Origin: Bryobacteraceae bacterium
GTDB lineage: Bacteria; Acidobacteriota; Terriglobia; Bryobacterales; Bryobacteraceae
Assembly: GCA_019752335.1 (NCBI GenBank)
Contig: JAIEMJ010000009.1
Span: forward strand, 1-64,000
DNA: 64,000 nt
Direction: 5' to 3'
In this document: positions 1 to 64,000 of the stretch, piece after piece
Numbering within the stretch: position 1 is the stretch's first letter
How the letters are laid out: every line of letters starts with the position of its first letter
The notes under the pieces: generated by a model
What the model was told of the DNA's origin: nothing
Seen by the model: the letters and a program-made list of their open reading frames with translations, nothing else
Database searches by the model: none
Made by a program: the position numbers and the translations under genes

Positions 1-74
1 AAGTCGAACGCCGGTGGGGAGCGGCCGCTGGCCATTTTTTTGATCCGCTGGAAAGTTGATTTTTTCACAGACCG

Positions 75-93
75 TTACGGTCGGGGTTCGTTA
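75..93. repeat. Single copy of a dispersed repeat arm
   Basis: A 19-bp stretch here is identical to positions 62008-62026, which form most of the right arm of an inverted-repeat element near the other end of the window. Only this one arm is visible; no matching inverted partner was found in the first 130 bases. The rest of positions 1-128 shows no gene that I recognise. Confidence 0.6.
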
Positions 94-128
94 GGAGGTC
101 CAAGGGCGCGCACATTTCTGACGCGCGG

Positions 129-668
129 CTAATGCAGCTTGAGTTCGCGCCCTTCCCAAAGGAGCGTCGCGCTTTTGAGGCTCTTCATTTTGCCGCGATA
201 GGGAAAATAGATTAGCCCTTTGGTGGGACCCAGCGTGGGGCCCTCGGGCAAGGCGGCTTCCTCCACTGCCTCGGCGTCGGTCTTGGCCGGCTCTTTCTCC
301 GGGGTAGTTTGCGGCAACGGCCGGGGCTGGGGCTGAGGCGCGCCAGGAAAGCGGGGTTGCGTACGAGGCGCGCCGAGGACGACGGGTCCGGCTTGGCCTT
401 GTAGGCGCGGACCCTGATTCCAGTCCTCATACTTGAGGCTATTCGCGACCATGCCCGGCGTCTCGGTAGCGAGCAATTCCTTCTTGCCGTTGACGCGCAA
501 CTGAAACTGGCTGGCCGAAAGCCGGATGGGCGACGCCCGATCCGGCAGCACTTCCACCTCCACCACCAGATGGTTGGGCGTGAAGTAAGTAGTGCCGGCA
601 TGCGGCACGGTGTGGCCGCACAACTCCGCCTTCCAATCCAGGGCGACGAAGAACAGAAGCGGAAGCAT
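129..668 (-). CDS. Hypothetical secreted proline-rich protein
   Basis: A 179-residue protein of unknown function. The first ten residues are hydrophobic and look like a short export signal, though no classical cleavage site is obvious. Residues about 25-75 look beta-rich. They are followed by a low-complexity linker rich in Pro, Gln, Glu and Ala (about 95-145), then a short C-terminal segment that could form a beta-strand pair. The ATG start lies 24 bp from the divergent dacB start, so the two genes share a very short promoter region. I do not recognise the family; export is inferred from the N-terminus only. Confidence 0.55.
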   Translation of the reverse strand: MLPLLFFVALDWKAELCGHTVPHAGTTYFTPNHLVVEVEVLPDRASPIRLSASQFQLRVNGKKELLATETPGMVANSLKYEDWNQGPRLQGQAGPVVLGAPRTQPRFPGAPQPQPRPLPQTTPEKEPAKTDAEAVEEAALPEGPTLGPTKGLIYFPYRGKMKSLKSATLLWEGRELKLH

Positions 669-692
669 ACACCCTCAAGATAGCCTAAGAGG

Positions 693-2081
693 ATGAGGCT
701 TTTCCTAATTGGCATTGCGTTGCCGCTGCTCGCCGCCGACCCCCTGGCCACCAGGGTGGATCGCGTTTTGGAAGGGCATCGTGCGCAGTGGGGCATCGCG
801 GTGCAGAAGCTGTCGGACGGGCAGATCCTGTACCAGCGCTGCGCTGATTGTTTCTTCACGCCGGCTTCCGTGACGAAGCTCTTTTCCACTTCGTTCGCGC
901 TGGCGCGGCTGGGCGGCGACACTCGTTTTTCCACGCGGGTCCTGGCGGCGTCGGCGCCCGTGAATGGCGTCGTGAACGGCCACCTGACGCTGCTGGGCGG
1001 CGGCGACCCGACGCTCACCAGCCGGGGCTATCCCTATGGCTCCCCGGAGCGTCCAGCCTTAGCGGCGCTAGAGGCGTTGGCCGATCAACTGGTGAGCGCG
1101 GGCGTCACCCGCATTGAGGGCGACATCCTGGGCGACGATACGCTGTGGGCGTGGGAGCCGGTGCCGGATGGTTGGAGCCACGACGACCTCACCTGGGACT
1201 TTGGTGCGCCGCGCTCGGCGCTGATGGTGAACGAAGGTGAGCTGCAGGTGACGCTGCTGCCGGGCGCGCGTCCGGGAGACTTGGCGCGGGTGAGCTTGCA
1301 GCCGAATGTCGAATACTTCACGCTCGATAACCGCGTGAATACGGTGGCTTCGGGGCAGCGGCAAATTCGCGTGATCCGCATGCCGGGCGCCCGGCAGCTG
1401 CAGATTACGGGGCATATGGCGCTGTCCGACGCGGGCTGGTCCGGCAATCTAGCGCAAGATGATCCCGCGCGGTACGCGGCGATCGCTTTTCAGCAAGTCT
1501 TGCAGGATCGCGGGATCACGGTGGAAGGCGTGGCGCGGGCGCGCCATCGCGCGGTGGGCGAAGCGCTGACGCCGCGGCCGCCAGTGACGTTGGCGGAGCG
1601 GTCCTCGCCGCCGCTGAGCGAGATCGTCACGGTGATCAACAAGGTGAGCCACAATCTGCTGGCCGAGATGATGCTGCACGCCGCGGGCGGTGTGGATGGC
1701 TTGCGGGCGTATCTGGCGGGGATGGGCATCCCGGGACGCGAGGCGCGGTTTGAGGACGGCAGTGGACTATCGCGGTTAACGGCCGTCACGCCGTTATCGA
1801 TGGTGCGGCTGCTCGCGCAGAAGCAGACGATGGAGAGCTTTGTGGAGAGCTTGCCGCACGGCGTGGTGGATGGGTCCTTGAAGAATCGCTTTGGCCGCGA
1901 TGAACGCGGCAAACGCATTCGCGCGAAGACGGGCGGCATGACGGCGGTGAAGACGCTGGCTGGCTACATTGACTCACCGACGCACGGCCGGCTCGCTTTC
2001 GCGATCTTCATCAACGACGACCACGGCAGCCCGGACTCGATTCGCCGCATGGACCAGATCGCGTTGCTGTTTACCGAGTAA
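693..2081 (+). CDS. dacB: D-alanyl-D-alanine carboxypeptidase/endopeptidase (PBP4, peptidase S13)
   Basis: Periplasmic penicillin-binding protein that removes the terminal D-Ala from peptidoglycan stem peptides and can cut cross-links. A signal peptide spans residues 1-15. The three active-site motifs are visible in order: SVTK (S59-K62, nucleophile Ser and general-base Lys), SHN (S319-N321) and KTG (K412-G414). The length of 462 residues and the large insert between the first two motifs are typical of the S13/DacB family. The gene stands alone on the plus strand. Its TAA stop directly abuts the stop of the convergent DUF4197 gene, with no room for a terminator between them. Confidence 0.92.
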   Translation: MRLFLIGIALPLLAADPLATRVDRVLEGHRAQWGIAVQKLSDGQILYQRCADCFFTPASVTKLFSTSFALARLGGDTRFSTRVLAASAPVNGVVNGHLTLLGGGDPTLTSRGYPYGSPERPALAALEALADQLVSAGVTRIEGDILGDDTLWAWEPVPDGWSHDDLTWDFGAPRSALMVNEGELQVTLLPGARPGDLARVSLQPNVEYFTLDNRVNTVASGQRQIRVIRMPGARQLQITGHMALSDAGWSGNLAQDDPARYAAIAFQQVLQDRGITVEGVARARHRAVGEALTPRPPVTLAERSSPPLSEIVTVINKVSHNLLAEMMLHAAGGVDGLRAYLAGMGIPGREARFEDGSGLSRLTAVTPLSMVRLLAQKQTMESFVESLPHGVVDGSLKNRFGRDERGKRIRAKTGGMTAVKTLAGYIDSPTHGRLAFAIFINDDHGSPDSIRRMDQIALLFTE

Positions 2082-2765
2082 CTACTTTTTGAGCCCGCCG
2101 AACACTTCTTTCAACAGCGAAGTTACTTGCGCGGCGGGATTCGTGCGAATTTTCTTTTCTTCTTCGCCGAGGGTGAAAAAGAGCCCGTCGAGCGCCTTGC
2201 CGATGACATACTGATCGAGATCGAAGCTATCCGCCTTCAGGAAGGGCAGCATTTTGAGGCGGCTGGCGAAGGCCTGATATTGACTGGTGACGCCCACCTC
2301 GGACATGGCCTTCTGTACCACGGGCCGGAAGAGATCCGTCAGTTTCGCGGAGGTTTTGCCGCGGAAGAATTCGGTGGCGGCGGTGTCGGATCCGGTGAGA
2401 ATCTGACGGGCGTCGTCGAAAGTCATCTCCTTGATGGCTCCGGTGAAGATGTCCTTGGCGAAGGGCGCGGCTTGTTCGGCGGCGCGGTTCATGGAGAGGA
2501 CAAAGTCGTCGAGTAACTTACCCATACCCGCGCCGCGCAGGCCCCGTTCGATGGTCTTGAGTTGGGGAGGCAAGAGGATCTTCACCAACTCGTTGCGGAA
2601 GTAGCCGTCGGGTTTGCCGAGGAAGCGGACAGCATTTTCGATGCCTACGCTGAGGGCTTCCTTCAGGCCCAAGCTCGTCTTGTCGCCGTTCTTCGGCTTG
2701 CCAAAGCCGCGAAAGATTTTGTCGAGCTGCGGGGAAAAAGCCACGAAGAGCCGCCGGGTGAGCAT
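2082..2765 (-). CDS. DUF4197 family protein
   Basis: A 227-residue protein matching the DUF4197 family in its overall pattern: an LGLKEAL-type segment near residue 32, a GKPDGYF-like segment near 50, a conserved TFDDARQILTG block around 120 and a C-terminal DGLFFTLGEEEKKIR block near 195. The biochemical role is unknown. Many family members carry a secretion or lipoprotein signal; none is convincing here. The start is only 4 bp after the pdeM stop, so the gene is probably the last cistron of the ligase-associated repair operon. That operon membership is inferred from spacing alone. Confidence 0.75.
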   Translation of the reverse strand: MLTRRLFVAFSPQLDKIFRGFGKPKNGDKTSLGLKEALSVGIENAVRFLGKPDGYFRNELVKILLPPQLKTIERGLRGAGMGKLLDDFVLSMNRAAEQAAPFAKDIFTGAIKEMTFDDARQILTGSDTAATEFFRGKTSAKLTDLFRPVVQKAMSEVGVTSQYQAFASRLKMLPFLKADSFDLDQYVIGKALDGLFFTLGEEEKKIRTNPAAQVTSLLKEVFGGLKK

Positions 2766-2769
2766 GCGC

Positions 2770-3462
2770 CTATTTTACGCCGGGGCGGCGGAATGGGAGG
2801 CGGGCGACGCGCTGCCCGGTGCAGGCGGCGATGCAGACTTGGCCGGAGCCCAGCGCTATCGCCAGTTCGGCGGTGAAATGCTTGTGGAGGTCAGCTCCGG
2901 CGGCGAAGGGCGAAAAGGCGGGCAGGATGGTGGTGTGCTCCGTCCAGGTGAAGACGGGGAGGCGGCGGCGAGCGCCGGCAGCGTCGCGGGGCGTGAGGAC
3001 GGGATGAAAGTGACCGAGGACTAAGTGCTCGTCGTTGACGGGCGGTAAGCGGTCGCCGTGGGCGGCGAGTAAGCCAGGCGCGCGCCACTCGGTGACGAGC
3101 GGATAGCCGAAGTCGCGCGTTAGTCCGCGGTCGTGGTTGCCGCGAACCAGGACTAGGTTGGCGCGGGCCGCCATCCGCGTGAAGACATCTACAATCAGAC
3201 GTCGCTCCTCCGCGGAAGGATAGGGCGCGTGGACGACATCGCCGAGAAAGACTAACTCGCGCGGTTGTAACTCGTCGAGTAAGTGAGTGAGTCGAGCGGC
3301 TATGTCTTTATCAGCGACTGGGCCTAGCTCGCCGCGCCGCCGCTGCGCCCAGCCGTAGCCCAGGTGCGCGTCGGCGATGAGTAAGGTGCGCGGGTCCGGC
3401 AACCACAGCGCGCCGCTTGCGTGGGCCCAGCGTCCAGGGCCAATTTCAAGTAGGCTGCTCAT
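2770..3462 (-). CDS. pdeM: Ligase-associated DNA damage response endonuclease PdeM (metallophosphoesterase)
   Basis: Calcineurin-like metallophosphoesterase of 230 residues. The metal-binding motifs are in order: IADAHLG (D31, H33), FLGDVVH (near 75), VRGNHDRG (near 105), then GHFHP. This subfamily is known from the four-gene LHR-ligase-Exo-PdeM DNA repair cluster, and its position confirms the call: its ATG overlaps the helicase stop by 4 bp (ATGA). The start chosen is the first ATG. The likely role is nuclease or phosphoesterase processing of DNA ends or repair by-products; the exact substrate is not established from sequence. Confidence 0.88.
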   Translation of the reverse strand: MSSLLEIGPGRWAHASGALWLPDPRTLLIADAHLGYGWAQRRRGELGPVADKDIAARLTHLLDELQPRELVFLGDVVHAPYPSAEERRLIVDVFTRMAARANLVLVRGNHDRGLTRDFGYPLVTEWRAPGLLAAHGDRLPPVNDEHLVLGHFHPVLTPRDAAGARRRLPVFTWTEHTTILPAFSPFAAGADLHKHFTAELAIALGSGQVCIAACTGQRVARLPFRRPGVK

Positions 3463-5942
3463 GGTTGGTAGAGGGCCTCCAGCAGAGCGTCGAGCGCTTG
3501 GTCCGGGTCTTGCGCGAGTAACACCTCGCGGTTGAAGCTGGCGAAGAGCGGGATGGCGAAGGGCGAGGGCTTGGGCAAATCAAAGGTTTCCCAGGGGGCT
3601 GCGTAAATTCGCGCCGCTTCGTCGGCCGCCGCGCCGGCGTCTAACTCGTCTTCCAACGTTTCGCGAATGGCTTCGCGCAAGAGGGGATGTTCGGGCTCGT
3701 GTTCGCGAAAGGTTTGGTAGAGTGAGTTGCCACTCCAGGAAGCGGCGCGTTTGCCGGTAATTCCCTTTAGGGTTTTGCGCGCGAGTAACTGCCCGGTTTC
3801 GGCGATGGGACGGAATTTCCGGCCCAGGGTTTCCGTAGCCGCGAGGGCCGTTTCGAGGTCCTGCCGGAAATTCACCGGCGAGAAGCTTTCGCGCAGGGTT
3901 TCCGGAGTGGGCGGGTACCTGGCGTCGACGGAGAGCAAGAAGCTGTGGTCATCGAAATTGGCGACGACGCTGCCGCCACGTTCGCCAAAGCTCGCGCCGA
4001 GGCGATGGCCCGTTACCCAGGCCAGGGAGCGGTTCACGCCTCGGCCCGCCACCACGTGAAAGAGCAACAGCAGGGCGCGGCCTTGCCGCAAGCGCTCGAG
4101 GTGCACCGGCGAATCCACCGGGACGGCCGAGGCGGCTTTCTGGCGATCCACGTACACGGCCAGCCGCTGGGCGAGTGCCTTTGGTACGCGAAAGGTCTTG
4201 GCGAGGTAGGCGGCGACGTTCGGCGCCTCGCGCAGACCGCGCCGCAGGCGGAGTTCTTCGCTGGCCAGGCCCGCGGTGAGCGACATGCGGCCGCCCATCC
4301 AGCGCGGCGTCTTCACCCTTTCGCCCTGTGCCGCTTCGACGATAGCGGTGTTCTGATGCAGCCGCTTCACCCGGACGGACTTGCCGCCCATCACAAAGGC
4401 TTCGCCGGGCTGGAGCGAAGTGAGGAAGCTTTCCTCGACGCTGCCGAGGCGGCGATTTCCGCGCTCCATCACTTGCACGTGGTACTCGTCCGAAATGGTG
4501 CCGATATTCAGGTAGTAGCTCTGCGCGACTTTGCGCGAGGCGACTTTCATTTTACCCGCGTGTAAGTGAATCTTTCCGTAAGAGCCGTAAGGGCCAAGCA
4601 CTTTTCCGCCGCCGGCAAGATACTCGATGACGGAATCGAAATCGGCGCGGGTGAGCTGCTGATAGGGGCCCGCCCGACAGACTAAGTGGTAAGCCTCATC
4701 CAAATCGTACTCGCGTTCGACACTCATGCCGAGTAAGACCTGAGCCAGGACATCGAGCGGCGCCTGCGCCGGTTTCAACTGATCGAGGCGCCCGGCGCGC
4801 GCGGCTTCCCGCAGGGCGACGCATTGCAGTAAGTCCGGCAGGCTGAGCGCGACTAACTCGCCTTGGGCGACTCCGTCGACGCGATGGCCGGCGCGGCCCA
4901 AACGCTGGACGGCGCGCGAAACGCCGCGCGGCGCGCCGATGAGCAGGACTTGGTCGACGGCGGCGAAGTCGACGCCGAGCTCGAGCGACGAAGAGCAGAC
5001 CACAGCTTTCATTGCGCCGGTGCTCAAGCCGGCTTCGATGGCGAGTCGCTCTTCCCGGTCCACCGAGGCGTGATGCACTTGGATCTGCTCGTCAAATTCG
5101 GGCAGCAGTATCTTGAGGGCCAAGCCCAGCCGCTCCGCGGCGGAGCGGGTCGATGTGAAGACCAGCGAGCAGTTCGCTTTGCGGACTAACTCGGCCGCTA
5201 CGCTGGCAATGCGATAGGGGTTGAAGCCCGCGACGGGCAAGGCAACATCGGTTGGAATATCGGCTAACTGGAGGCGATGTGTTTTGGCCAGCGGCACCGA
5301 CGCGACATGACAGGGTCGCGCGCCGCAGAGAAGTTGTGCGACGGCTTCGATGGGCGCAGCGGTGGCGGACAGTCCGATGCGCTGCATCGGCCGCTGCGCT
5401 TGCTGCTCCAGGCGCTCCAAGCTCAAGGCCAAGAGCGAGCCACGCTTCGACTCCGCGAAGGCGTGAATCTCGTCGACGATGACGACGAAAGGCCGCAGCC
5501 CGCCGCGCCAGGCGCTTTGGCTGAGTAAGGAACTCAGGCTTTCGGGCGTCGTGAGGAGTAAGTGCGGACGGTGGCGCTGCATGCGCGCCCGGTCCCGCTG
5601 GCTGGTGTCGCCCGTGCGGACTTCCAGGCGCACTTGCCGGGCCGGTGGAAGGCCATCGTTGAGGGCGGCCAACGGTGGCGCCAGGTTGCGTTCGATATCG
5701 CGGCTCAGGCTGCGCAAAGGCGAAATGTAGAGGGCGCAAACCGCGTTCGGCAATTTGTCAGTGGCGGCCAGTTGCGAAAGCGCGGACAGGAACGCGGCCA
5801 GCGTTTTTCCAGAACCGGTCGGCGCGAGAATGAGCGTGTGTTCCCCGGCCAGGGTATGCGGCAACGCGGCTTTTTGAATCGCGGAGTAGCCGGCTGGAAA
5901 ACGGGCGGAGAACCAAGTGGCGAGCGTGGCGTGGAGCTTCAT
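3459..5942 (-). CDS. Ligase-associated DNA damage response DEXH-box helicase (Lhr-type)
   Basis: Superfamily 2 ATP-dependent DNA helicase of 827 residues. Visible elements are Walker A PTGSGKT (41-47), the DEIH Walker B (157-160), a GLSATAAP motif III (near 195) and the motif VI region around QRLGRAGHR (near 345). They are followed by the winged-helix and Lhr core domains, including an HLHAGKMKVASRKVAQ block near 460. The length matches the short bacterial Lhr variant found beside ATP-dependent ligases. It overlaps its neighbours on both sides by 4 bp (stop and start codons interlocked), which points to translational coupling. Expected function is 3'-5' unwinding during repair of damaged DNA. 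Confidence 0.92.
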   Translation of the reverse strand: MKLHATLATWFSARFPAGYSAIQKAALPHTLAGEHTLILAPTGSGKTLAAFLSALSQLAATDKLPNAVCALYISPLRSLSRDIERNLAPPLAALNDGLPPARQVRLEVRTGDTSQRDRARMQRHRPHLLLTTPESLSSLLSQSAWRGGLRPFVVIVDEIHAFAESKRGSLLALSLERLEQQAQRPMQRIGLSATAAPIEAVAQLLCGARPCHVASVPLAKTHRLQLADIPTDVALPVAGFNPYRIASVAAELVRKANCSLVFTSTRSAAERLGLALKILLPEFDEQIQVHHASVDREERLAIEAGLSTGAMKAVVCSSSLELGVDFAAVDQVLLIGAPRGVSRAVQRLGRAGHRVDGVAQGELVALSLPDLLQCVALREAARAGRLDQLKPAQAPLDVLAQVLLGMSVEREYDLDEAYHLVCRAGPYQQLTRADFDSVIEYLAGGGKVLGPYGSYGKIHLHAGKMKVASRKVAQSYYLNIGTISDEYHVQVMERGNRRLGSVEESFLTSLQPGEAFVMGGKSVRVKRLHQNTAIVEAAQGERVKTPRWMGGRMSLTAGLASEELRLRRGLREAPNVAAYLAKTFRVPKALAQRLAVYVDRQKAASAVPVDSPVHLERLRQGRALLLLFHVVAGRGVNRSLAWVTGHRLGASFGERGGSVVANFDDHSFLLSVDARYPPTPETLRESFSPVNFRQDLETALAATETLGRKFRPIAETGQLLARKTLKGITGKRAASWSGNSLYQTFREHEPEHPLLREAIRETLEDELDAGAAADEAARIYAAPWETFDLPKPSPFAIPLFASFNREVLLAQDPDQALDALLEALYQP

Positions 5943-7540
5943 CCGAGGGTCGCCGTGTAGAGAGCTTGCACCGCGGCGAGCGTGTCGGCGTCCGCCGGAG
6001 ACTTATCCTGCCGCCAACGCAGAATGCGCGGAAAGCGTAGCGCGAAGCCGCTTTTGTGGCGGGGTGACTTCTGGATGCCGTCGAAGGCCACTTCCAGCAC
6101 CACCTCGGGGCGGACTAACATCACGCGCCCATACTTCTCCTGGGTAAGGCCACGCAGGACGCGCGTCAGTTCGCGGATTTCGTCGTCAGTCAGACCGGAG
6201 TACGCCTTGCCGACGTTCAGGAAGCGGTCACCGTCGCGCACGGCGAAGGTATAGTCGGAGAGCATCGTCGCGCGGCGTCCATGGCCTTGTTCGGCGGCGG
6301 TGACAACGACGTCCAGGGTGCCGAAAGCCTTCTTCACCTTCAACCAGTAGTTGCCGCGCTTGCCTGGCTCATAGATTGTGCCGCGGCGTTTGAGTAAGAG
6401 GCCCTCGTTGCCGCGCTTACGGGCGGCGTTGAACTCTTCTTCTAACGAAGGAAGCTCGGCCAGCGGGCGCCGCGCGGAGAGCCGGGCGCCATCCGGCAGG
6501 TGTTGCGCGAGTAAGTGCAGCCGTTCTTCCAGCGTCAGCCCGGCGGTGGATTGCCCAGCGAGGTGGAGTAAGTCATAGGCCATGAAAATGATGGGGACTT
6601 CCGTGAGCAGCTCCGCGGGTACTGTTTTGCGTTGTAAGCGTTGTTGTAGGACGGTAAAGTTGAGCGCTTTGCCGTCGCGCCAGGCGAGTAACTCCCCGTC
6701 GATGGCGATGGGTACGGGCAGGCCGGCAAAGATAGTGACGATTTCCGGAAAAGCGGCAGTGACTTCTTCCATTCCGCGTGAGTAGATCTTGACTTGGCCG
6801 TCGCCCGCGTGGACCTGGCTGCGAATGCCGTCGTATTTGTCCTCCACCCACCAATCGGCAGCGTCGCCTAACTCCGGGGCCTGTTCGATGGGTTTGGCGA
6901 GCATGAACTCCATGGGGTGAAAGATCTTTGCCTCCACCAGATGTAACTCGCGCCGGTAGGCGGCGCGCGCGATATCGCCGAGTTGGCCGGCTTTGTGGCT
7001 GGCTTCGCGTAAGGCCGCCGCAGTGTGTCCGGTGGCGGCGGCGATGGCCTCCTCCACCAGGCGCTCCTGCAGACCAATGCGTAAGTTGCCGGTGATGCCC
7101 TTCACGAAGTATTTCAGGCTCAGCGGCGAGTAACGCAGGAAGACTTCGGCTAAACGCGCGACGCGATCCGCAGTGCGTTTGCGGCCGAAAACGCCAAGGT
7201 ATTCTTCTTCGGCTTGCTGAAGCGTCAACGGCAAATTGCGGGTCGCCCCTTGGAGCAGTAGGCCGATAGTTTCGCCGGTATCGCCCACTTCGCGGTAACA
7301 AAGCCGGACCGTTTCAAGGTCCCAGCCGGTCACCTCGATCAAGGCCTCTCGTAGCGCGGCGTGGCCCAAGGACATCTTGGCCCCGCCGGGCAAGGGTTGG
7401 CCGCAGAGAAAGCGCGTCGCGCGAACCAGATCCGTCTCGTTCTGCTTCGTCAGATATTCGCCCAGTAGGCTGATCTTGCGATTCCGGCTCGGCGTGGCGG
7501 CCACCCTTTCGCAGACCAGGGCGAGTTCGTCGAAGCTCAT
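5939..7540 (-). CDS. ATP-dependent DNA ligase
   Basis: Nick-sealing ligase of 533 residues. An N-terminal DNA-binding domain (1-205) precedes the nucleotidyltransferase domain, whose KYDGIR motif I supplies the adenylated Lys235. Motif III (DGELLAW), motif IV (EGLLLKRR) and motif V (WLKVK) follow, then an OB-fold C-terminal domain. This is the ligase that defines the LHR-Lig-Exo-PdeM cluster and is distinct from the replicative NAD-dependent LigA, which is not in the window. The gene is coupled by 4-bp overlaps to the upstream nuclease and the downstream helicase. Confidence 0.92.
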   Translation of the reverse strand: MSFDELALVCERVAATPSRNRKISLLGEYLTKQNETDLVRATRFLCGQPLPGGAKMSLGHAALREALIEVTGWDLETVRLCYREVGDTGETIGLLLQGATRNLPLTLQQAEEEYLGVFGRKRTADRVARLAEVFLRYSPLSLKYFVKGITGNLRIGLQERLVEEAIAAATGHTAAALREASHKAGQLGDIARAAYRRELHLVEAKIFHPMEFMLAKPIEQAPELGDAADWWVEDKYDGIRSQVHAGDGQVKIYSRGMEEVTAAFPEIVTIFAGLPVPIAIDGELLAWRDGKALNFTVLQQRLQRKTVPAELLTEVPIIFMAYDLLHLAGQSTAGLTLEERLHLLAQHLPDGARLSARRPLAELPSLEEEFNAARKRGNEGLLLKRRGTIYEPGKRGNYWLKVKKAFGTLDVVVTAAEQGHGRRATMLSDYTFAVRDGDRFLNVGKAYSGLTDDEIRELTRVLRGLTQEKYGRVMLVRPEVVLEVAFDGIQKSPRHKSGFALRFPRILRWRQDKSPADADTLAAVQALYTATLG

Positions 7541-8541
7541 GCGCCGGCGTCCTCCTCGCGCGACATCTGGGCCGTGGCGGCTTGGGCATGGTAGCCGCGT
7601 CCGCGCAGGATGTGGGCGAAGGGCTCGGCATAGCCATGCACGATGTCAATCTGGCTGGCGCCGCTGGCGGCCACCAGGTCCAGCAATTCGGTGAAACTGG
7701 CATGGTCAGAGTAGGGAATCAGCTCATGGGCGTTTGCTCGGGTGCGGGCGTTGGCCAGGGCCGCCCAGCCCGAGACGTACGCTACGCGGACCTCGCCGCG
7801 CGCCTCCAGGTAGTCGCGCATGCCGGGGACGACGACCAGCGCCCGGCTAGGGTCAGTTTGGGCGGAGTAGGGCTCCACGCCCGGGAAGGAGTAGCCCTCG
7901 GCTTCATAGGCGGGAAGGAATTTGTGCATGGCGCCATGGACGGAGGTGGGGATGCCAGCCGTCGCCAGGACATGGGCGATTTCCTGTCCACGTCCGAGGG
8001 GGTAGCCGAGGAAAACGGGCGTCGCGCCCTCGGCCAGGGTCTCCTGGGCGAAGGAGAGAATGCGGTGGCGGGCTTCGGTGTGGCTGAGGAAGTGATAGAT
8101 GGGAAGTCCGAAGGTGGATTCGATGATGAGGCGGTCGCATTCTATAGAAATAGTTTTAACGCCGCAAATTGGCTGGTTTAGCTTGAGATCGCCTGTATAA
8201 ACAAGACGATAGCCATCTTTTTCAACGCAAAGTTGGGCTGCGCCAATGATGTGGCCGGCGGGCCAGGCGGTGAGCTTGGCTCCATTCCACTCGATAGGAA
8301 TGCCAAAAGCCAGCGGAATCAGTTTTTGATCTACAGAAGTAGTTATTGGCCAGCGAATTCGGTAGAGTTCCAGGGTGCGGCTGGTGGCCCAGACTTGCTG
8401 AGGACGGCCGCTGGCGTGGTCGGCGTGGGCGTGCGAGAACCAGGCGTGGGCGACGGGCTGTCGGGGGTCCAGCCACAGGTCGATTTCGAGGATGTGGATA
8501 CCGGCCGCCGTAAAGCGGACGGTAAGTGGAGGCACTTTCAT
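7537..8541 (-). CDS. Ligase-associated DNA exonuclease (MBL/beta-CASP fold, SNM1-like)
   Basis: Metallo-beta-lactamase fold nuclease of 334 residues, first gene of the repair operon. The zinc motif HAHADH is at 37-42. A second metal-ligand region follows (VYTGDLKLN near 116), and a C-terminal beta-CASP-type part includes YSDHASFTELL near 290. Family members act as DNA exonucleases in the ligase-associated damage response. The operon promoter must lie in the 56 bp between this start and the divergent gene at 8598; I saw no convincing LexA-type palindrome there. Confidence 0.9.
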   Translation of the reverse strand: MKVPPLTVRFTAAGIHILEIDLWLDPRQPVAHAWFSHAHADHASGRPQQVWATSRTLELYRIRWPITTSVDQKLIPLAFGIPIEWNGAKLTAWPAGHIIGAAQLCVEKDGYRLVYTGDLKLNQPICGVKTISIECDRLIIESTFGLPIYHFLSHTEARHRILSFAQETLAEGATPVFLGYPLGRGQEIAHVLATAGIPTSVHGAMHKFLPAYEAEGYSFPGVEPYSAQTDPSRALVVVPGMRDYLEARGEVRVAYVSGWAALANARTRANAHELIPYSDHASFTELLDLVAASGASQIDIVHGYAEPFAHILRGRGYHAQAATAQMSREEDAGA

Positions 8542-8597
8542 TTTTTGGTCGCGGTAAATTGAGTCTTGGCCGGTCGTATGCGCATCTCAGAATGTGA

Positions 8598-9557
8598 GTG
8601 ACGCCTGTAGCCAATTCCCAACGCCGCTGGATGCCTTTCGCGCTGCGGATGGCCGCCTTCTACCATTTGACTTTGTTCGTGTTCATTTGGACGATCCCCA
8701 GTCTGCTCTCTAGTTCGGATGCCTCTCCAGCGCTGCTCGCTGCGGATTTTTGGCGGGCGCACGCGATTGGCACCTCCTTCGGCCTGGGTGTCGGGATGGT
8801 CCTGGCTTCCTTCAATCCGGTGCGGCAGTGGGCGGTGATTGCCACGGCGGCGTCCATGTGCTTGATGATGCTGCTGATTTCCGGACTGACGGCCGTGCGG
8901 CAGCCGCAATTGCTGCTGCCTTGGTGGCATCTTTTGTTTGGTTATGCGATCTGGCTGGTGCCCTTTGGCCTGATCCTGCATGACGCCTGGGAAGAGTTCA
9001 TCGGCCGCCAGCGGGTGGCTTGTCCGGAGATCCAGAGGATCGCGATGCGGTCTCGCACAAGTTTGGGTGTGTCGTTAGATGAACTCTCGCGGCTGTCGCC
9101 CGTGATGGTGATCTTCCTGCGCCATATGGGTTGCCCATTCTGCCGGGAAGCTTTGGCTGACTTGGCGGCGGTGCGTGGGCAAATTGAGCGCGACGGTACG
9201 CGGCTCCTGCTGGTACACATGGGGAGCGAGGAAGAACTGGTGGATCGCCTGGCGCCGGGCCTGAGCGACGTTCCGCGTTTGCCCGATCCGAATCAGGGGG
9301 TCTATCGTGCCTTCGGCCTGCGCCGGGGACGTCTGCTGGACGTGTTCGGGCCAATGGTGTGGTTCCGCTTTATCGAGTCGGCGTTGTTGCGCCGTCGGGG
9401 ATTTGGCGTGCAGAACGACATCTTCCAGATGCCGGGTGTTTTCATGGTTTACCACGGGCAGGTGATCCGCAGCTTCCGGCACCAGAAGATTTCTGACCGG
9501 CCAGACTACCGGTCCCTGGCGGATGAGGGTTCGCAACCGGAGTTTCAGGGCAGCTAG
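8598..9557 (+). CDS. Membrane protein with C-terminal thioredoxin-like (AhpC/TSA, SelL-like) domain
   Basis: A 319-residue fusion. Residues about 18-130 form four predicted membrane helices of a small integral membrane domain. Residues about 150-310 resemble the peroxiredoxin-like AhpC/TSA_2 (SelL-related) fold, with the redox motif C179-P-F-C182 following the strand VMVIFLRHMG. The start used is GTG; an internal ATG at codon 12 is an alternative that would keep all four helices. The M81 peptidase gene starts 2 bp downstream, so the two are probably co-transcribed. A role in thiol redox or electron transfer at the membrane is inferred; substrate and topology are unknown. Confidence 0.7.
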   Translation: MTPVANSQRRWMPFALRMAAFYHLTLFVFIWTIPSLLSSSDASPALLAADFWRAHAIGTSFGLGVGMVLASFNPVRQWAVIATAASMCLMMLLISGLTAVRQPQLLLPWWHLLFGYAIWLVPFGLILHDAWEEFIGRQRVACPEIQRIAMRSRTSLGVSLDELSRLSPVMVIFLRHMGCPFCREALADLAAVRGQIERDGTRLLLVHMGSEEELVDRLAPGLSDVPRLPDPNQGVYRAFGLRRGRLLDVFGPMVWFRFIESALLRRRGFGVQNDIFQMPGVFMVYHGQVIRSFRHQKISDRPDYRSLADEGSQPEFQGS

Positions 9558-9559
9558 GT

Positions 9560-11023
9560 GTGAAGATCGGCGTCGCGGCGATTCTGCAGGAAAGCAACAC
9601 GTTCTCGCCCGTGCGGACGCGCTACGCTGACTTTTCTCCCGTCTTTGGTAACGAAGCTTATCTGCGGCATGCCGGCAAGCTGACCGAGATGGGCGGCTTC
9701 ATCAATGTCCTCGAAAACGCTGCTGTCCCGATTGCGCCGATTTGCGCGGCCTGGGCGATTACCGCGAATCGTCTGGTGCGCGCGGACTTTCGCCGACTGG
9801 GCAAGGAGTTTGAGGCGCAACTCCGCCAAGCGGCTCCCGATGCTCTGTTACTCGCCATGCACGGCGCACAGACGGCCGAAGGCGAGGACGATGTCGAAGG
9901 CCACTTACTGACGCGGGCTCGCCAGGTAATGGGCCCCGACGCGCCCATTGTGGTCACTCTCGACTTACACGCCAACGTGACGGAGCGGATGGTTGCTTTG
10001 GCAAACGCCATTGTTGGATATCACACTTACCCGCATATCGACATGTTTGAGACCGGCCAGAAAGCGGCGGGGATGTTACTGCGTATGCTGGCTGGCGAAT
10101 TGCGGCCGGCCATGGCGATGCGGAAATTGCCGTTAATCGTGCCTGCCGAAAATGCGCAGACTTACCGCGGTCCCATGCACGAGTTAGTTCAGGACGCCGA
10201 AGCACTCGAAGCGCGAGGCGAAGCGGAAGCAATTTCGATTTTTCCGGTGCAGCCTTGGCTGGATATCGCGGAGATGGGCTGCGCCGTGGTGAGCGTGACG
10301 AATGGACGTCCCGCCGTGGCGCGGCGCCAAGCCGACTCCTTCGCCAAACGTCTTTGGCGCACCAGACGGCAGTACGACATTACCTTAACCCCGGTACCCG
10401 AGGCGATTCACGCGGCGTTGAGCATCGCGGGGCCCACCGTGCTCGCGGAAAGCTCCGATAGCACGGGTTCCGGGTCTCCCGGCGATAGCACCGGCGTGCT
10501 GAAGCACCTGGTGGAAGCGCCGCTCACTGGCCCAGCGGCAATATTCTTGGTGGATCCCGCCGCCGTCGCGAAGGCGATTACGGCCGGCATCGGTGCGACG
10601 GTGACGATGAAGGTGGGCGGCGCCTTCGATAAGCAGAATTCGCGGCCGGTGAAAGTGACCGGCGTCGTGAAGCTGATTTCCGATGGCCGCTGGACGGCGC
10701 GGGCACGGGGCTACAACACGGGCATCACGACGTGTATGGGCCGCGCCGTCGTACTCGAGGTGGGGCTGATACTGATTCTGCTGGCCGAGAAACCAGCCAT
10801 GACGGTGGACCCCGAGTTATTCCGCAGCCACGGCATAGATCCTACTTACTGCCAGATTGTCGTGGTGAAGTCGCCGAACGGATTCCGCGCGGAGTATGAA
10901 CCCATCGCCAAGCAGATCTTTCTCGTCGATACGCCAGGCGTGAGTACCGCTAACTTACAACAATTGCCGTTTAATCGGATCGCGCGGCCGATTTATCCCT
11001 TGGATCCGGACACGCGTTTCTGA
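9560..11023 (+). CDS. M81 family metallopeptidase (MlrC-like)
   Basis: A 487-residue protein with the diagnostic N-terminus of the MlrC/DUF1485 family (GVAAILQESNTFSP, from residue 4), the AMHGAQTAEGEDDVEGHLL block and the metal-binding DLH (D135, H137) followed by GYHTYPHID (H155, H159). A C-terminal MlrC domain starts near residue 290. MlrC cleaves linearised microcystin, but most homologues sit in bacteria with no microcystin exposure and probably hydrolyse other small peptides or amides. The start is GTG. No signal peptide is visible, so it is likely cytoplasmic. It uses TTA leucine codons at least nine times, unusual for this GC-rich sequence. Its 3' end overlaps the convergent M23 gene by 31 bp. 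Confidence 0.85.
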   Translation: MKIGVAAILQESNTFSPVRTRYADFSPVFGNEAYLRHAGKLTEMGGFINVLENAAVPIAPICAAWAITANRLVRADFRRLGKEFEAQLRQAAPDALLLAMHGAQTAEGEDDVEGHLLTRARQVMGPDAPIVVTLDLHANVTERMVALANAIVGYHTYPHIDMFETGQKAAGMLLRMLAGELRPAMAMRKLPLIVPAENAQTYRGPMHELVQDAEALEARGEAEAISIFPVQPWLDIAEMGCAVVSVTNGRPAVARRQADSFAKRLWRTRRQYDITLTPVPEAIHAALSIAGPTVLAESSDSTGSGSPGDSTGVLKHLVEAPLTGPAAIFLVDPAAVAKAITAGIGATVTMKVGGAFDKQNSRPVKVTGVVKLISDGRWTARARGYNTGITTCMGRAVVLEVGLILILLAEKPAMTVDPELFRSHGIDPTYCQIVVVKSPNGFRAEYEPIAKQIFLVDTPGVSTANLQQLPFNRIARPIYPLDPDTRF

Positions 11024-11859
11024 GCCGTCTTTTTCCTGGCGACTGGTTTTCGTGCCGGAGATTCCGCGCAGGCATTTACCGTAATCCACTTACGCGGATT
11101 TACCGCGACGCCGCCGACAAATAATCCCCAGTGTAAGTGTGGACCCGTGGCAAAGCCGGTACTGCCCACGTAGCCTACGATGTCCCCGGCCTGTACGGTG
11201 GCGCCTTCGGTGGCGGCGATTTTCGAAAGGTGAAGGTACATCGAGGTGAAGCCTTGGCCATGGTCCACGCCGACAGTGCCGCCGGTGTAATTCCACATAT
11301 GGGCAATCTTGACGACGCCCGCTGCGGTGGCCTTAACGGGCGTGCCGCTGGGGGACCGCAGGTCCAGCCCGCGATGGAAATTGCCGCTGGGCTTGCCGTG
11401 GTAGTAGCGCTGGACGCCGTAGGGCGAGTTCATGCATTCGGGAGTGGGCGCGCGCAGGGGCTCGGTCCAAAGGCGCTCTTCGCCAGTGTGGTTGAGGAAG
11501 GTCTGGATGCTTTCTACCTCGCCGGGTGCCGGTTTCAATGAGGTCATGGCCGAGGTGGTGGCGATGTTTTGGATGGGGAACCTGGCGTCGCGGACTTCGA
11601 TGGTTTGCGTGAAGAGGACCTTGCCGTCCGCGCTGGTGATCTTGAGTGGATACTGGCCCGGCGCGAGGGTGGCGGGGACGGGGACGAGTCCGGCGAGTCC
11701 GGTGGGGTGAGCAAAGAGGCGTAGTTTCTTGTCGGCGAAGGCGGCGTAGGTTTCGCCGGCGGGATTGCCCGTCACGCGCAAGGTATCGCCTTGCTCCACG
11801 GAATTGGGCACTTGAAACGTAGGGTCAATCGCGAGGACGAACAGGATCGAGAGCAACAC
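10993..11859 (-). CDS. M23 family metallopeptidase (secreted peptidoglycan endopeptidase)
   Basis: Secreted 288-residue protein. It has a hydrophobic signal (1-13), an N-terminal beta-rich domain that may bind the wall or block the active site (about 14-110), and a LytM/M23 catalytic domain with HRGLD (His and Asp zinc ligands, near 172) and HLHWG (near 248). The C-terminus is a basic tail rich in Lys and Arg. The start is GTG. The most likely activity is hydrolysis of peptidoglycan cross-bridges; since both zinc motifs are intact, it is probably an active enzyme rather than a degenerate EnvC-type activator. It is divergent from the RraA-like gene, with 19 bp between starts. Confidence 0.88.
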   Translation of the reverse strand: MLLSILFVLAIDPTFQVPNSVEQGDTLRVTGNPAGETYAAFADKKLRLFAHPTGLAGLVPVPATLAPGQYPLKITSADGKVLFTQTIEVRDARFPIQNIATTSAMTSLKPAPGEVESIQTFLNHTGEERLWTEPLRAPTPECMNSPYGVQRYYHGKPSGNFHRGLDLRSPSGTPVKATAAGVVKIAHMWNYTGGTVGVDHGQGFTSMYLHLSKIAATEGATVQAGDIVGYVGSTGFATGPHLHWGLFVGGVAVNPRKWITVNACAESPARKPVARKKTAQKRVSGSKG

Positions 11860-11878
11860 CCGTTAGTTTGGCATAATC

Positions 11879-12595
11879 GTGGCGATGGTATCACTACTAC
11901 TTCTCGTGGCCGGCGCGCTGACGGCGGACGACGCCTTGCTGGAGGGTTTTCGCAGAACGACCGTGGCGAGCGTCGCCGACGCGGTGGATCAAATCACCGG
12001 CCAACGCGGTTTTCTCTCGCACGACATGCGGCCGCGCATTATCGGCCCCAATATTCCCGATCGCTTCGTGGGCCGCGCCACCACCGCGCTGCTGCGCGCG
12101 ACGACCAAGGAGAAGGCTTCGGCGCAACTGAGCGCGAAGCATTCGGTGGAGATGATCGACAACGCCGCGCCTGGCTCGGTCGGGATCATCGTGGTGGAGA
12201 ATAGCCTCGACGTCGCGGGGATGGGCGGCCTGATGGCGACCGCGGCGAGCGCGCGCGGTATGGCCGGCATCCTGATCGACGGCGGCCTGCGGGATCTGGC
12301 CGAGATCCGCGCGCTCGGCTTGCCCGTCTTCTCGCGTAGTGTGGTGCCGTCGTCGAGTGTCAGCCGTTGGGCCAGCGTCGCGCGAGATATTCCGGTAACC
12401 TGCGCCGGCGTGGTAATCATGCCGGGCGACGTGATCGTGGCGGGCGAGGACGGCGTGGTCCGTGTGCCGGCGGCGCGCGCGGCGGAGGTGCTGAAGCGCG
12501 CGCAGGAGATCGATATTCGCGAAGGCAGCATGGTGCCGGAGATCAAGAAGAACCGGTCGTTAGGGAAGACGGTGGAGCAGTTCAAGCGGATTTAA
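11879..12595 (+). CDS. RraA-like protein (HMG/CHA aldolase or demethylmenaquinone methyltransferase-like fold)
   Basis: A 238-residue RraA-fold protein. The family core is visible: an SVADAVDQ segment near residue 30, the GGLMATAASARGMAGILIDG block near 118 containing the loop that binds a metal and an oxo-acid in aldolase members, and a GD-VAGEDGVVRVP segment near 180. Some family members are class II aldolases for 4-hydroxy-4-methyl-2-oxoglutarate; others inhibit RNase E. Sequence alone does not decide between these. Unusually, the GTG-initiated N-terminus reads as a hydrophobic signal-like segment (MVSLLLLVAGALTADD), suggesting possible export. Confidence 0.78.
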   Translation: MAMVSLLLLVAGALTADDALLEGFRRTTVASVADAVDQITGQRGFLSHDMRPRIIGPNIPDRFVGRATTALLRATTKEKASAQLSAKHSVEMIDNAAPGSVGIIVVENSLDVAGMGGLMATAASARGMAGILIDGGLRDLAEIRALGLPVFSRSVVPSSSVSRWASVARDIPVTCAGVVIMPGDVIVAGEDGVVRVPAARAAEVLKRAQEIDIREGSMVPEIKKNRSLGKTVEQFKRI

Positions 12596-12630
12596 CCACT
12601 CAGACCGCGTCGGTGATTTTTTGCAGGTGT

Positions 12631-13350
12631 TCAACGTGCTACGTGGCCGTCCAGCGGAACGCCGAGCCTGCCGCGGACCCGTTCCACCAATGCGCGGCGC
12701 GTTGCCCTCACCGTGGCGTTGGCCTCCAGCGCAGCCTGCAAGGTTTGCACCTGTGCCACATCCGGATGACCGGACAGGAAGGGCGGCGACGGGTTGTACT
12801 CCATCTGGAGTTGGATGAGCCGGGCTTCTGCCTCACCTCGTAGCTCGGCCGCGAGTTGTAGGGCGAAGTCGATGCCTGCGGTCACGCCTCCGCCGGTAAT
12901 CCGGTTCCGGTCGACGACGATTCTGTCCGCGCACGCGATGGCTCCGAGCGCCGGAAGGAATTCGAGCGACGCCCAATGGGTAGTTGCCCGGTAACCTCGC
13001 AGCAATCCCGCCGCACCCAACACCAGCGCGCCGGTGCAAACGCTCGCGACGAAACGCGCCCCTTGCGCTTGACGGCGCAAAAAGGCCAGCACTTCGAGGT
13101 CTTCCATCAAGGCCGCCACGCCCGGGCCACCTGGCACCATGAGTAAATCCATTTGCGTCGCCTGAGCAAACGTCCCGGTCGGCAGCAACGTGAGACCCCG
13201 ATCACTGAGAATGGGCTCTACCGTTTTCCACGACAGATGAACTCTGGAATTCGAGAGACGGCTGAGCACTTCGTAGGGCCCGGTCAGGTCCAATTGAGTC
13301 AGGCCGGGGAAGACCAATAGACCGATCTGCAGTGGGTACTCGTTCGGCAT
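12631..13350 (-). CDS. DJ-1/PfpI family protein (isonitrile hydratase-like)
   Basis: Class I glutamine-amidotransferase-like protein of about 239 residues. The nucleophile elbow SVCTGALVLGAAGLL carries the catalytic Cys, preceded by a VPGGPG segment. A TTHW segment follows, as in isonitrile hydratases and the GlxA N-terminal domain. There is no C-terminal AraC helix-turn-helix, so this is an enzyme-like member rather than a regulator. I chose the ATG at 13350 because the longer reading begins with TTG and adds nine residues not typical of the family. The reaction is uncertain among isonitrile hydration, glyoxalase and amidase activities. Confidence 0.82.
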   Translation of the reverse strand: MPNEYPLQIGLLVFPGLTQLDLTGPYEVLSRLSNSRVHLSWKTVEPILSDRGLTLLPTGTFAQATQMDLLMVPGGPGVAALMEDLEVLAFLRRQAQGARFVASVCTGALVLGAAGLLRGYRATTHWASLEFLPALGAIACADRIVVDRNRITGGGVTAGIDFALQLAAELRGEAEARLIQLQMEYNPSPPFLSGHPDVAQVQTLQAALEANATVRATRRALVERVRGRLGVPLDGHVAR

Positions 13351-13377
13351 GATGGAGAGACTAACCCAAGCGGCCAA

Positions 13378-13596
13378 TCATCGCGGCAAGCCTCGTTCGT
13401 CGTAGAGTTCCTGATCGAAATCACGGGTGAGCCATTCCCGCGAAGCATGGGTGGCGCAGCGGCGCCCAACTTCCATCAGCTCTTCCGGCATGCCCACGCG
13501 GAACTTCTGCCAATGCAGTCCGTCGAGCCGATGTTCCAGCGTGGCTGCCACCGGGCCGGTAGTCGATACCCGATCATTCTTGCTGTTGAGGGCCAT
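13378..13596 (-). CDS. Hypothetical small protein
   Basis: A 72-residue, largely hydrophilic protein with no signal or membrane segment. It lies 27 bp upstream of the PfpI-like gene on the same strand and could be its operon leader. The central part is rich in charged residues and contains two Trp residues. No family recognised; composition looks coding, but confidence is limited by the small size. Confidence 0.4.
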   Translation of the reverse strand: MALNSKNDRVSTTGPVAATLEHRLDGLHWQKFRVGMPEELMEVGRRCATHASREWLTRDFDQELYDERGLPR

Positions 13597-13645
13597 ATTC
13601 TGCCTTTTTCCAAGCTAGCAGAAATCGTAGTGCCGTGAGGCGCGG

Positions 13646-14494
13646 CTACCGGACCGAGCGCTTTCGTAGCTGCATCTCAATGGGGCCCGTGCCAATGAAG
13701 TTTCCCTTCAGCGTGAGGTCGACCCCGGCGAGCCTATAGTCGCCTTCGAAGATCCGCTTGCCTTTGCCGAGCCAACGCTCGAAGACCACGACCCTGCGCG
13801 AAGCCGGATCGACTTCGAAGTGATGCCGTTCCAGCTTCCCCGACGGCATTTTGAAGGCGGCCCAGAAGGCGCGGTTGTATTCGAAATAGATGGTGCGCGG
13901 AAGCCCGGCACCGGCCGACTCCGGGATCACGACGCCCACGTCCCAAGTCCCATCGATCGGCGTGGGCCTGCGGTTGTTGTAGTTGGCGACCCAATAGGTG
14001 ATTCCGCTGGCGAGCACCAGCATGGCCACGCGCACCGCCCATTCGGCGGCGGATCGTGCCCGGTGGTTGGCCGGGGCCCCCGAGGCGCTTGGCTTAGGGA
14101 AGAGGAGCGCACGCAGTGCGGATGCATGACGGGCGATCACCCCGCAAACCGCGATCAGAAGAACCATGGCGGTGATGGTGGCGCCGAGGTCGACCCCGTA
14201 GCAGAGATCGACGGCGACGATGTTGACGAGCATCGGGGCGAGGATGCAGGCGCCGAGTAGCGCGGTTCGCTGAAACGTCAGCAGCAAGGCTCCCATGATC
14301 TGCGTCAACGCGATGCAATTGCCGTATACGGCCGAGTAGCCAAAGAAATACCACGTAAGCCAGAAGCCACTTACCTGACCCATGGGCTTGTCGAGCTCGG
14401 AATCGAGAATCGTGAACTGAGATCCATTGATTTTCGCGAATCCGTACGTCATCAAGACAAACGCGGTGGCAAAACGAACGAAACGGTAGCCCAT
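13646..14494 (-). CDS. DoxX-like integral membrane protein with C-terminal soluble domain
   Basis: A 282-residue membrane protein. Residues 1-125 contain about four hydrophobic helices in a DoxX-like arrangement (FVLMTYGFAKINGSQF near residue 12). A fifth helix lies near 150-170, followed by a beta-rich extracytoplasmic or cytoplasmic domain (about 180-282). The start is 4 bp after the end of the preceding gene, so it probably belongs to the sigma-factor operon. The biochemical role is not known; DoxX-family proteins are linked to redox and sulfur metabolism in some organisms, but that cannot be transferred here with confidence. Confidence 0.65.
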   Translation of the reverse strand: MGYRFVRFATAFVLMTYGFAKINGSQFTILDSELDKPMGQVSGFWLTWYFFGYSAVYGNCIALTQIMGALLLTFQRTALLGACILAPMLVNIVAVDLCYGVDLGATITAMVLLIAVCGVIARHASALRALLFPKPSASGAPANHRARSAAEWAVRVAMLVLASGITYWVANYNNRRPTPIDGTWDVGVVIPESAGAGLPRTIYFEYNRAFWAAFKMPSGKLERHHFEVDPASRRVVVFERWLGKGKRIFEGDYRLAGVDLTLKGNFIGTGPIEMQLRKRSVR

Positions 14495-14498
14495 GGCG

Positions 14499-15437
14499 TT
14501 ATTGCGGTTCCAGCGAATTGGCCATTGCGGCGGCTTGGGAAGGGTCCCGGCCCGTCAGGGTAAAGAGTTGGCCTCCTTCGGTCCATTGCAGGGTGAAGGC
14601 TTGGCCGGCTGGCGTCGGCTTGTAGCGGACGAGCGTACCCGTTCCATTAAGAAGGGGGATGATGCTGACATCGAGTGTCGACTCATCGAAGGGCAGAAAC
14701 AGTGAGGGCGCCACGGGAAGCTGTTCGCGAAGCGCACGCGCATCGGCGGGCGAGAGCCCGATCAGGCGGAGTGAGAACTCGGTGTACTCACTAAGATTCA
14801 CTCCCGCCGGTAGTTCCAGCGCGGGAGGATTCTGCTGAATCAGAAAGACGCACGCGTCCCACGGGCCAATCAGACGCGGACAGTGCCCGTAGTGAGTGAG
14901 GACGGCGGGTCCGCGCCAGCGGATCGCGACGGTGCCGCCGTCGAGCGCGGCGGGGAAAGCAATAGGCGGGGCGCGGCGCGCCGTTAGCGCGGCCTCGATC
15001 CTGGCGCGATCGATGGTGCGTTCCACCGCAGGGTAGTGTTCCACCCGGAAACTCGGCTCATAGGCGCTAAGCTGCGGCGAGCGGAGGATGCGGACGCGAT
15101 AGCCGGCCTGCGCGCTGGCTTCCCCGGCGTTGGCGGCGTGGCTCGCTCTCACTTGCTTGGCCGGGAACAGCGGGAAAACGTTCGGCAGCATGAGTTCCAT
15201 GGGTAGTTGCCCAGCCGGGTAGCGCAACGGGACTACTTTGCGGATCTCGAAGAGGGACAGCGCTTGCTCCGCAATCAGCACGGAGGCGAGGCTGGCGAAC
15301 GCCGCGACGGGCCAGTACCAGATACGGCGATGAGGACGGGCCGGCTGCGCGGCGTGGACGCGGGTGAGGGCGGCCTCAATGTTGAGCCCTTGCGGCTCAT
15401 CGTCCAGCAGTTGCAAGAGGCGGTCAGGCGGTTCCAT
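14499..15437 (-). CDS. Putative membrane-bound anti-sigma-factor-like protein
   Basis: A protein of about 312 residues encoded directly downstream of the ECF sigma factor and overlapping it by 14 bp. It has a short N-terminal cytoplasmic part (about 1-45), one membrane helix (about 40-65) and a large extracytoplasmic C-terminal domain of unknown fold. This layout (sigma gene, overlapping gene, single membrane span) is that of an anti-sigma factor, but the N-terminal region is short and I cannot see a classical zinc anti-sigma HxxxCxxC motif. The ATG at 15437 is preferred over a TTG eight codons upstream. Function is inferred from context. Confidence 0.6.
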   Translation of the reverse strand: MEPPDRLLQLLDDEPQGLNIEAALTRVHAAQPARPHRRIWYWPVAAFASLASVLIAEQALSLFEIRKVVPLRYPAGQLPMELMLPNVFPLFPAKQVRASHAANAGEASAQAGYRVRILRSPQLSAYEPSFRVEHYPAVERTIDRARIEAALTARRAPPIAFPAALDGGTVAIRWRGPAVLTHYGHCPRLIGPWDACVFLIQQNPPALELPAGVNLSEYTEFSLRLIGLSPADARALREQLPVAPSLFLPFDESTLDVSIIPLLNGTGTLVRYKPTPAGQAFTLQWTEGGQLFTLTGRDPSQAAAMANSLEPQ

Positions 15438-15939
15438 AGCGTTGGCGGTACTCCTTTTCAAAAGATTTTTCGGCGCGGGCTAGCATCGTGCCGATGCTGG
15501 ATTCCTTGAGGTGAAGGGCGACCGCGATCTCCTGGTAGGTCCAGCCTGCAAGCCGGGCCACCAGCAGTTGCGCATCGCGCGGGTGTAGCGCCGCCAGCGT
15601 ACCGCGGACGCGGGCCCGTTGATGCTGGCGCTCCGGATCGTGCGCGCTGCCGGCGGCCGGCGCCACCGCCGCCTCCCGTTCGCGCCGCCGCCGATCAGCC
15701 CGCAGCCGGTCGATCGCCGCGTTCAAGGTGGACCGCCGCAGCCAGGCTACGGGGTTCGGCGGTGGACGCTGGGCGTGGAGCAGCCGCACAAAAACATCAG
15801 AAGCGATTTCCTCTGCCGCCGAGGGATCGCCCGTGACACGGATGGCGATGCGGACCAGCGCGGGATAGTGAGCCCGGAACAGATCGTCAAACGAAGCGTC
15901 GGCGCATTCCGTTGCGGCAGTGGTCCGCGAAAGGAGCAT
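15424..15939 (-). CDS. ECF-type RNA polymerase sigma-70 factor
   Basis: A 171-residue sigma factor with region 2 (FDDLFRAHYPALVRIAIRVT, then AEEIASDVFVRLL and a PVAWLRR segment, residues about 18-75) and region 4 (RDAQLLVARLAGWTYQEIA, near 125, the -35-recognition helix-turn-helix). Region 3 is absent, as expected for the extracytoplasmic-function group. A much longer in-frame reading extends upstream to 16374, but that part is antisense to the ADOP permease gene and has shadow composition, so I place the start at the ATG at 15939. It overlaps the downstream putative anti-sigma gene. Downstream of the ADOP gene by 56 bp, it may be co-transcribed with it. Confidence 0.85.
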   Translation of the reverse strand: MLLSRTTAATECADASFDDLFRAHYPALVRIAIRVTGDPSAAEEIASDVFVRLLHAQRPPPNPVAWLRRSTLNAAIDRLRADRRRREREAAVAPAAGSAHDPERQHQRARVRGTLAALHPRDAQLLVARLAGWTYQEIAVALHLKESSIGTMLARAEKSFEKEYRQRYGTA

Positions 15940-15995
15940 TGGCGAGGGCGTCACACGAGAATGACGGCGCCGGGAGGCGTTTTGTGACAGCCGCT

Positions 15996-18656
15996 TCAAG
16001 AACGGCGCAAAACGTTGAGCGGATCCGTGCCTGCCGCCCGGCGGGCCGGCCAGTAACAGGCTAGGGCCGCCACCAGCAGAAGCACAAAGGCCGCTCCGGT
16101 GAGGGCGGCCGGGTCCACTGGCGTTACCCCGAAAAGAAAACGGGCAAAGAGGCGCTGGGCGGCCAGCGTGCTGGCGGTACCCAAGAGGAGTCCGGAGACC
16201 GCCAGGATCATGCCTCCGCGCAGGATTAGACCGATGATGTTGCGCTGGTCCGCGCCGAGCGCCATGCGGACGCCGATCTCCGGCAGCCGCTCCACCACTA
16301 CGTTGTGCATCAAGCCGCCAATGCCCACTGCGGCCAACAGGAGGGCCAAGCCCGCCAGCAGCGTCAGTAGCCACAGATGGAAGCGTTGTGAGGCGGTGTC
16401 TTCCTCGATACGGCTCACGAGCGGCTTCACGCTGGGCACGGGTAGCGCGGAATCGATACGCGACACAGCATCCTGCACCGTCTTCTGGATGGCCGCCGCC
16501 GATGCCCGCGTCTTAATGAGCAACTGCGGCCGCAGCCGAAAGCTTTGGTAGTCTCCCGGGATCAGCGCTGGCTGATGGCCGTAGGCCATGTAGATGGTGG
16601 GTGACGCCCCGAAGCGGCGGGTGCTCCGGTGGTCGGCGACGACGCCGACGATCCGCCTGGGCAGCTCTTGCGGGTCGCCCTGCAAGGTCAATGTCTGTCC
16701 GATCGGATTTTGCCCGCCCAGAAAACACTGGACGAAAGCCTGGTTCACCATCGCGACCCACGGCGTACCCGCCCGGTCCTGTCCGCCGATCGCTCGACCG
16801 CTGGGTACCGGAATGCCCAGCGTCTCAAAGTAGCCGGAGGTCACACAGGCCAGGCCCGCGTGGTGATCCGGCGAGGGAGCGATGCCGGCGATACGGAATG
16901 GCTTCCCCGGAATGGGGGTTGGGACCATGGGTAAGGCCGATCCCAGCGCCGCGCTCTGCACGTTCGGCTCCTCGCGCAGCGACGCGAGCAAACGGTCAAT
17001 AAACCGCGGCACGGTGGGTTGCACTTCACGCATGCCGATATCGCGCTTCGGTGCTTGGCGTGCATAGCGAGGCCCGTAAAGGTCCAGTTCCACGGTCACT
17101 ACCGGGTCCGGCTGAAAGCCCAGGGTCAACGCTCGGGCCCGCAACGTGGCGTGGATCATCAGGCCCGCGGACGTTAGCAGGACCATCGTCAGCGCAAATT
17201 CGCCCACTACCAGGGCTTTCCGTAACGGCGACCGGGAGACAGTTCCGTGTTCGCCGTCCTTGAGACTCTCCGTTAGATTGATGCGCGAACCCATCCAGGC
17301 GGGAGCGAGCGCCGTCAGTACCGCCGCGATCACGGCGATGGCGGCGCTAAAGGCGAGCACGGGCCAGGAGAGTCCGGTGCGGCCCGCCTCCGGCATGCCC
17401 ACTGGGAAGAAGTCCGCGAAGAAGAGAAACAGCCGGATTCCGGCCCAAGCCACGGGCAGGCTCAGCAACGCGCCGGGGATGGCGATGGCAAAGCCATCGG
17501 CGAGTAGCTCGCGCCGCAGCCGCCCGCGCGCCGCTCCCAGTGCCGCCCGCAAGGCGAGTTCCCGCCGGCGGGTGGCGGCGCGGGCCAGGAGCAGATTCGT
17601 CACATTGGCGCACGCGATGAGCAGCACGAACACCACGGCCGCCGTCATGGGGACCACGATAAAGCGCCACTGGCTGTTCACAGCGTCGCGCATCGGCTCG
17701 GCGAAGGTTGTCCAGCCCCGGTTTGACCGCGGATAGGTTTCGGCGAGTTGCGCCGCGATCAGCTTCAGTTCAGCGTTCGCTTGCGGCAGCGTAACGCCCT
17801 GACGCAAGCGGCCCGCCGCGCCCAGCCAACGGATCTTGCGCTCGATCCAGTCCGAACTCGGCGCCAGATTGATCGGGCCCCAGACATCGACGTCCTTCGA
17901 CAGCCAACCGGCGTCAAAGGCTGGCGGCACCACGCCGATGATGGTCTCCACCGCGCCGTCCAGGACGATCTTGCGCCCAATGATGTCCGGTCTGCCGCCG
18001 AACCGCTGATGCCAATAGCGCTCGCTAATGAGCGCCGTCGTTTCGCCGGCCAGGGCATCTTCCTCCGTGAAAAAGCGCCCCAAGCGCGGCCGGACTCCCA
18101 GCATCGGGAAGAAGGCGGAACTCACCGATTGGTGCCCCACTCGTTCGGGGTAGATGCCGTCGCTGGTTAGGGTGAACCGCTCCGGGCTGGTGAACAGCGC
18201 AAGCTGCGCGAACGACCGCGCGCGGGCGCGCCAATCGAGAAAGTCGGCCGAGTAGTTCAGGCCGGCGCCGTCGCCTCGCAAGGGGCGGGTCCAGATCATC
18301 ACGAGACTCTTTGGGTCCGCAAAGGGAAGGTCCGCGAACACGGTGGATTGCAGCACACTGAAGATCGCCGTGTTCGCGCCGATTCCCACGGCCAAGGAAA
18401 GAATGGCCACGGCCGTCAGCCCTGGTTGCGCGCGCAAGCGTCGAAAGGCGTGGCGCAGGTCGCTGGCCGCCGTCGCGGACGCCTCTTGTAATGCGCCCAG
18501 GCTCAGGTCCGCCAGGGTGTGTCCCCATAGACCGAGGCGAGCCACACCCGCCGCGCGGCGATCCTGTTCGAGAAAGACAGCCGTCATCTCGGAGCCGTAT
18601 TCATCGCGAAACTCCGCCGGAAAGAGCCGCAGTAGCAGTTGATAGATGCGGCGCAT
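15996..18656 (-). CDS. ADOP family duplicated permease (ABC-type MacB/FtsX-like)
   Basis: An 886-residue Acidobacterial duplicated orphan permease. Residues about 1-75 form the ADOP-specific N-terminal cytoplasmic segment (LLLRLFPAEFRDEYG). Two MacB_PCD/FtsX halves follow: the first periplasmic domain lies between a helix near 85-110 and the FtsX helices about 330-470; the second repeats this from about 490 to 880, ending LLVAALACYWPARRAAGTDP. A conserved AVGIGANTAIFSV segment begins the first half. No ATPase is encoded beside it, as is usual for this family. The start is 3 bp after the padR stop, matching the known padR-ADOP pairing. Cargo is unknown. Confidence 0.93.
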   Translation of the reverse strand: MRRIYQLLLRLFPAEFRDEYGSEMTAVFLEQDRRAAGVARLGLWGHTLADLSLGALQEASATAASDLRHAFRRLRAQPGLTAVAILSLAVGIGANTAIFSVLQSTVFADLPFADPKSLVMIWTRPLRGDGAGLNYSADFLDWRARARSFAQLALFTSPERFTLTSDGIYPERVGHQSVSSAFFPMLGVRPRLGRFFTEEDALAGETTALISERYWHQRFGGRPDIIGRKIVLDGAVETIIGVVPPAFDAGWLSKDVDVWGPINLAPSSDWIERKIRWLGAAGRLRQGVTLPQANAELKLIAAQLAETYPRSNRGWTTFAEPMRDAVNSQWRFIVVPMTAAVVFVLLIACANVTNLLLARAATRRRELALRAALGAARGRLRRELLADGFAIAIPGALLSLPVAWAGIRLFLFFADFFPVGMPEAGRTGLSWPVLAFSAAIAVIAAVLTALAPAWMGSRINLTESLKDGEHGTVSRSPLRKALVVGEFALTMVLLTSAGLMIHATLRARALTLGFQPDPVVTVELDLYGPRYARQAPKRDIGMREVQPTVPRFIDRLLASLREEPNVQSAALGSALPMVPTPIPGKPFRIAGIAPSPDHHAGLACVTSGYFETLGIPVPSGRAIGGQDRAGTPWVAMVNQAFVQCFLGGQNPIGQTLTLQGDPQELPRRIVGVVADHRSTRRFGASPTIYMAYGHQPALIPGDYQSFRLRPQLLIKTRASAAAIQKTVQDAVSRIDSALPVPSVKPLVSRIEEDTASQRFHLWLLTLLAGLALLLAAVGIGGLMHNVVVERLPEIGVRMALGADQRNIIGLILRGGMILAVSGLLLGTASTLAAQRLFARFLFGVTPVDPAALTGAAFVLLLVAALACYWPARRAAGTDPLNVLRRS

Positions 18657-18659
18657 GCG

Positions 18660-18995
18660 CTACCCTCTCGCCAAGGAAGCCTTGGCCTGCCGCACCGCGG
18701 ACTCCAGCCGGTCGAGCTCAGCGCGCGCCACTCGACGTCCAAAGCGGGTGATGCGGTAGTAACGGCGGCGTTCGTCGTCTAAAGCCGGGCGCGCGCTGAT
18801 CTCCTCGATCAGGCCCTGGCTGAGCAGCCGCTTGATGTTGGTGTAGAGCGTGGCCGGCCCCAGCGAGAAGGCCCCGCCCGTCCGCTCCGCCACGTCTTGC
18901 AGGATGGCGTAACCATGCCGGTCGCGATCACCGAGCGAAATCAGGATGTGAAAAGCCGCGGGCGGGAGTGGCAGGAGTTCACTGGGATCTGTCAT
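18660..18995 (-). CDS. PadR family transcriptional regulator
   Basis: A 111-residue winged-helix repressor. The N-terminal PadR domain shows the characteristic GYAILQDVAERTGG segment (near 30-43), followed by the LGPATLYTNIKRLLSQGLIEE recognition helix and wing region, then RRYYRITRFGRR. A C-terminal helix follows for dimerisation. It is the first gene of the padR-ADOP operon and most probably represses it. Two TATATCAC half-sites overlap and precede its start codon, so autoregulation is likely. The inducing ligand is unknown. Confidence 0.92.
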   Translation of the reverse strand: MTDPSELLPLPPAAFHILISLGDRDRHGYAILQDVAERTGGAFSLGPATLYTNIKRLLSQGLIEEISARPALDDERRRYYRITRFGRRVARAELDRLESAVRQAKASLARG

Positions 18996-19028
18996 ATATC
19001 ACTGGTGAATATATCACATAGTGATATA
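18994..19028. promoter_or_regulatory. Tandem palindromic operator for PadR
   Basis: Positions 19010-19028 form a perfect inverted repeat: TATATCAC, 3-bp spacer ATA, GTGATATA. A second TATATCAC half-site at 18995-19002 is followed by an imperfect partner (GTGAATAT from 19005). The first base of the padR start codon is inside the second site. AT-rich dyads with ATATCAC/GTGATAT arms are typical PadR targets, so this is very likely the autoregulatory operator. The region from here to the next gene, about 80 bp, holds nothing else recognisable. Confidence 0.8.
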
Positions 19029-19107
19029 TAGTTGCGATTCGGGCCTCGATCTCGCACCTGGTCTCTGGGCCCCCCCCATTGGTAGATGCCCCCAATTCGA
19101 GTGGTGA

Positions 19108-20010
19108 TCACTTCTTCGGGGGCTCGCGCCAGCGGCTGACTTCGGGTCTGAGGAGGGCTTCCAGGGCGGTGAAGGGTAGAAAGACTTCGAAGTGCCCTTC
19201 GGCTTGATAATGCTCTTGGTCCCAGCCGAACAAAATCCCCTGGGACGTCAAGAGGAAGTTGGGAGTAGTCTGGAAGGAGTGTTCGTCCTCTGGGCCAAAT
19301 TGCCGGAGGTAGTCGAGACGGATCAGCCGGTTCAACTCGTTATCGCTATCTGGGCGGAAAATGTCGTCCAGCCTTAGGCGCCGGCCGCGCACCACATCGT
19401 AGGTCTGGTACGCAACACCTATGAAATCCTTGGTGCCGTCGTAGTAGCTCTGGATGGACACCGCAAGACTGAGGAGCCGAGCGCTGTTCCAAGCAATCTG
19501 AGGCACGCAAGAAAGTTGCCGGTGAGGGTCGGGGTCAACACAAAGCTCATTGTGATCCCGATCAAGAGCGACTTGCAGGGGGCCGGATGTCGCCACGAGG
19601 ATGCGATCGGTGGACGGCGCGCTGGGGCCTGTACGCAATTTGGCCATAGCCAGGTGAGGCGCGGCAGCGGGGCGGAGGAGGACGGGGAGCGCTTTCCCCG
19701 TAGCGGAATTCATCCAGGTGCCGCGGAAGACGCCGTCGGCAGTCTGGCGGCCGGCCAAGCAGTTCTGCTCCGCTTCGTAGTAGGCCTCACAGAGTCGGTA
19801 AGGCTCCTTGCCCGCGTAGAGCACTTGCAAGGAAATCGGGTGGCCGATGCGGTCGTAAGAAAAAAAGACGGCGCCGTTGAGGACGTCCATCGTGATGGGG
19901 TAGGGGCCGAGCGTGCCGCGAAGGTGACGGTAGCCGGGGAGAAAGCGGCTTTGGGCTCCGAGTGCGGGGAGCAGGATCAGCGCCAGAAGCAGGAGGGGGA
20001 GAGGGGGCAC
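19108..20010 (-). CDS. Secreted protein with DUF3298/RsiV-like C-terminal domain
   Basis: A 300-residue secreted protein with a GTG start and a clear signal peptide (about 1-19, ending ALGA). The N-terminal half is beta-rich and carries a Cys pair. The C-terminal part has features of the DUF3298/RsiV domain: a segment with DDIFRPDSDNELNRLI (near 218-233), then FEVFLPFTALEALLRPE near the end, corresponding to the family's terminal strand-helix. RsiV proteins bind lysozyme in some Gram-positives; here the domain is only a weak fold-level resemblance and no sigma factor lies adjacent. Function unknown. Confidence 0.6.
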   Translation of the reverse strand: MPPLPLLLLALILLPALGAQSRFLPGYRHLRGTLGPYPITMDVLNGAVFFSYDRIGHPISLQVLYAGKEPYRLCEAYYEAEQNCLAGRQTADGVFRGTWMNSATGKALPVLLRPAAAPHLAMAKLRTGPSAPSTDRILVATSGPLQVALDRDHNELCVDPDPHRQLSCVPQIAWNSARLLSLAVSIQSYYDGTKDFIGVAYQTYDVVRGRRLRLDDIFRPDSDNELNRLIRLDYLRQFGPEDEHSFQTTPNFLLTSQGILFGWDQEHYQAEGHFEVFLPFTALEALLRPEVSRWREPPKK

Positions 20011-20348
20011 GGCTTCAGGTTAGCGCGGATTGCTGAAATCAGAGTCGTTAATCAGGTCCCGGTCATTCCGGAGATCGGGGGCACAGACGCTCGGACCCCG
20101 ATCTCGGGCACGATTTGCCGTAAGATACTGTTGACCAATCGGTTAGGGAGAGCCGGGCGAGCGCGCGGAAGGGTGCCCATCCCTCTCACCCCCCGGCATC
20201 TTTGACCATCTCCTTCGGCGACCGGCACCAGGAAACAACCTGCCGACCGCAAAACCATGAAAAAGCTACCGCCGTGCTTCAGGGTTTTACCAGAGGCTCC
20301 GAGATCCTGAAATGCTGGACCGGCCGGAGGCCGGTCCTACCGGAGCCG
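20011..20348. other. Non-coding interval with two perfect inverted repeats
   Basis: This 338-bp interval holds no gene that I can support. It contains a perfect 10-bp inverted repeat (GAGATCGGGG at 20071-20080 and its complement at 20096-20105, 15-nt loop) and a perfect 8-bp palindromic hairpin (GACCGGCC, GGA, GGCCGGTC at 20318-20336). The second lies just 3' of the ABC exporter stop and has no T-run in either direction, so it looks more like a REP-type palindrome than an intrinsic terminator. Confidence 0.5.
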
Positions 20349-22094
20349 CTAGGCGGTTTCGATGGCTTCTTCGAGCAGTTGCTTGCGGTAAAGCTGGGCG
20401 TAGGCGCCTTGGTGGGCTAGTAGCTCGGCGTGGGTGCCTTGTTCGGCGATGCGGCCGGCTTCGAGGACGACGATCTGGTGGGCGTCCTTCACGGTGGAGA
20501 CGCGGTGAGAGATGAGGATGGCGGTGCGGCCTGCGGTCTCTTGGGCCAGGGCATGGAGGATGCGGTCCTCGGTGACGGTGTCGACGCTTGAGAGGGCGTC
20601 GTCGAGGATGAGGATGCGGGGTTGGCGGAGGAGGGCGCGGGCGATGGCGGTGCGCTGCTTTTGGCCGCCGGAGAGCGAGATGCCGCGCTCGCCGACGAGG
20701 GTCTGGTAGCCGAGCGGGAAGCCGGCGATGTCGATGGCGAGTCCGGCGGCGGTGGCCGCGGCTTCGATGCGCGCCTGGCTGGCCTCGCGATCCCCGAAGG
20801 CGATGTTGTCCGCGAGCGTGGTGCTGAAGAGGAAAGTCTCTTGCGGCACCAGGCCGATGGCTTCGCGGAGGGCGGCGGGGTCGAGTTCGCGCAGGTCGAT
20901 GCCGTCGAGCAGGACGGTGCCGGAACTGGGGTCGCGTAGGCGGGGGATCAGACTGACTAGCGTGGTTTTGCCGCAACCGGTGGGTCCGACAATGGCGAGC
21001 GTCTGGCCGGCGGGGATGCGTAGCGAGATGCCGTCGACCGCGGGGCGGCCGTTGTATTCCAGGCGCACGTCGCGGAATTCGATTTCGCCCCGCAGCGGCT
21101 GTGGCAAGGGCCTGGCGCCCGTCGTGGGGGCGGCGATGGTAGGCACCTCGTCCAAAATCTCCTTCAAGCGCTTCAGCGACGCAGTGCCGCGCTGGGTGAG
21201 ATTGGTCACCCAGCCGAAGGCGATCAGCGGCCAGACGAGCATGTTCATGTAGCCCTGGAACATGACGAACTCGCCAAAGGTGAGTTTGCCGGCCAGGACG
21301 CGCACGCCACCGAAGCCGAGCACGATCAGAAATGTGAGGCTCACCAGCGCGCCGAGCAGCGGATAGAAGATGCCGGTGTCGCGCACCAGCTTCAGGTTGC
21401 GGGCAATGTAGTCGCGGTTCAGGCTTTCGAACCGGCGTAGCTCGGCCTCTTCCTGCACGTAGGCGCGGATGACGCGGACGCCGGACAGATTCTCCTGCAC
21501 GCGGCTTGAAATGGAGGAGAACATGCTTTGGATGGCTTCAAAGCGGCGGTGAATCTTCTGTCCGAAGTGGACCACAGCGTAGCTGATGAGCGGTGCGGGC
21601 AGCAGCGCGGCGAGCGTGAGGCGCCAATCCGTGGAGGCCATGACGGCGACGGCCAGGACGAAGGTGAAGACGGTTTCGCACCAGTACATGACGCCGGGGC
21701 CTTGCATCATGCGGACGGCGTTGAGGTCGCTGGTGAGGCGGGTCATGATGTCGCCGGTGCGGAGGCGGCCGTGGAAGTCGGCGGAGAGGGAGAGGAGCTT
21801 GGCGAAGAGGTCGTTGCGGAGGTCGAACTCGATGTCGCGCGAGACGCCGATGAGCAGGATGCGCATCCAGTATTGGAAGAAGCCTTTGACCGCGCTCACC
21901 ACGACAATGGCGCCGGCGAGCCACCAGACGGCTTCAAGCGAGAAGCCGTGGGTGATGCGGTCAATCCCCTGGCGCAGCATCAGCGGCCAGGCGGCGCCGG
22001 CGAGGCTCTTGGCGATGAGGGCGCCGAATCCTAACGCCAGGGCGCGCCGGTGACGGGCGAAGTAGGGAAGGGAAGTGAGCCAGGCCTCGCGCAT
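20349..22094 (-). CDS. ABC exporter, fused membrane and ATP-binding domains (MsbA/MdlB-like)
   Basis: A half-transporter of about 581 residues. The ABC_membrane domain with six helices occupies residues about 15-300, and the ATPase domain about 330-575. Walker A GPTGCGKTTL, signature LSGGQKQR, Walker B ILILDDALSSVD and the switch ISHR are all intact. The ATG at 22094 is preferred to an upstream start at 22178 that would overlap the ydcF-like gene by 79 bp and add residues atypical of the family. It is the last gene of a three-gene run (bPH-like, YdcF-like, exporter). Substrate cannot be told from sequence; lipid or drug export is typical of the subfamily. Confidence 0.9.
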   Translation of the reverse strand: MREAWLTSLPYFARHRRALALGFGALIAKSLAGAAWPLMLRQGIDRITHGFSLEAVWWLAGAIVVVSAVKGFFQYWMRILLIGVSRDIEFDLRNDLFAKLLSLSADFHGRLRTGDIMTRLTSDLNAVRMMQGPGVMYWCETVFTFVLAVAVMASTDWRLTLAALLPAPLISYAVVHFGQKIHRRFEAIQSMFSSISSRVQENLSGVRVIRAYVQEEAELRRFESLNRDYIARNLKLVRDTGIFYPLLGALVSLTFLIVLGFGGVRVLAGKLTFGEFVMFQGYMNMLVWPLIAFGWVTNLTQRGTASLKRLKEILDEVPTIAAPTTGARPLPQPLRGEIEFRDVRLEYNGRPAVDGISLRIPAGQTLAIVGPTGCGKTTLVSLIPRLRDPSSGTVLLDGIDLRELDPAALREAIGLVPQETFLFSTTLADNIAFGDREASQARIEAAATAAGLAIDIAGFPLGYQTLVGERGISLSGGQKQRTAIARALLRQPRILILDDALSSVDTVTEDRILHALAQETAGRTAILISHRVSTVKDAHQIVVLEAGRIAEQGTHAELLAHQGAYAQLYRKQLLEEAIETA

Positions 22095-22099
22095 TTGGT

Positions 22100-22690
22100 T
22101 TAGAGTCCCACGAAGTCGGCCAGGGTTTTGGCGGACTCGAAGAAGAACATCTTCTGCGCCTGCCGGCTGCGCCACCAATCGCCGGGGCGAAAGGCCCGGT
22201 CAACCGCGGCGATCGGAATGATCTCCATCTGGGGATCGGTGCGCCGGAAGGTGCGGGCGGCGCGGGCGGTGTGGTAGTTCGACGTCACCAGCAGTAGCCG
22301 GCGCACGCCGCGGGCTCGGAGTTGGGGCAGCAGCATCCGCGCTTCGTCCGTGGTGGATTCGGCGGTGTTGGGCAGGCCCACAAAGATTTCGCGCGGCGCG
22401 CCGCGGTCGGTGGCGAAGTGGATGGCGAGTTCGTCCTCGGTGTAGCCATAGGCGCCGTGCGGGCCACTGACGTAGACGAGCGGCACGTAGCCGGCGCGGG
22501 CGAGATCCGCGCCTTTGAGAATGCGTTTGCCGAAGGAGTCGCCGGCGAGGACGAGGGCGGCGTCGGCCTTTTGCGGCGGTTGGTCATTCACGAGGAGATC
22601 AGCCGAAGCGGCCAGCAGCCAGGGCGAAACCAGGTAAAGCAGGAAGATGAGGAGGAGGGCGGCGATAAGGCCGAGATACCGGCGCGGCAC
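22100..22690 (-). CDS. YdcF/SanA family protein (DUF218)
   Basis: A 196-residue protein with an N-terminal membrane anchor (about 7-27) and a DUF218 domain. The conserved segments are KADAALVLAGDSFGKRILKG (near 41), VSGPHGAYGYTEDE (near 75), STTDEARMLLPQLRARG (near 111) and LLLVTSNYHTARAARTFRR (near 131). Members affect envelope permeability and vancomycin sensitivity in enterobacteria, but the reaction is not established. The start is GTG, 1 bp after the preceding stop. It precedes an ABC exporter gene by 5 bp, suggesting a shared envelope role. Confidence 0.85.
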   Translation of the reverse strand: MPRRYLGLIAALLLIFLLYLVSPWLLAASADLLVNDQPPQKADAALVLAGDSFGKRILKGADLARAGYVPLVYVSGPHGAYGYTEDELAIHFATDRGAPREIFVGLPNTAESTTDEARMLLPQLRARGVRRLLLVTSNYHTARAARTFRRTDPQMEIIPIAAVDRAFRPGDWWRSRQAQKMFFFESAKTLADFVGL

Positions 22691-22691
22691 G

Positions 22692-23276
22692 CTACTGTTC
22701 GTCGCGGGGATCCAGGCGGCCCACCGACTTCAGGCGATGGTACAGCCGTTCGATCTCTTCTTCTTCACCGGGCGAGAGCAGCGGGTAAGTCGGCTTGGCC
22801 GCTTTTTTCTTCTTCGCGTCCTGCGTCGCGGCCACGGGCTCCGGTTCCGTGAGGGCGCCCTCGTGGCGCCAGTAGTCACGATGCGGTACGCCATCGATTA
22901 ACGCGCCATGGGCGTGAAAGCGAATCTCCCGCAAGAGCATCGCGGAACTGTCGAGGTCGCCGGCGAAGATGATGGTTTGGCGTTCCCCGTCCTGCAGCAG
23001 CAAGTCAACGACGAGGGGGGCGAACCAGCCCGAGTGATTCACTTGCCGCAATTGATGCCAGGGCATCCGTTGGCGGCCGACGAGCAGATATTTGGGATGG
23101 ACTTCGATCAGCGGGCGGTAAAAAAGAAGGAAGAGAATCGCAGAGGACAGGAAGAAGAGGAAAGCAGCTACCGCTACCGGTAGAAAGCGCATCGCAACGT
23201 AAGTCGACCCGAGCCCCAGGGCTACCGCGGCCCAGGCGGCACGGAGATAGGTTCGCGATGGAAGGTAGCGAGACAT
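22692..23276 (-). CDS. Membrane protein with PH-like domain
   Basis: A 194-residue protein. Two hydrophobic helices (about 11-28 and 31-50) are followed by a beta-rich region with the pattern of bacterial PH domains (EVHPKYLLVGRQRMPWHQL, then strands near 80-105 and a helix near 112-122). The C-terminal 50 residues are hydrophilic with a Lys-rich stretch and a run of acidic residues. First gene of the run leading to the ABC exporter. The specific function is unknown; the bPH assignment is by pattern only. Confidence 0.6.
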   Translation of the reverse strand: MSRYLPSRTYLRAAWAAVALGLGSTYVAMRFLPVAVAAFLFFLSSAILFLLFYRPLIEVHPKYLLVGRQRMPWHQLRQVNHSGWFAPLVVDLLLQDGERQTIIFAGDLDSSAMLLREIRFHAHGALIDGVPHRDYWRHEGALTEPEPVAATQDAKKKKAAKPTYPLLSPGEEEEIERLYHRLKSVGRLDPRDEQ

Positions 23277-23325
23277 CTCAACTTTAACTCTACACCTTCA
23301 GACTACCCTTCGGGATGCCGGGGAG

Positions 23326-23874
23326 TCAATGTTGCTGGCCGGAAGTTTGCACTTCGCGGGTACTGAGCCACCCATGGGCCCGGGCCGCGTAGTGGAGTCC
23401 GCTGAAAACGGTGGCGACAGCGACCAGGGACACGGAGAGCGGCTCTAATGGCGGACCCAAGCGGCCCAGAATCGAGACGGCAGCGAAAATCTGGATCACC
23501 GTGCTCCACTTGCCCCAAATCGTCGGCGGAAAGGTGAGCCGTTTGCCGCTGAAGCGGAAATAGGCCGCGCCGAGTACCAAAAACAAGTCGCGGCCAAAGA
23601 CGAGCGCGACAATCGACCAGGGGACGGCTTGGGCCATACCCAAGGCGATAAAGACGCTCACTTGCAGGATTTTGTCGGCGGCGGGGTCCAGCACCATGCC
23701 CAGCCTGGACTCGGCGCCAAAGCGGCGGGCGACCGCTCCGTCGAACAGGTCCGTGATGCCGGCGCAGAAGCACCAGAAGAAGGCCCAGGAGTATTCGTGG
23801 TTCAGGATGTAGAGGACCACCAGCGGAGTGAGCGCGATCCGCAGCAGCGTGAGGAGATTCGGCAGCCAGAACAA
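23326..23874 (-). CDS. CDP-alcohol phosphatidyltransferase (PgsA-like)
   Basis: Integral membrane enzyme of about 182 residues that transfers a phosphatidyl group from CDP-diacylglycerol to an alcohol, most likely glycerol 3-phosphate. The signature D-x2-D-G-x2-A-R-x8-G-x3-D-x3-D is complete: TDLFDGAVARRF, then GMVLDPAADK. Several hydrophobic helices span the protein. The start is uncertain: I chose a TTG at 23874, 4 bp after the lpxC stop, since upstream in-frame sequence is antisense-like residue composition over lpxC. The call between PgsA and another CDP-alcohol enzyme is by motif and size only. Confidence 0.8.
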   Translation of the reverse strand: MFWLPNLLTLLRIALTPLVVLYILNHEYSWAFFWCFCAGITDLFDGAVARRFGAESRLGMVLDPAADKILQVSVFIALGMAQAVPWSIVALVFGRDLFLVLGAAYFRFSGKRLTFPPTIWGKWSTVIQIFAAVSILGRLGPPLEPLSVSLVAVATVFSGLHYAARAHGWLSTREVQTSGQQH

Positions 23875-23878
23875 GGCT

Positions 23879-24820
23879 TTAGGCCAGGGCCCGGGCGGCC
23901 AGGACGGGGACAGCGGTTTCGGCTTCGGCGGCGGGCTGGGGCGCTTCGACGATGTCGTAGAGGCTCGCGTCGGACATGATCTTGGCGACCAGCGCCACAT
24001 GCATGGCGTGGCCGGCGCGTTCGGCGATCACGTGCCCGAGGAGCGGACGGCCGATCAGGGCGAGGTCGCCGATGAGGTCGAGCGCCTTGTGGCGGCAGGG
24101 TTCGTCGGGGAAACGGAGGCCGTCCGGATTGCGGACGCCGTCGGGCGCGAAGCACACCGCGGAATCGAGCGTCGCGCCGCGGATGAGCCCCATGTCGCGC
24201 ATTTGCTGCAGTTCCTGCTCAAAGCCGAAGGTTCGGGCGGGGGCGATGTCGCGCGCGTAGGCGTCGGGCGTCACCCGCATCTCGAGAGACTGGCGCCCCA
24301 CGTGCGGATGCGGGAAGTAGACATGACACGAGAGCGCGAAATGGTCAGCCGGTTCAATCCGGATGCACTTCCCGGCGCCTTCCACCTGCACCGGCTTGCG
24401 AATGCGCAAATACCGTCGGCGTTTGCGTAGCGTTTTGCTTCCGGCCTGGCGAATCAGGCTGACGAACGGGGCGCCGCTGCCATCCAGGATCGGCACTTCG
24501 AGATTGTCAATTTCGATGTAGGCGTTGTCGATGCCCATACTGTAGAAGACGCTCAGCAAGTGCTCCGTGGTGGAGATCAGCACGCCTTGCCGCATCAGGC
24601 TGGTGGCGTAACTGACGCGCTGGACGTATTGCCAACTGGCGGGGATTTCGAAGCGGTCGAGATCGGTGCGGGTGAAGATGATGCCCGTGCCGGCCGGCGC
24701 CGGAAGAATGCGAATAGAGACCGGCACGCCGCTATGTAGCCCGACGCCTTTGGCCTCCACCATGCGCTGGATGGTGGTTTCAAAAATAGGGGCGTCGAAA
24801 GCGGGGTTCGTCGAGGTCAT
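23879..24820 (-). CDS. lpxC: UDP-3-O-acyl-N-acetylglucosamine deacetylase
   Basis: Zinc deacetylase catalysing the committed step of lipid A synthesis. Diagnostic features are KGVGLHSG near the N-terminus, the STTEHLLS zinc His, the ILDGSGAPF segment, CRHKALDLIGDLAL with the second His and the Asp zinc ligands, and GHVIAERAGHAMHVAL with the general-acid His. I chose the ATG at 24820 (313 residues), which gives the family's usual N-terminus; ATGs at 24865 and 24961 would add residues with no family counterpart. Its presence shows the organism makes lipid A. Followed by the pgsA-like gene in one operon. Confidence 0.93.
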   Translation of the reverse strand: MTSTNPAFDAPIFETTIQRMVEAKGVGLHSGVPVSIRILPAPAGTGIIFTRTDLDRFEIPASWQYVQRVSYATSLMRQGVLISTTEHLLSVFYSMGIDNAYIEIDNLEVPILDGSGAPFVSLIRQAGSKTLRKRRRYLRIRKPVQVEGAGKCIRIEPADHFALSCHVYFPHPHVGRQSLEMRVTPDAYARDIAPARTFGFEQELQQMRDMGLIRGATLDSAVCFAPDGVRNPDGLRFPDEPCRHKALDLIGDLALIGRPLLGHVIAERAGHAMHVALVAKIMSDASLYDIVEAPQPAAEAETAVPVLAARALA

Positions 24821-24978
24821 TCGCCGGAGCAGTAGCTTCTCAGGCACTACGCTACCAATTTTCATAGGCAATGGCAAGTGGCCTCTTTTCAATTGTTTGG
24901 AATTCGAAAAGTGTGGCAATCTCGCAACAGATTGATCGGTCAAGTGTTGCGTTTCGGACATGTTTCAAGGTCCATGAC

Positions 24979-24984
24979 TATAAT
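24979..24984 (+). promoter_or_regulatory. Candidate -10 element for polA
   Basis: A perfect TATAAT lies only 12 bp before the polA ATG. With initiation about 7 bp downstream, the 5' leader would be about six bases, close to leaderless. A poor -35 (CGGACA at 24955-24960, 18-bp spacing) accompanies it. A promoter by consensus only. Confidence 0.45.
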
Positions 24985-24996
24985 GTGGAAGCCGCC

Positions 24997-27507
24997 ATGC
25001 CCGCCAGACTCTTCCTGATCGATTCGTTCAACTTTATCTTCCGGGCCTATTTCGCGCGGGCCCGCTCGTCGGCGCCGCCGATGCGGACCGCCGCGGGGAT
25101 TCCCACGGAAGCCGTTTACATCTTCCACAACATGGTGCGGCGTTTGATTAACGAGTACCATCCGGAGTACTTGGCGGCGGTGTTCGAAAGCGAGGGTCCG
25201 ACCTTGCGGGAGCAGGAGTTTGCCGCGTACAAGGCGAATCGCGACGCCACGCCGCCGGACTTGTTGGCGCAGATCCCCTGGGTGCGGCAAACGCTCACCG
25301 CGATGGGCGTGCCGGTGATCGAAAGCGACGGCTACGAAGCCGACGATGTGATTGGCACGCTCGCTCGCATGGCGCAAATGGACGTCGTGATCGTCTCAAG
25401 CGATAAGGACATGCTGCAACTGGTCGACGAGCGCGTCCGGGTGCTGAATCCGATGAAGGACGACATCCTCTACGATGCGGCGAGTGTGCAGGCCTACATG
25501 GGGGTGCTGCCGACGCAGGTGCGGGACCTGTTGGCCTTGAAGGGCGACGCGGTCGACAACATTCCAGGCGCTCCGGGCATCGGCGACAAGGGCGCCAAGG
25601 ATCTGATCCTTCGTTTTGGTTCGCTCGAAGCGGCGCTCGAACGCGCGGCCGAGGTGGAGAAGAAGACTTATCGCGAAAGCCTGCAGAATCATCGCGAGCA
25701 GATCCTGCTGAGCCAGCGACTAGCGACGATTGAGAAGCACATTCCGCTGGCCATCGAGATCGAGCAACTGGTGAGCCGGCCGGGCAATCCGGACGAACTG
25801 CGCGAGATCTACCGGCAACTGGAGTTCTTCAGTCTGCTGGCGCAGTTGGGGCCGGGGGAGTCGGCCACGCCGGCGGCGCCTGAGGATTTCGCCGTGTTGC
25901 TGACGGCGGAAGAGGGCCGGGAATGGCTGCGGGCGCTGCCGCCCGCGAGCGCCGTGGGCGTAGTGCAAGAAGCCGGCACAGCGGCCGTATGTGGCGAGGC
26001 GGGAGTGGCGCGTTCCTTTCCGGCGGAGGCGCTGGATGCGTTGGGTGAGCGTCCGCTGATCGTCCATAACTGGAAGGCGTCGCCGGTGGGGGAGATTGCG
26101 CGGGTCCACGACGTGATGCTCTCTGGCTTCCTGCTGCTCGCCGACCCCGGCGACGTCGACCTGGCCGCGCTGAGCGAACGCTATCTGTTGCGCAAGCTGG
26201 GCGGATCGTATGAGGCGCGCGCGGCTGCGCTCTTCGAACTGGGTCCGAAACTGGACGCCTTGCTGGGCGCGGTGCCCACGTTGGCTTCGCTGTACGAAAC
26301 CTTGGACCGTCCGATTCTGCCAATCCTGGCGGCCATGGAGCGCGACGGCATCACCGTCGACCGGGCCATGCTGGCCGGCCTTTCGTCGCGCATGGACGAG
26401 GTGCTGTCCGGCTTAGGCGCCGAAATTCACGCGCTGGCCGGCCGCGACTTCAACATCAACTCGCCGCAACAATTGGGCAAGGTTTTGTTTGAAGAGCTGC
26501 AACTGCCGGCGCCGTTCAAAACCGGCAAGGGCAAGGTGATTTCCACCGCCGCCGACGTGCTGGAAGGCTTGGCCCCGGAGCACCGCATCGCCCAACTGGT
26601 GCTCGATTACCGGCAGGTGTCGAAGCTGAAGGGCACTTACGTGGACGCGCTGCCCGCTTTGCTCGATCTTGAGTCGCGCGTACATACGACGTTCAATCCC
26701 ACGGGAGCCGCCACGGGACGGCTCTCGTCCAACAATCCGAATTTGCAGAATATTCCGGTCCGCACGGAACTGGGGCGCGAGATTCGCGCGGCCTTCGTGC
26801 CGCGGCCCGGTTGGGTGCTGGTAAAGGTGGATTACTCGCAGATTGAGTTGCGGTTGCTGGCCCATTTTTCGGGCGACGCCGTCCTGACGGACTCCTTCGT
26901 GCGCGGCGAGGACATCCACACGCGCACCGCCGCCGAGGTGTTCGGCGTGCCGCCGCTGCTGGTGACGCCGGAGTTGCGCCGCAACGCCAAGGCCGTCAAC
27001 TTCGGCATCGTCTACGGGCAGACGGCTTTCGGCCTGGCGTCGGCGCTGGGGATTCCGCGCGGCGAAGCGGACACGTACATCAAGAGCTACTTCGCCCGCT
27101 ACGCGGGGGTGAAGCGTTACATTGAGCGGACGATCGCCGAGGTCCGCAAGACGGGCTACGCGGAGACGCTCTTCGGGCGGCGGCGGCCGATTCCGGATAT
27201 GGCGAGCAAGAATCCGAATGCCCGGGGCTTCGCCGAGCGCACGGCGGTGAATACGCCGCTGCAGGGCACGGCGGCTGACCTGATCAAGCGCGCGATGATC
27301 GTGCTTGACGGGGAACTGCGGGCCGGGAAGTGGGAGTCGCGGTTGCTGTTGCAGGTACACGACGAACTGGTGCTGGAGTCGCCGGCGGAGGAGGCGCCGC
27401 GGCTGGCGCGGCTAGTCAAGCAGTCGATGGAGGGGGTACACCGGTTGAATGTGCCGCTAGTCGCGGACGCCAGTTTGGGTCCGAATTGGCGGGACGCGAA
27501 GACTTAG
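24997..27507 (+). CDS. polA: DNA polymerase I
   Basis: An 836-residue repair polymerase. The N-terminal 5'-3' exonuclease domain (1-290) has the expected LIDSFNFIFRAYFA, ESDGYEADDVIGTLA and KGDAVDNIPGAPGIGDKGA metal and helix-hairpin-helix motifs. The central 3'-5' exonuclease-like domain (about 300-450) is short and lacks the recognisable DxE and second Asp motifs. The polymerase domain (about 460-836) has motif A VKVDYSQIELRLLAH, motif B RRNAKAVNFGIVYGQ and motif C LLQVHDELVLESP. I place the start at the ATG at 24997, preceded by TATAAT; upstream in-frame sequence overlaps the lpxC leader. Used for Okazaki fragment processing and gap filling. Confidence 0.95.
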   Translation: MPARLFLIDSFNFIFRAYFARARSSAPPMRTAAGIPTEAVYIFHNMVRRLINEYHPEYLAAVFESEGPTLREQEFAAYKANRDATPPDLLAQIPWVRQTLTAMGVPVIESDGYEADDVIGTLARMAQMDVVIVSSDKDMLQLVDERVRVLNPMKDDILYDAASVQAYMGVLPTQVRDLLALKGDAVDNIPGAPGIGDKGAKDLILRFGSLEAALERAAEVEKKTYRESLQNHREQILLSQRLATIEKHIPLAIEIEQLVSRPGNPDELREIYRQLEFFSLLAQLGPGESATPAAPEDFAVLLTAEEGREWLRALPPASAVGVVQEAGTAAVCGEAGVARSFPAEALDALGERPLIVHNWKASPVGEIARVHDVMLSGFLLLADPGDVDLAALSERYLLRKLGGSYEARAAALFELGPKLDALLGAVPTLASLYETLDRPILPILAAMERDGITVDRAMLAGLSSRMDEVLSGLGAEIHALAGRDFNINSPQQLGKVLFEELQLPAPFKTGKGKVISTAADVLEGLAPEHRIAQLVLDYRQVSKLKGTYVDALPALLDLESRVHTTFNPTGAATGRLSSNNPNLQNIPVRTELGREIRAAFVPRPGWVLVKVDYSQIELRLLAHFSGDAVLTDSFVRGEDIHTRTAAEVFGVPPLLVTPELRRNAKAVNFGIVYGQTAFGLASALGIPRGEADTYIKSYFARYAGVKRYIERTIAEVRKTGYAETLFGRRRPIPDMASKNPNARGFAERTAVNTPLQGTAADLIKRAMIVLDGELRAGKWESRLLLQVHDELVLESPAEEAPRLARLVKQSMEGVHRLNVPLVADASLGPNWRDAKT

Positions 27508-27890
27508 CCGCGGGTCGCCAGGAAATTCAGATAGACCGAAATCAGCACGACCGCGATCACCGAAGCGCCGGCGCCCTTTAATAGCCGGATCCGCTTTTCG
27601 TCGCTCAACTTGCCGCCCGACACCAGGTAGATCATCGTGACGACGTGCAGCGCGAGCAGGAACTTGATGCCGAACCACATGTGGTAGCCCTTGGGGACGC
27701 CTGTGCCGAGGCGGCTGATGAAGTTGTTGATCCCGGTGGTGAGCAAGAGGATAATGCCGATCACGGCCGTTTGGCGAGGGAGGGCCGGCGAAGTCGTGCC
27801 GCCGCTGAAGAGGACGGCGAGCGCCCCGCCTGCGAGCAGCATGGCCATCACAATATGGACACCCAAAATGAGCGAGGAGGATAAAGTCAT
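27504..27890 (-). CDS. Hypothetical four-helix membrane protein
   Basis: A protein of about 128 residues with about four hydrophobic helices separated by short loops, including a segment near residue 50 with a TTGINNF turn and a Lys/Arg-bearing cytoplasmic loop (KLSDEKR) before the last helix. I chose the ATG at 27890; a longer form would overlap the divergent MBL gene. Its stop overlaps the polA stop region by 4 bp in convergent orientation. Resembles small uncharacterised membrane proteins of the CopD/DUF-type four-helix class; no motif decides a function. Confidence 0.6.
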   Translation of the reverse strand: MTLSSSLILGVHIVMAMLLAGGALAVLFSGGTTSPALPRQTAVIGIILLLTTGINNFISRLGTGVPKGYHMWFGIKFLLALHVVTMIYLVSGGKLSDEKRIRLLKGAGASVIAVVLISVYLNFLATRG

Positions 27891-27913
27891 GTTCTTCAGT
27901 TTTACACTGAAGC

Positions 27914-28555
27914 ATGACCCCCGGCGCATCGCTCCGACATGATTTTTTCCCGCTCGGCCCTTTTGAGTGCAATTGCTCGATTCTGAGCCGCGATGGACGC
28001 GCCATCGTCATTGACCCCGGCGATGAGTTCGACCAGATTCTGTCGCGCCTAGCCGGGCTCACCGTGGAGCGTATTTTGCTCACCCATGCGCACATTGACC
28101 ACGTCGGCGCCGTCGCCGCGCTCAAGCGGCACTTCGGCGTCGCCGTCGCGATGCACCCCGAGGACCGGTCGAACCTCGAAATGCTTCCCGTGCAGGCGCA
28201 GTGGACCCGGATGCCGGTGCCCGAGTCCTTCACCGTGGAGCACGATCTTGCCTCGAACGAGATTCTCGATTGCCTTGGCCAGCCCATGCACGTGCTCTTT
28301 ACACCGGGCCATTCTCCCGGTAGCGTCAGTTTCTACCTGCCGGAGGAGCGCAAGGTGATCTCCGGGGATGCGCTGTTTCGTGGCTCGATCGGCCGGACTG
28401 ACCTGCCCGGTGGCGACCACGAACTGCTGATCCGGTCGATCAAGCGGAAGCTTCTGACCCTGCCGGCAGAGACCGAGGTCTTTCCGGGTCATGGTGAGCC
28501 GACGACAATTGGCGTGGAGAGCCAAAAGAATCCATTTTTGTCGGGCCGGGCCTAG
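27914..28555 (+). CDS. MBL-fold metallo-hydrolase (glyoxalase II-like)
   Basis: A 213-residue metallo-beta-lactamase fold enzyme. The binuclear metal motif THAHIDHVG (HxHxDH) follows the DPGDE strand. Further ligands are in FTPGHSPGS, SGDALFRGSIGRTD and FPGHGEPT. This pattern is that of YcbL/glyoxalase II-type hydrolases, which cleave thioesters such as S-lactoylglutathione or related thiols. The length fits the short type without the C-terminal helical substrate domain of classic GloB. It is divergent from the membrane protein gene with 23 bp between starts, so promoters must overlap coding sequence. Confidence 0.88.
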   Translation: MTPGASLRHDFFPLGPFECNCSILSRDGRAIVIDPGDEFDQILSRLAGLTVERILLTHAHIDHVGAVAALKRHFGVAVAMHPEDRSNLEMLPVQAQWTRMPVPESFTVEHDLASNEILDCLGQPMHVLFTPGHSPGSVSFYLPEERKVISGDALFRGSIGRTDLPGGDHELLIRSIKRKLLTLPAETEVFPGHGEPTTIGVESQKNPFLSGRA

Positions 28556-28796
28556 GACGGCTACCGGACCCTAAGGCGAAGTGTAAATTTTCGGGATGGC
28601 GGCCTGGGAAGAACGGGGGAGGGCGCCCAGTTTGGGCTGGGTTGTCTAACCGATTTATTATCATGTGCTTATGGAATATAGGAGCCTTGTCTATAGGCCT
28701 TCCGTACCGAGGGGATAGAACTAGTACTAATGAATTATTGAACCGCCGGATCTATTCGTTCCCTAGTCCTCCGCCGATAAGATTCAAAGTACTGCT

Positions 28797-30440
28797 ATGG
28801 AACTCGTGGCTGGCCTGGATACCCAAATTTTCGTGATCTTTCTTGGCGTCGTGGTGGCGTTGGGCTGTACGCTCGTCGCGTTCCTGGTCGACTACCTGAA
28901 AGGAAAAAACGAACGCTTGCGCGAGCAAGTGCTTGAGATGACCGTCCGTCAGGAAGAGCGCGCGCGCCATCCGCAGGCGGCGCTGGAGTCGGCGGCGGTG
29001 ATTACGGCGATCACGCAGGTGGGTAAAACGCTGGAGTCGGTGATTCGCGAGTCGATGCACTCGCAGGCGCGGTCTGCGCCGGCGCAGGACTCCGGTAGCC
29101 AAGCCCAAGCGGAGCCAAACACGGCTCATCGCAATCAGGCAGAGTCCATGAACGCTCCCGCAGCCGAACCGCCGCCCGTGTATCAGGCGCGTCCCTTGGC
29201 TCCTTGGACAACCGAGGTGCCCATCTCCAGTCCGCTGGCGGATGCCGAGGTTCCCCTGGAGTCTACGCTGGCTTCGGCTGGCGCCGTCACTCTGGCGGCA
29301 GAAATCACGCCGGCGGCAGAGATATTGAAGGCCGAACCCGACTGGCGGCAAGCCAGTTGGCATGCCGAGCCGGTCGCCGAACAGGCCCCGGAGCCCTTGT
29401 TGTCCGAGGAGCCCTTGTTGTCCCAGGAGCCAGTCGCGTCCGAGGAGACAGTGGTAACCGAGGAACCAGTCCGTGAAGCGCTCCGTAGCCTGTTCGATTC
29501 CCCTGCCAGCCTCGCCAAGGCGGCCCAACTGGAAATGCAACGTCATTTGGACGAACCCGTTCCGGAGCTCGCGCCGGAAGCGGTCGCCGGGGCCGAGACG
29601 GCCGGGGTAGAGACGAATGGAGTGGAGACGAATGGACACGAAGGAGAGCCGGTGGTGCGCATTCGGGTCTTGAATCAGCCTGCTACGCCCGCGGCCGAAG
29701 AGATCGAGGAACCGGTGGCCGAGCACTTAGCCGAACCCCAGGCGGAACCGGTCTTTGAAGAGACCCCGGTAGCTGAAGCGGAAGAGTTGCTTCCGGTCAC
29801 TGCGCCCGTCGATTTCCTCACCGCCGACTTGGGCGAGACGACAGCGCCCGCTCCGCATGAGTCGTTTGATAGCCTGATGGCGGCGGTTCACGAAGAGGCC
29901 CCGATGGTCGAGGTGCCTGAAGAGCCCGTAGCGTCAGAGGAGCCCGGTGTGCTGGCGCTCCCAAGCGGCATGAATGACCGCGCCACACTCGACTTCTTGA
30001 AGCGCGACAAGTCGAGCTTCACGGGTCTGATTGTCTCAATTGGCATCAACGACTATGCCCGCCTCCAGGAGGCCTCCGGCCGTCCGGCGGCTGAGGAGTT
30101 GGCCAAGAGTGTGCAGCAGTTGGTGAAGTCGCTGATCACCGCGCCCAACGGGAGCGAGTTCTTTGGCTGCCGTTCGGCGGATGATGAATTTGTCCTCGTC
30201 TTCGCGGGCGAGAGCGGCTCGGCCGCGCAGCGGCGGTTGAATGGCCTCTCCGAGCGCCTCTGGGACTTCCAGTTACGTTCGTTAGGCAATTTCTCCGTGA
30301 TGTTCAGTTGGGGCGCCACCGAAGCCAACGGCGAGGTTTTTGAAGATGCCGTCGAAGCAGCCAGCGAGCGCATGCGCGAAACCCGGCAGAATCGTCGCAC
30401 CGTTTCGATGGACAAGACGCGCCTCAAGAAGGTCGGCTAG
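28797..30440 (+). CDS. Membrane-anchored protein with acidic repeat linker and degenerate GGDEF domain
   Basis: A 547-residue protein. One membrane helix (about 8-28) is followed by a short coiled-coil-like stretch (about 30-55). A long, low-complexity linker (about 60-390) is rich in Glu, Pro, Ala and Val, with short repeats such as EEPLLS/EEPVAS and VETNG. A C-terminal domain (about 395-547) has the size and pattern of GGDEF domains. The catalytic GGDEF signature is replaced by SADDEF (in CRSADDEFVLVF), so diguanylate cyclase activity is doubtful. It may act as a structural or ligand-binding module. It sits directly upstream of rplA, where rplK is normally found. Function unknown. Confidence 0.7.
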   Translation: MELVAGLDTQIFVIFLGVVVALGCTLVAFLVDYLKGKNERLREQVLEMTVRQEERARHPQAALESAAVITAITQVGKTLESVIRESMHSQARSAPAQDSGSQAQAEPNTAHRNQAESMNAPAAEPPPVYQARPLAPWTTEVPISSPLADAEVPLESTLASAGAVTLAAEITPAAEILKAEPDWRQASWHAEPVAEQAPEPLLSEEPLLSQEPVASEETVVTEEPVREALRSLFDSPASLAKAAQLEMQRHLDEPVPELAPEAVAGAETAGVETNGVETNGHEGEPVVRIRVLNQPATPAAEEIEEPVAEHLAEPQAEPVFEETPVAEAEELLPVTAPVDFLTADLGETTAPAPHESFDSLMAAVHEEAPMVEVPEEPVASEEPGVLALPSGMNDRATLDFLKRDKSSFTGLIVSIGINDYARLQEASGRPAAEELAKSVQQLVKSLITAPNGSEFFGCRSADDEFVLVFAGESGSAAQRRLNGLSERLWDFQLRSLGNFSVMFSWGATEANGEVFEDAVEAASERMRETRQNRRTVSMDKTRLKKVG

Positions 30441-30448
30441 CGCTGGCC

Positions 30449-30484
30449 AAAATCCACCCGGCTTGCACAAGGCCTGTGGATTTT
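30449..30484 (+). terminator. Candidate terminator or regulatory hairpin after the GGDEF-like gene
   Basis: A perfect 9-bp inverted repeat, AAAATCCAC at 30449-30457 and GTGGATTTT at 30476-30484, with an 18-nt loop that itself can pair GGC with GCC. It ends in TTTT and starts 8 bp after the stop codon, so it could terminate the upstream transcript and separate it from the ribosomal operon. Downstream, TAAAAT at 30492-30497 is a plausible -10 for the rplA transcript; I found no good -35. Confidence 0.5.
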
Positions 30485-30581
30485 GCTAAAGTAAAATCTG
30501 TTCGAACCCTCAGATTTGGGAGATCCCTAAGCAGAGAGAGCAATCTCAGAAGCCCAACGGATCGTTTGGACCAGTCAATAT

Positions 30582-31292
30582 ATGGCAAATAAACCAGGTA
30601 AGAAGTATACTGCTGCGGCTAAACAGGTAGAAGCGCGCCTTTACGGCCTCGCCGAAGCCGTGCCGCTCGTGCAGAAGATCAAATTCACCAAGTTCAATGA
30701 AACCGTCGAAGTGCATATGCGCCTCGGCGTCGATCCCAAGCAAGCCGATCAGATGGTGCGTGGCACGATCGTGCTGCCGCATGGTCTCGGCAAAGCGGTG
30801 CGGGTTTTGGTAATCGCCTCCGGCGACAAAATCAAAGCCGCCGAGGACGCCGGCGCTGATTTCTTCGGCGGCGACGAGATGATCGAGAAGATCCTCAAGG
30901 AAAACTGGCTCGACTACGACGTGATCGTCGCCACCCCGGACATGATGCGCGGTATGGCTCGTCTCGGTAAACTGCTCGGTCCGCGTGGCCTGATGCCGAA
31001 CCCCAAGACGGGCACGGTGACGCCGGATGTCGCGACCGCGGTCCGCGAAGCGAAGGCGGGCAAAGTGGAGTTCCGCGTTGACAAGACGGGCGTCATTCAT
31101 GCTCCGGTGGGTAAGACTGCCTTCGGTACTCCGCAGTTACTCGAGAATGCGGAAGTGCTCATTAATGCGGTAGTGCGGGCCAAGCCTGCCGCCGCCAAAG
31201 GAAAGTATGTGCGATCGATCACCCTGTGCTCCACCATGGGCCCGGGTGTCGCCCTCGATCCGGCGCCTTTCGCGCTTGCCGTTAAGGCGTAA
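30582..31292 (+). CDS. rplA: 50S ribosomal protein L1
   Basis: L1 stalk protein of the large subunit, 236 residues, essentially the standard length. The family blocks are [20 protein letters not shown] (near 38-57), the [13 protein letters not shown] block (near 60), and [19 protein letters not shown] (near 126-144) leading to [16 protein letters not shown]1 also acts as a repressor of its own operon in other bacteria by binding a leader hairpin. The 140-nt leader here is long enough for such a site but I cannot identify it. The start lacks a strong Shine-Dalgarno sequence. It is the first gene of the operon; rplK is not upstream. Confidence 0.97.
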
Positions 31293-31332
31293 CTGCCTGG
31301 CGATCGTAACTGGCCAGCGATAAGGAGCAACC

Positions 31333-31860
31333 ATGAAAGATAAAAATCAAAAAAAGCGGGAACTGGATGCGTTGCGCGCCGATCTAGAGGCGACTCGCAA
31401 TCTGTTTGTCACTAGTTTTAACAAGCTCACCGTCGCGCAGGACTATGCTCTGCGCAAGGCGATCAAGGAAGTCGGCGGCGACTATCAGGTCGTCAAGAAT
31501 ACGATTGCCGAGAAGGCCAGCGAGGGCCTGGATCATGCGCCCGCCCTCAAGGGTTTGGTGGGTATGAACTCGGTCGCCTGGACGCAGGGCGATGTCGTGG
31601 CCTTGGCCAAGACGCTCACGAAGTATGCGAAGGACAATCCGGCCTTTACGTTTAAGGCTGGCGTGGTGGAGGGCCGGGTCATTGACATTAAAGCGGTCAA
31701 TGAGCTCGCCAATCTCCCCTCGAAGGAAGAAATCTACTCCAAGTTGCTGTGGCTGATCAATGCCCCGGCGCAGCGTTTGGTTACGGTCACCAACGCGGTG
31801 GGACGCAATTTGGCGGTAGTGGTTGACCAGGGTGTCAAAGAGAACAAGTTTCAAGCCTAG
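31333..31860 (+). CDS. rplJ: 50S ribosomal protein L10
   Basis: L10, 175 residues, the base of the L7/L12 stalk on the large subunit. Recognisable by the N-terminal helix-strand region with LFVTSFNKLTVAQDYALRKA (near 24), the YQVVKNTIAEKA block (near 51), and a C-terminal helix that holds the L7/L12 dimers. A good AAGGAG ribosome-binding site lies at 31322-31327, 5 bp before the ATG. In the usual position between rplA and rplL. Confidence 0.96.
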   Translation: MKDKNQKKRELDALRADLEATRNLFVTSFNKLTVAQDYALRKAIKEVGGDYQVVKNTIAEKASEGLDHAPALKGLVGMNSVAWTQGDVVALAKTLTKYAKDNPAFTFKAGVVEGRVIDIKAVNELANLPSKEEIYSKLLWLINAPAQRLVTVTNAVGRNLAVVVDQGVKENKFQA

Positions 31861-31912
31861 GCCCGGCTTTGCCGGATCGAAGCAATAAGTTTACGAAGGA
31901 AGGTATAGGGAA

Positions 31913-32293
31913 ATGGCGGACATCAACGCGATTGCGGAAAATATTCAGGGCTTGACGCTTTTGGAGGCCTCTCAGCTCGTTAAGTTGCTCGAAGAGAAGT
32001 TGGGCGTGTCGGCGGCGGCTGCCGTGGCGGCGGCTCCGGCGGGCGGCGGCGGAGCGGCGGCGGCTCCGGCGGTGGAAGAGAAGACCGAGTTTACGGTTAT
32101 CCTCACCGGCGCGGGCGCCAACAAGATCAATGTCATCAAGGTGGTGCGTGAAGTCACCAGCCTGGGTCTCAAGGAAGCCAAGGACCTGGTCGATGGCGCT
32201 CCCAAGCCCATTAAGGAAGGCGTCAGCAAGGAAGAAGCGGCCACCATCCAGAAGAAGTTCGTCGACGCCGGCGCCACTGTCGAAGTCAAGTAG
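31913..32293 (+). CDS. rplL: 50S ribosomal protein L7/L12
   Basis: L7/L12 stalk protein of 126 residues that recruits translation factors to the ribosome. The N-terminal dimerisation helix (about 1-33) is followed by an Ala/Gly-rich flexible hinge (about 35-55) and the C-terminal globular domain with the [20 protein letters not shown] strand-helix and [20 protein letters not shown], the factor-binding face. Length is standard. Preceded by a GGAAGG-type ribosome-binding site. It is followed by a long intergenic region before rpoB. Confidence 0.97.
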
Positions 32294-32750
32294 CTTCTGC
32301 CCATCTTGGATGGCGGGCCAGTCAAATTGCTTCTCCCGGAGCCTTCCGGGGACGGCAAGGCGGCTGGCCCGCCTTCTGCTGTTTGTGAGGAATTCCAGGG
32401 TGCGTGTTTGACGTGCCTGTGATTCTTCTGTTAACCTTCAGTTGATAATGGCGCGGTGTGTCCCCTTTCTGGGGGCGTCCGGTTTGTCTGCTTCCTTGCC
32501 GTCAGTTTGCGAAACGAATCCACATCTACGACTTCTCTCCCCTGGGCCGATGGGCTTTTCGGCCAGCGGGAAACGAGCGATTGCTTCCGGGTTGGGGCAA
32601 CTCCGCTTATTTGGGTTTGTTTTGTTCTCACTCGCAGGTAAGCACTCGAGCGGGCCGTCTCCGGCGCGCGCCAAAACGTTTGGAAACTCGTCCGCGCGCC
32701 TGATGGCGCGGGCGGCTGATGCTGACAAAGTGAAGTGAGGAGCAAGAAAA
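32294..32750 (+). promoter_or_regulatory. rplL-rpoB intergenic region with nested hairpin
   Basis: A 457-bp non-coding interval. Positions 32312-32321 (GGCGGGCCAG) pair perfectly with 32364-32373, enclosing a second stem formed by CCCGGA (32335-32340) and TCCGGG (32345-32350). This strong structure lacks a T-run and is placed where E. coli has an attenuator and an RNase III site. Downstream, TTGATAAT around 32442-32449 could be a -10 region, but I found no matching -35 at normal spacing. Several short readings here look non-coding. Functional role is inferred from position and structure. Confidence 0.55.
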
Positions 32751-37088
<4,338 letters not shown>

Positions 37089-37111
37089 TTCGAGACCGAG
37101 GAGGAGAACCC

Positions 37112-41350
<4,239 letters not shown>

Positions 41351-41370
41351 GACAGACCTCCCGGTCTGTC
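41351..41370 (+). repeat. Perfect hairpin just after rpoC
   Basis: An 8-bp perfect inverted repeat with a 4-nt loop (GACAGACC, TCCC, GGTCTGTC) starts at the base after the rpoC stop codon. It has no following T-run and lies upstream of the true terminator, so it may protect the 3' end of the transcript or be a small palindromic repeat. Confidence 0.6.
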
Positions 41371-41388
41371 TCCACCAACCTAAAGTCA

Positions 41389-41418
41389 AAAAGCGCGGGC
41401 CCCATGGCCCGCGCTTTT
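41389..41418 (+). terminator. Intrinsic terminator of the rplAJL-rpoBC operon
   Basis: A 9-bp GC stem (GCGCGGGCC at 41393-41401 pairing with 41406-41414) with a 4-nt CCAT loop, extended by four A-T pairs and ending in TTTT. Classic Rho-independent structure, 39 bp after the rpoC stop. Its A-run on the other side may let it work in both directions, though the next minus-strand gene ends about 120 bp away. Confidence 0.88.
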
Positions 41419-41539
41419 GCTTATGCAGAGGTTATGATCCGCCGCGGCGAAAAGATCGCGTCTGGCTGAGGAATTTGACGTTTCCGCGCATAGTTCACGA
41501 AAGAGCTGTGGACTCTTTAGTCGAACATCAAGGCGAAGG

Positions 41540-42168
41540 CTACTCAATCCGGAGTCCCAGCACATCACTGCCTGAGACCGTACCCCTCGAAACCGACGTT
41601 CCGAGCGCCTTGGAAATCACGACGGCCACGTAGTCACCTTCGTTAAGTGACTGCACCGAGAATGAGCCAGTTTCATCGACCCATGTCTCTGCAACCGCAT
41701 TGCCATTCACTGCCACGACCTTCAGCCACGCGGGGCCGAAAGGCTTGCCGCGATAGAACAGTTGGCCTTTGGTCTCTGGAACACCGGTTTCTGTCCAACG
41801 GATCAGAGGAAGGTCAAAGCGCATCGCAATCGTGAGGAAATGCGCGCTCCGGTTCAGCACCAAGTCCGGAACGGATCGGAAGGTCCCGAGAAGAGCTTGG
41901 CGAACTTCAATTTGATATCTTCCGGGAGGGACGCGCGCGCTCATCATGAGACCGCGAGCATGGGCCGGCAAAAACGATCCTCGTGAGCGAGATAAACGCG
42001 CTTTGAATCTACCTCAATGAGCTTTGCCACCGGCGTTTCGGGAATGCTGGTTGGCGGAAGCATGATCCTGAAGTGGACCTTCGACAACTTTCTGTCTTCT
42101 TGCCATGCCCCGCAAGAAGCGGCCAAGATCATAGCTAGGCCAAGCCGGCAAAAAGCTGGGGTATACAA
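41540..42168 (-). pseudogene. Frameshifted lipoprotein gene with carboxypeptidase-regulatory-like fold
   Basis: Two abutting readings on this strand appear to be one gene broken by a single-base loss. The upstream part (TTG at 42168, preceded by GGGAGG) starts with a signal and a lipobox-like ILAASC, then about 45 residues, and stops near 41944. The downstream part resumes in the other frame with ARVPPGRYQIEVRQALLG, a typical Ig-like/carboxypeptidase-regulatory strand pattern, and ends with GTVSGSDVLGLRIE. The frames can be joined at a run of five T residues near 41972 by a one-base shift. It could be a real pseudogene, a sequencing error or programmed slippage. Function of the intact form unknown. 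Confidence 0.5.
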
Positions 42169-42489
42169 TCGCAGTGAGCCTCCCGCCTGCTCACATTCTG
42201 CCATACGTGGCGAGGCACAAGTGGGCTCACGACGGACTGTGACCTTGAGCCGCAAAGCAAAAAAGCGCAGCTCCGCGGCGGCTGTTTTCCTTTGCTCAGC
42301 AGCTTTCTTCCAGGCCATGGACCCGTCCCGGCTATCGCAAAACAGACCTCCTTTCGCAGGGTGAAAAGCTGCCCAGCGTAATGTCGTTCTTGGGATCCAG
42401 GATGGGGCCAACCTGGGTGCGGCTCGTCTGGCGGCCACGAGGATCAAGCAATGCTGGTATCCGATGCCGTATTGTGATACGGTACCAAC
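42169..42489. promoter_or_regulatory. Intergenic region with candidate antitoxin operator
   Basis: A 321-bp interval. An inverted repeat CCGTAT-TGTG-ATACGG at 42467-42482 ends 7 bp before the antitoxin ATG, the position expected for an autoregulatory VapB-type operator. A longer reading in the minus direction covers the rest of the interval but has no recognisable features and I do not call it a gene. Confidence 0.45.
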
Positions 42490-42702
42490 ATGATCAGCGA
42501 AGAACAGCAAAAGGTGACGGTGATGTTGCCAAAGCGGTTGGTGGAGGAGGCCACCCGCAGCGTTGGGCTCGGCATTACCCCCACGATTCGCAAGGGGTTG
42601 GAAGCGATTGTGGCTACGGAAGCGTTGAAGCGGCTGCGGCTGCGGCGCGGCAAAATCCGGTTCTCTCTCAATGTTGACGAGATGAGGCGGGACCGGGCTT
42701 GA
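42490..42702 (+). CDS. Antitoxin (VapB-like)
   Basis: A 70-residue protein with an N-terminal strand-helix-helix pattern (KVTVMLPKRLVEEATRSVGL) suggesting a ribbon-helix-helix DNA-binding fold and a basic, extended C-terminus that would occupy the toxin's active site. It is directly followed by a PIN-domain toxin whose TTG start overlaps its stop codon. Expected to neutralise the toxin and repress the pair via the dyad just upstream. Confidence 0.75.
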   Translation: MISEEQQKVTVMLPKRLVEEATRSVGLGITPTIRKGLEAIVATEALKRLRLRRGKIRFSLNVDEMRRDRA

Positions 42703-43070
42703 TCTGCGCCGACACCAACTGCTGGATCGCCTATCTGTCAGGCGAAGAGGGCCAGGACGTCGGCATTCTCGACCACGCCGTGGTCCATGGGGCCGTTCTG
42801 ATGGCGCCCGTGGTGCTTTCCGAGTTGCTGAGCGATCCGAAGCTGGAGAGCCAAGATGCGGCGGACCTCTGTGCGATCGGACTCCTCGAGATCACACCGG
42901 GTTATTGGGAACGCGCGGGCAAGTTGCGGGCGCAACTGCTCAAACAGCGCGTGAAGGCCCGTCTCGCCGATACACTCATCGCCCAGATCTGCATCGACCA
43001 CGACGTTCCCTTCATCACGCGCGACAAGGACTTCCGGCATTTCGCCTCGCATGGATTGCGCTTGCTGTAG
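42699..43070 (+). CDS. PIN-domain toxin (VapC-like ribonuclease)
   Basis: A 123-residue PIN-domain protein. The acidic active-site residues are present: ADTNCWIAYL (first Asp, residue 5), SELL (Glu), KARLADTLIAQ (third, Asp) and ITRDKDF (fourth, Asp). VapC toxins are magnesium-dependent RNases that cut tRNA or rRNA when freed of antitoxin. It starts with TTG overlapping the antitoxin stop by 4 bp, so translation is coupled. Confidence 0.85.
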   Translation: MICADTNCWIAYLSGEEGQDVGILDHAVVHGAVLMAPVVLSELLSDPKLESQDAADLCAIGLLEITPGYWERAGKLRAQLLKQRVKARLADTLIAQICIDHDVPFITRDKDFRHFASHGLRLL

Positions 43071-43167
43071 CATCCCCGGCCCCGCGATTGCCGTCGCACC
43101 GCCGGCGCAGCCGCCTTCCAACTGCCCGATTCGCGGCGTCCGGCATGGATCCTCACTCACAACGAGC

Positions 43168-43500
43168 TCAAGCCTTGCCCCCGAAGGCCACCGCTGCCGC
43201 CGCTACAATCAGCGCGAACGCGATCCCCGTCCGCCACGTCGGTAACTCGCCCAGGTAGCCGTAGGCGAAAATCAGGAAGACCGTGATGGTGATCACCTCC
43301 TGCAGAATCTTCAACTGCGACGCCGTCATCGTCGCGTGCCCCCAACGGTTGGCCGGCACCATCAGGCAGTATTCGAAGAACGCGATCCCCCAACTGGCCA
43401 GCACCGCCTGCCACAACGGCGCCTCGCGGAACTTCAGGTGGCCATACCAGGCGAAGGTCATAAAGGTATTTGAGGCAATCAACAGCAGTACGGTGAGCAT
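43168..43500 (-). CDS. DMT family protein (DUF486)
   Basis: A membrane protein of about 110 residues with four hydrophobic helices, matching the DUF486 family by its N-terminus (LLLIASNTFMTFAWYGHLKF) and the central EYCLMVPANRWGH and SQLKILQEVIT segments. I chose the ATG at 43500, which gives the family length; an upstream start adds 18 residues with no family match. It is a half-size relative of drug/metabolite transporters and is likely to form dimers; substrate unknown. Convergent with the VapC gene (97 bp). Confidence 0.85.
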   Translation of the reverse strand: MLTVLLLIASNTFMTFAWYGHLKFREAPLWQAVLASWGIAFFEYCLMVPANRWGHATMTASQLKILQEVITITVFLIFAYGYLGELPTWRTGIAFALIVAAAAVAFGGKA

Positions 43501-43535
43501 ATAAAGATTGTCGCTGCCATTTTGCGGGAAGAAAA

Positions 43536-43569
43536 TGACGGTGAGCACCGTCATAGCGGGCGTTATACT
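43536..43569 (+). promoter_or_regulatory. Candidate ccm promoter region
   Basis: A 7-bp perfect dyad (TGACGGT, GAGC, ACCGTCA at 43536-43553) is followed by TATACT at 43564-43569, a good -10, 25 bp before the ccmE ATG. No -35 at standard spacing was found; the dyad occupies that position and might bind an activator. Prediction by consensus only. Confidence 0.4.
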
Positions 43570-43594
43570 AGAAGGCGAAAGCGGAGAAATTCTG

Positions 43595-44038
43595 ATGCAC
43601 CCCTACGCAAAGTTCGGCATCCTGATCCTGATCATCGTGTCCACCTTGGGCTGGCTGGCCCTGGAGGGCGTGAGCGAAACCAAGACCTACTACAAGACCA
43701 TCGAGGAGATGGCCGCCATGGGTACCGACGCCCAGGTGAAGCGTCTGCGCGTCGGCGGCGACGTCGAGGTGATTGAACGCAATGGCCAGCAGGTGAAATT
43801 CCGCATGATTCAGAAAGAAAACGGGAAGAATCTCACGCTCAATGTCGTCTACAACGGCAAGGATCCGCTGCCGGATACCTTCCGCATCGGAGCGCAGTGT
43901 CTGGCCGATGGCAAGATGGGCGCCAACGGCGTCTTCCAAGCCAGCCGGATTCAGGCCAAGTGTGCTTCGAAGTATGAAGCGAAGCCCGGCGCGAAACCCG
44001 GCGGCAACAGCAGCTACGCAAAGCCGGCCACTACTTAA
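43595..44038 (+). CDS. ccmE: Cytochrome c maturation heme chaperone CcmE, cysteine-type
   Basis: A 147-residue protein with an N-terminal membrane anchor (about 6-24) and the OB-fold periplasmic domain. CcmE receives heme from CcmABCD and passes it to CcmF. In most bacteria heme attaches to a His in an HxxxY motif. Here the motif is C123-A-S-K-Y127 (CxxxY), the Cys variant seen in System I* of archaea and some deltaproteobacteria. I chose the ATG at 43595 because it precedes the membrane anchor and follows a GCGGAG ribosome-binding site. First gene of the ccm operon; tail is rich in Lys, Pro and Gly. Confidence 0.92.
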   Translation: MHPYAKFGILILIIVSTLGWLALEGVSETKTYYKTIEEMAAMGTDAQVKRLRVGGDVEVIERNGQQVKFRMIQKENGKNLTLNVVYNGKDPLPDTFRIGAQCLADGKMGANGVFQASRIQAKCASKYEAKPGAKPGGNSSYAKPATT

Positions 44039-44058
44039 GAAGGAACCTACCCCCAGCC

Positions 44059-46074
44059 ATGGAAAATATCGGCGGACTGTGCCTGATTCTCGCCTTCTGT
44101 TTGGGCGTCTATTCGATTTTCGCGTCCGTGGTGGGCGCCTGGAAGCAGAAACCCTTTCTGCTGGTGAGCGGACAACGCGCCGTCTATAGTGTTTGGGCGC
44201 TGGTGACCACCGCTTCGGCCTTGCTGGTGTACGCCATCATGACCGACGACTTCCGGATTCAATACGTCTGGGCACACTCGAACAAGGCGATGGCCACCAT
44301 CTACAAGTTCACCGCCTGGTGGGGCGGCCAGGAAGGGTCGCTGCTCTTCTGGAGCTTCATTCTTTCCACGTACACGGCCGTCGTGGTCTTTACGACCCGC
44401 AAGAAACACGAATACCGGGCGATGATGCCTTGGATCACTTCGGTGCTGATGTTCACTCTCGTCTTCTTCTTGATGCTGGTGGCCTTCGTCGAGCATCCGT
44501 TCCGCATCCTGGCCATTGGCCGCGCGGCGACGCCGATGGATGACGGCCGCGGCCTCGATCCCTTGCTGCAGTATTGGACCATGGTGATTCATCCGCCGTT
44601 CCTTTACCTGGGCTATGTCGGCTTCGTGGTGCCCTTTGCCTTCGCCATGGGCTCGCTGATTACGAAGCAGCCGGGCGACGGATGGATCCACACGACCCGC
44701 CGTTGGGCGCTGATCACCTGGGCCTTCCAATCGACCGGCATTCTGCTCGGCGCAGGCTGGGCCTACGCGGTGCTCGGTTGGGGTGGCTACTGGGGTTGGG
44801 ACCCCGTGGAGAACGCCTCGCTGCTGCCCTGGATCACCTCCACCTCTTTCCTGCACTCCGTGATGATGCAGGAGAAGAAGGGCATGATGAAGGTATGGAA
44901 CATGGTGCTCGTCGCCGCCACGTTCTTTCTATGCATTCTCGGCACTTTCCTCACGCGCTCCGGCGTGGTGAGTTCGGTGCATGCCTTTGCGCAGTCCTCC
45001 CTGGGCAACTACTTCGTCGTTTTCCTCGCCGTCGGCATCGGCGCCACGACGTGGCTGATTCTGAACCGGCTGCCTTACCTGAAGAGCGAGACGCAACTGG
45101 AGAGCGTCGTCTCGCGCGAGTCCAGCTTCCTGTTCAACAACCTGATCCTGCTCGCGAGCTGCTTCGCGATCCTGTGGGGCACGCTGTTCCCGGTGATCTC
45201 CGAAGCGGTCACCGGCGAGAAGATCACGGTGGATGCGCCTTACTTTAACCGCGTGAATATTCCCATCGGCCTCTTTCTGCTTTTCCTCACCGGCGTGGGA
45301 CCGCTGGTCGCCTGGCGCCGCAGTTCGGCTGACGCCCTGAAACGCGCCTTCCTCATGCCCACCGTGGGCGCGGCGATCTTCATGTCGGTCCTGGTGGCAC
45401 TGGGCATTCATCACGTCTATGCCGTGATCTCGTTCGGCCTTTGCTTCTTCGTTACCGCGACCATCGGCTCGGAGTTCTGGAAGGGATCGAAGTCGATTGC
45501 CGCCAAGGACCAGGTGAACCTCCTGCGCGGCGCCTTCGAATTAACTCATCGCAACACGCGCCGTTATGGCGGCTACATCGTCCACATGGGCATTGTCATC
45601 ATGTTCATCGGCTTCACCGGCGCGGCTTTCAATCTGGATCGGACGGTGGAGGCCAAGGTCGGCTCTACGTTTAAGCTCGGCCGTTACGACCTGAAGGTCG
45701 CCGATATGAAGGGCGGCGAGAACGAGAACTACGTCTGGAACCACGCCTTGATTGAAGTGCGCTCCGGCGGCTCTTACATTACCACCCTGAAGCCCGAGTT
45801 ACGCAAATATGCGGTGAGTGGCTCGCAGACTTCGAACGTTGCGATTCGCCGGGCGCTGAACGAGGACTTGTATTTGAACTTCGCCGGCATGACGGCGGAC
45901 TCCAAGGTAATTCTCCAGAGTTACGTCTTCCCGCTCGTCTCCTGGATCTGGGTGGGCTACTGGGTGTTGCTCATCGGTACGCTGATTTGTCTGGTGCCGA
46001 GTAAGATCAAGTTACAGTACGCGAAAATGGAGGTAGTCGGCATTGCGCGTCAAGCTCAACCGGTGGAAAACTAG
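44059..46074 (+). CDS. ccmF: Cytochrome c heme lyase subunit CcmF
   Basis: A 671-residue integral membrane protein with about 15 helices. The tryptophan-rich WWD signature is present as WGGYWGWDPVENASLLPW (near 240), the periplasmic loop that presents heme, and a conserved FLTRSGVVSSVHAF segment follows (near 298). CcmF takes heme from CcmE and, with CcmH, attaches it to the CxxCH motif of apocytochromes. Start 20 bp after ccmE; the ccmH start overlaps its end by 32 bp. Confidence 0.95.
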   Translation: MENIGGLCLILAFCLGVYSIFASVVGAWKQKPFLLVSGQRAVYSVWALVTTASALLVYAIMTDDFRIQYVWAHSNKAMATIYKFTAWWGGQEGSLLFWSFILSTYTAVVVFTTRKKHEYRAMMPWITSVLMFTLVFFLMLVAFVEHPFRILAIGRAATPMDDGRGLDPLLQYWTMVIHPPFLYLGYVGFVVPFAFAMGSLITKQPGDGWIHTTRRWALITWAFQSTGILLGAGWAYAVLGWGGYWGWDPVENASLLPWITSTSFLHSVMMQEKKGMMKVWNMVLVAATFFLCILGTFLTRSGVVSSVHAFAQSSLGNYFVVFLAVGIGATTWLILNRLPYLKSETQLESVVSRESSFLFNNLILLASCFAILWGTLFPVISEAVTGEKITVDAPYFNRVNIPIGLFLLFLTGVGPLVAWRRSSADALKRAFLMPTVGAAIFMSVLVALGIHHVYAVISFGLCFFVTATIGSEFWKGSKSIAAKDQVNLLRGAFELTHRNTRRYGGYIVHMGIVIMFIGFTGAAFNLDRTVEAKVGSTFKLGRYDLKVADMKGGENENYVWNHALIEVRSGGSYITTLKPELRKYAVSGSQTSNVAIRRALNEDLYLNFAGMTADSKVILQSYVFPLVSWIWVGYWVLLIGTLICLVPSKIKLQYAKMEVVGIARQAQPVEN

Positions 46075-46522
46075 CCTCGCGATTCTCTTTGTCGCGACGC
46101 TTTGCGTGGCGCAGAGCCCGACGGCGTTTATCACCACCGATATTCGCCGCGCGGGCGATAAGCTCGCGTGTCTGTGCGGCGCGTGTAAGAACACCGTCGG
46201 CACCTGCCAGATGCTGGGCTGCCACTACGCTGCGCCCGCGCGCGAGAAGATTGCCGAACTGCAGAAGGCCGGGCTCGACGACGAGAAGGTCGCCGCTTTC
46301 TTCGTCAAACGCGAAGGCCTGAAGGCCTTTGCCGTGCCGCCCGCCGAAGGCTTTAACGCCATGAGCTGGATCATGCCTCCCGTAGCGATTCTCCTGGGCT
46401 TGGGCGGTATCGCCTGGTGGATTCGACGTTCGCGCAAACCGGTGCTGGTGGACGAATTGCCGGCCGGCTCCGCGGATCGGGTCCGCGCTGAACTAGATCA
46501 GGAAATGGCGAAATTCGATTAA
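46043..46522 (+). CDS. ccmH: Cytochrome c maturation protein CcmH/CycL, cysteine-rich variant
   Basis: A 159-residue protein with a signal peptide (about 8-23), a small thiol-redox domain and one membrane helix (about 109-126). The standard LRCxxC redox motif is replaced by LACLCGACKN followed by TCQMLGC, giving five cysteines (43, 45, 48, 55, 60). The helical core that follows (AREKIAELQKAGLDDEKVAAFF) matches the CcmH fold. CcmH reduces or holds the apocytochrome thiols for CcmF. The start is TTG at 46043 with GGAGG 9 bp upstream, overlapping ccmF. Confidence 0.85.
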   Translation: MRVKLNRWKTSLAILFVATLCVAQSPTAFITTDIRRAGDKLACLCGACKNTVGTCQMLGCHYAAPAREKIAELQKAGLDDEKVAAFFVKREGLKAFAVPPAEGFNAMSWIMPPVAILLGLGGIAWWIRRSRKPVLVDELPAGSADRVRAELDQEMAKFD

Positions 46523-46933
46523 ATGACCGTAGTTGTCCTCTCCCTCTTCCTCGTCATCGGGGTAGTTACTTATACGATGTGGGTCCGGGAAGGAGATTTA
46601 CCTTTACCTGCCCCCGAAAACCCCTTCCGGCATCTCGAAGAAATTAAGACGCGCATTTACGAAAATCTGCGCGACTTACAATTCGAGTATCGCCTCGGTA
46701 AGTTATCCGACGCCGACTACCAAAGCTCGAAGTTAGCTGTGCAGAAAGAGCTCGGCCAAGTACTCGGTGAGATTGATGCCGTGAAACAAAAACTTGCCGC
46801 CGAGGGCAAGACAGTAGCAACCAGCGTGCCCGGCCGCAAGAAGCCGCAAACGCACACCTGCCCCCACTGCGGAGCCACCTTCAAGGAAGCTTTGAAGTTC
46901 TGCGGCGAATGCGGAAAGGCGATGTCCGCATGA
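46523..46933 (+). CDS. Membrane-anchored zinc-ribbon protein in the ccm operon
   Basis: A 136-residue protein with an N-terminal membrane helix (about 3-20), a helical coiled-coil-like middle (about 35-90) containing LEEIKTRIYENLRDLQFEYRLG, and a C-terminal zinc ribbon (CPHCG at 112-116 and CGECG near 128). It follows ccmH with no gap and overlaps the next gene by 4 bp. It occupies the place of CcmI in other loci and its helix-rich part has similarity in layout to the CcmI N-terminus, but the TPR part is missing. I infer a role in cytochrome c assembly or envelope complex formation from position only. Confidence 0.65.
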   Translation: MTVVVLSLFLVIGVVTYTMWVREGDLPLPAPENPFRHLEEIKTRIYENLRDLQFEYRLGKLSDADYQSSKLAVQKELGQVLGEIDAVKQKLAAEGKTVATSVPGRKKPQTHTCPHCGATFKEALKFCGECGKAMSA

Positions 46934-47895
46934 GTCTCGCATTGCTGCTCGCTCTGCTCTCCATCGACGGGACGGTGATCAATAAGACCACGGGCCAACC
47001 CGTGGCCGGGGCCACGGTGAGCCTGGTAAAGGCCAGCGCCCAAGGGATGCAGCCCGCCGGCAGCGCCACGACGGGCACGGACGGCAAGTTCTCACTCGAA
47101 GGCTCAGCCGAAGGGATCGCCCTTCTCCAGACGACGTTCGAAAACGTCAATTACAACAAACTCCTTGAACCGGGCGCTTCTACCACGGGCATTGAAATCC
47201 CCGTGTTTTCGACGAGTAAGAAAGTGCAAGCCGCCACCGTGGCGCAGCACATGATTCTGATTGAGCCGGTGCCCGGCGAACTGCGTGTGCGCGAAACGCT
47301 GATTTACGACAATCCCACGCAGACCACGCTGGCTGACCCCGCCAACGGGAGCATTCGCTTCTTCCTGCCGCCGATGTCGAAGGGCCAAGCCAAAATCGAT
47401 GCCTCCAGCGGTTCGCGCGGCATGCCACTGAAGCGCGCCGCGAAGCCCACTGGCGAAGCCAACATCTACACCGTCGACTTCCCGCTGAAGCCTGGCGAAA
47501 CCCGCTTCGACATCTCCTGGACTTCGCCCTTCGCCCCGCCCGGCGACCTCAATACGCGCATTCTTCACCAGGGGCAAACCCGCGTCATCGCCCCGCGTGG
47601 CGTCACCCTCAAGAGCGATGCGCTCACCTTCCTGACCAACGAGCCCCGCACCATGGCCTCCGTTTTCACGGCGAAGAACGGCCCCGTAAGCATCTCCATT
47701 GAAGGCGCCGGCACCCTGGCCAACACCGCCCCGCCGAGCGAAGAAGAGGACCAGGGTCCGCCGATCGACACCATTTTCCCGAAGCTCTATGACCGCATTT
47801 ATTGGGTGGTGGGGCTGGTGTCGGCGATCTTCGGCTTGGCGTTCTATCTACTCTACCGGCAGGCGCCGGCCACTCCGCGCAAGGCCACCAAATGA
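46930..47895 (+). CDS. Secreted carboxypeptidase-regulatory-like protein with C-terminal anchor, in ccm operon
   Basis: A 321-residue protein. A signal sequence (1-13) is followed by a carboxypeptidase-regulatory-like Ig domain (GTVINKTTGQPVAGATVSLV, about 14-90), a second beta-rich domain (about 100-260), an acidic Pro-rich spacer and a membrane helix near the C-terminus (about 293-312) ending in a basic tail. Start and stop codons overlap those of its neighbours (ATGA at each end), so it is fully embedded in the ccm transcript. No known Ccm component has this architecture. Function unknown. Confidence 0.65.
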   Translation: MSLALLLALLSIDGTVINKTTGQPVAGATVSLVKASAQGMQPAGSATTGTDGKFSLEGSAEGIALLQTTFENVNYNKLLEPGASTTGIEIPVFSTSKKVQAATVAQHMILIEPVPGELRVRETLIYDNPTQTTLADPANGSIRFFLPPMSKGQAKIDASSGSRGMPLKRAAKPTGEANIYTVDFPLKPGETRFDISWTSPFAPPGDLNTRILHQGQTRVIAPRGVTLKSDALTFLTNEPRTMASVFTAKNGPVSISIEGAGTLANTAPPSEEEDQGPPIDTIFPKLYDRIYWVVGLVSAIFGLAFYLLYRQAPATPRKATK

Positions 47896-48593
47896 CTGCG
47901 CTCCAAGCGCAGGGGGTCTGGAAGTACTACGGCGACTTCGCCGCTCTCCAGCAAGTTGGGTTTGCGTTTGCCGCGGGTAGCTGCGTCGCTCTGCTGGGCC
48001 GCAACGGCGCCGGCAAAACGACTCTGCTCCGCATTCTGGCGGGACTCTCGCAAGCCTCTGAGGGCGGCGTTGAGATCCTCGGCGGTAACCCGCGCCAAGC
48101 CGCCGTGCGCTCCCGCATCGGCATCATCGGCCACGGAATCGGCGTCTACGACGAACTCTCCGCCGAAGAGAATCTGCTCACTTTCGCCCGGCTTTACGGG
48201 GTATCCGACGCCGCCCAGGCGGTTGACCACTGGCTCGAACGCACTGACCTCGCCCGGGTCCGCCGCGGCATGGCGCGCGAGTTCTCCCGCGGCATGCGCC
48301 AGCGCCTGGCCATCGCCCGGGCCTTCATCCATCGCCCGCGCTTCCTCATCCTCGACGAGCCCTTCACGTCGCTCGACGACCGCGCCATCGCCCTGCTGCA
48401 AGGCCTGTTGCGCGATGCCTTAGCCGATGGCGCCACCGTCGTGCTTTCGACGCACCAGCTCAAGGAAGCCCTAGAGCTCGCCTCCCATGTGCTGCTGCTC
48501 AATCGCGGCAAACTGGCCTTCACCGGTGAGCGCACGGCGGAGATGCTGGCCAATCCGGGTTGGGTCTACCAACACTACGGTGAGGCCGCATGA
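47892..48593 (+). CDS. ccmA: Heme exporter ATP-binding protein CcmA
   Basis: An ABC ATPase of 233 residues. Walker A is LLGRNGAGKTTLL, the signature is FSRGMRQRLAIARA (a variant of LSGGQ with S-R-G), Walker B is FLILDEPFTSLD and the switch His is in LSTHQLKE. CcmA with CcmB, CcmC and CcmD releases holo-CcmE from CcmC by ATP hydrolysis. I chose the ATG at 47892, overlapping the preceding stop, rather than the earlier in-frame start at 47802. It is followed by ccmB with a 4-bp overlap. Confidence 0.92.
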   Translation: MTALQAQGVWKYYGDFAALQQVGFAFAAGSCVALLGRNGAGKTTLLRILAGLSQASEGGVEILGGNPRQAAVRSRIGIIGHGIGVYDELSAEENLLTFARLYGVSDAAQAVDHWLERTDLARVRRGMAREFSRGMRQRLAIARAFIHRPRFLILDEPFTSLDDRAIALLQGLLRDALADGATVVLSTHQLKEALELASHVLLLNRGKLAFTGERTAEMLANPGWVYQHYGEAA

Positions 48594-49270
48594 CGTACCT
48601 GAATCAAGTATTCGCCATGGCGGGTAAAGATCTGCGCAGCGAACTGCGGACCAAGGAAGCGTTGAACGCCTCGCTCTCTTTCGCCGTGGTGATCCTGCTG
48701 CTGTTCAGCTTTGTGGTGGACCCCGATTCCGAAATGCTCGAGCAGATGTCGGGCGGCCTCCTGTGGATGGTGTTCGCCTTCTCGGGTACGCTGATCCTGA
48801 ACCGCGGCTTCGCCCGCGAACTCCCCAACGACTGTCTGGACGCGCTGATCGCCTCGCCCATTCCGGGTTCGGCCTTATTTCTCGGCAAGGCGATGGCCAA
48901 CTTCGTGCTGATCGCGATCATCGAAGCGATCTGCTTTCCGGTCTTTGGCATCCTCTATAACCTCACGTGGACCACGCAATTGCCGGTGCTGATGGGCGTG
49001 AGCGCCTTGGCTACTTGGGCCATGGCCACGCTCGGGACGATGTTTGGGGCGCTTACCGTGAACATGCAGTTGCGCGAGTTGATGCTGCCCATGCTGATTT
49101 ACCCGATGCTGATTCCCGCCCTGATGGCGGCGATGCAACTCACCACGCTGCTGATCGCCGGCCAACCGATTGACGCCGAGCACATCATTTGGCTTCGCGT
49201 CCTGGTGGCGTTTGATATCATCTTCACTGCGTTGGCCGCGGTGCTGGTGGAAACGGTTCTGGTAGGTTAA
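48590..49270 (+). CDS. ccmB: Heme exporter protein CcmB
   Basis: A 226-residue membrane permease with six hydrophobic helices, starting MTYLNQVFAMAGKDLRSELRTKE, a segment that in this family is cytoplasmic and contacts CcmA. Other typical parts are FAFSGTLILNRGFARE near 60 and YPMLIPALMAA near 165. It forms the membrane part of the CcmAB complex. Two bp separate it from ccmC. Confidence 0.92.
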   Translation: MTYLNQVFAMAGKDLRSELRTKEALNASLSFAVVILLLFSFVVDPDSEMLEQMSGGLLWMVFAFSGTLILNRGFARELPNDCLDALIASPIPGSALFLGKAMANFVLIAIIEAICFPVFGILYNLTWTTQLPVLMGVSALATWAMATLGTMFGALTVNMQLRELMLPMLIYPMLIPALMAAMQLTTLLIAGQPIDAEHIIWLRVLVAFDIIFTALAAVLVETVLVG

Positions 49271-49272
49271 CT

Positions 49273-49962
49273 ATGCGCGACAAAATCATTTTCGGCGCCG
49301 GTATCTTCGCCGCGCTCTACTTCATTCGCAACCTTTACGTGATCCTGCTGCAACTGCCGGACGAAGCCATGCAGGGCGCGGTGTACCGGATCTTCTTCTT
49401 CCACCTGCCGCCTTATTTCGCGGCGGTCTTCTGCTTCCTCGGCGCGGCCATTGCGAGCGGGATGTATTTGAAGACGAAGCGCTGGCATTATGACGTCTTC
49501 GCGGTGTCCGCCACCGAAGTCGGCTTGGCGCTGGCGGCGATCAACCTGGTTACCGGCATGATTTGGGGCCGGCAACAGTGGGGCATCTGGTGGACCTGGG
49601 ACGCGCGCCTCACCTCGGCGCTGATCACCTGGCTGATCTATCTGGGCTACCTGATGCTGCGGGAAGGCATCAAGGACCCGTCGGAGCGCGCCAAGAATTC
49701 CGCGGTGCTCTCGATTTTTGCCTTCTTCGCCGTCTACTTCACTTACAAGGCCAACGAATGGTATCGCACGCAGCACCCCGGCCCGGTGCTCACCATCCGC
49801 ACCGGTAAGAACACGATCGACCCGGCCATGCAGGCGATGCTCTTTCATAACCTATTCGCATTTCTGTTACTCACGGTGGTCCTGGTGGCCGTCCGGATGA
49901 GACTCGAAGATAGTCAGCGCGCCGTCGAATCACTTCGCCGCCGCGCCCACGCCGTCGCTTAG
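49273..49962 (+). CDS. ccmC: Heme exporter protein CcmC
   Basis: A 229-residue membrane protein of the heme-handling family, with a WWD-type tryptophan-rich signature at WGRQQWGIWWTWDARLTS (near 97-114) between conserved His residues (FHLPPYFAAV, near 47, and MLFHNLFAFLLL, near 196). CcmC loads heme onto CcmE at the periplasmic face. Length matches the family. A 9-bp gap separates it from the small ccmD. Confidence 0.93.
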   Translation: MRDKIIFGAGIFAALYFIRNLYVILLQLPDEAMQGAVYRIFFFHLPPYFAAVFCFLGAAIASGMYLKTKRWHYDVFAVSATEVGLALAAINLVTGMIWGRQQWGIWWTWDARLTSALITWLIYLGYLMLREGIKDPSERAKNSAVLSIFAFFAVYFTYKANEWYRTQHPGPVLTIRTGKNTIDPAMQAMLFHNLFAFLLLTVVLVAVRMRLEDSQRAVESLRRRAHAVA

Positions 49963-49971
49963 GAATATATA

Positions 49972-50127
49972 ATGGACCAACGTAATTTCGAATACATGTT
50001 CTATGGCCTCGCTGCCGCGTGGACCATTCTTTGTCTCTACAGCCTCTTGCTCACCAGCCGGGGCCGTAAGATCCAAGCCGAAATTGAACACTTGAAGCGT
50101 ATGCTCGAGGCTAGCCCGAAGAAGTAA
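49972..50127 (+). CDS. ccmD: Small membrane protein CcmD
   Basis: A 51-residue protein easily missed because of its size. One membrane helix (about residues 9-28, YMFYGLAAAWTILCLYSLLL) is followed by a basic, helical cytoplasmic tail (SRGRKIQAEIEHLKRMLEAS). Length, topology and position after ccmC match CcmD, which holds holo-CcmE and CcmC together for release by CcmAB. The TATAAT just before the ATG is probably fortuitous; an AGGA ribosome-binding site lies 8 bp before the start. Confidence 0.85.
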   Translation: MDQRNFEYMFYGLAAAWTILCLYSLLLTSRGRKIQAEIEHLKRMLEASPKK

Positions 50128-50140
50128 GGAACTATCGCCC

Positions 50141-51481
50141 ATGAATCGCCGATCCCTGATGAAACTGTTGGCCGCTGTGCCGGCCATTCCCGCCGCCGTG
50201 GAAGCGCAGGTGGCCAAAGCCACCCGCGCCACGCCGTCGCCCAAGATCAAAGACATTCAAGTGATCGCCACCGCGCCACAAGGTCTGCGACTGGTGGCCG
50301 TGAAGGTGATCACCGATCAGGACGGCCTCTACGGCTGGGGCTGCGGCACTTACACGCAACGTGCCGACTTAGTGGTGATGGCGGTGGAAAAATACCTGAA
50401 GCCGTTGTTAGTTGGGAAGCCGGCGGACCGCATCGACGATACCTGGCAGATGTGTTACAACTCCTCGTACTGGCGTAACTCCGGCGTGCTCAATAATGCC
50501 ATTTCCGGCGTCGATCAGGCCCTGTGGGATATCAAGGGCCGGCAAGCGGGCATGCCGGTTTACCAGTTACTCGGTGGCAAGTGCCGCGAGGCCGCGGATT
50601 GCTACGGGCACGCGGGCGGCGTGGAGATTCCCGAGATTATCGATAGTGTCCGTAAGTTTATGGACCAAGGCTTCCGCCACGTCCGCATTCAGTTCGGCTT
50701 GCCCGGCCAAGCGGCCTACGGTTCGGGCCGCGCGGGGGCGAATCCGGCGTTGCCGAAGGGGACCTTGCACCGGGCGCCGGTCTTCAACCCGAACGACTAC
50801 TGCCGGCGCGCCCCGAAGATCTTCGAAGCCGCGCGCAAGGAACTCGGCGACGAGGTGCAGTTGCTCCACGACGTCCACGAGCGCATTACGCCCACGCAGG
50901 CCATTCAACTCGCCAAGGACCTGGAGCCGTTCCGCCTGTTCTTCCTCGAAGATCCGCTGTCGCCCGAAGACAACGCTTACTACAAGCACATCCGGCAGCA
51001 ATGTTCGACGCCGATCGCCATGGGCGAACTCTTTAACTCGCCGCACGAATGGATCCCGCTGGTGCAGGACCGCCTTATCGACTACATCCGGGTCCACGTC
51101 AGCCAAATGGGCGGCGTCACGCCGTGCCGCAAGATGGCCGCCATGTGCGAGACCTTCAACGTCCGCACGGCCTGGCACGGCCCCGGCGACGTCAGCCCGA
51201 TGGGCCACGCGGCGAACCTGGCGCTCGACCTCGCCTGCTACAACTTCGGCGTGCAGGAGTGGAGCGGCTTCAGCGAACGCGTGCAGGAGGTCTTCTCCGG
51301 CGTCCCGACGCTGAAGGACGGCTACGCTTACGCCAATGAAGCCCCCGGCTGGGGCATCGAGGTGAACGAGACGGCCGCGAAGAAGTATCCGTTCGGCTAC
51401 GGCGAGCAAGGCGAGCGGAAGAACCTGAACGGCGGCTGGGGCGAAGTCCGCAAGCCGGATGGGACGCTGATTAAGCAGTAG
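50141..51481 (+). CDS. Enolase-superfamily dehydratase (ManD/RspA-like, mandelate racemase group)
   Basis: A 446-residue enolase-superfamily enzyme with a signal sequence at the N-terminus that fits a Tat signal (NRRSLMKLL). The mandelate racemase N-terminal domain (about 35-160) includes NNAISGVDQALWDIKG. The barrel has metal ligands in the order LLHDVHERITP (Asp), FFLEDPLSPED (Glu) and AMGELFNSPHEW (Glu), followed by the ManD-type TAWHGPGDVSPMGHAAN segment. It most resembles the D-mannonate/D-gluconate dehydratase group known as ManD or RspA. A signal peptide is unusual for that group. It lies 13 bp after ccmD and may ride on the same transcript. Confidence 0.82.
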   Translation: MNRRSLMKLLAAVPAIPAAVEAQVAKATRATPSPKIKDIQVIATAPQGLRLVAVKVITDQDGLYGWGCGTYTQRADLVVMAVEKYLKPLLVGKPADRIDDTWQMCYNSSYWRNSGVLNNAISGVDQALWDIKGRQAGMPVYQLLGGKCREAADCYGHAGGVEIPEIIDSVRKFMDQGFRHVRIQFGLPGQAAYGSGRAGANPALPKGTLHRAPVFNPNDYCRRAPKIFEAARKELGDEVQLLHDVHERITPTQAIQLAKDLEPFRLFFLEDPLSPEDNAYYKHIRQQCSTPIAMGELFNSPHEWIPLVQDRLIDYIRVHVSQMGGVTPCRKMAAMCETFNVRTAWHGPGDVSPMGHAANLALDLACYNFGVQEWSGFSERVQEVFSGVPTLKDGYAYANEAPGWGIEVNETAAKKYPFGYGEQGERKNLNGGWGEVRKPDGTLIKQ

Positions 51482-51486
51482 GTCGA

Positions 51487-51795
51487 CTAAGTCGTCTTTC
51501 GTGACTTGAAGACGGGCTGGCGGCGAATGTCCGTCCAATATTCAACGCGGACATCCTCATCAATGTCGGTTCTAACGTTGGTTGCATACAGCGCGTCGGC
51601 GCCATCGCGGCGTGGGCCTGATATCCAATATTCGTCGCCGGAATTCACTTCGTAATAGTTCGACTTGAAGCCAGCACCTTTCCGGCTCCGAAATTCAAGT
51701 TCTCCGTAGTAAAGCGTAGCTCCAGTCTTGGAGAACGTAACGCGGCCAATCCTCGCAGGCCCCGTGAGCCGGCCAGCCTTCGATTCGATGTACAT
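51487..51795 (-). CDS. Conserved hypothetical protein
   Basis: A protein of about 102 residues recognisable by the pattern YIESKAGRLTGPARIGRVTF, then TLYYGELEFRS and EYWISGPRRDGADALY, ending in an acidic VRTDIDEDVRVEYW segment. A small family with this pattern is widespread in bacteria and is often mislabelled in databases as 1-deoxy-D-xylulose-5-phosphate synthase, to which it has no similarity. I chose the ATG at 51795; one five codons upstream is also possible. Function unknown. It lies downstream of a DUF433 gene on the same strand. Confidence 0.65.
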   Translation of the reverse strand: MYIESKAGRLTGPARIGRVTFSKTGATLYYGELEFRSRKGAGFKSNYYEVNSGDEYWISGPRRDGADALYATNVRTDIDEDVRVEYWTDIRRQPVFKSRKTT

Positions 51796-51827
51796 GATTC
51801 TTGAACGCATAACGGTACAATAACGGC

Positions 51828-52163
51828 TTAAATGATCTCTAGGGGGATTGCTCCAGTCCGGCTCACTCTATCCCGGACCGCACGCAGCCGGTCGCGTAAC
51901 TCGCCGGGCAACGGGGATTGCTGATCCCGCAGAGCTTCCGCTAATGCGTCCTGCTCATGCAGGTATCGATCCACTTCGTTTTGGTGCTCCAGATAAAACG
52001 TTACTGCGCCATACACCTTCACGAGCGAACCAATCGTAGGGAAGGAGCGCAGGATACTCTCTGGCGCGGCTCCATTCTGAAACGCTGTGACGACGCTGTC
52101 TAGGGACACGCGGGAATTGGCAAGGTAATAGCCGCCATCACGAAATTCCACGTAGTCTTGCAT
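51828..52163 (-). CDS. DUF433 family protein (antitoxin-like)
   Basis: A 111-residue protein with the DUF433 pattern: EFRDGGYYLANSRVSLDSVV, then GAAPESILRSFPTIGSLVKVYGAVTFYL, which forms a small helix-turn-helix-type domain. The C-terminal 40 residues are helical and rich in Glu, Arg and Gln. DUF433 proteins are often antitoxins paired with a PIN-like nuclease. The next gene downstream does not look like such a toxin, so this may be an orphan. Confidence 0.75.
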   Translation of the reverse strand: MQDYVEFRDGGYYLANSRVSLDSVVTAFQNGAAPESILRSFPTIGSLVKVYGAVTFYLEHQNEVDRYLHEQDALAEALRDQQSPLPGELRDRLRAVRDRVSRTGAIPLEII

Positions 52164-52208
52164 GACAAACCCATCTTACTCGAACTAGCCTGTCAGCGGA
52201 CCTGGACC

Positions 52209-52358
52209 CTACCAGGGATCCAGGGTACACTTCGTCCGGAACTGGCGAACCATGCGGCGCTCTTCTTCGCTCGGCTCCGCTGCGTACGCTAGGTTCAACT
52301 GCTCGGTAATGCGCGAACGCAGGAATGCCATAAGGGCTTGCGAAATCACTCTCTTCAT
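52209..52358 (-). CDS. Possible small protein
   Basis: A 49-codon reading starting at an ATG 7 bp after the stop of the TonB-dependent receptor. It is a largely amphipathic helix followed by a basic C-terminal segment (RRMVRQFRTKCTLDPW). No family recognised and the ribosome-binding site is weak, so coding status is uncertain. Reported because its position suggests translational coupling with the receptor gene. Confidence 0.3.
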   Translation of the reverse strand: MKRVISQALMAFLRSRITEQLNLAYAAEPSEEERRMVRQFRTKCTLDPW

Positions 52359-52365
52359 CGCGACT

Positions 52366-55300
52366 TTAGAAGTTCAGCTTCGTGCCCAGCATGATCTGGC
52401 GCGCGCCGCTGGCGACGTCGGCGCCGATGCGGCCGAAGAGGTTGTTGGTGATGGTGGCCGTGGGACCGTTGAACGACGGCGTGTTCGTCAGGTTGCTGAC
52501 GTCGGCGCGGATCTCGAGCTTGAAGCGCTCGGTGATGGCGACCTTCTTCGCGAAGCTGGCGTCGAAGTTGATGAACATCGGGCCACGCACCGAGTTGCGG
52601 CCGGTGTTGCCGAGTTCGCCCGCTACCGGGGCGGTGTACTTGGCGCGCTCGGTGGGGTTGAAGAACCAGTTGAAGCCATTCTCATCGCGGACCGCGCCCA
52701 TGGTACGGTCGCAGCCGGAGCAATTGGCGAAAGACTGCACGACGCTGTTAAAGGTGTTGGTGCCGGAGTAGACCGTGAAGGGACGGCCACTCGTCCAGCG
52801 GAACAGCCCGGAGACTTGCCAGCCGCCGATCAGGCGGTCCAGCCACGGCCCGGAGTTGCCGCCGAAGCGCTGGCCCTTGCCGAAGGGGATCTCGTAGACG
52901 AAGTTCGAGAAAAGCGAATGGCGCCGGTCAAAGTCCGAGAGGGCGTAGTTCAAGCGGCGGTTGTTGATGTCGAAGGGCGTGCTGCCAGCGGACTGGGCGT
53001 TGCCGGTGCTGGCGAGGGTGAACGTGGGGTCGAAGCTGCGCGTGTCGAGCGACTTCGACAGGATGTAGTTGGCGGTCACCGTGGCGCCGCGCGCGAAGCG
53101 TCGCGTGAAGGTGGTCTGCAGCGAGTGGAACGTGGAGAAGTCGTTCGAGTCGATCACGTTCAGGCCGCCCTGGAACTGCGGGTAAGGCGTCAGGAAGAAG
53201 GGACCCAGGCCGGAAGCGTTGGGCAGATTGGTGCCAGACTGGGGTTGCGACGCGATGGTGTTGGCCAAGCTGCCGACGTTGCCTAGCGGGAAGACGGTCG
53301 CGTAGATGCGTCGCGCGAAGGCCGCGCCGGTTTCGGCGGCGCCGCGCCGGCTATCGGCGCGGAAGATGTTGTCGAACAAGGGGCTCTCGCCACCGGCTTG
53401 CACGGTGCGGAAGGCATCGAGGAAGCCGTTGTTGCGCAGGTAGGCCTGATTCGCGTTGTAGCCGCCCAGCAGATTATGGGCGCGGCGGCCGATGTAGTTG
53501 ACCTCAATCACCGTACCCTTGGACACTTCGCGTTGCACGCCGAAGCTCCACATATTGGTTTGCGGGGTTTCGAAACTGGGGTCGACGACGGTGTTGTTGT
53601 TCGCGCTGAACGGAATCGGCGTGCGCAGTTCATTCGGCGTGCGCGTGGTCGAGAGCTCGGGCAGACCCCGCAGACGGCCACCGCCGGCGCCGTAGGCGAT
53701 GTTGGTGATCCCCAGCGTGCTGCCAGGCATGTTGGGCAGAATGAAGCTCGAAATCAGGAAGGTCGGCACGCGGTCATAAGCCAGGCGGTAGTTGGCGCGG
53801 ATACTCGTCTTGCCGTCGCCGAAGGGATCCCAGGCGACGCCGACCGAGGGGCCGAAGTTATTCCAGTCGCTCTTCCAGAGTTGGCCGGGCTGCCAGGTGA
53901 GGTCGTTGCGCGGCGCCGCGCCGGCCACCGGGACGAAGTTCGGCACGAGGATTGGCGAGTTCGGGTTGCCGGATTTAGGCGCTTGCCGTGCGTCGAGGCG
54001 CAGGCCGTAGTCGATGGTGAGGTTCTTGCGGACTCGCCACGTGTCCTGGAAGTAGAAGTCGTACTCGTAATAGCGGGCGTCGAAGTTGAAAGTGCCTTTA
54101 CGGAAGCTGTTGCCATCGGCGACGAAGCCTTGCCGCGCCTGGCCTACGCGGCCGAGCAGCGTGTTGATCATGGTTTCGAGCGCGGGACGGTCAAAGGCCT
54201 GGTTGATGGCGGCGGGTAGACCGAAGGCGTTTGGATCGACGACGTTCACGTTGCGGTCGAAATTGACGACCAGGCCAGAGTTCTGTCCGCCGATGCTGGA
54301 ACGCACATCGAGGTGCTGCGTCAGGCGGAAGTTGATTCCCGCTTTAAAGGCGTGCTTTCCTTTGAACCAGCTCAGATTATCGACAAACTGGAGCGTATTC
54401 AACTTGCGGGTGTTGTTGAAGGTATAGGCAATCGGAATTGTATAGCCGGATTCGAAGGTCGGCTTATTCAGATCCTGCACGGGATTCGGGAAATCGAAGT
54501 TGAACTCGCTCCAGCCGGAGACGAACTCGTTGGTGACGTTGGTGGTTAAGTTACTACGCCAGTTGATGGCGTAGTTCCGCGGCAAGCGCAGCGTATCCGT
54601 GAGGCAGGGCGCGCCGGGGACGCGCGGCAAGCCGCCATTCACGCCGTCGCAGTAAGTGTTCTGAAAGCCATAGTAGACGCGGCCGAAGACCGTGTTCTTC
54701 GTGTTGATCAGATGATCTACCTTCAGCGTCAGGTCGCGCTGCTTTTCGGTTTCGGTGGGGCGGAAGACGAAGCCCGCTGTATTGAGGCCATCCCCGGCGT
54801 CAAAGCGATTGGGCAGGGGCGTCTGGTCAATCAGCGCTTTCACGGTGGGATCGAGACCGGCGCGAAGGGGATCGCTCTGGATGATGTTATAGCTGGTGAC
54901 GGGCACCAGCGGCGCCCCGGTCGCACTGACGCTGGCGCCGTTGACGCCCGCCGGCTGGTTGCGTCCGCCAGGCACGAAGCGGAAGTTGCCGGCGCGGGCC
55001 TCGGCGGTCAGCACCGTGGCTTGCTGGGTGACGTTGCGAATGGCGCGCAGTTCCTGCCAGTTGGCGAAGTAGAAGGTGCGATTCTTCTTGATCGGGCCGC
55101 CGACGCTGCCGCCGAAGATATTTTGAACGAACTGCTCCTTGCCGATGCGGTTGAAGTTGTTCTGCCAGGGGTTCGCGTTCAAGCGAGGCGTGCGATAGAA
55201 CCAGAAGGCGTTGCCGTGGAGTTCGTTGCCGCCGGAGCGAGTCACCAGCGCCACTTGGCCGCCGCTGTTCCGGCCGCTCTCGGCCGAGGCATTGGAGGTA

Positions 55301-55944
55301 ACGATCTTCATTTCGGCCACCGAATCCGGGTTCACGCGAATCGGATTATTGCCGACGCCACCGCCGGCGCTTACCTCGTTCATATCGATGCCGTCGAGCG
55401 TGAAGTTCCAGGCGCGATCGCGCGCGCCATTCATATGGCCACCGCTACCGTTGGGGCCGGTGTTCATGCCGGGCACGACGTTCAGGATGCTGGTGGGGTC
55501 GCGCCGGCGCGTCGCGACGATGGGCATCTCTTTCATCGTGCGCTCATTGATTACGGGACCGAGGTTGCCGCTCTGGCTGGTTTGCACGAGTTCCGCGGCG
55601 GAGCTGACTTCGACGGACTCCGCGACCGCGCCGAGGACCATCGTGACGTTGATCGTCATCGGCGAACCCACCGTGAGCTGGTTCGAGCGCGTGACAAACT
55701 TCTTGAAGCCCGGCGACTCCACTTCGAGCGTGTAGAGGCCGATTTGCACGGACTCAAATTGATACGTGCCCGCCGCCGAGGTTTGGCTTTCGAACGTCAA
55801 GCCGGTGGATTCGTTGAGGAGCTTTACCTTGGCTGCGACGACGGCCGAACCCGTGGGGTCCTGCACGGTGCCGACCACGCGCGAGGTGGTGCCTTGGCCG
55901 AAAAGGAGCGAGAGCGAGAGTGACAGAAGCGTGACAAAGCGCAT
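52366..55944 (-). CDS. TonB-dependent receptor, Oar-like, with N-terminal carboxypeptidase-regulatory domain
   Basis: An 1192-residue outer-membrane protein. A signal peptide (1-17) precedes a carboxypeptidase-regulatory-like domain (about 20-100, starting TSRVVGTVQDPTGSAVVAAK), a TonB plug region (about 120-235, with VATRRRDPTSILNVVPGMNT) and a long beta-barrel that ends with the terminal aromatic Phe (KLNF) expected for outer-membrane insertion. This Oar-like architecture is very common in Acidobacteria and is linked to uptake of large or complex substrates. The substrate is unknown; no TonB or neighbouring sugar/iron genes are present. A ~30-bp gap separates its start from the next minus gene. 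Confidence 0.93.
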   Translation of the reverse strand: MRFVTLLSLSLSLLFGQGTTSRVVGTVQDPTGSAVVAAKVKLLNESTGLTFESQTSAAGTYQFESVQIGLYTLEVESPGFKKFVTRSNQLTVGSPMTINVTMVLGAVAESVEVSSAAELVQTSQSGNLGPVINERTMKEMPIVATRRRDPTSILNVVPGMNTGPNGSGGHMNGARDRAWNFTLDGIDMNEVSAGGGVGNNPIRVNPDSVAEMKIVTSNASAESGRNSGGQVALVTRSGGNELHGNAFWFYRTPRLNANPWQNNFNRIGKEQFVQNIFGGSVGGPIKKNRTFYFANWQELRAIRNVTQQATVLTAEARAGNFRFVPGGRNQPAGVNGASVSATGAPLVPVTSYNIIQSDPLRAGLDPTVKALIDQTPLPNRFDAGDGLNTAGFVFRPTETEKQRDLTLKVDHLINTKNTVFGRVYYGFQNTYCDGVNGGLPRVPGAPCLTDTLRLPRNYAINWRSNLTTNVTNEFVSGWSEFNFDFPNPVQDLNKPTFESGYTIPIAYTFNNTRKLNTLQFVDNLSWFKGKHAFKAGINFRLTQHLDVRSSIGGQNSGLVVNFDRNVNVVDPNAFGLPAAINQAFDRPALETMINTLLGRVGQARQGFVADGNSFRKGTFNFDARYYEYDFYFQDTWRVRKNLTIDYGLRLDARQAPKSGNPNSPILVPNFVPVAGAAPRNDLTWQPGQLWKSDWNNFGPSVGVAWDPFGDGKTSIRANYRLAYDRVPTFLISSFILPNMPGSTLGITNIAYGAGGGRLRGLPELSTTRTPNELRTPIPFSANNNTVVDPSFETPQTNMWSFGVQREVSKGTVIEVNYIGRRAHNLLGGYNANQAYLRNNGFLDAFRTVQAGGESPLFDNIFRADSRRGAAETGAAFARRIYATVFPLGNVGSLANTIASQPQSGTNLPNASGLGPFFLTPYPQFQGGLNVIDSNDFSTFHSLQTTFTRRFARGATVTANYILSKSLDTRSFDPTFTLASTGNAQSAGSTPFDINNRRLNYALSDFDRRHSLFSNFVYEIPFGKGQRFGGNSGPWLDRLIGGWQVSGLFRWTSGRPFTVYSGTNTFNSVVQSFANCSGCDRTMGAVRDENGFNWFFNPTERAKYTAPVAGELGNTGRNSVRGPMFINFDASFAKKVAITERFKLEIRADVSNLTNTPSFNGPTATITNNLFGRIGADVASGARQIMLGTKLNF

Positions 55945-55977
55945 TCAAATAGTTTAACAATCGCCACGGCTTCAGGT

Positions 55978-56994
55978 TTACGAAAATTGGGCTAAAATCG
56001 CCGACGTAATGGCCTGCGTACCGATTACCTGCCCATAGTCAACGGCTTCCACGGCGCGTTCGATCCGGCGGGCGGCGGCGCGCGTGGCTTCGGTGTTGAA
56101 CCAATCGAGCATCATCGCGGCGGACAGGATCATCGCCACGGGGTTCGCCAAGCCTTTTCCCGCGATATCCGGCGCGGTGCCGTGGGAAGGCTGAAAGACC
56201 GCCCACTTGTCGCCAATGTCGGCGGACGGCGCGTAGCCCATGCCGCCAATGAGGCCGGCGGCCAGGTCGCTGAGAATATCGCCGAACATGTTTTCCGTCA
56301 CCACCACGTCGTAAGTGTGCGGCCGCGTGATGAGGTAGAGGGCCATGGCGTCGACGTAGACGCATTCGGTGGCGACGTCGGGATAAGTGGCGGCTACTTC
56401 GAGAAAAATACGCCGGAAATAGGCCATCGACGGCAGTACGTTGGCCTTATCGACGAGGGTAACTTTCTTGCGCCGCTGGCGCGCGTGCGCAAAGGCACGG
56501 TGAAACAGGCGCTCGCTGCGGACCCGCGACACGTGCATGATATCTTCGACGAACGGGGGATCGGTGGCGGGCGGGTTACCGCGCGAGTAGAACAGGCCTT
56601 CGGTGTTCTCGCGGATGAGCAGCAGGTCAATCTCGCCGGGGCCATAACCCTTGAGCGGCGAAAGCGACTCGCGCATCAGCCGGATCGGGCGCAGGCCGAG
56701 ATAGAGGTCGAGCCTCTCGCGAATGTCGATCTGCGGCGTCATCTCCGTGCCGTTGGGCCAGCGGACGTGCGGCAGGCCCATGGCGCCAAGCAGGATCGCG
56801 TCGTAGGCCTGGGCGCGGGCGAGCGTGGCGGCGGGGAGCGGGTCGCCGCTGGCGAGATATTCGTTCGCGCCCACGCTGAGCTCGTCAAATTCCAGCGCGA
56901 ACCCGTCGGCGGCCGCGGCCAGTACCTTACGGGCCTCCGTCATTACTTCCACGCCAATGCCATCGCCCGGCAGAACCGCGATTCGATAATTCAT
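55978..56994 (-). CDS. Isocitrate/isopropylmalate dehydrogenase family protein
   Basis: A 338-residue beta-decarboxylating dehydrogenase. Family marks are the GDGIGVEV segment near the N-terminus, the substrate-binding LRPIRL with Arg residues near 102, the ENTEGLFYSRG segment, the DKANVLPSM segment (Lys near the active site), and the NAD/metal site ENMFGDILSDLAAGLIGGMG with GTAPDIAGKGLANPVA near the end. It could be 3-isopropylmalate dehydrogenase, tartrate dehydrogenase or a related oxidising decarboxylase. The leu pathway neighbours are not present, so I do not assign leuB. No signal peptide; cytoplasmic. Confidence 0.88.
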   Translation of the reverse strand: MNYRIAVLPGDGIGVEVMTEARKVLAAAADGFALEFDELSVGANEYLASGDPLPAATLARAQAYDAILLGAMGLPHVRWPNGTEMTPQIDIRERLDLYLGLRPIRLMRESLSPLKGYGPGEIDLLLIRENTEGLFYSRGNPPATDPPFVEDIMHVSRVRSERLFHRAFAHARQRRKKVTLVDKANVLPSMAYFRRIFLEVAATYPDVATECVYVDAMALYLITRPHTYDVVVTENMFGDILSDLAAGLIGGMGYAPSADIGDKWAVFQPSHGTAPDIAGKGLANPVAMILSAAMMLDWFNTEATRAAARRIERAVEAVDYGQVIGTQAITSAILAQFS

Positions 56995-57032
56995 TCGTCC
57001 CCGAGTGTAACAAAACAGGGTTACCCTAACGG

Positions 57033-58505
57033 ATGATGCGGATTTTTCTCTTACCCATTCTGGCGGCCAGCCTGGCCGCGCAACCGGCGCCGCCCGTGAA
57101 GCCCGAAACGAAGCCGGTGACGCGAGACCAGGAGATCACCGTGGGGGGCCGCACGCTGCGGTATAAGTCCACCACGGGAATGATGCGCCTGAAGAATGAG
57201 GCTGGCGAAATGGATGCCGACTTGTTCTACGTGGCGTACACGATGGAAGGCGCCAACCGGCCGCTCACCATCTGCTTCAACGGCGGCCCCGGCGCGGGCT
57301 CGCTGTGGCTGCACCTGGGCGCGATCGGCCCGATGCGCGCCATGATGAACGACGACGGTTCGCTGCCGCCCGCGCCCTATAAAATGTCGCCTAACGAAGG
57401 CACTTGGCTCGACAAGAGCGACCTCGTGTTTGTCGATCCCGTCGGCACGGGCTTCTCCCGGGCACGCTCGGCGGACGTCGCTCGGAAGTACTTTGGCGTG
57501 CGCGGCGATATTGAGTCCATCGGCACGTTCGTCCGGCACTATCTGAACCAGAACAAGCGTTGGCAGTCGCCGCTCTTTGTGGCGGGCGAAAGCTACGGCA
57601 CGACGCGCGCCGCGGGGCTTTCGCAATATCTGGTGGACCACGGCATCGCCTTGAACGGCGTAATGCTGATTTCGACGATCATGAATTTCCAGACGGTGCG
57701 TTTTCAGCGCGGCAACGATGTCGCTTACGCGACTCACTTACCCACTTACACGGCCATCGCGTGGTATCACAAGAAATTGCCGGCGGACTTACAAAAAGAC
57801 TTACGCAAGGCCATCGACGAAAGCCGTAAGTTCGCCTCCGGCGACTATCAGTTACTCCTCTATAAAGGCGACACCTTGACCGCCGAAGAGCGCAAGCGGG
57901 GAATCGATCAACTTACCCGGCTGACTGGCTTGAGCCGGGACTTTTTGGAGCGTAGCGAACTGCGCATCGAAATTCAGCGTTTCACCAAGGAGTTACTGCG
58001 GGATAAAGGTCTGACGGTCGGGCGGCTGGATGGACGCCTGACGGGCCAGGAAGGTTCGCCGACGGCGGAAACGCCTACGTTCGATCCTTCGATGAGCGCG
58101 ATCCGTCCGCCCTATACGGCGATCATGAATCAGTACGCGCGCGAGCAACTGGGCTGGGAAGAGGAGAAGGAGTACTTCGCCCTGGGCGGCGGCATCACCG
58201 CTCCGTGGGACTGGGGCATCACCCAGAACGGCGGGCAAGGTTACGCCGACACCAGCGAGAATCTGCGAGCGGCGCTCGAACGCAATCCCCACATGAAGAT
58301 CCTCGTCGCGAGCGGCTACTACGATCTCGCGACGCCCTTCCACGCCGTCGAGTACACGGTCTCCCATATGGGCCTGCCGGCCGCGATGCGCCAGAATCTC
58401 CGCTGGACCCACTACGAGGCGGGGCACATGATGTACATCCACGTGCCTTCGCTCAAGAAGCTGAAAGCCGACGTAGATCAGTTCTACGACGACGCCCGCA
58501 AGTAA
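57033..58505 (+). CDS. S10 family serine carboxypeptidase-like protein
   Basis: A 490-residue secreted peptidase. A signal peptide (1-17) is followed by an alpha/beta-hydrolase fold. The substrate-binding NGGPGAGSLW segment (83-92), the nucleophile elbow GESYGTTR (Ser187), the ASGYYDLATPF segment with the catalytic Asp and the ending EAGHMMYIH with the catalytic His are all intact. Acts on C-terminal residues of peptides; acidobacterial genomes contain several copies. The stretch 57720-58010 uses TTA leucine codons five times, against one in the preceding 690 bp. Confidence 0.9.
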   Translation: MMRIFLLPILAASLAAQPAPPVKPETKPVTRDQEITVGGRTLRYKSTTGMMRLKNEAGEMDADLFYVAYTMEGANRPLTICFNGGPGAGSLWLHLGAIGPMRAMMNDDGSLPPAPYKMSPNEGTWLDKSDLVFVDPVGTGFSRARSADVARKYFGVRGDIESIGTFVRHYLNQNKRWQSPLFVAGESYGTTRAAGLSQYLVDHGIALNGVMLISTIMNFQTVRFQRGNDVAYATHLPTYTAIAWYHKKLPADLQKDLRKAIDESRKFASGDYQLLLYKGDTLTAEERKRGIDQLTRLTGLSRDFLERSELRIEIQRFTKELLRDKGLTVGRLDGRLTGQEGSPTAETPTFDPSMSAIRPPYTAIMNQYAREQLGWEEEKEYFALGGGITAPWDWGITQNGGQGYADTSENLRAALERNPHMKILVASGYYDLATPFHAVEYTVSHMGLPAAMRQNLRWTHYEAGHMMYIHVPSLKKLKADVDQFYDDARK

Positions 58506-58554
58506 GTACCGCCACGTCGCGGCATTCGGAACGGCTGGCCACGGGCCGATGATG

Positions 58555-58592
58555 CGTTCGCATCAAGATGTTATTCTGTAAATATGCGAACG
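58555..58592. promoter_or_regulatory. VapB-type operator over the antitoxin start
   Basis: A perfect 9-bp inverted repeat (CGTTCGCAT at 58555-58563 and ATGCGAACG at 58584-58592) with a 20-bp spacer. The second arm starts with the antitoxin ATG itself. Between the arms lies an A/T-rich TTATTCT that could be the -10. This is the geometry of an autoregulatory operator for an RHH-type antitoxin. Confidence 0.75.
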
Positions 58593-58835
58593 ACGCTGGA
58601 TCTGCCGGATGAGATTTATCAACGCGTGAAGATTACCGCGATTGAGCGTGGAGAGACGATGAAGGGCTTCGTCGAACGGGCGGTGCGCAATGAACTCGCG
58701 CAGCGGCAGGATCGCGATCCCGTGAAGCCGGCGAAGCGGCGGCCATTTCCCGTGCTGCATTTGAAGGACCGAACGCCGATCGACATCACCAACGAACAAA
58801 CCGAGGAGGCCATTCTTGGCGGCTTCTCTCGTTGA
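58584..58835 (+). CDS. Antitoxin (VapB-like, ribbon-helix-helix)
   Basis: An 83-residue protein. The N-terminal TTLDLPDEIYQRVKITAIERG is a typical ribbon-helix-helix segment, followed by helix KGFVERAVRNELA and a Pro/Arg-rich C-terminal toxin-binding part. Precedes the toxin with a 20-bp overlap and sits on its own palindromic operator. Confidence 0.8.
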   Translation: MRTTLDLPDEIYQRVKITAIERGETMKGFVERAVRNELAQRQDRDPVKPAKRRPFPVLHLKDRTPIDITNEQTEEAILGGFSR

Positions 58836-59253
58836 TGTCAACGTGTGGATGGCGCTCTATGTGGATAGTCACGTTCATCATCGCCTTTGCCATGAGTGGT
58901 ACGCGACAGTTGGTCCTCGCGAGGCCGCTTTCTGCCGCATTACCCAAATGGGCTTTCTGCGGCACCTCACCACTCCCGCCATCATGCACGGCAAGCCGCT
59001 GTCGCAGCGGGCCGCGTGGCAAGCCTATGAATCGATCCTGGCGCTCCCGGAGACCGTGTTCTTACGCGAACCGGAGGCTCTCTTTGACCAAACCTGGAAG
59101 GGGCTTACGAGTTCGCCTTTACCCAGCAACAAGCACTGGACCGATGCCTACCTCACCACTTTTGCGCGTCTGCACCACCTGACTCTGGTCACCCTTGACC
59201 GCACGTTAGCGAAGTCAGATCCAAAGCACTTATGGCTAAGCCCCGGAGTTTGA
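58816..59253 (+). CDS. PIN-domain toxin (VapC-like ribonuclease)
   Basis: A 145-residue PIN-domain protein (TA system VapC). The first acidic site is in SLVDVNVWMAL; others lie in HLTTPAIM-adjacent and TDAYLTTFARL segments, and VTLDRTLA provides the last Asp. It starts with TTG inside the antitoxin gene (58816), overlapping it by 20 bp. Predicted to be a magnesium-dependent RNase neutralised by the upstream antitoxin. Confidence 0.82.
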   Translation: MAASLVDVNVWMALYVDSHVHHRLCHEWYATVGPREAAFCRITQMGFLRHLTTPAIMHGKPLSQRAAWQAYESILALPETVFLREPEALFDQTWKGLTSSPLPSNKHWTDAYLTTFARLHHLTLVTLDRTLAKSDPKHLWLSPGV

Positions 59254-59358
59254 CTTCACCGGGCTCCGTACAGTGTGAATGTGATCCAGAATCTGGCCGG
59301 CGCTGCAGGATCGGAAGCGGGCAGCGGATGTCTCGGAGGGACGTGGAGCGGCTGAGGC

Positions 59359-60852
59359 TCAGCGTTTTGCCCGAATGTCTTGTAACTTGTCCGCCATTTG
59401 TTTCATGCGGACTGGCTCGGTGGTCGCGAGGTTCTTTGTCTCGCCCAGATCACGGCTGAGGTCATACAACTGCGGTTGCGGATCGTTGCCGGTCTCCGTA
59501 TTGGTGTTCGCGGCGATCCGCGGTCCAGAGCCTGGCTCGATGTACTTCCAAAGGCCATCCCGCAGCGAGAGTCCGCCAGACTGCTCCACCAGGAACTGGC
59601 GGCCCTGCTTCCGCTCGCCCAGGAGCGCCGGCAAGACATCTTCGCTATCCGGAGCCTCCTGCGCCGCCAGTTTGGCGCCGGTGAGCGTGGCCAGCGACCG
59701 GACGAGGTCCATCTGCGAGACGAGCGCCTCGGAGACGCCCGGCTTCACGCGATCCGGCCAGTGGACGATGAACGGTACGCGGGTGCCGCCTTCGAACTTC
59801 GAGCCCTTCCCGCCGCGGAGCGGGCCGTTGGGCCGGTGCGCGCCCAGTTTGGCGACGGAGTCATCCTGATAGCCGTCGTCCACCACGCCGCCGTTGTCGC
59901 TGGATACCAGAATGAGCGTGTTTTTGAGCACGCCAGCCTGGGTGAGCGCTTCGGTGATTTGCCCGACGCACCAGTCGAGTTCGGCGATGGCGTTGCCGCG
60001 GGGGCCCATCGCGGTAGCGGCGGCGAAACGCGGGTTGGGTACGCGCGGGACGTGGATGTCGTGCGAGGCGAAGTAGAGGAAGAAGGGCTGGCGGGCCGCG
60101 TGGCGCTCCACGAAGGAGACGGCGCGGGCGGTAAGCGTGTCGGCCATGGATTCGTCGTTCCAGAGCGCCGCCCGGCCGCCGCGCATGTACCCGATCCGGC
60201 TGATGCCGTTCACGATGGTCATGTCGTGGCCGTGGCTGGGCTTGATCTTGAGAAACTCCGGATTTGATTTACCGGTGGGCGCGTCATCCACCGGACCCTC
60301 GTAGCTCACCTGAATCGGATCCTTCGGATCGAGGCCGGCGACGCGGCGGTTCTCGACATAGACGCACGGTACGCGATCGCCGGTGGCGGGGATGATGAAG
60401 CACTCGTCGAAGCCGATGTCGAGGGGGCCAGGTCCGATGTCCGAATTCCAGTCGAGCTTGCCGCTGCCCAGGCCGAGGTGCCACTTGCCGACGACGCCGG
60501 TGCGGTAGCCGCTCTGCTTGAGGACAGAGGGCAGCGTCGCGCGCCCAGGGCGGATCAGCGCCGGGGCGTCGCCGGGCAGAATGCGCGCGGCGGGGACGCG
60601 AAAGGCATACTCGCCGGTGATGAGCGAATAGCGGGATGGCGTGCAGGTGGCGGCCGTGGTGTGGGCGTCGGTGAAGCGGAGGCCGCCTTTGGCGAGGCGG
60701 TCCAGGTGCGGCGTCTTCACGCGTTCGGCGCCGTAGCTGCCGAGGTCGCCGTAGCCGAGGTCGTCGGCGTAGATGAGGACGATGTTAGGCCGCGCCGTCG
60801 TCGCCGCGGTCGCTGCGGTGAACGCCGCGCCTAAGAATTCTCTCCGGTTCAT
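59359..60852 (-). CDS. Secreted sulfatase (arylsulfatase, FGly-type)
   Basis: A 497-residue sulfatase. The N-terminal NRREFLGAAF is a Tat-type signal. The metal-binding IYADDLGYGDLGSYGA precedes the CTPSR motif (C70), whose Cys is converted to formylglycine by a radical-SAM sulfatase-maturing enzyme or FGE. Later residues include the FLYFASHDIHVPR and SSDNGG metal-ligand segments. Substrate unknown; likely a sulfated polysaccharide. It is downstream of a small membrane protein gene, 19 bp apart. Confidence 0.92.
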   Translation of the reverse strand: MNRREFLGAAFTAATAATTARPNIVLIYADDLGYGDLGSYGAERVKTPHLDRLAKGGLRFTDAHTTAATCTPSRYSLITGEYAFRVPAARILPGDAPALIRPGRATLPSVLKQSGYRTGVVGKWHLGLGSGKLDWNSDIGPGPLDIGFDECFIIPATGDRVPCVYVENRRVAGLDPKDPIQVSYEGPVDDAPTGKSNPEFLKIKPSHGHDMTIVNGISRIGYMRGGRAALWNDESMADTLTARAVSFVERHAARQPFFLYFASHDIHVPRVPNPRFAAATAMGPRGNAIAELDWCVGQITEALTQAGVLKNTLILVSSDNGGVVDDGYQDDSVAKLGAHRPNGPLRGGKGSKFEGGTRVPFIVHWPDRVKPGVSEALVSQMDLVRSLATLTGAKLAAQEAPDSEDVLPALLGERKQGRQFLVEQSGGLSLRDGLWKYIEPGSGPRIAANTNTETGNDPQPQLYDLSRDLGETKNLATTEPVRMKQMADKLQDIRAKR

Positions 60853-60871
60853 ATCGTTTGTACTGTAGCAG

Positions 60872-61159
60872 CTACAGAATCCACAAGCCCATCATCCGCA
60901 CGACATCGAGCGTCAACCGCGCGGCGACCACCAGGATCAGGAGCCCGGCGGCTTCGCGCGGCGGCCACTCCTTGGTGAGAAGCTTCCACGCGAGTAGGGC
61001 GAAACCCACGATCACCACGAAGGCGACGGCCGCCAGCAGCAGGAGCAAGAGGAACGAGGGCCGCTCGCCGAGCCAGCCGAGCGCGACTAAACGGGAGGGT
61101 CCGGGAACGGCGAACGCGCCAATTGCCGCGGCGCCCCCGGCGAGCCATCGATTGTCCAT
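60872..61159 (-). CDS. Small membrane protein of unknown function
   Basis: A 95-residue protein with two hydrophobic helices (about 36-60 and 70-85), short loops and a basic segment between them. The ATG at 61159 is chosen because a longer reading extending to 61627 is antisense to the zinc-ribbon gene. It lies just upstream of the sulfatase and is probably co-transcribed. Function unknown. Confidence 0.55.
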   Translation of the reverse strand: MDNRWLAGGAAAIGAFAVPGPSRLVALGWLGERPSFLLLLLLAAVAFVVIVGFALLAWKLLTKEWPPREAAGLLILVVAARLTLDVVRMMGLWIL

Positions 61160-61183
61160 GCTTCTATCGTAGACTTTTACCAA

Positions 61184-61867
61184 ATGGCTCTCATCGGCTT
61201 TGTCGCCAACTTCGACGACCTCTCGACGGACCGTGGCTACCAGTTCCGTTTTCGCTGCGACAAGTGCGGCAATGGCTTCATGACGCAGTTCAAGCCATCT
61301 ACGCTCGGCATGGCCCAATCGCTGCTGAACGTCGCCGGCAGCTTTCTGGGCGGCATGGGCAACCTGGGCAACGCCGCCTACGAGGTGCAACGCGCCGTGG
61401 GTGGCAAGGTGCACGACGCGGCCCTCGCCGAGGCTTCCGAGGAGGCGCGTCCGGCTTTTCGCCAGTGCACGCGCTGCGGCAAATGGGTTTGCGCCGAGGT
61501 CTGCTGGAATGCCAAGGCGAACCAATGCGAGGACTGCGCGCCGGACTTCCACGAGCAACTCGCCGCCAACCAGGCCCAAGCCAAAGCCGACGCCGCGCGC
61601 GAGCAACTCCAGGCCGGGGCGCGCCAAGTGAACTACGTGGAGGGCGTCGACCTCAGCGCCGATGCGTACGTCGCGGCTCCTTCGGCCGCCACCAACCTAC
61701 AGCCGAAGAAGCTCACCTGCGCCGGCTGCGGCGCGACGCTGAAGGAAGGCGCCAAGTTTTGCGGCGAATGCGGGCAGGCCGTCGCCCCGGCCGGGCCGAA
61801 GGCTTGCGGCAAATGCGGCACCCTCACCGAGAGTAAGTTCTGCCCGGAGTGCGGCACGAAGATTTAA
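61184..61867 (+). CDS. Protein with multiple zinc ribbons
   Basis: A 227-residue cytoplasmic protein with a short N-terminal domain containing CDKCG (near 25), a Gly/Ala-rich middle, a second cysteine cluster (CTRCG...CAEVC...CEDC, about 95-120), a coiled-coil-like segment (about 123-145) and two C-terminal double-zinc ribbons (CAGCG, CGECG, then CGKCG, CPECG). The last ribbon parts resemble that of the zinc-ribbon protein in the ccm operon (GATLKEGAKFCGECG here against GATFKEALKFCGECG there). Function unknown; possibly a scaffold or nucleic-acid binding protein. Divergent from the small membrane gene with 24 bp between. Confidence 0.8.
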   Translation: MALIGFVANFDDLSTDRGYQFRFRCDKCGNGFMTQFKPSTLGMAQSLLNVAGSFLGGMGNLGNAAYEVQRAVGGKVHDAALAEASEEARPAFRQCTRCGKWVCAEVCWNAKANQCEDCAPDFHEQLAANQAQAKADAAREQLQAGARQVNYVEGVDLSADAYVAAPSAATNLQPKKLTCAGCGATLKEGAKFCGECGQAVAPAGPKACGKCGTLTESKFCPECGTKI

Positions 61868-61895
61868 TGCCTTAAGAAAATCGGCAAACGTGCCC

Positions 61896-62027
61896 TTAAC
61901 GAACCCCGACCGTCAGGGAGGGGATGTTGGGCCTGCGGGTATGTCCTACACGGCATCTGATTTTATTGGGCTTTTCGACCGACGGGCTCGTGAGGCTATC
62001 CCCTTCCTTACGGTCGGGGTTCGTTAA
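61896..62027. repeat. 132-bp inverted-repeat element (MITE- or REP-like)
   Basis: Two 29-bp arms, 61896-61924 and 61999-62027, are inverted complements with only two mismatches (TTAACGAACCCCGACCGT core), flanking 74 bp with no gene. The structure could be a non-autonomous mobile element or a large transcription-terminating hairpin between convergent genes. A 19-bp part of the right arm occurs again at 75-93, so the sequence is dispersed. No target-site duplication was evident. Confidence 0.75.
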
Positions 62028-62041
62028 ACCGGTCAAGGCGT

Positions 62042-64000
62042 TTAGCTCGTGACTAACTCGCGCGCCGGCGCGGCGAGCGAGAGCGCTAACTCAGCCGACT
62101 TCCGCAGGTCGGTCTTGCCGGTTCCCAATTGCGGAATCGCTTCCACGGCGAAAAACTGATTCGGCTTGGGGATCCACAGGGCGGGGAGGCCCGCCGCGTT
62201 GAGGTGCTCCACCATTGCGGCGCCGGTGAGCGTCGGGTTGGTGTGCAACACCACCAGGCGCTCGCCGCGTTGAGCGTCCGGCACGCCGGTGACGAGGCAA
62301 GTAGCTTCGCCGAGGAACTCCTGCAGACACTCCTCCACCTTCAGGTGCGGCACCATCTCACCGCCGATCTTGGAGAAGCGCGAGAGACGGCCGGTGATGA
62401 AGAGGAAGCCGTCCTCGTCGAGCCGGGCCATGTCGCCGGTGTTGTAGTAGCCGTCGAGGAGCGCTTTCTGCGTACGGTCCGGCTGCTTCAAGTAGCCGCG
62501 CATGCGGCTGGGACCTTGCACCAGAAGCATGCCTTCGGCGCCGAAGGCGACCGGTTCCAGCGTGGCGGGGTCGACAAAGCGCAGACTCACGCCCGGCAGC
62601 GGACGGCCGACGCTGCCGGCCTTGAAGCCGGCCTGGTTCGGCTGCAATTTGTCGGGCGAGACGAAGTCCGGCCCGTTCACGCTGATCACCGGGGCCATCT
62701 CGGTACAGCCATAGCCTTCGTGCATGCGGATGCCGAACTTCTCTTCGAACTCCTGGGCGACGGCCGGGCGCAGTTTCTCGGCGCCTACCAGGACGTAGCG
62801 GATCTTCGCGAATTGCTCCGCCGTACACTTGCGGGTGTAGGTGGCCGCGAAGGTAGGCGTCGAGAGCAGGAACGTCGCGCCGTACTTCTGGCTCAGTTCG
62901 CCGATGGTCTTCGCGTCGGATGGGTTCGTGTGGAACACTACCGGGAAGCGATTCAACAAAGGGAACCACAGGTTGTAGCCGTAGCCGAACGAATGGAAGA
63001 AGGGCAGGATGCCGAGCATCACATCGCTGGGGCCGACGGGGTAGACCTGCGCTACCGCGTCGAGGTTCGAGAGCAGGTTGCCATGCGTCAATTCGACGCC
63101 CTTGGGCTCGCCGGTACTGCCGCTCGAAAAGATGATCGCGGCGACGTCGTCCGTCTGGCCTTTAGCCAGCCAGCGGAGCGGCAGCAGGCGCGCCTGCGCG
63201 AAGGCGATCAGCTTGGCGAGCTTGGTGAAGGAGGGCAGCAAGTCCTCCAGGTAAACGATGCCGGGCATCGGCTCGATCTTCTGGCGAATGACGAAGAGCT
63301 TCGAACTCAGAATCGTGCGGATGCCGCATTGCTCAATCGCCAAAGCCATGCTGGCCGGGCCAGCGGTGAAGTTCAGATTGACGGCCGTCCGGCCGCTGAG
63401 GGTGACGGCGATGTTGGCCAGCGCCGTGCCGACGGAGTTCGGCAGTAGCAGCCCGACCATCGCTTGACCTTCGGCTTGCTGGTCGAGCCAGCGGCGCAGC
63501 AACTGGGCGCCGATCAGGGTTTCGCCGAAGGTCATCTCCTTGCCGGAGGAGTCGGCGATGCCGCGCGCCTTCCACTGGCCGCGCGCCACCGTAGCAAAAC
63601 GACGGCCGATCGTGCCTTCCCGGCGCTCCATGGCACACTGCGTCGCCACTTCCATGATCTTGGCGCGCAAGGCTTCCGGCGATACCGGGCCGTAGACGGG
63701 TTCGCCCACCATCACCGTGACGCGGGGCCGGAACCAGCGTTCCCAACTGGCGCCGAGCTTCCCTCCCTTCATGCTGAGCGGATGGCCCCACATGCCTTCA
63801 ATCCACACCGGGATGATGGGCGCTTGGGTGCCGTTCTTGGCTTCGGCGATCTTCTCGAAGCCGCGCTTAAAGGGCAGCAGGTGGCCAGTGCGCGTGATCT
63901 GGCCTTCGGGGAAGATGCCGACCAAGTCACCGGCCTCGACGTGGGCGCGGCATTGGGCCAGGGTGCTGACGGCGTCGCGGGGCTTGCCCAAGTCAATCGG
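62042..64000 (-). CDS. Aas-like acyltransferase/acyl-ACP synthetase, C-terminal part (runs off the window)
   Basis: The visible part is 652 codons and continues beyond the right edge, so the start is not in this window. The first about 110 residues carry the end of a PlsC-type acyltransferase domain (FPEGQITRTGHLLPFKRGFE and PIIPVWIEG). The rest is an AMP-forming acyl-CoA/ACP synthetase with the P-loop FSSGSTGEPKG, the adenylate YGCTEMAP motif, and hinge and C-terminal segments (GYYNTGDMARLDEDGFLFITGR and TGKTDLRK with the catalytic Lys). This is the arrangement of Aas, which re-acylates lysophospholipids. An MFS transporter part may lie upstream in this family, outside the window. Confidence 0.88.
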   Translation of the reverse strand, partial: PIDLGKPRDAVSTLAQCRAHVEAGDLVGIFPEGQITRTGHLLPFKRGFEKIAEAKNGTQAPIIPVWIEGMWGHPLSMKGGKLGASWERWFRPRVTVMVGEPVYGPVSPEALRAKIMEVATQCAMERREGTIGRRFATVARGQWKARGIADSSGKEMTFGETLIGAQLLRRWLDQQAEGQAMVGLLLPNSVGTALANIAVTLSGRTAVNLNFTAGPASMALAIEQCGIRTILSSKLFVIRQKIEPMPGIVYLEDLLPSFTKLAKLIAFAQARLLPLRWLAKGQTDDVAAIIFSSGSTGEPKGVELTHGNLLSNLDAVAQVYPVGPSDVMLGILPFFHSFGYGYNLWFPLLNRFPVVFHTNPSDAKTIGELSQKYGATFLLSTPTFAATYTRKCTAEQFAKIRYVLVGAEKLRPAVAQEFEEKFGIRMHEGYGCTEMAPVISVNGPDFVSPDKLQPNQAGFKAGSVGRPLPGVSLRFVDPATLEPVAFGAEGMLLVQGPSRMRGYLKQPDRTQKALLDGYYNTGDMARLDEDGFLFITGRLSRFSKIGGEMVPHLKVEECLQEFLGEATCLVTGVPDAQRGERLVVLHTNPTLTGAAMVEHLNAAGLPALWIPKPNQFFAVEAIPQLGTGKTDLRKSAELALSLAAPARELVTS

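Follow-up and report, generated by a model that had tools for sequence, protein, structure and literature searches.

A putatively split and rebuilt CcmI in the System I*-type cytochrome c maturation operon of a Bryobacteraceae bacterium

The analyzed window (64,000 nucleotides of contig JAIEMJ010000009.1 of a Bryobacteraceae bacterium, assembly GCA_019752335.1) contains a ccm operon in which two genes, here named P1 and P2, are placed between ccmH and ccmA (Table 1), which raises the question of what these two proteins do among heme-handling genes. Here it is proposed that the pair probably represents a split and rebuilt CcmI in a System I* heme-ligation complex, with P2 standing in for the missing periplasmic half. 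The original prediction for this locus had the coordinates and the gene order of the pair right and considered both genes unassigned, a label that still applies to P2 but not to P1, which can be assigned to the N-terminal module of CcmI. Of all the parts of System I, CcmI is the least settled, and a phylum having the CcmI-1 half alone together with a coupled exported protein offers a natural experiment on the function of each half. No earlier description of the pair was found among the open-access papers listed, although one may exist elsewhere.

Table 1. Features of the ccm operon (positions in the 64,000-nucleotide window).
Feature	Position	Strand	Observations
ccmE, System I* type	43595..44038	+	heme-site motif CASKY; ATG start chosen; PF03100 70.3 bits on 43586-44038
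ccmF, heme lyase subunit	44059..46074	+	PF16327 212 bits; PF01578 118 bits
ccmH	46043..46522	+	TTG start; PF03918 40.2 bits (cut-off 25)
P1	46523..46933	+	very probable CcmI-1 module; C-terminal zinc ribbon
P2	46930..47895	+	predicted exported; transthyretin-like and M1-N-terminal-like beta domains; C-terminal membrane helix
ccmA	47892..48593	+	TIGR01189 138.1 bits (cut-off 131.6)
ccmB	48590..49270	+	PF03379 115.9 bits
ccmC	49273..49962	+	PF01578 84.3 bits; TIGR01191 137.9 bits, below cut-off 186
ccmD-like 51-aa frame	49972..50127	+	one hydrophobic stretch; named from position and look only

The P1 gene begins immediately downstream of the ccmH stop codon (spacing of 0 bp), and the P1/P2, P2/ccmA and ccmA/ccmB junctions each consist of a 4-bp ATGA overlap, so the packing around the pair is tighter than the 0-4 bp spacing first described. 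The accompanying statement that all start and stop codons interlock holds at the junctions of P1 and P2 but not between ccmE and ccmF or between ccmB and ccmC, with gaps of 20 bp and 2 bp, respectively. The ccmD-like frame starts 9 bp past ccmC, and an alternative P2 start (ATG at 46909) would give a more basic leader. The CcmF of the window has 95% identity to that of a Bryobacter MAG, the nearest named relative in the CcmF scan. The CcmH of the window has the arrangement C-x-C-G-x-C...C...C, e.g. LACLCGACKNTVGTCQMLGC, instead of LRCxxCQ; the CxCG motif is present in 112 of the 118 CcmH-labelled frames, and at least three of the remaining six have a CLCKSC-type motif.

The Ccm machine of the window is, by its sequence, of the System I* kind, because its CcmE has the CxxxY motif (KCASKY), presented as a mark of System I* in a 2011 minireview (PMC3601427); the motif was found in all 109 CcmE frames of the loci examined. 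Passages of the same minireview name delta-proteobacteria, Chloroflexi and Firmicutes among the bacterial holders of System I*, in addition to archaea, and state that the Desulfovibrio System I* operon yields holocytochrome in E. coli in the absence of CcmH and CcmG, that CcmI has an enhancing effect but is not absolutely required, and that CcmI is required in Rhodobacter while its E. coli counterpart is dispensable (PMC3601427). CcmI has been described as a membrane helix, a cytoplasmic hairpin, a second helix and a periplasmic binding domain, forming complexes with CcmF and CcmH (PMC3884852), and the two parts of the Rhodobacter protein, CcmI-1 and CcmI-2, as acting separately, with CcmI-1 taking part in stereospecific heme ligation (PMC7676999, citing Sanders et al. 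2007). As in System I*, no ccmG was recognized in the window operon; unlike System I*, the operon retains ccmH and a CcmI-like gene.

Named genomes were scanned with CcmF alone, so P1 and P2 did not pick the loci of the near-relative sample. This sample has 80 ccmF loci, mostly titled Acidobacteria, Bryobacterales, Solibacter or Terriglobia, with Acidimicrobiia (L148) and Bordetella parapertussis (L201) as odd titles. P1 follows ccmF in 79 of the 80 loci and P2 in 76, one P2 being cut by a contig end (L156); loci lacking P1 or P2 stop soon after ccmF, with 207 to 1324 bp left beyond it in the four that lack P2. P1 and P2 overlap by exactly 4 bp in 70 of the 72 relatives with both genes delimited, which puts the arrangement beyond chance. 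The alignments A1 and A2 contain 68 of 72 and 64 of 77 delimited relatives, respectively, plus the window, and A3 and A4 contain 44 of 50 and 21 of 30 phylum-set sequences plus four near relatives and the window. The MAG titled Bordetella parapertussis has an acidobacterial-type ccm locus with a CcmF 63% identical to that of the window, and its title looks mislabelled. An inverted second set of ccmH-like and P1-like frames near a contig end (L153, 12431-13332) suggests an assembly chimera; in L200 (11185-12429), P1 lies within about 390 bp of ccmF with no ccmH recognized between them, and no ccmH was recognized in L183.

In a phylum-wide sample of 149 genomes, single-sequence searches gave P1 matches in 58 genomes and P2 matches in 29. 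From these, 51 neighbourhoods were taken (50 from P1-search matches and one, G062, from the P2 search), and CcmF was present in 50 of them; the P1-search matches left out were nearly all ribbon-only and in unrelated proteins. CcmF was found at 105 places in 99 of the 149 genomes. Family profiles were also searched, keeping for P1, among the matches listed, those starting at model position 12 or earlier, with ribbon-only matches excluded, and for P2, likewise among the matches listed, only those covering the second beta domain. Less than 5 kb from CcmF are 79 of the 81 P1-type places among the matches listed in the 149 genomes, a tally that is not independent of the first search since the profiles were built from the ccm-side loci of many of the same genomes. 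The 81 places include two canonical CcmI and three P2 tails; P1 proper stands by CcmF at 74 of 76 places among the matches listed, the exceptions being G130 and G052, the latter located in a fragmented genome, on a short piece of contig. Of the 37 P2 places among the matches listed, 33 are no more than 5 kb from CcmF, and none of the retained P1 or P2 places among those matches is in a genome without a CcmF match. No P1-type match lies within 5 kb at 29 of the 105 CcmF places, and no P2 at 72 of them, among the matches listed; neither protein is therefore universal.

The link to heme handling drawn in the original prediction is borne out by this distribution, the pair travelling with ccm genes both in the 80 near-relative loci and in the phylum sample; occurrence at random loci was not seen, with few exceptions. 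These are G130, where the P1-P2 pair is away from the genome's own ccmF-ccmH locus, and G010, where P2 is alone and away from any ccm gene found, and they are the observations that would suit the pair being chance neighbours in the operon that take no part in cytochrome c maturation. The presence of 79 of 81 P1-type places by CcmF, among the matches listed, and the homology of P1 to the N-terminus of CcmI make this extremely improbable, and it was rejected on the synteny with ccm genes.

The genomes of family f2, which have a split operon, are informative about the step to which the pair belongs. In 13 of the 14 genomes, ccmF, ccmH, P1 and P2 are together, with no ccmA, ccmB, ccmC or ccmE match in the same stretch, and in the three of these also sampled (G007, G023 and G036) ccmB is found on a different contig or at a distance above 1 Mb. 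This association with ccmF-ccmH points to the heme-ligation step and not to heme export. It also speaks against P2 acting on the heme-delivery side, where it would bind CcmE or CcmABC and bridge two Ccm complexes instead of binding apocytochrome. Such a role would agree with the position of the P2 gene between ccmH-P1 and ccmA in the window and with G037 and G090, in which P2 accompanies ccmA-ccmB on contigs other than that of ccmF (P2 is truncated by the contig end in G090), but no heme-ligand residue is conserved in the wide P2 alignment, and a heme-delivery P2 is considered quite unlikely. His107 was evaluated as a heme-binding histidine and rejected, being at least 90% conserved in the near relatives but not in the wider alignment; the wider P2 family keeps Y75, N128 and several prolines.

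The description of P1 as a membrane-anchored zinc-ribbon protein agrees with its single N-terminal helix and its C-terminal CPHC...CGEC ribbon, and the AF2 model has a helix at residues 2-19, a helical hairpin at 36-57/63-93 and the ribbon at about 110-133. Its matches to zinc-ribbon models are all below their cut-offs, and domain matches alone would give just a zinc-ribbon protein, whereas the comparison with CcmI gives P1 an assignment. The commonest NCBIfam match of the P1 family is TIGR03142, the N-terminal domain of CcmI, found in 62 of 65 P1 proteins at E<=0.1. The match of the window P1 itself is insignificant (13.1 bits, E 0.087; residues 6-90 on model positions 8-86 of 118), and the window's own genome has no TIGR03142 match at E<=0.01. 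The P1 of L154, which has 53% identity to that of the window and also has the ribbon, reaches 29.5 bits over model positions 1-82, with a cut-off of 29.3. In the 149 genomes, seven places are above this cut-off, three of the canonical type and four of the short P1 type beside CcmF. TIGR03142 matches at E<=0.01 are within 3.3 kb of CcmF in 35 of 46 cases and those at E<=1e-4 in 16 of 16, the 11 matches away from CcmF all having E-values of 6e-4 or weaker.

Additionally, an HMM was built from 11 CcmI N-termini, three belonging to acidobacterial-set genomes whose CcmF is strongly proteobacterial-like and eight from plasmids, and searched against 20,744 six-frame ORFs from 132 sources. At E<=1, it retrieved 104 P1 and three P2 frames and none else, and at E<=0.1, 81 P1 and two P2 frames and none else, the window P1 having an E-value of 0.85; the P1 labels in these counts, as in those of the 51 neighbourhoods and of the hairpin HMMs below, are wrong for one or two frames (L066 at 2877), and in the 51 neighbourhoods also for L090 at 6849, actually a P2. 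Foldseek found nothing similar to the P1 model at E<=0.001, and the sole tblastn result in the plasmid collection was an archaeal zinc ribbon for P1, with no match for P2. Three genomes, G075, G025 and G116 (L114-L116), have a canonical-type CcmI N-terminus, with more than 108 bits to TIGR03142, and a CcmF with 431-445 bits to PF16327; the CcmI frame of G025 is only ~134 residues long and corresponds to a lone CcmI N-terminal domain.

The hairpin contains each of the 11 columns that are invariant in the P1 alignment, and the ribbon, which ends P1 in 68 of 79 near relatives, is absent in 11 (one of them a broken contig end) and from all 14 P1 proteins of family f2, as read from their sequences; the hairpin is therefore the core of P1 and the ribbon is accessory. 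Similarly to the N-terminal domain of CcmI, P1 has a membrane helix followed by a hairpin, and its gene directly follows ccmH with an abutting or overlapping start. Unlike CcmI, it has no second membrane helix in the AF2 model, which consists of one N-terminal helix, the hairpin and the ribbon; it lacks the periplasmic TPR domain (profile scans gave no TPR match in either P1 or P2) and has a zinc ribbon at its end. Based on these features, P1 is very probably a homolog of CcmI-1, and it is a CcmI-1 module without CcmI-2, not a full CcmI.

P2 had been proposed to be a secreted, carboxypeptidase-regulatory-like protein with a C-terminal anchor, which is supported by its short signal-like N-terminus, a C-terminal helix at residues 285-310 and a PF13620 match of 33.7 bits (cut-off 32.3), this model matching 66 of 69 P2 proteins at E<=0.01. 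In the AF2 model, obtained with 69 sequences (mean pLDDT 91.8, pTM 0.77), two beta domains are distinguished. Residues of about 11-95 are transthyretin-like according to PF13620 and PDB matches; the PDB sequence search gave transthyretin-like proteins over residues ~20-60 and one weak match to NOMO2. Residues of about 99-259 have, in the predicted structure, the fold of the N-terminal beta domain of M1 aminopeptidases, with ERAP1 (3qnf_C) aligning over 149 residues (Z 12.0, rmsd 4.0, 8% identity) and an oligosaccharyltransferase (OST) chain, 8agb_E, over 150 residues (Z 11.4, rmsd 3.6, 6% identity). The OST matches as a group have Z-scores of 10.5-11.4 over 149-152 residues, with 6-13% identity; the structure match names the complex only, and chain E of 8agb is taken here to be Ost1/ribophorin I. 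The matches to OST chains and to the M1 N-terminal domain have only 5-13% identity, and a likeness of fold proves neither descent nor function. The catalytic zinc site of M1 aminopeptidases is HExxH; this motif is absent from the P2 sequence, and the fold match covers only residues 98-261 of the model. The transthyretin-like domain is missing in three near relatives (L172, L186 and L205), so the second beta domain and the anchor constitute the core of P2.

In some other lineages, P2 continues past its anchor into a short hairpin-like tail similar to the hairpin of P1; the P2 of the window has no such tail. With a phylum-wide HMM of the P1 hairpin, the P2 tails were the next matches after P1 (16 P2 frames and one other at E<=1), and the near-relative hairpin HMM gave eight P2 frames alone. 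Among the six tails tested, four have TIGR03142 as their best NCBIfam match (E 2e-4 to 3e-3), and the other two lack a match to it. The hairpin may, however, be a recurring motif and not a sign of shared ancestry, because the Pfam model GvpG matches all six tails tested, including that of L073 (6.9e-5), for which no TIGR03142 match was obtained; the NCBIfam GvpG model also matches 45 of 65 P1 proteins, and such a motif in P1 may count against CcmI homology. A trade-off between the ribbon of P1 and the tail of P2 was considered and rejected, as both co-occur in several lineages.

The original prediction had offered the pair as a possible replacement for CcmI or CcmG, and the two halves of this suggestion fared differently. 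Replacement of CcmG, which would imply the reduction of apocytochrome thiols, would fill the place of a thioredoxin-type frame, none having been recognized among the operon proteins scanned. However, P2 contains no cysteine in the window, which excludes thiol chemistry by P2; the four cysteines of P1 are those of its ribbon, on the expected cytoplasmic side; and neither protein has a thioredoxin-family match in the profile scans. Also, the Desulfovibrio operon is described as working in E. coli without CcmG (PMC3601427). The replacement of CcmG by the pair can hardly be right and was rejected, CcmG/DsbE having a periplasmic thioredoxin fold with CxxC and P2 having no cysteine. The genome has 13 DsbE-type matches, none above the model cut-off, any of which could act as the reductant.

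For the CcmI half, the homology of P1 to the CcmI N-terminal domain upholds the suggestion, while the use of P2 in place of the periplasmic half is inferred from its position, coupling, topology and the hairpin. In the proposed split CcmI, P1 and P2 would both be subunits of the heme-ligation complex, with CcmF, CcmH and the CcmI function. P1 would be a CcmI cut down to its CcmI-1 module, with a single membrane helix followed by the cytoplasmic hairpin, and would associate with CcmF/CcmH in the membrane, the zinc ribbon adding an accessory contact on the cytoplasmic side; this part of the mechanism rests on the homology to CcmI-1. P2 would substitute for the second half, its C-terminal helix tying a periplasmic platform of two beta domains beside CcmF, which may hold the apocytochrome or the heme-loaded CcmE during thioether formation. 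Together, they would contain every element of CcmI (two membrane helices, one cytoplasmic hairpin and a periplasmic binding domain), an unrelated fold replacing the TPR domain. Like CcmI-2, which has a TPR domain and NrfG as a paralog, P2 is predicted to place a tethered periplasmic domain next to CcmF, where it could bind apocytochrome; unlike CcmI-2, it is all-beta, anchored by its C-terminus and without a TPR match. The presentation of apocytochrome or CcmE by P2 from the periplasmic side is given an even chance, and would provide P2 with a testable function. The pair is probably a lineage-wide rebuilt CcmI arrangement and a variant of the known Ccm machine.

The assignment of P1 as the CcmI-1 subunit would also be compatible with P2 being an accessory envelope factor and not a replacement of CcmI-2, such as a scaffold through which the Ccm complex is linked to the cell wall or to some of the cytochromes. 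This agrees with the different spread of the two genes, P1-type matches lying within 5 kb at 76 of the CcmF places and P2 missing at 72 of 105, among the matches listed, and with the loss of the transthyretin-like domain in three relatives. Nevertheless, 76 of the 80 near-relative loci have P2, the other four ending within 1.4 kb of ccmF; its translation is coupled to that of P1; and it remains beside ccmF-ccmH in 13 of the 14 split operons, all of which make an accessory P2 rather unlikely. A split CcmI with P2 as its periplasmic part is preferred.

A more specific version of the split CcmI is put forward tentatively as somewhat unlikely, namely that the Acidobacteriota synthase has exchanged the TPR apocytochrome chaperone for a tethered beta platform of the Ost1/ribophorin I class. 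If true, exported polypeptides would be modified by two unrelated membrane enzymes that rely on a similar beta-domain side subunit to handle their substrate or product. Ost1 is described in passages of a review as a subunit with one helix and luminal beta domains, located next to a membrane transferase, binding only glycosylated peptides and perhaps preventing their back-sliding, and the OST subunits of this type as having no chaperone-like folds (PMC7226087). These statements on binding and fold weaken a chaperone reading of the likeness between P2 and Ost1, and they make the Ost1-class platform less probable.

In addition to P1, the window encodes a second zinc-ribbon protein (61598-61783), 43% identical to the P1 ribbon over P1 residues 84-134. 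The product of another frame, at 42699-43070, presumably resembles a PIN-domain (VapC-type) toxin.
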